From a bacterium (lineage in GTDB: Bacteria; T1Sed10-126), in NCBI GenBank assembly GCA_003554945.1, contig PWHN01000026.1, forward strand, positions 1 to 7,676: a stretch of DNA of 7,676 nucleotides, in the 5' to 3' direction. The notes beneath the pieces were generated by a model, which ran no database searches, was not told where the DNA came from, and was given only the letters and a program-made list of their open reading frames with translations. Shown here piece after piece: positions 1 through 7,676 of this stretch. The position numbers and the translations under genes are program-made. How positions within the stretch are numbered: the first letter of the stretch is position 1; every line of letters begins with the position of its first letter.

Positions 1-60
1 AAAAACTAATTACAGGGCGAAAGTCAACGGACAAGAAATCAACTTCCCCCCTCTCCTGTA

Positions 61-84
61 TCCTCTCCCTCGGTGGGGAGAGGA
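61..84. repeat. Stem-loop of dispersed GC-rich type
   Basis: TCCTCTCCC (61-69) pairs perfectly with GGGAGAGGA (76-84) around a 6-nt loop. The surrounding text (CCCCTCTCCTGTATCCTCTCCC) looks like the intergenic 'CCTCTCCC...GGGAGAGG' stem-loops common as dispersed palindromic elements in many bacteria. No T-tract follows on either strand, so a terminator role is not supported. Confidence 0.5.
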
Positions 85-121
85 ATTACGGGAAGTGCTG
101 AGCGCGTAGGGTATGGCGCGG

Positions 122-171
122 GAAACCCTGGCGGGGTCAGGCTTAAAGTTTAAAGTTAAGGGGAGGAGAGG
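122..171 (+). repeat. Island-bracketing direct repeat, left copy
   Basis: These 50 bases match 7450-7499 at 48 of 50 positions in the same orientation. Both copies begin GAAACCCTGGCGGGGTCAG, continue with an A/T-rich TTAAAGTTTAAAGTTAAG and end in a purine run. Weaker similarity continues beyond it (a TGGAGTGATG-like stretch). The GGGTCAG plus TTAAAG layout resembles sequences often found beside REP-associated tyrosine transposases, but no such gene is present, so that link is only a guess. Confidence 0.7.
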
Positions 172-188
172 ATAGGAAGTGATGGAGC

Positions 189-253
189 GAAACATCGCAG
201 CTGCGAGCAGGCGAAAAATCAGTCAAAGGTCGGGAAAAGCGGAAAAGTCGACA
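189..253 (+). repeat. Octamer/heptamer composite repeat block 1
   Basis: The block starts with GAAACATCG, runs through two to three GCGAGCAG-like octamers, then reads GAAAAATCAGTCAAAGGTC and ends in GTC-phased heptamer words. The same order (octamers, a GAAAAA..CAATCAAAGGTC linker, heptamers) recurs at 1091-1236 and 4930-5004. No coding function is apparent. Confidence 0.55.
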
Positions 254-377
254 ATGATTTGCGAGTTGCAATTAGCGAGTTGGAAAGGGAAACAGGCGGG
301 GCGCAGGGAGCTGGGAGCAGGGCGCTAAGTCCAAAAATTTGTTCTACTCCGGTCTCGTATCCGCCTTCAATGACCAT
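219..377 (-). pseudogene. Possible gene remnant, 52 codons
   Basis: From an ATG at 377 the frame begins MVIEGGYETGVEQIFG, which looks like ordinary protein. It then runs into repeat DNA and the composition collapses to L, P, S and A up to a TGA at 219. There is no good ribosome binding site upstream. It could be the head of a small gene cut off when the octamer/heptamer block arrived, or simply chance. I do not recognise the family. Confidence 0.15.
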
Positions 378-440
378 TATAATTTTTCAGAGACTATCAA
401 ACAGTTGGGGGGAACAGTATATTCCTCAGGGGAAGGCTTA

Positions 441-701
441 TTAATCTAACGGCGGTATCTTTTCTACCTGTTCACCAGCTTGAGCTCGCTCCCACTGCAA
501 TTTTAATTGCTTTTTATGTATCTTAGCCCATTCAACAACCAAACCATGTGCTCTGGCCGGAAGGTCTCCGCGTAAGAGTGCCAACGAATCAAGTTCTATT
601 AGCGCCTTGTGTTCACCGTATTTTACATGAAAATGCGGAGGGAAATGGTCGTCATAGAAGATCCTGATAACAATCCCATAGAATCGACTTAACTCAGGCA
701 C
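441..701 (-). CDS. DUF4160 family protein, TA-like partner of DUF2442
   Basis: An 86-residue protein read from a GTG at 701. The first residues (PELSRFYGIVIRIFYDDH) and the following PPHFHVKYGEH segment at about residues 21-31 are the DUF4160 signature, with the clustered His-Pro-His residues typical of the family. Starting at GTG 701 gives the family's usual N-terminus and an 8-nt overlap with the DUF2442 gene upstream. A TTG at 728 would add nine atypical residues and lengthen the overlap to 35 nt. No strong ribosome binding site precedes either start, so it is probably translated by coupling to the upstream gene. DUF4160 and DUF2442 genes are often adjacent and are suspected to form toxin-antitoxin pairs, but no activity can be read from the sequence. 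Which partner is toxic is not decided here. Confidence 0.85.
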   Translation of the reverse strand: MPELSRFYGIVIRIFYDDHFPPHFHVKYGEHKALIELDSLALLRGDLPARAHGLVVEWAKIHKKQLKLQWERAQAGEQVEKIPPLD

Positions 702-978
702 TTTTTGTTTTGGTGACAGGGGAATCAAAAATTTCCACAGGAGATTTACCGGTAATTTTCAGATATAATGAATCAGCGCACATATCCACGTCATTAGGCC
801 AGGTGATATTTCCAGACTCAGTCACCCGGACGGCCTTAAAAATATCTTTATCGGTCCAATCCGCATAAACACCATGCCCAACCTTATCCGATAAATCAAG
901 CACACCTTCAGACCCGTCGACAAATCTCAATTTTAGCCTGTAATTAGACTCTGGTTGGACTTCTTCTACCTGAGGCAA
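694..978 (-). CDS. DUF2442 family protein, TA-like partner of DUF4160
   Basis: A 94-residue protein. The beta-rich N-terminal half (YRLKLRFVDGSEGVLDLSD, residues about 13-31) and the C-terminal GNITWPNDVDMCADSLY segment (about 56-72) are characteristic of DUF2442, a small family of unknown biochemical role that frequently sits next to DUF4160. The start is a TTG at 978, chosen because a clear AGGAG lies 9 nt upstream and because it yields a normal family length. It is the first gene of the pair. A promoter with -10 at 1023-1028 lies just upstream, its -10 bracketed by a 7-bp inverted repeat that could be an autoregulatory site. Family assignment is confident; the role as regulator or antitoxin is inferred from gene order and context. 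Confidence 0.85.
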   Translation of the reverse strand: MPQVEEVQPESNYRLKLRFVDGSEGVLDLSDKVGHGVYADWTDKDIFKAVRVTESGNITWPNDVDMCADSLYLKITGKSPVEIFDSPVTKTKSA

Positions 979-1014
979 GATTTTTCACTCCTGATTTTAT
1001 TCGTCTGCTAACCT

Positions 1015-1039
1015 TCAAAGTTACTATAGCACACTTTGA
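1015..1039. promoter_or_regulatory. Operator-like inverted repeat at DUF2442 promoter
   Basis: TCAAAGT (1015-1021) and ACTTTGA (1033-1039) form perfect 7-bp arms around an 11-nt spacer that contains the -10 element of the minus-strand promoter. Such placement is typical of autorepressor sites in TA operons. Binding by either product is not shown. Confidence 0.4.
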
Positions 1040-1052
1040 GCAAAATTTCTAA
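1023..1052 (-). promoter_or_regulatory. Promoter of DUF2442-DUF4160 pair
   Basis: On the minus strand, TTAGAA (1047-1052), an 18-bp spacer and TATAGT (1023-1028) form a sigma70/sigmaA-like promoter. The predicted start near 1016 leaves a leader of about 38 nt before the TTG at 978. Confidence 0.5.
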
Positions 1053-1090
1053 CTTCCTTTTGCTATGGCTAATGAAAATCCGGTCGACCG

Positions 1091-1236
1091 CGGGGCGAAA
1101 CATCGGACTTGCGAGCATGCGAAGAGGCGAGCAGGCGAATTACCGTAAACAGCGATAGAACTCGAACAGGCGAGCAAGAGAAAAAACAATCAAAGGTCAG
1201 GGAACACCGGTCGCTGGTCAAAAGTCGAGGGTCAAA
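1091..1236 (+). repeat. Octamer/heptamer composite repeat block 2
   Basis: It begins CGGGGCGAAACATCGGACTT, then runs through GCGAGCAT, GCGAAGAG and GCGAGCAG-type octamers, a linker ending CAATCAAAGGTC, a GTCAGGGAACACCG unit and heptamers (GTCGCTG, GTCAAAA, GTCGAGG). The order matches block 1. It separates the DUF2442/DUF4160 and hicBA cassettes. Confidence 0.6.
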
Positions 1237-1267
1237 TTCCTTACTAAAGTATCACATCTTTTGGAGA

Positions 1268-1513
1268 TCAAGAGTTGTTTTTTATCCAGATACAAAATTT
1301 ATAGAAATCTTGAGCTCCTGCTTGATCGGCTATACTTTTAAGAGTCCCGGTTTTTAGACTATCGTGGAGAGGAATTGTAACTGTTCTAACCTCATTTGTT
1401 TCAGGATGGTGATATTTTAAAATTGCGTGACTTCCCTTCTGCCGAACAAGCTGAAAATTATGTTTTACCAGTGCGTTTAAAACTTCTTGGCCAGAAAGAT
1501 CCGGCCGACTCAT
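1268..1513 (-). CDS. hicA: HicA family toxin (mRNA interferase)
   Basis: An 81-residue protein of the HicA (YcfA) family, small dsRBD-fold ribonucleases that cleave mRNA and are neutralised by HicB. The key segment KGSHAILKY (residues 26-34) contains the Gly-Ser-His motif with the presumed catalytic His29. It is followed by VTIPLHDSLKTGTLKSIADQAG (45-66), the family's usual strand and C-terminal helix. The last 15 residues (AQDFYKFCIWIKNNS) are more divergent than is common. The ATG at 1513 overlaps the hicB stop in a 4-nt ATGA and has no ribosome binding site of its own, so it depends on coupling. The order here is hicB then hicA, the reverse of the arrangement that named the family. Both active-site and structural elements look intact. 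Confidence 0.93.
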   Translation of the reverse strand: MSRPDLSGQEVLNALVKHNFQLVRQKGSHAILKYHHPETNEVRTVTIPLHDSLKTGTLKSIADQAGAQDFYKFCIWIKNNS

Positions 1514-1713
1514 TTAAACCATGGAGCATCCGGTGTGGACGCGCTATTTTCTTGCTGTTGAGTTTCCCGGGTTAGCTCGACGGCCTCATCAAGATTTTCA
1601 AGCGCTTCCTGCCTTGTTTCTCCCTGGCTTGCAATACCGGATTCAGGATCACGGGCAACCCACATATCATCTTCATAGGTCAATTGAATTTTTTCGGGAA
1701 TCGCAGTTTCCAT
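1510..1713 (-). CDS. hicB: HicB family antitoxin, short form
   Basis: A 67-residue protein with the partial RNase H-like HicB fold: IQLTYEDDMWVARDPESGIASQGETRQEALENLDEAVEL, spanning residues 9-47, where W18, the D22-P-E turn and the G31-E-T-R-xEA helix entry are typical. The C-terminal tail is acidic and disordered-looking (QQQENSASTPDAPW). No DNA-binding (HTH or RHH) domain is fused, unlike longer HicB proteins, so autoregulation by this protein alone is uncertain. The start is the ATG at 1713, preceded by a GGTGAT ribosome binding site; the two GTG codons further up (1725, 1722) fall at or before the likely transcription start. It pairs with the overlapping hicA. Confidence 0.9.
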   Translation of the reverse strand: METAIPEKIQLTYEDDMWVARDPESGIASQGETRQEALENLDEAVELTRETQQQENSASTPDAPWFK

Positions 1714-1730
1714 GATTATCACCACTCTAT

Positions 1731-1736
1731 ATTATA
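1731..1736 (-). promoter_or_regulatory. -10 element of hicBA promoter
   Basis: A perfect TATAAT on the minus strand lies 17 nt upstream of the hicB ATG, predicting a very short leader. No good -35 is seen at 16-18 bp, so the promoter may need an activator or be weak. Confidence 0.45.
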
Positions 1737-1815
1737 CTTAACTTTCTGTTTATAGTATCGGACGTAAAAGAGAAAATAGCAAGAAAAAACAAGATCTGGA
1801 CAAGACGGGGCGTTG

Positions 1816-2008
1816 GTCGAGAGTCTATATAAACCCAGGTCAACGGTCAAAGGTCAAGGGTCGTTAGTCAATAGTCGAAGGTCTATATAAACCAAGTCGA
1901 TGGTCAAAGGTCAAAGGTCGGGGAATATCGGTCAATAGTCGAAAGTCGAGGGTCAAGTGTCGACAAATCAAAATCGGGGAACATCGGTCGGGAGTCGAGG
2001 GTTGACGG
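1816..2008 (+). repeat. Heptamer repeat array 1
   Basis: About 190 bases of degenerate 7-bp units in which GTC keeps its phase and the next four bases vary (for example GTCAACG, GTCAAAG, GTCAAGG, GTCAATA, GTCGAAG). Consensus is about GTCRAWR. Longer inserts recur, notably GTCTATATAAACC (twice here) and the 14-nt GTCGGGGAATATCG. Reading frames through it are spurious. It fills most of the gap between hicB and the first vapC. Confidence 0.75.
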
Positions 2009-2027
2009 CAAACTATAGGGGATGATT

Positions 2028-2438
2028 TTACTTTGCTGGTCGGAGTATTTCCGCCGGGGTTTTAGAATTGATAGGCGCAGCTTCAAAATCAGAATCATAA
2101 GTTAAAATCGTCAAACTTGATTTTTTAGCCGTTTTATACTGATAAGCATCATCAAAATCCAAATTGTATTCCTCGGCTATATTTGACAGCTCCAGGAGTC
2201 CATCTTCGGGAAGATTTATTACAATCAGGGGGCCTGTCAAAATCATATCACGACAAAATCTGTCAAAACCTTCCTGATCGTCTTCATGAAATAAAATAAC
2301 CCCTATGGAATGAAGGGCAAAATCAGTGATATAAAATTCGGAATCGCCAAATTCACGGAAAAACTCTTTTACTTCTTCTTCACGCTGCTGGCCCAGTAAA
2401 ACTTCAAGAATAATGTTGGTGTCAACTAAAAATTTCAC
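2028..2438 (-). CDS. vapC: VapC-like PIN-domain toxin
   Basis: A 136-residue PIN-domain protein, expected to be a Mg2+-dependent ribonuclease held inactive by the upstream antitoxin. The first acidic residue is D6 in KFLVDTNIILEVLLG. The central and distal acidic residues are in LDFDDAYQYKTA (D94, D96, D97) and LTYDSDFE (D115, D117), matching the PIN active-site layout. The usual Glu near residue 45 is not obvious in the FALHSIGVILF segment, which looks like a subfamily variant. Start chosen at GTG 2438: it gives the classic N-terminus and a 4-nt GTGA overlap with the antitoxin stop. A GTG at 2456 would add six residues and has a weaker upstream signal. Heptamer repeats begin 20 bp beyond its stop. 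Confidence 0.9.
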   Translation of the reverse strand: MKFLVDTNIILEVLLGQQREEEVKEFFREFGDSEFYITDFALHSIGVILFHEDDQEGFDRFCRDMILTGPLIVINLPEDGLLELSNIAEEYNLDFDDAYQYKTAKKSSLTILTYDSDFEAAPINSKTPAEILRPAK

Positions 2439-2668
2439 TCGTATCCACTTCTCCACCTGGTCGCCTGGTCTTCTAACTCAACTCCAGTATACTTCTCCCC
2501 TAAATGTTCAAGCCGGCCCGCCCAGTCAAAAGTTGGAGCACCGGTACATTTTTGCTCACGACGCTGCCTCAAATACTTCGCAAAATCCACTACTTTCTTC
2601 CGATCTTCCGGCGGTAATTTCTTTAATTCACGTTGAATCCCCTTTAAATCTTCAGTTGAAGTTGACAT
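2435..2668 (-). CDS. DUF2281-type antitoxin, partner of VapC
   Basis: A 77-residue protein. Residues 8-40 (LKGIQRELKKLPPEDRKKVVDFAKYLRQRREQK) form the short helical dimerisation/DNA-contact unit found in DUF2281-like antitoxins. The C-terminal half, with FDWAGRLEHLGEKYTGVELEDQATRWR (47-73), resembles the tail such proteins use to bind and block a PIN toxin; the WAG and W-R residues are the recognisable anchors. The ATG at 2668 has GAGG 8-9 nt upstream. It is the first gene of the pair and ends in the GTGA overlap that starts vapC. Its promoter at 2708-2737 is one of the best in the window, consistent with an abundant, autorepressing antitoxin. The exact family name is less certain than the pairing. 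Confidence 0.8.
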   Translation of the reverse strand: MSTSTEDLKGIQRELKKLPPEDRKKVVDFAKYLRQRREQKCTGAPTFDWAGRLEHLGEKYTGVELEDQATRWRSGYE

Positions 2669-2707
2669 CTTATCGCCTCACTTTACTTTGAAGTTCCTTG
2701 TATCTTA

Positions 2708-2737
2708 AGTATAACACAAATAAATCGTCATTATCAA
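2708..2737 (-). promoter_or_regulatory. Promoter of antitoxin-vapC pair
   Basis: On the minus strand, TTGATA (2732-2737), an 18-bp spacer and TATACT (2708-2713). The predicted start near 2701 gives a leader of about 33 nt carrying the GAGG ribosome binding site. Confidence 0.65.
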
Positions 2738-2780
2738 AATTTGCAATTACGCACGAAAAAACTGCAATCAATATTTGAAG

Positions 2781-2918
2781 GTCGAGGGTCTATATAAAAC
2801 AGGTCAAGGGTCGATGGTCGAAAGTCAAAAGTCAAGGAACACCAGTCGATAGTCAATGGTCAAAGGTCGATAGTCGACAGTCTACAGTCAAAAGTCGACG
2901 GTCAAAGAGCAAAGTCAA
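2781..2918 (+). repeat. Heptamer repeat array 2
   Basis: About 140 bases of GTC-phased heptamers, including GTCGATA, GTCAATG, GTCAAAG, GTCGACA, GTCTACA and GTCGACG, with one GTCTATATAAAACAG insert and one 14-nt GTCAAGGAACACCA unit. Same orientation and consensus as the array at 1816-2008. Confidence 0.75.
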
Positions 2919-2977
2919 AACCTTCTGGATTTTGGTGTAGCGCGGGGCGCGGTCATGGCAAGAGAAGTTGAATTTTC

Positions 2978-3095
2978 CCGTGGGACGGAGGTGTCGATTG
3001 TCGTTTCTTTGCTTTGAGTGTTGGATGCGTTGGATGCTTCGGGCCTATCCAAACGAATAATTATAACCCATGGTAGGATAGAATTGAATGATTTA
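2978..3095 (+). repeat. Degenerate, rearranged copy of dispersed repeat
   Basis: Positions 2978-3008 (CCGTGGGACGGAGG followed by TGTCGATTGTCGTTTCT) are identical over 31 bases to 4051-4081. Positions 3056-3095 carry a decayed form of the AATAATTATA...GAATTGAATGATTT segment of the repeat copies at 4081-4240 and 6491-6650. The middle part is different. This 2669-3184 gap has no gene other than promoter and repeats. Confidence 0.6.
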
Positions 3096-3113
3096 GTAAA
3101 GCGCAGGGCGTGG

Positions 3114-3182
3114 GAAGCTCGAGCAGGCAAGCTTGCGATCCTGCGAACAGGCGAAAAACGGTAAAACAAATTCAAAGTCAAA
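3114..3182 (+). repeat. Octamer repeat block 3
   Basis: GAAGCTCGAGCAGGCAAGC followed by degenerate GCGAACAG octamers and the GCGAAAAACGG...TTCAAAGTC linker. It ends directly at the stop codon of the 52-residue gene at 3185-3343, acting as that operon's 3' flank. Confidence 0.5.
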
Positions 3183-3184
3183 AA

Positions 3185-3343
3185 TCAACTTGCAAGCTTC
3201 TCCTTTTTCCGAAGCAGCTCCTGTGATTCTTTAGATTTTTCCTTGATAAATTTTACCTGTTCATCAGCAGACAAATTTTTCATTTCTTCAGACATTTTTT
3301 CACGAATCGGCCGTAGCCAGTTAAAAACTTTTTTATTCTTCAA
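3185..3343 (-). CDS. Small 52-residue protein, likely antitoxin of PIN toxin
   Basis: A short gene that simple ORF calling misses because it starts with TTG. The product begins MKNKKVFNWLRPIREKMSEE, then MKNLSADEQVKFIKEKSKES, and ends in a Lys-rich tail QELLRKKEKLAS. It is helical, highly charged and lacks Cys. The TTG at 3343 lies inside the end of the upstream PIN gene (11-nt overlap) and has a strong GGGAGG 9 nt upstream, good evidence that it is translated. From memory, PIN toxins of this subtype are often followed by a 50-60 residue protein with a similar (R/K)-x-IR-(D/E)-K(L/M)-xEE...(P/A)xE(Q/E)xxFI pattern. Its position and size fit an antitoxin placed after its toxin. Antitoxin function is inferred and no characterised homologue is recognised. 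Confidence 0.75.
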   Translation of the reverse strand: MKNKKVFNWLRPIREKMSEEMKNLSADEQVKFIKEKSKESQELLRKKEKLAS

Positions 3344-3797
3344 CTTCAACAACCTCCCGGGGCGAGTAAATATCCAATTTCTTGTAGCCTTCTTCTAAAT
3401 TCACAGCATTAAACCTGCGAATCTTATCAAATTTTACAATATGCTTGAAATTCCAGCTTACAACCAGATCAACTTCTGAAATCGTCGCTAAAGAGATGTG
3501 CAACAAATCCTCAAAAAAATTTTCATCCAATATCTCCCGATTCAGATATGCTGTTGCCAGTGAACTCGCTTCGGTGGTTATTTCAACAAATTCAGCTCCC
3601 GCCGTCTCAATCTGCTTATATTTTTCTATAACCTGTTCCGGTGCTTCCTGTATTTCGGCGAGTATTAATTCTGAAAGCACAGGAGTATATTCACCGCGTT
3701 CAAAAGAAGTGACTAACTCTTGTGACCAGGACGCAAATTCAGAATCAAAACATCCACCAATTACTGAAGTGTCCACATAAATTCTTAAAGATCTCAT
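3333..3797 (-). CDS. PIN-domain toxin, second subtype
   Basis: A 154-residue PIN-domain protein of a different subfamily from the VapC at 2028-2438. The N-terminus RIYVDTSVIGGCFD places D9 in the first active-site position. E43 and E48 lie in SELILAEIQEAPE. The ENFFEDLLHISLATISEVDLVVSWNFKHIV block (92-121) supplies E96/D97, D110 and the SWNFKH motif typical of this group. Ribonuclease activity is expected from the family. The ATG at 3797 is preferred over a GTG at 3803 because AGGGTG sits 5 nt upstream of it. The gene comes first in its operon, with the 52-residue gene overlapping its end, so the order is toxin then presumed antitoxin. A promoter is visible at 3847-3875. Confidence 0.88.
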   Translation of the reverse strand: MRSLRIYVDTSVIGGCFDSEFASWSQELVTSFERGEYTPVLSELILAEIQEAPEQVIEKYKQIETAGAEFVEITTEASSLATAYLNREILDENFFEDLLHISLATISEVDLVVSWNFKHIVKFDKIRRFNAVNLEEGYKKLDIYSPREVVEVEE

Positions 3798-3846
3798 TGC
3801 CACACCCTAATTTCATTCCAGAATAAATAGCTCTTCCTCACTTATT

Positions 3847-3875
3847 AAAATAACACAAACCAACCCCAATAGCAA
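3847..3875 (-). promoter_or_regulatory. Promoter of PIN toxin-small protein pair
   Basis: On the minus strand, TTGCTA (3870-3875), a 17-bp spacer and TATTTT (3847-3852), leading to a leader of about 43 nt before the ATG at 3797. Confidence 0.5.
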
Positions 3876-4047
3876 ATATGCACGCAACATTTTACGTGAA
3901 ACAGAGATTTTTTAAATAATTTCAAGAACTTTTTTTGCATTTCCTGGTATATTTCAGTAATATATTAATCGGCTGGATGGTGAATTTTAGGACGTCTTTT
4001 GACGGCCCAATAATTAATTCATCAACTGACCTTTTTTCCTCAATCGC

Positions 4048-4064
4048 CCTCCGTGGGACGGAGG
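4048..4064. repeat. Short perfect stem-loop in dispersed repeat
   Basis: CCTCCGT pairs with ACGGAGG around a GGG loop. It opens the 31-base segment shared with 2978-3008. No T-tract follows, so it is not called a terminator. Confidence 0.45.
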
Positions 4065-4080
4065 TGTCGATTGTCGTTTC

Positions 4081-4240
4081 TCTGCGCGCCTCGGAGGTTG
4101 AAAGTTTGAAAGTCTGGGAAATCTTACGCTTATATTTTCGAATAATGGAAAATAATTATATCTGATGGAGTGAGGAAATTGAATGATTTTTTAGAAGAAC
4201 GTGATGAGGAGAGCGGGGAACAGCTCGAGCAGGCGAGCAT
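4081..4240 (+). repeat. Dispersed 160-bp repeat, copy 1
   Basis: Aligns without gaps to 6491-6650, about 17 differences in 160 bases (near 89% identity). In one plus-strand frame it reads EVESLKVWEILRLYFR, then a TGA, then GTGAGG starting VRKLNDFL. Most differences before the TGA are synonymous between copies (GTC/GTT, ATC/ATT, TTA/CTG, CGA/CGG). It may be a fossil gene junction rather than a functional gene, because downstream the frame dissolves into octamer repeats. The wider gap 3798-4274 contains a promoter, A/T-rich DNA and this repeat, but no gene I can support. Confidence 0.65.
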
Positions 4241-4260
4241 GCGAGCAGGCGAAAATCAGG
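4222..4260 (+). repeat. Octamer repeat block 4
   Basis: CAGCTCGAGCAGGCGAGCAT followed by GCGAGCAG and GCGAAAATC. It forms the tail of dispersed repeat copy 1, just beyond the 3' end of the 70-residue gene at 4275. Confidence 0.5.
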
Positions 4261-4274
4261 CAGCGGAGGCAGGG

Positions 4275-4487
4275 TTAGGATACTTTGCGCATTTCGTAGA
4301 TCTCCCCGTATTGAGCAGCGTCCTTGAGGTCCCCTTCTTCCAGAGCCTTACGGACTTTATCTAACTTCTGGGCTTCCTCTACCTCAAGATAGGGGGACCA
4401 ACCAGTCTCATCTTCAACCAATTCAACCTCCACTCTGGCTACATATCCCCCGGCGTGAATGTGTTTTGTCTTGGTCGTTTTTTTCAT
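4275..4487 (-). CDS. 70-residue protein, likely antitoxin of DUF4258 protein
   Basis: The product starts MKKTTKTKHIHAGGYVARVE and continues VELVEDETGWSPYLEVEEAQ, then KLDKVRKALEEGDLKDAAQY and GEIYEMRKVS. The first half looks like beta strands around a conserved-looking GWSPYL core; the second half is helical (KLDxVRKALxxGDLKxA). I recall similar uncharacterised proteins encoded after DUF4258 genes, which suggests a dedicated antitoxin family, but no named domain is recognised. The ATG at 4487 is chosen over an upstream start at 4520 because GGAGG stands 8 nt before it and because ATGA overlaps the DUF4258 stop by 4 nt. Codon usage resembles the neighbours. Confidence 0.78.
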   Translation of the reverse strand: MKKTTKTKHIHAGGYVARVEVELVEDETGWSPYLEVEEAQKLDKVRKALEEGDLKDAAQYGEIYEMRKVS

Positions 4488-4810
4488 AGGCTTTTCCTCC
4501 GAGTAAAATTTTCGTTCCACAAATCAGGATCTGGGCGATAAGCAGTTACTAAAACTGCCGGCTCTTCGTGACCTTTCGGAATCCCCCATACTGTATGAAC
4601 AATACTTCCTTCCGAATCCTTTTGTAAAAATAACGCACACGGTCCTTTGGGATAATCTGGGTATTCTTCAAGGATTTTTGCTTCCGATAGTCCTTCCAGA
4701 ATCTCATTCACAGTCAAATTGTCTTCCGCCAACTCATCATATCCATGTTCTGATATTTGAACTTGATCATTTTGAAAGTTTTGTTGTATTTTATCCAAAA
4801 AATCAGCCAT
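4484..4810 (-). CDS. DUF4258 protein, BrnT/RelE-like putative toxin
   Basis: A 108-residue protein. The order of elements matches DUF4258: a helix with ISEHGYDELAEDNLTVNEI (19-37), the AKILEEYPDYPKGPCALFLQ strand pair (44-63), VHTVWGI (71-77), and the C-terminal VLVTAYRPDPDLWNENFTRRK (86-106). The last motif is the strongest family mark. DUF4258 is grouped with small RelE/BrnT-fold putative toxins; catalytic residues are not well defined, so ribonuclease activity is only presumed. ATG at 4810 with AAGGTG about 10 nt upstream. It is more divergent than the second DUF4258 gene at 5361-5675: the N-terminal helix has lost the usual HAxxRMxERG pattern (here EHGYDELAED). Confidence 0.83.
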   Translation of the reverse strand: MADFLDKIQQNFQNDQVQISEHGYDELAEDNLTVNEILEGLSEAKILEEYPDYPKGPCALFLQKDSEGSIVHTVWGIPKGHEEPAVLVTAYRPDPDLWNENFTRRKSL

Positions 4811-4870
4811 ATATTTTAAACACCTTATGAACTAAGACATGTCACCTCTTAAACCGTATCTCTATTGTTT

Positions 4871-4900
4871 AGTTTAACCTATTTGTGAGAGATTTTCCAA
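4871..4900 (-). promoter_or_regulatory. Promoter of first DUF4258 pair
   Basis: On the minus strand, TTGGAA (4895-4900), an 18-bp spacer and TAAACT (4871-4876). A moderate match, with a leader of about 54 nt before the ATG at 4810. Confidence 0.4.
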
Positions 4901-4929
4901 TTTCTTGATTATTTGAGACTGGAAACGAA

Positions 4930-5004
4930 GCGTAAACATCGAACCTGCGAACAGGCGAGCTGACGAAAAAACCAGTCAAAGATCGATCCTGGCGAAAGTC
5001 GGGA
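4930..5004 (+). repeat. Octamer/heptamer composite repeat block 5
   Basis: GCGTAAACATCGAACCT, octamers GCGAACAG and GCGAGCTG, the GAAAAAACCAGTCAAAGATC linker, then GTC-phased words. A 10-bp direct repeat GGAAACGAAG brackets it (4921-4930 and 5012-5021). The remainder of the 4811-5127 gap shows nothing recognisable apart from the promoter at 4871-4900. Confidence 0.5.
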
Positions 5005-5127
5005 TCAGATGGAAACGAAGGGATGAAAAGATATAGTAGTTCGAAATAGTATTCAATGAAAAGCTAAGAACCGTCAAAAATTCGCAGTTGTCAGGTTGTT
5101 AGAAGCGGTACGGGGATTATGAAAAAT

Positions 5128-5361
5128 TTAACTGGCCACCTTATCGTAGGGGACCATTTCGATTTCCGTGTGCTTTTCTTTTGCCTTGTTTGTGACTTCT
5201 TCAAGTCTACTGGCTGTGTCATCATCTAACCATTCTTCCCCACACTGTTCACAAATAATAGCCGGGACATTTCGGACAACTACTACCCCTTCCCCGAAAT
5301 CAACCGTAAAAGTTGTCTTCCCGTCAGCTTTGCGACCGCCACACAGGGGACATTTATCCAT
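5128..5361 (-). CDS. YgiT/MqsA-type zinc-finger antitoxin
   Basis: A 77-residue protein with two CxxC pairs, C4-P-L-C7 near the start and C37-E-Q-C40 after a strand-rich stretch. This is the zinc-binding N-domain layout of MqsA/YgiT antitoxins. The segment VVVVRNVPAIICEQCGEEWLDDDT is typical of the family. It ends after a helical, charged tail (RLEEVTNKAKEKHTEIEMVP) and lacks the C-terminal HTH domain of full-length MqsA, so DNA-binding autoregulation is not evident. Start set at ATG 5361, one base overlapping the DUF4258 stop (TGATG). A GTG at 5364 (GTGA overlap, GGAG 6 nt upstream) is an equally possible start adding one Met. The order toxin then antitoxin is the same as in mqsRA. Confidence 0.9.
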   Translation of the reverse strand: MDKCPLCGGRKADGKTTFTVDFGEGVVVVRNVPAIICEQCGEEWLDDDTASRLEEVTNKAKEKHTEIEMVPYDKVAS

Positions 5362-5675
5362 CACTCATCTCTCCTCGTCTTAAAATTATCAGCAAAAATT
5401 TGGGGATCCGGCTCATACACAGTAATAACAAATACTTTCTGGTATTCTTCTCTAAAAGCTATCACAACATGTAAAGGTCTATCTGCAGCTTTTCCAAGTA
5501 TTAATGAACTGGGATAAGGCTGATCATCCGGATAATCTTCAATTATTTCACCAGATTTTAACACTTCCCGAACTTCAGCCCTTGATATACCACGTTCTAA
5601 CATACGGCCTAATGCATGTTTCTTCCATTCTATAATACCATTCTCGAGCGAATCACGAACCTTTTTCAAATTCAT
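5361..5675 (-). CDS. DUF4258 protein, putative toxin paired with YgiT
   Basis: A 104-residue DUF4258 protein with canonical features: WKKHALGRMLERGISRAEVREVL (17-39), GEIIEDYPDDQPYPSSLILG (42-61), RPLHVVIAF (66-74) and VFVITVYEPDPQIFADNFKTRR (81-102). These match the RelE/BrnT-like putative toxins commonly followed by a YgiT-type antitoxin. ATG at 5675 with AAGGAT 8 nt upstream. No convincing promoter was found: the expected -35 zone is occupied by a fragment of the dispersed repeat at 5708-5729. It is a paralogue of the gene at 4484-4810 but has a completely different partner. Confidence 0.9.
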   Translation of the reverse strand: MNLKKVRDSLENGIIEWKKHALGRMLERGISRAEVREVLKSGEIIEDYPDDQPYPSSLILGKAADRPLHVVIAFREEYQKVFVITVYEPDPQIFADNFKTRRDE

Positions 5676-5707
5676 AGGCTAAATCCTTCGCTATAGTATC
5701 CACACTC

Positions 5708-5806
5708 CGCGCCTCGGAGGTTGAAAGTTCCGTTAGTGTTATCCCCTCGTACTTTGAATTATTTACTTACTGCTCATATGGTACGGAGGTGGCGTTTGTC
5801 GTTTCT
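5708..5806 (+). repeat. Scrambled fragments of dispersed repeat
   Basis: CGCGCCTCGGAGGTTGAAAG (within 5708-5729) matches the start of repeat copies 1 and 2. GTACGGAGGTGGCGTTTGTC plus GTTTCT (5781-5806) is a diverged copy of the 31-base segment at 4051-4081 and 2978-3008. In copy 1 the order of these two pieces is reversed, so modules have been shuffled. Confidence 0.55.
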
Positions 5807-5848
5807 TTTCTGTCTAATCTCATAGTAATGTAAAAACTTCCAGATAAT

Positions 5849-6181
5849 TCACGGTAAAGTCAGCAATCCGGTTTCTTTATCCTGAAGGAAAGCTTTAATC
5901 TCAGCCTTGTCCTGGCGAAGCAGGTTCTCTATCGCCGAAGTTGTACAGTTGCCAAGCAAAAGCCATATGACCTTTGGTGGGTGACCATGAAGGAAAATTT
6001 TCTGATGAAAATCAGAATCTTTGGATACTATTGTGTAATTATTTTTACTGGCGGATTCCCAAATTTCACTGTCATACGCTTCTGCCAGCCCAAGATTTCG
6101 AACGTGTTCAATTTCAAACGAAGTGTCGGCCAGCCTATCTATCAAACGATAAGATAGGTTCTGATCAAGTAACAGTTTCAA
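5849..6181 (-). CDS. DUF5615 PIN-like toxin
   Basis: A 110-residue protein of the DUF5615 (PIN-like, Mut7-C-related) family. Diagnostic parts are KLLLDQNLSYRLIDRL (2-17) with D6, GLAEAYDSEIWESASKNNYT (31-50) with D37, IVSKDSDF (51-58) with D55 and D57, and HPPKVIWLLLGNCTT (67-81). These acidic residues correspond to a PIN-type metal site, so RNase activity is expected but unproven. It starts with TTG at 6181 in a 4-nt TTGA overlap with the DUF433 stop and has no separate ribosome binding site, pointing to low, coupled expression. DUF433-DUF5615 pairs are a recognised TA-type combination (VapBC45-like). Confidence 0.92.
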   Translation of the reverse strand: MKLLLDQNLSYRLIDRLADTSFEIEHVRNLGLAEAYDSEIWESASKNNYTIVSKDSDFHQKIFLHGHPPKVIWLLLGNCTTSAIENLLRQDKAEIKAFLQDKETGLLTLP

Positions 6182-6402
6182 GAGGCTCGGGATTTTAATT
6201 TTCTTTCCCTGTTGGCAGCGAAGGCCAGACAGGCCCGGATATCTTCCTCAGTAAGTTCGGGAAAGTCTTCTATGATTTCTTCTTTGGACATACCTCCCGC
6301 CAGGTAATCCAGGATATCATCAACAGTTATCCTTAAATCTCGAACACAGGGTTTGCCGCTGCGTCTTTGAGGATCAACAGTAATAATTTTTTCATAGTCC
6401 AC
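6178..6402 (-). CDS. DUF433 antitoxin
   Basis: A 74-residue DUF433 protein. It shows the family pattern ITVDPQRRSGKPCVRDLRIT (7-26), then VDDILDYLAGGMSKEEIIEDFPELTEEDIRACLAFAA (27-63), a helix-turn-helix-like unit expected to bind the operator and the DUF5615 toxin. The usual RGTRIT is RDLRIT here, a minor variation. GTG at 6402 is preferred because GGAGG stands 7 nt upstream; the TTG one codon earlier (6405) is too close to it. First gene of its operon, directly downstream of the promoter at 6424-6451. Confidence 0.92.
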   Translation of the reverse strand: MDYEKIITVDPQRRSGKPCVRDLRITVDDILDYLAGGMSKEEIIEDFPELTEEDIRACLAFAANRERKLKSRAS

Positions 6403-6423
6403 CAAAATCCCTCCTTTTCTTTA

Positions 6424-6451
6424 AGTATACGATATCCGAGAGAAAGAACAA
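6424..6451 (-). promoter_or_regulatory. Promoter of DUF433-DUF5615 pair
   Basis: On the minus strand, TTGTTC (6446-6451), a 16-bp spacer and TATACT (6424-6429). The likely start near 6417 leaves a very short leader that begins almost at the AGGAGGG ribosome binding site. Confidence 0.6.
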
Positions 6452-6490
6452 CATAATATTTTTTACAAGCAAAGCCTCGGGATTGAAAGC

Positions 6491-6650
6491 TCTGCGCGCC
6501 TCGGAGGTTGAAAGTTTGAAAGTTTGGGAAATTCTGCGCTTATATTTTCGGAAAATGCTAAATAATTATATCTGATGGAGTGAGGAAATTGAATGATTTT
6601 TTAGCAGAGGAAAATTAGGAGAGCGGGGAACAGCTCGAGCCGGCGAGCTT
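6491..6650 (+). repeat. Dispersed 160-bp repeat, copy 2
   Basis: Gap-free counterpart of 4081-4240. The matching frame reads EVESLKVWEILRLYFR, then KMLNNYI and TGA, then VRKLNDFLAEEN and TAG, so the downstream frame is closed by a stop that copy 1 lacks. The gap 6406-6886 holds this repeat, the octamer array and two divergent promoters, but no gene I can support. Confidence 0.65.
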
Positions 6651-6812
6651 GCGAACATGCGAACAGGTGAAAGTTCACGATGGGGCGAGCGGGCGAAAGA
6701 GCGTAAACATCGAGCCGGCGAACAGGCGAACAGGCGAAAAAAGCAATCAAAAGACGAAAAACATCGGGCAGGCGAAGATGCGAGCAAGCGAAAACCAGGC
6801 AAAGGTCGGGGG
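6630..6812 (+). repeat. Octamer repeat array, longest copy
   Basis: About 180 bases of degenerate octamers, for example GCGAACAT, GCGAACAG, GCGAGCCG and GCGAGCAA, with inserts containing GTAAACATCG and AAAACATCG, ending in CAGGCAAAGGTCGGGG. All six frames are low-complexity here (minus-strand frames read SPAR/ACSPAR-like words), so the apparent ORFs of 60-100 codons are repeat artefacts. Confidence 0.75.
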
Positions 6813-6836
6813 GCAACGGTTGGGGATTTTTTATTT

Positions 6837-6865
6837 TTGACCGGAGGGTGATATTGTGATATACT
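6837..6865 (+). promoter_or_regulatory. Promoter of AbrB-RelE pair
   Basis: TTGACC (6837-6842), a 17-bp spacer and TATACT (6860-6865): the closest match to consensus in the window. The spacer contains a tandem GTGATATT/GTGATATA. The transcription start would fall near 6872. Confidence 0.75.
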
Positions 6866-6877
6866 CTTACCAGTAAG
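6866..6877. promoter_or_regulatory. Operator-like palindrome before AbrB-type gene
   Basis: CTTAC-CA-GTAAG lies immediately after the -10 and covers the predicted transcription start, just before the AAGGAGG ribosome binding site (6881-6887). AbrB/MazE antitoxins usually repress their own promoters at such symmetric sites. Confidence 0.4.
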
Positions 6878-6895
6878 AAAAAGGAGGTGTTGGTG

Positions 6896-7129
6896 TTGAG
6901 CACTGTTAAAACTACTCGTTTATCTACTAAAGGTCAGGTTGTCATCCCGGCAGATATTCGTAAAGAGCTTGATATGAATGAAACCGATGAACTTATCGTT
7001 ACAAGAGTTGATGATCGGATCATAATGCGCAAGTTGCATATCGGGGATATTTTAGAAGAAGCGCAGCAGGCTTCTGAAAAAGACCGGACGGTATCTCATG
7101 AAGAAATGAAAAAAAAGTATGGGATCTGA
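6896..7129 (+). CDS. AbrB/MazE-type antitoxin
   Basis: A 77-residue SpoVT/AbrB-domain protein. The swapped-hairpin DNA-binding domain is clear: TTRLSTKGQVVIPADIRKEL (6-25), a DELIVTRVDDRIIMRK strand pair (31-46), then a helical C-terminal arm (IGDILEEAQQASEKDRTVSHEEMKKKYG) that would wrap the RelE toxin. Several in-frame start codons lie together (GTG 6887, TTG 6890, GTG 6893, TTG 6896). TTG 6896 is chosen because it lies 8 nt after AAGGAGG and gives the usual MSTVKTT N-terminus; GTG 6893 is the main alternative. The only pair on the plus strand. It overlaps the toxin gene by 11 nt. Confidence 0.93.
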   Translation: MSTVKTTRLSTKGQVVIPADIRKELDMNETDELIVTRVDDRIIMRKLHIGDILEEAQQASEKDRTVSHEEMKKKYGI

Positions 7130-7424
7130 CTGGTCTATAGAATATGGTCCTTACATAACCCGTCAGTTCAAACAGCTTAACAAATCTGTTGTGCAAACAG
7201 TTTTAAAAAGGGTTGAGCGCCTGCTTAAAAATCCTACCCTGGGAAAACCTATCAAAGGCAAAGCATCCGATTATAATTTGCGAGCTTTAAGAATTACCAC
7301 CGGCCAGGGAGAATTCAGGTTGATATACCAGTTATGGGAGAAAGAGGGGAAGATTTTAGTGATTTTTATAGGCAGCCGTAAGGATGTTTATGAACGGCTT
7401 GAACGATGGCTGGAGGGGGATTGA
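7119..7424 (+). CDS. RelE/ParE family toxin
   Basis: A 101-residue RelE/ParE-superfamily protein: WSIEYGPYITRQFKQLNKSV (5-24), helix VLKRVERLLKNPTLGKPIKG (28-47), LRALRITTGQGEFRLIYQLW (54-73) and ILVIFIGSRKDVYERL (79-94). The LR..R....FRLIY and GSRKDVY elements are the family core. Arg55, Arg58, Arg67 and Arg87 are candidate RNA-contact or catalytic residues. RelE members cleave mRNA on the ribosome while ParE members poison gyrase, and this sequence alone does not decide, though the SRKDVYERL ending is common in RelE-type proteins. The ATG at 7119 lies within the antitoxin end, with no strong ribosome binding site, so translation is probably coupled. Confidence 0.93.
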   Translation: MGSDWSIEYGPYITRQFKQLNKSVVQTVLKRVERLLKNPTLGKPIKGKASDYNLRALRITTGQGEFRLIYQLWEKEGKILVIFIGSRKDVYERLERWLEGD

Positions 7425-7430
7425 AAACCG

Positions 7431-7447
7431 GTCGTGGGTCGATGGTC
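7431..7447 (+). repeat. Short heptamer remnant
   Basis: Two GTC-phased units (GTCGTGG, GTCGATG) and a third GTC, between the RelE stop and the right copy of the bracketing direct repeat. Confidence 0.4.
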
Positions 7448-7449
7448 TT

Positions 7450-7499
7450 GAAACCCTGGCGGGGTCAGACTTAAAGTTTAAAGTTAAGGGGGGGAGAGG
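7450..7499 (+). repeat. Island-bracketing direct repeat, right copy
   Basis: Same orientation and 48 of 50 bases identical to 122-171. The differences are a G/A near the middle and an A/G in the purine run. The segment between the two copies contains all eight gene pairs. Confidence 0.7.
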
Positions 7500-7562
7500 T
7501 TATGGAGTGATGAGGCCGATTCGATGCAGCTATTAACCATTATCGAGAGGAAGATCTAACCT

Positions 7563-7590
7563 GATTAATTCATCAGCTGATGAATTAATC
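7563..7590. repeat. Perfect 28-bp palindrome
   Basis: GATTAATTCATCAG is followed directly by its exact complement CTGATGAATTAATC, with no spacer. No T-tract follows. A diverged left arm (TTAATTCATCAACTGA) occurs near 4014-4029. It could be a cruciform-forming site, a protein-binding site or a recombination end; nothing in the window decides. Confidence 0.7.
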
Positions 7591-7600
7591 ACCCGTAGGG

Positions 7601-7624
7601 CCGCCCATTCGTAGGAATGGGCGG
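7601..7624. repeat. GC-rich hairpin
   Basis: CCGCCCATTC and GAATGGGCGG form a 10-bp perfect stem around GTAG. It follows the 28-bp palindrome by 10 bp. The next bases are GGTTAGCCC, not a T-run, so a Rho-independent terminator is not supported; a dispersed palindromic element is more likely. Confidence 0.6.
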
Positions 7625-7676
7625 GGTTAGCCCAGCTGTTTACATAAAAACTGGAAAATTACATTATGTAGAAATA

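What the first reader, a model, noticed from the sequence alone, without database searches (positions are those of the whole stretch)
441..7424. Eight different toxin-antitoxin type pairs packed as an array
Sixteen small genes form eight pairs from at least eight distinct family combinations, nothing else is encoded, and nearly every pair has its own promoter and a 1-11 nt internal overlap. Family knowledge supports TA roles for HicBA, VapBC, DUF433-DUF5615, DUF4258-YgiT and AbrB-RelE. The other three are inferred from matching architecture. Seven in a row share one strand, as in a cassette array, but without integron features. This suggests a TA island that grows by cassette capture.
Basis: partly seen in the sequence, partly recalled or inferred. 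Interest (0 to 1): 0.75.

Follow-up and report, generated by a model that had tools for sequence, protein, structure and literature searches.

The report
Island of eight toxin-antitoxin pairs
A short stretch of a little-known bacterium's genome holds eight different two-gene toxin-antitoxin units in a row and nothing else recognisable; such "TA islands" have been known since 2009, and this is a compact example set among the bacterium's own ordinary repeats rather than a new capture system.

Summary
Sixteen small genes form eight overlapping pairs, and no other gene is recognisable. The window is a whole 7.7-kb contig of a 2.2-Mb draft genome, so the island's true ends are unknown. Six pairs belong to named TA families: dhiAT (DUF2442/DUF4160), HicBA, DUF2281-PIN, DUF433-DUF5615, DUF4258-YgiT and AbrB-RelE/ParE. 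Two pairs had an unnamed partner, and relatives support both. PIN2 is followed by a small partner ORF in about 30 genomes. DUF4258a is followed by the a9 family in four other genomes. PIN2 is predicted as a VapC fold and DUF4258a as a weaker MqsR/BrnT/RelE-like fold.

The "cassette capture" reading is not supported. The genome shows no full-length integron integrase, and a crude scan found no attC-like site. The repeats between pairs are genome-wide families that also flank ordinary genes. Eight of nine spacers match other contigs; none of the modules does. Module DNA is 41.5% GC against about 49-50% in most sampled contigs. The most likely reading is stepwise horizontal accretion in repeat-rich DNA. 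TA islands of mixed classes, and multi-pair "cassettes", were described by Makarova et al. 2009. Toxicity is untested for every pair.

The parts
441..728 (-). DUF4160 toxin (DhiT family); likely start GTG at 701, overlapping DUF2442 by 8 nt
   Evidence: Pfam PF13711 3.4e-19; NCBIfam toxin_DhiT 7e-24, 84 bits against cut-off 100
694..978 (-). DUF2442 antitoxin (DhiA-like), first gene of the pair
   Evidence: Pfam PF10387 4.9e-13; NCBIfam antoxin_DhiA 1.7e-4, far below cut-off
1268..1513 (-). HicA toxin
   Evidence: PF07927 7.1e-17; the only HicA in this genome
1510..1725 (-). HicB-type antitoxin (DUF7387)
   Evidence: PF24113 2.6e-15; 4-nt overlap with hicA
2028..2456 (-). PIN-domain toxin (VapC-like); likely start GTG at 2438
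   Evidence: PF01850 2.2e-13
2435..2668 (-). DUF2281 antitoxin
   Evidence: PF10047 4.2e-9; a VapC/DUF2281 pair was shown to be a TA system elsewhere (PMC12654330)
3185..3352 (-). a7: small partner (antitoxin candidate), downstream of PIN2; likely start TTG at 3343
   Evidence: No Pfam or NCBIfam hit; a small ORF of this type follows PIN2 homologs in about 30 loci
3333..3803 (-). PIN2: VapC-like toxin, first gene of a toxin-first pair
   Evidence: 33 related loci; E50, D99, SWNFKHIV invariant in the 23-sequence alignment; model pLDDT 93.6, VapC folds Z up to 12.9
4275..4520 (-). a9: small antitoxin candidate; real start ATG at 4487, 4-nt overlap with DUF4258a
   Evidence: Homologs in 8 other genomes; directly downstream of DUF4258 in L115-L118; alignment
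4484..4810 (-). DUF4258a toxin candidate, MqsR/BrnT/RelE-like fold
   Evidence: PF14076 2e-16; model pLDDT 69; best rows MqsR-MqsA entry Z 8.7 and BrnT Z 7.9
5128..5364 (-). YgiT/MqsA-type zinc-finger antitoxin
   Evidence: NCBIfam YgiT_finger 5.9e-16
5361..5675 (-). DUF4258b toxin
   Evidence: PF14076 2e-27; weak BrnT 0.015
5849..6181 (-). DUF5615 PIN-like toxin
   Evidence: PF18480 1.9e-35, PF18478 PIN_10 5.8e-6
6178..6405 (-). DUF433 antitoxin
   Evidence: PF04255 1.4e-25
6887..7129 (+). AbrB/MazE-fold antitoxin
   Evidence: PF04014 1.5e-9, TIGR01439 6.1e-12
7119..7424 (+). RelE/ParE-family toxin
   Evidence: PF05016 2.2e-8, PF15781 1.2e-7, TIGR02385 5.8e-4
4080..4253 (+). spacer repeat, 89% identical to 6490-6663; the long unit is seen only in this contig, short pieces occur elsewhere
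6490..6663 (+). second copy of the 174-nt spacer repeat
122..184 (+). 63-nt direct repeat, 92% identical to 7450-7512; the two copies lie at either end of the array and no other full copy was found in the genome
7450..7512 (+). second copy of the 63-nt end repeat
2978..3012 (+). REP-type repeat (also 4051-4085; weaker at 5776-5810); the same 27-29-nt core lies on both sides of a RAYT gene on contig C103
7549..7676 (+). multi-copy element at which this and several other contigs end; the assembly breaks here

Best explanation
This is a toxin-antitoxin island: eight independent type II TA operons, mostly nucleases of the VapC/PIN, HicA and RelE/BrnT/MqsR kinds, that built up side by side in repeat-rich, non-essential DNA of one bacterium. 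Each pair is probably transcribed on its own and controlled by its own antitoxin (inferred). The toxin is held inactive until the labile antitoxin is lost, under stress, phage attack or loss of the locus (known for type II systems, inferred here). Several unrelated pairs together would make the locus hard to delete and could give several separate growth-arrest or anti-phage responses (inferred). The pairs most likely arrived one or a few at a time by horizontal transfer and entered by ordinary recombination at repeat-rich intergenic sites, not through a dedicated integrase (inferred).
For: Families of all pairs. The two unnamed pairs recur in unrelated genomes: a small ORF follows nearly every PIN2 homolog, and a9 follows DUF4258a in four other genomes. 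Predicted folds: PIN2 like VapC, Z 12.9; DUF4258a nearest the MqsR-MqsA entry, BrnT and RelE, Z 8.7 to 5.9. PIN2 keeps conserved acidic residues. Foreign make-up: modules 41.5% GC, contig 42.4%, most sampled contigs 0.48-0.51; HicA and DUF4258 occur only here in this genome and not in its one relative. Native setting: 8 of 9 spacers match 7-18 other contigs, while none of the 8 modules matches any. Smaller TA groups on other contigs. TA islands of mixed classes are documented (PMC2701414 Table 5).
Against: No toxicity, rescue or expression data for any pair. Low GC may partly reflect small AT-rich genes rather than foreign origin. Insertion of modules between existing repeats cannot be told from later spread of repeats into an older array. 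The spacer 1726-2027 matches nothing else in the sample. The contig ends hide the surroundings, and plasmid or prophage location is not excluded. The DUF4258a model rests on two sequences (pLDDT 69).
Confidence: 0.8

Rival explanations
1. A non-integron cassette array: the pairs are captured and exchanged as units by recombination between the repeats in the spacers (RAYT/REP, long local direct repeats or the octamer repeats).
For: 174-nt spacer repeat (89%) on both sides of a three-pair block and a 63-nt repeat (92%) near both ends of the array, both confined to this contig as full units. REP-type repeats in three spacers, with the same core around a RAYT gene on C103.
Against: Short spacer repeats are genome-wide and sit beside ordinary genes. 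C4 has no more long repeat matches than other sampled contigs, and similar local direct repeats occur on other contigs. The two copies of the 174-nt repeat are not next to the same genes. No strain pair to show turnover.
Confidence: 0.15
2. Part of a chromosomal integron whose integrase lies on another contig.
For: Seven pairs share one strand; TA genes are common in superintegrons. A tyrosine recombinase cut by the end of contig C46 scores equally with the integron-integrase and XerA models.
Against: No attC-like site (crude). The other three recombinases score better with Xer models and far under the integron cut-off. Spacers share no common site between all pairs.
Confidence: 0.03
3. The block came in one transfer as a ready-made multi-pair island, for example on a plasmid or prophage, and is kept by addiction.
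For: Makarova et al. propose transfer of multi-pair TA cassettes. All modules have similar low GC (0.38-0.43).
Against: Spacers are made of the host's own repeats, which suggests residence or stepwise growth in this genome. No plasmid or phage gene on the contig. No genome with the same order was found among those searched.
Confidence: 0.2
4. The contig is mis-binned DNA from another organism.
For: Low GC and lower tetranucleotide correlation (0.826) than most contigs.
Against: It shares many repeat families with other contigs of this genome, including near-identical copies of the 3' element.
Confidence: 0.03

Closest known systems
TAS 'islands' (Makarova, Wolf and Koonin 2009, PMC2701414, Table 5)
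   Same: Significant excess of closely spaced TA pairs of different classes that tandem duplication cannot explain; horizontal transfer of multi-pair cassettes already proposed
   Different: Those are statistical excesses in whole genomes; here eight pairs lie one after another with no other recognisable gene, in a lineage with one held relative at family level
Superintegron TA cassettes (Vibrio and others)
   Same: Many TA modules in a row, mostly on one strand
   Different: No full-length integron integrase and no attC-like site found; spacers are long and made of genome-wide repeats
dhiTA of Dickeya dadantii (DUF4160/DUF2442, PMC8198452)
   Same: Same domain pair with a short overlap
   Different: Gene order reversed (antitoxin first here); NCBIfam scores below the curated cut-offs
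MqsRA and BrnTA
   Same: DUF4258b is paired with a YgiT/MqsA-type zinc finger; the DUF4258a model is nearest the MqsR-MqsA entry and BrnT
   Different: Separate Pfam family (DUF4258); the antitoxin is only 78 aa; DUF4258a is paired instead with the a9 family

Membership tests
TA island (Makarova 2009 sense) | Significant excess of closely spaced TA pairs | tested here: met
   Eight pairs in 7.7 kb of a 2.2-Mb genome; Poisson P about 1e-15 to 2e-11 for assumed totals of 15-50 pairs
TA island (Makarova 2009 sense) | Pairs belong to different classes, not tandem duplicates | tested here: met
   Eight distinct family combinations; the two DUF4258 proteins are only 27% identical
Type II toxin-antitoxin module | Two small overlapping co-directed genes with a conserved partner | tested here: met
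   Overlaps in all eight; recurring partner shown here for PIN2/a7 and DUF4258a/a9; the others rest on named families
Type II toxin-antitoxin module | Toxin inhibits growth and its antitoxin rescues | not testable with these tools
   Needs expression tests
Integron | Integron integrase gene | tested here: inconclusive
   Four tyrosine recombinases; one each scores best as XerD and XerC, a third best as XerA/XerC, none near the integron cut-off; one is cut by a contig end; draft 93.5% complete
Integron | attC sites between cassettes | tested here: not met
   Pattern and arm-complementarity scan found none on either strand; the scan is crude and shuffles also gave none
MqsR/BrnT/RelE fold (for DUF4258a) | Fold match to this toxin superfamily | tested here: met
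   MqsR-MqsA entry 3hi2 Z 8.7 (rmsd 2.9, 85 aligned), BrnT 3u97 Z 7.9 (2.5, 75); unrelated rows start at about Z 5.7; model pLDDT 69; Foldseek E only 0.026
VapC/PIN fold (for PIN2) | PIN fold with conserved acidic residues | tested here: met
   Z 12.9, rmsd 2.3, 127 aligned; E50 and D99 invariant, D the majority residue at position 11
RAYT/REP system (spacer repeats) | RAYT transposase gene flanked by the same repeat | tested here: met
   C103 5773-6738 matches Y1_Tnp 2.5e-10 and REP_Tyr_transpos 1.8e-10 (below that model's cut-off), with repeat copies on both sides

The most novel reading that the evidence does not exclude
The island grows and shrinks module by module through recombination at locus-specific and REP-type repeats, giving a capture-and-exchange array of TA pairs that needs no integron.
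Probability: 0.12. Interest if true: 0.6.

Novelty: new member of a known kind. Interest (0 to 1): 0.33.

Why it matters
It is a compact, clean example of a TA island with eight unrelated pairs and no other recognisable gene, in a lineage with few sequenced relatives. It ties two unnamed small proteins (a7 and a9) to conserved toxin partners, so they can be tested as antitoxins. It also shows foreign-looking TA modules set in the host's own repeats, which bears on how such islands form. It does not show a new mechanism.

Tried and rejected
Integron reading: recombinase search, NCBIfam scoring and attC pattern scan gave nothing convincing. Spacer repeats as TA-specific cassette sites: rejected because the octamer and REP repeats lie beside ordinary genes and C4 is not enriched. 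Known anti-phage systems: a PADLOC scan of ten of the sixteen proteins gave only one weak match, to a CARF-RelE model. Plasmid relatives of DUF4258a: none. Solved-structure sequence search for DUF4258a and b, PIN2, DUF4160: no useful hit. RNA families: none. One stray 40-aa sequence sent along has no meaning and is not used.
Full report
What is there. The window is the whole of contig C4 of a 2.2-Mb, 121-contig draft genome. Sixteen small genes make eight overlapping pairs. Seven pairs lie on the - strand (441-6405) and one on the + strand (6887-7424). Families by profile: DUF2442/DUF4160 (DhiA/DhiT-like); HicB-type DUF7387/HicA; DUF2281/PIN; PIN2/a7 (a7 has no profile hit); DUF4258a/a9 (a9 has no profile hit above cut-off); DUF4258b/YgiT finger; DUF433/DUF5615; AbrB/RelE-ParE. 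Five pairs have the antitoxin first; three (PIN2/a7, DUF4258a/a9, DUF4258b/YgiT) have the toxin first. Genes called at the first start codon overlap by 4-37 nt. About 64% of the span is coding. No Rfam family matches.

More than chance. With an assumed 15-50 TA pairs in the genome, eight in one 7.7-kb stretch has Poisson P of about 1e-15 to 2e-11. The totals are assumptions. Family searches found six other PIN hits, one other ParE, six other AbrB/MazE, one other DUF5615 above the cut-off, and no other DUF4258 or HicA.

The two unnamed pairs. A scan of 84,980 species with PIN2 gave 33 relatives in 33 genomes from bacteria and archaea. In nearly all 32 loci examined a small ORF of about 50-80 aa follows the PIN gene, overlapping it or within about 30 nt, and most share a segment like IHEIREKxYEETKxMSxEE, which a7 matches. 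Two of these downstream ORFs (in L070 and L074) match a7 directly by tblastn. E50, D99 and SWNFKHIV are invariant in the 23-sequence alignment. AlphaFold2 gives a confident PIN fold (pLDDT 93.6) whose best solved matches are VapC toxins, Z up to 12.9. For a9, 8 other genomes of 386 searched have a homolog. In four of them (L115-L118; broken by a stop in L117) it directly follows a DUF4258 gene about 50-58% identical to DUF4258a; a fifth (L114) keeps a DUF4258 fragment. The alignment shows a9 starts at ATG 4487, a 4-nt overlap. A modest model of DUF4258a (pLDDT 69, two sequences) is nearest to the MqsR-MqsA complex entry (Z 8.7), BrnT (7.9) and RelE-type toxins, which fits the pairing of DUF4258b with a YgiT/MqsA-type finger. 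Foldseek E-values are weak.

What is known of the families. DUF4160/DUF2442 (dhiTA) was shown to inhibit growth and to be autoregulated in Dickeya and E. coli (PMC8198452). A VapC/DUF2281 pair was shown to be a TA system in E. coli (PMC12654330). DUF433 with PIN was predicted as TA (PMC2701414) and one such locus was studied in Synechocystis (PMC3834315, abstract). DUF4258 is listed as a predicted toxin in Synechocystis (PMC4963859).

Spacers and repeats. Spacers carry octamer (GCGAGCAG-type) and heptamer (GTCGAGG-type) repeats, a REP-type repeat, and other short repeats. The octamers occur on many contigs beside ordinary genes. The REP-type repeat lies on both sides of a RAYT gene on C103. 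In about 400 kb of sampled genome C4 is not enriched in long repeat matches. Eight of nine spacers match other contigs (7-18 contigs each); none of the eight modules does. Two longer direct repeats are confined to C4 as full units: 174 nt (4080/6490, 89%) and 63 nt (122/7450, 92%), but similar local direct repeats occur on other contigs. The sample was chosen mostly for its repeats, so the repeat density is biased upward.

Origin. Modules are 41.5% GC and spacers 43.7%. Most sampled contigs are 0.48-0.51; three other contigs with TA genes, C120, C94 and C110, are also low (0.41-0.45), but C13 and C14, which carry TA pairs too, are not. The only held relative (same family, other genus) has no DNA match to the window, no a9, no DUF4258 and no HicA. 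This points to horizontal acquisition; it does not show how.

Not an integron. Of four tyrosine recombinases, three score best with Xer models and far below the integron cut-off; one cut by a contig end is undecided. A crude attC scan found none, with none expected.

Comparison. Makarova et al. 2009 tested TA spacing in complete genomes, listed those with TA islands, noted that the pairs are mostly of different classes, and named preferential insertion and transfer of multi-pair cassettes as explanations. The present locus fits that description and is notable for compactness. In an unrelated genome (L113) fragments of DUF2442 and DUF4160 lie beside an a9 homolog, so similar company recurs elsewhere.

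Verdict. Observation confirmed; TA-island reading supported; cassette capture not shown. New member of a known kind.

Noticed in passing
L121 (contig C103) 5773-6738: A RAYT (REP-associated tyrosine transposase, Y1) gene with a C-terminal helix-turn-helix-like stretch, flanked on both sides by the 27-29-nt repeat that also occurs in the window's spacers.
   Followed up: partly
window 7549-7676: Multi-copy element with a 30-nt palindrome (7562-7591) and a GCCCATTC-GTAG-GAATGGGC hairpin; near-identical copies lie at or near the ends of seven other contigs, so the assembly breaks there.
   Followed up: partly
L037 (contig C120) 6365-8334; L039 (contig C94) 2655-5030; L028 (contig C13) 15173-16873: Smaller groups of TA pairs on other contigs, with octamer repeats between or beside the pairs; C120 and C94 are also low in GC.
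   Followed up: partly
L113 (genome G034): Fragments of DUF2442 and DUF4160 beside an a9 homolog and a VapB-like small ORF: looks like a decayed TA cluster in an unrelated genome.
   Followed up: no
window 1726-2027: The only spacer with no match in the sampled genome; made of GTC-type heptamer repeats shared with 2735-2915.
   Followed up: no
L130 (contig C46), right end: Tyrosine recombinase cut by the contig end whose N-terminal half scores equally with integron-integrase and XerA models.
   Followed up: no
window 5849-6181: DUF5615 protein has a phmmer match (1.1e-6) to the giant-virus protein Crov588 (6nyr) over 61 residues; meaning unclear.
   Followed up: no
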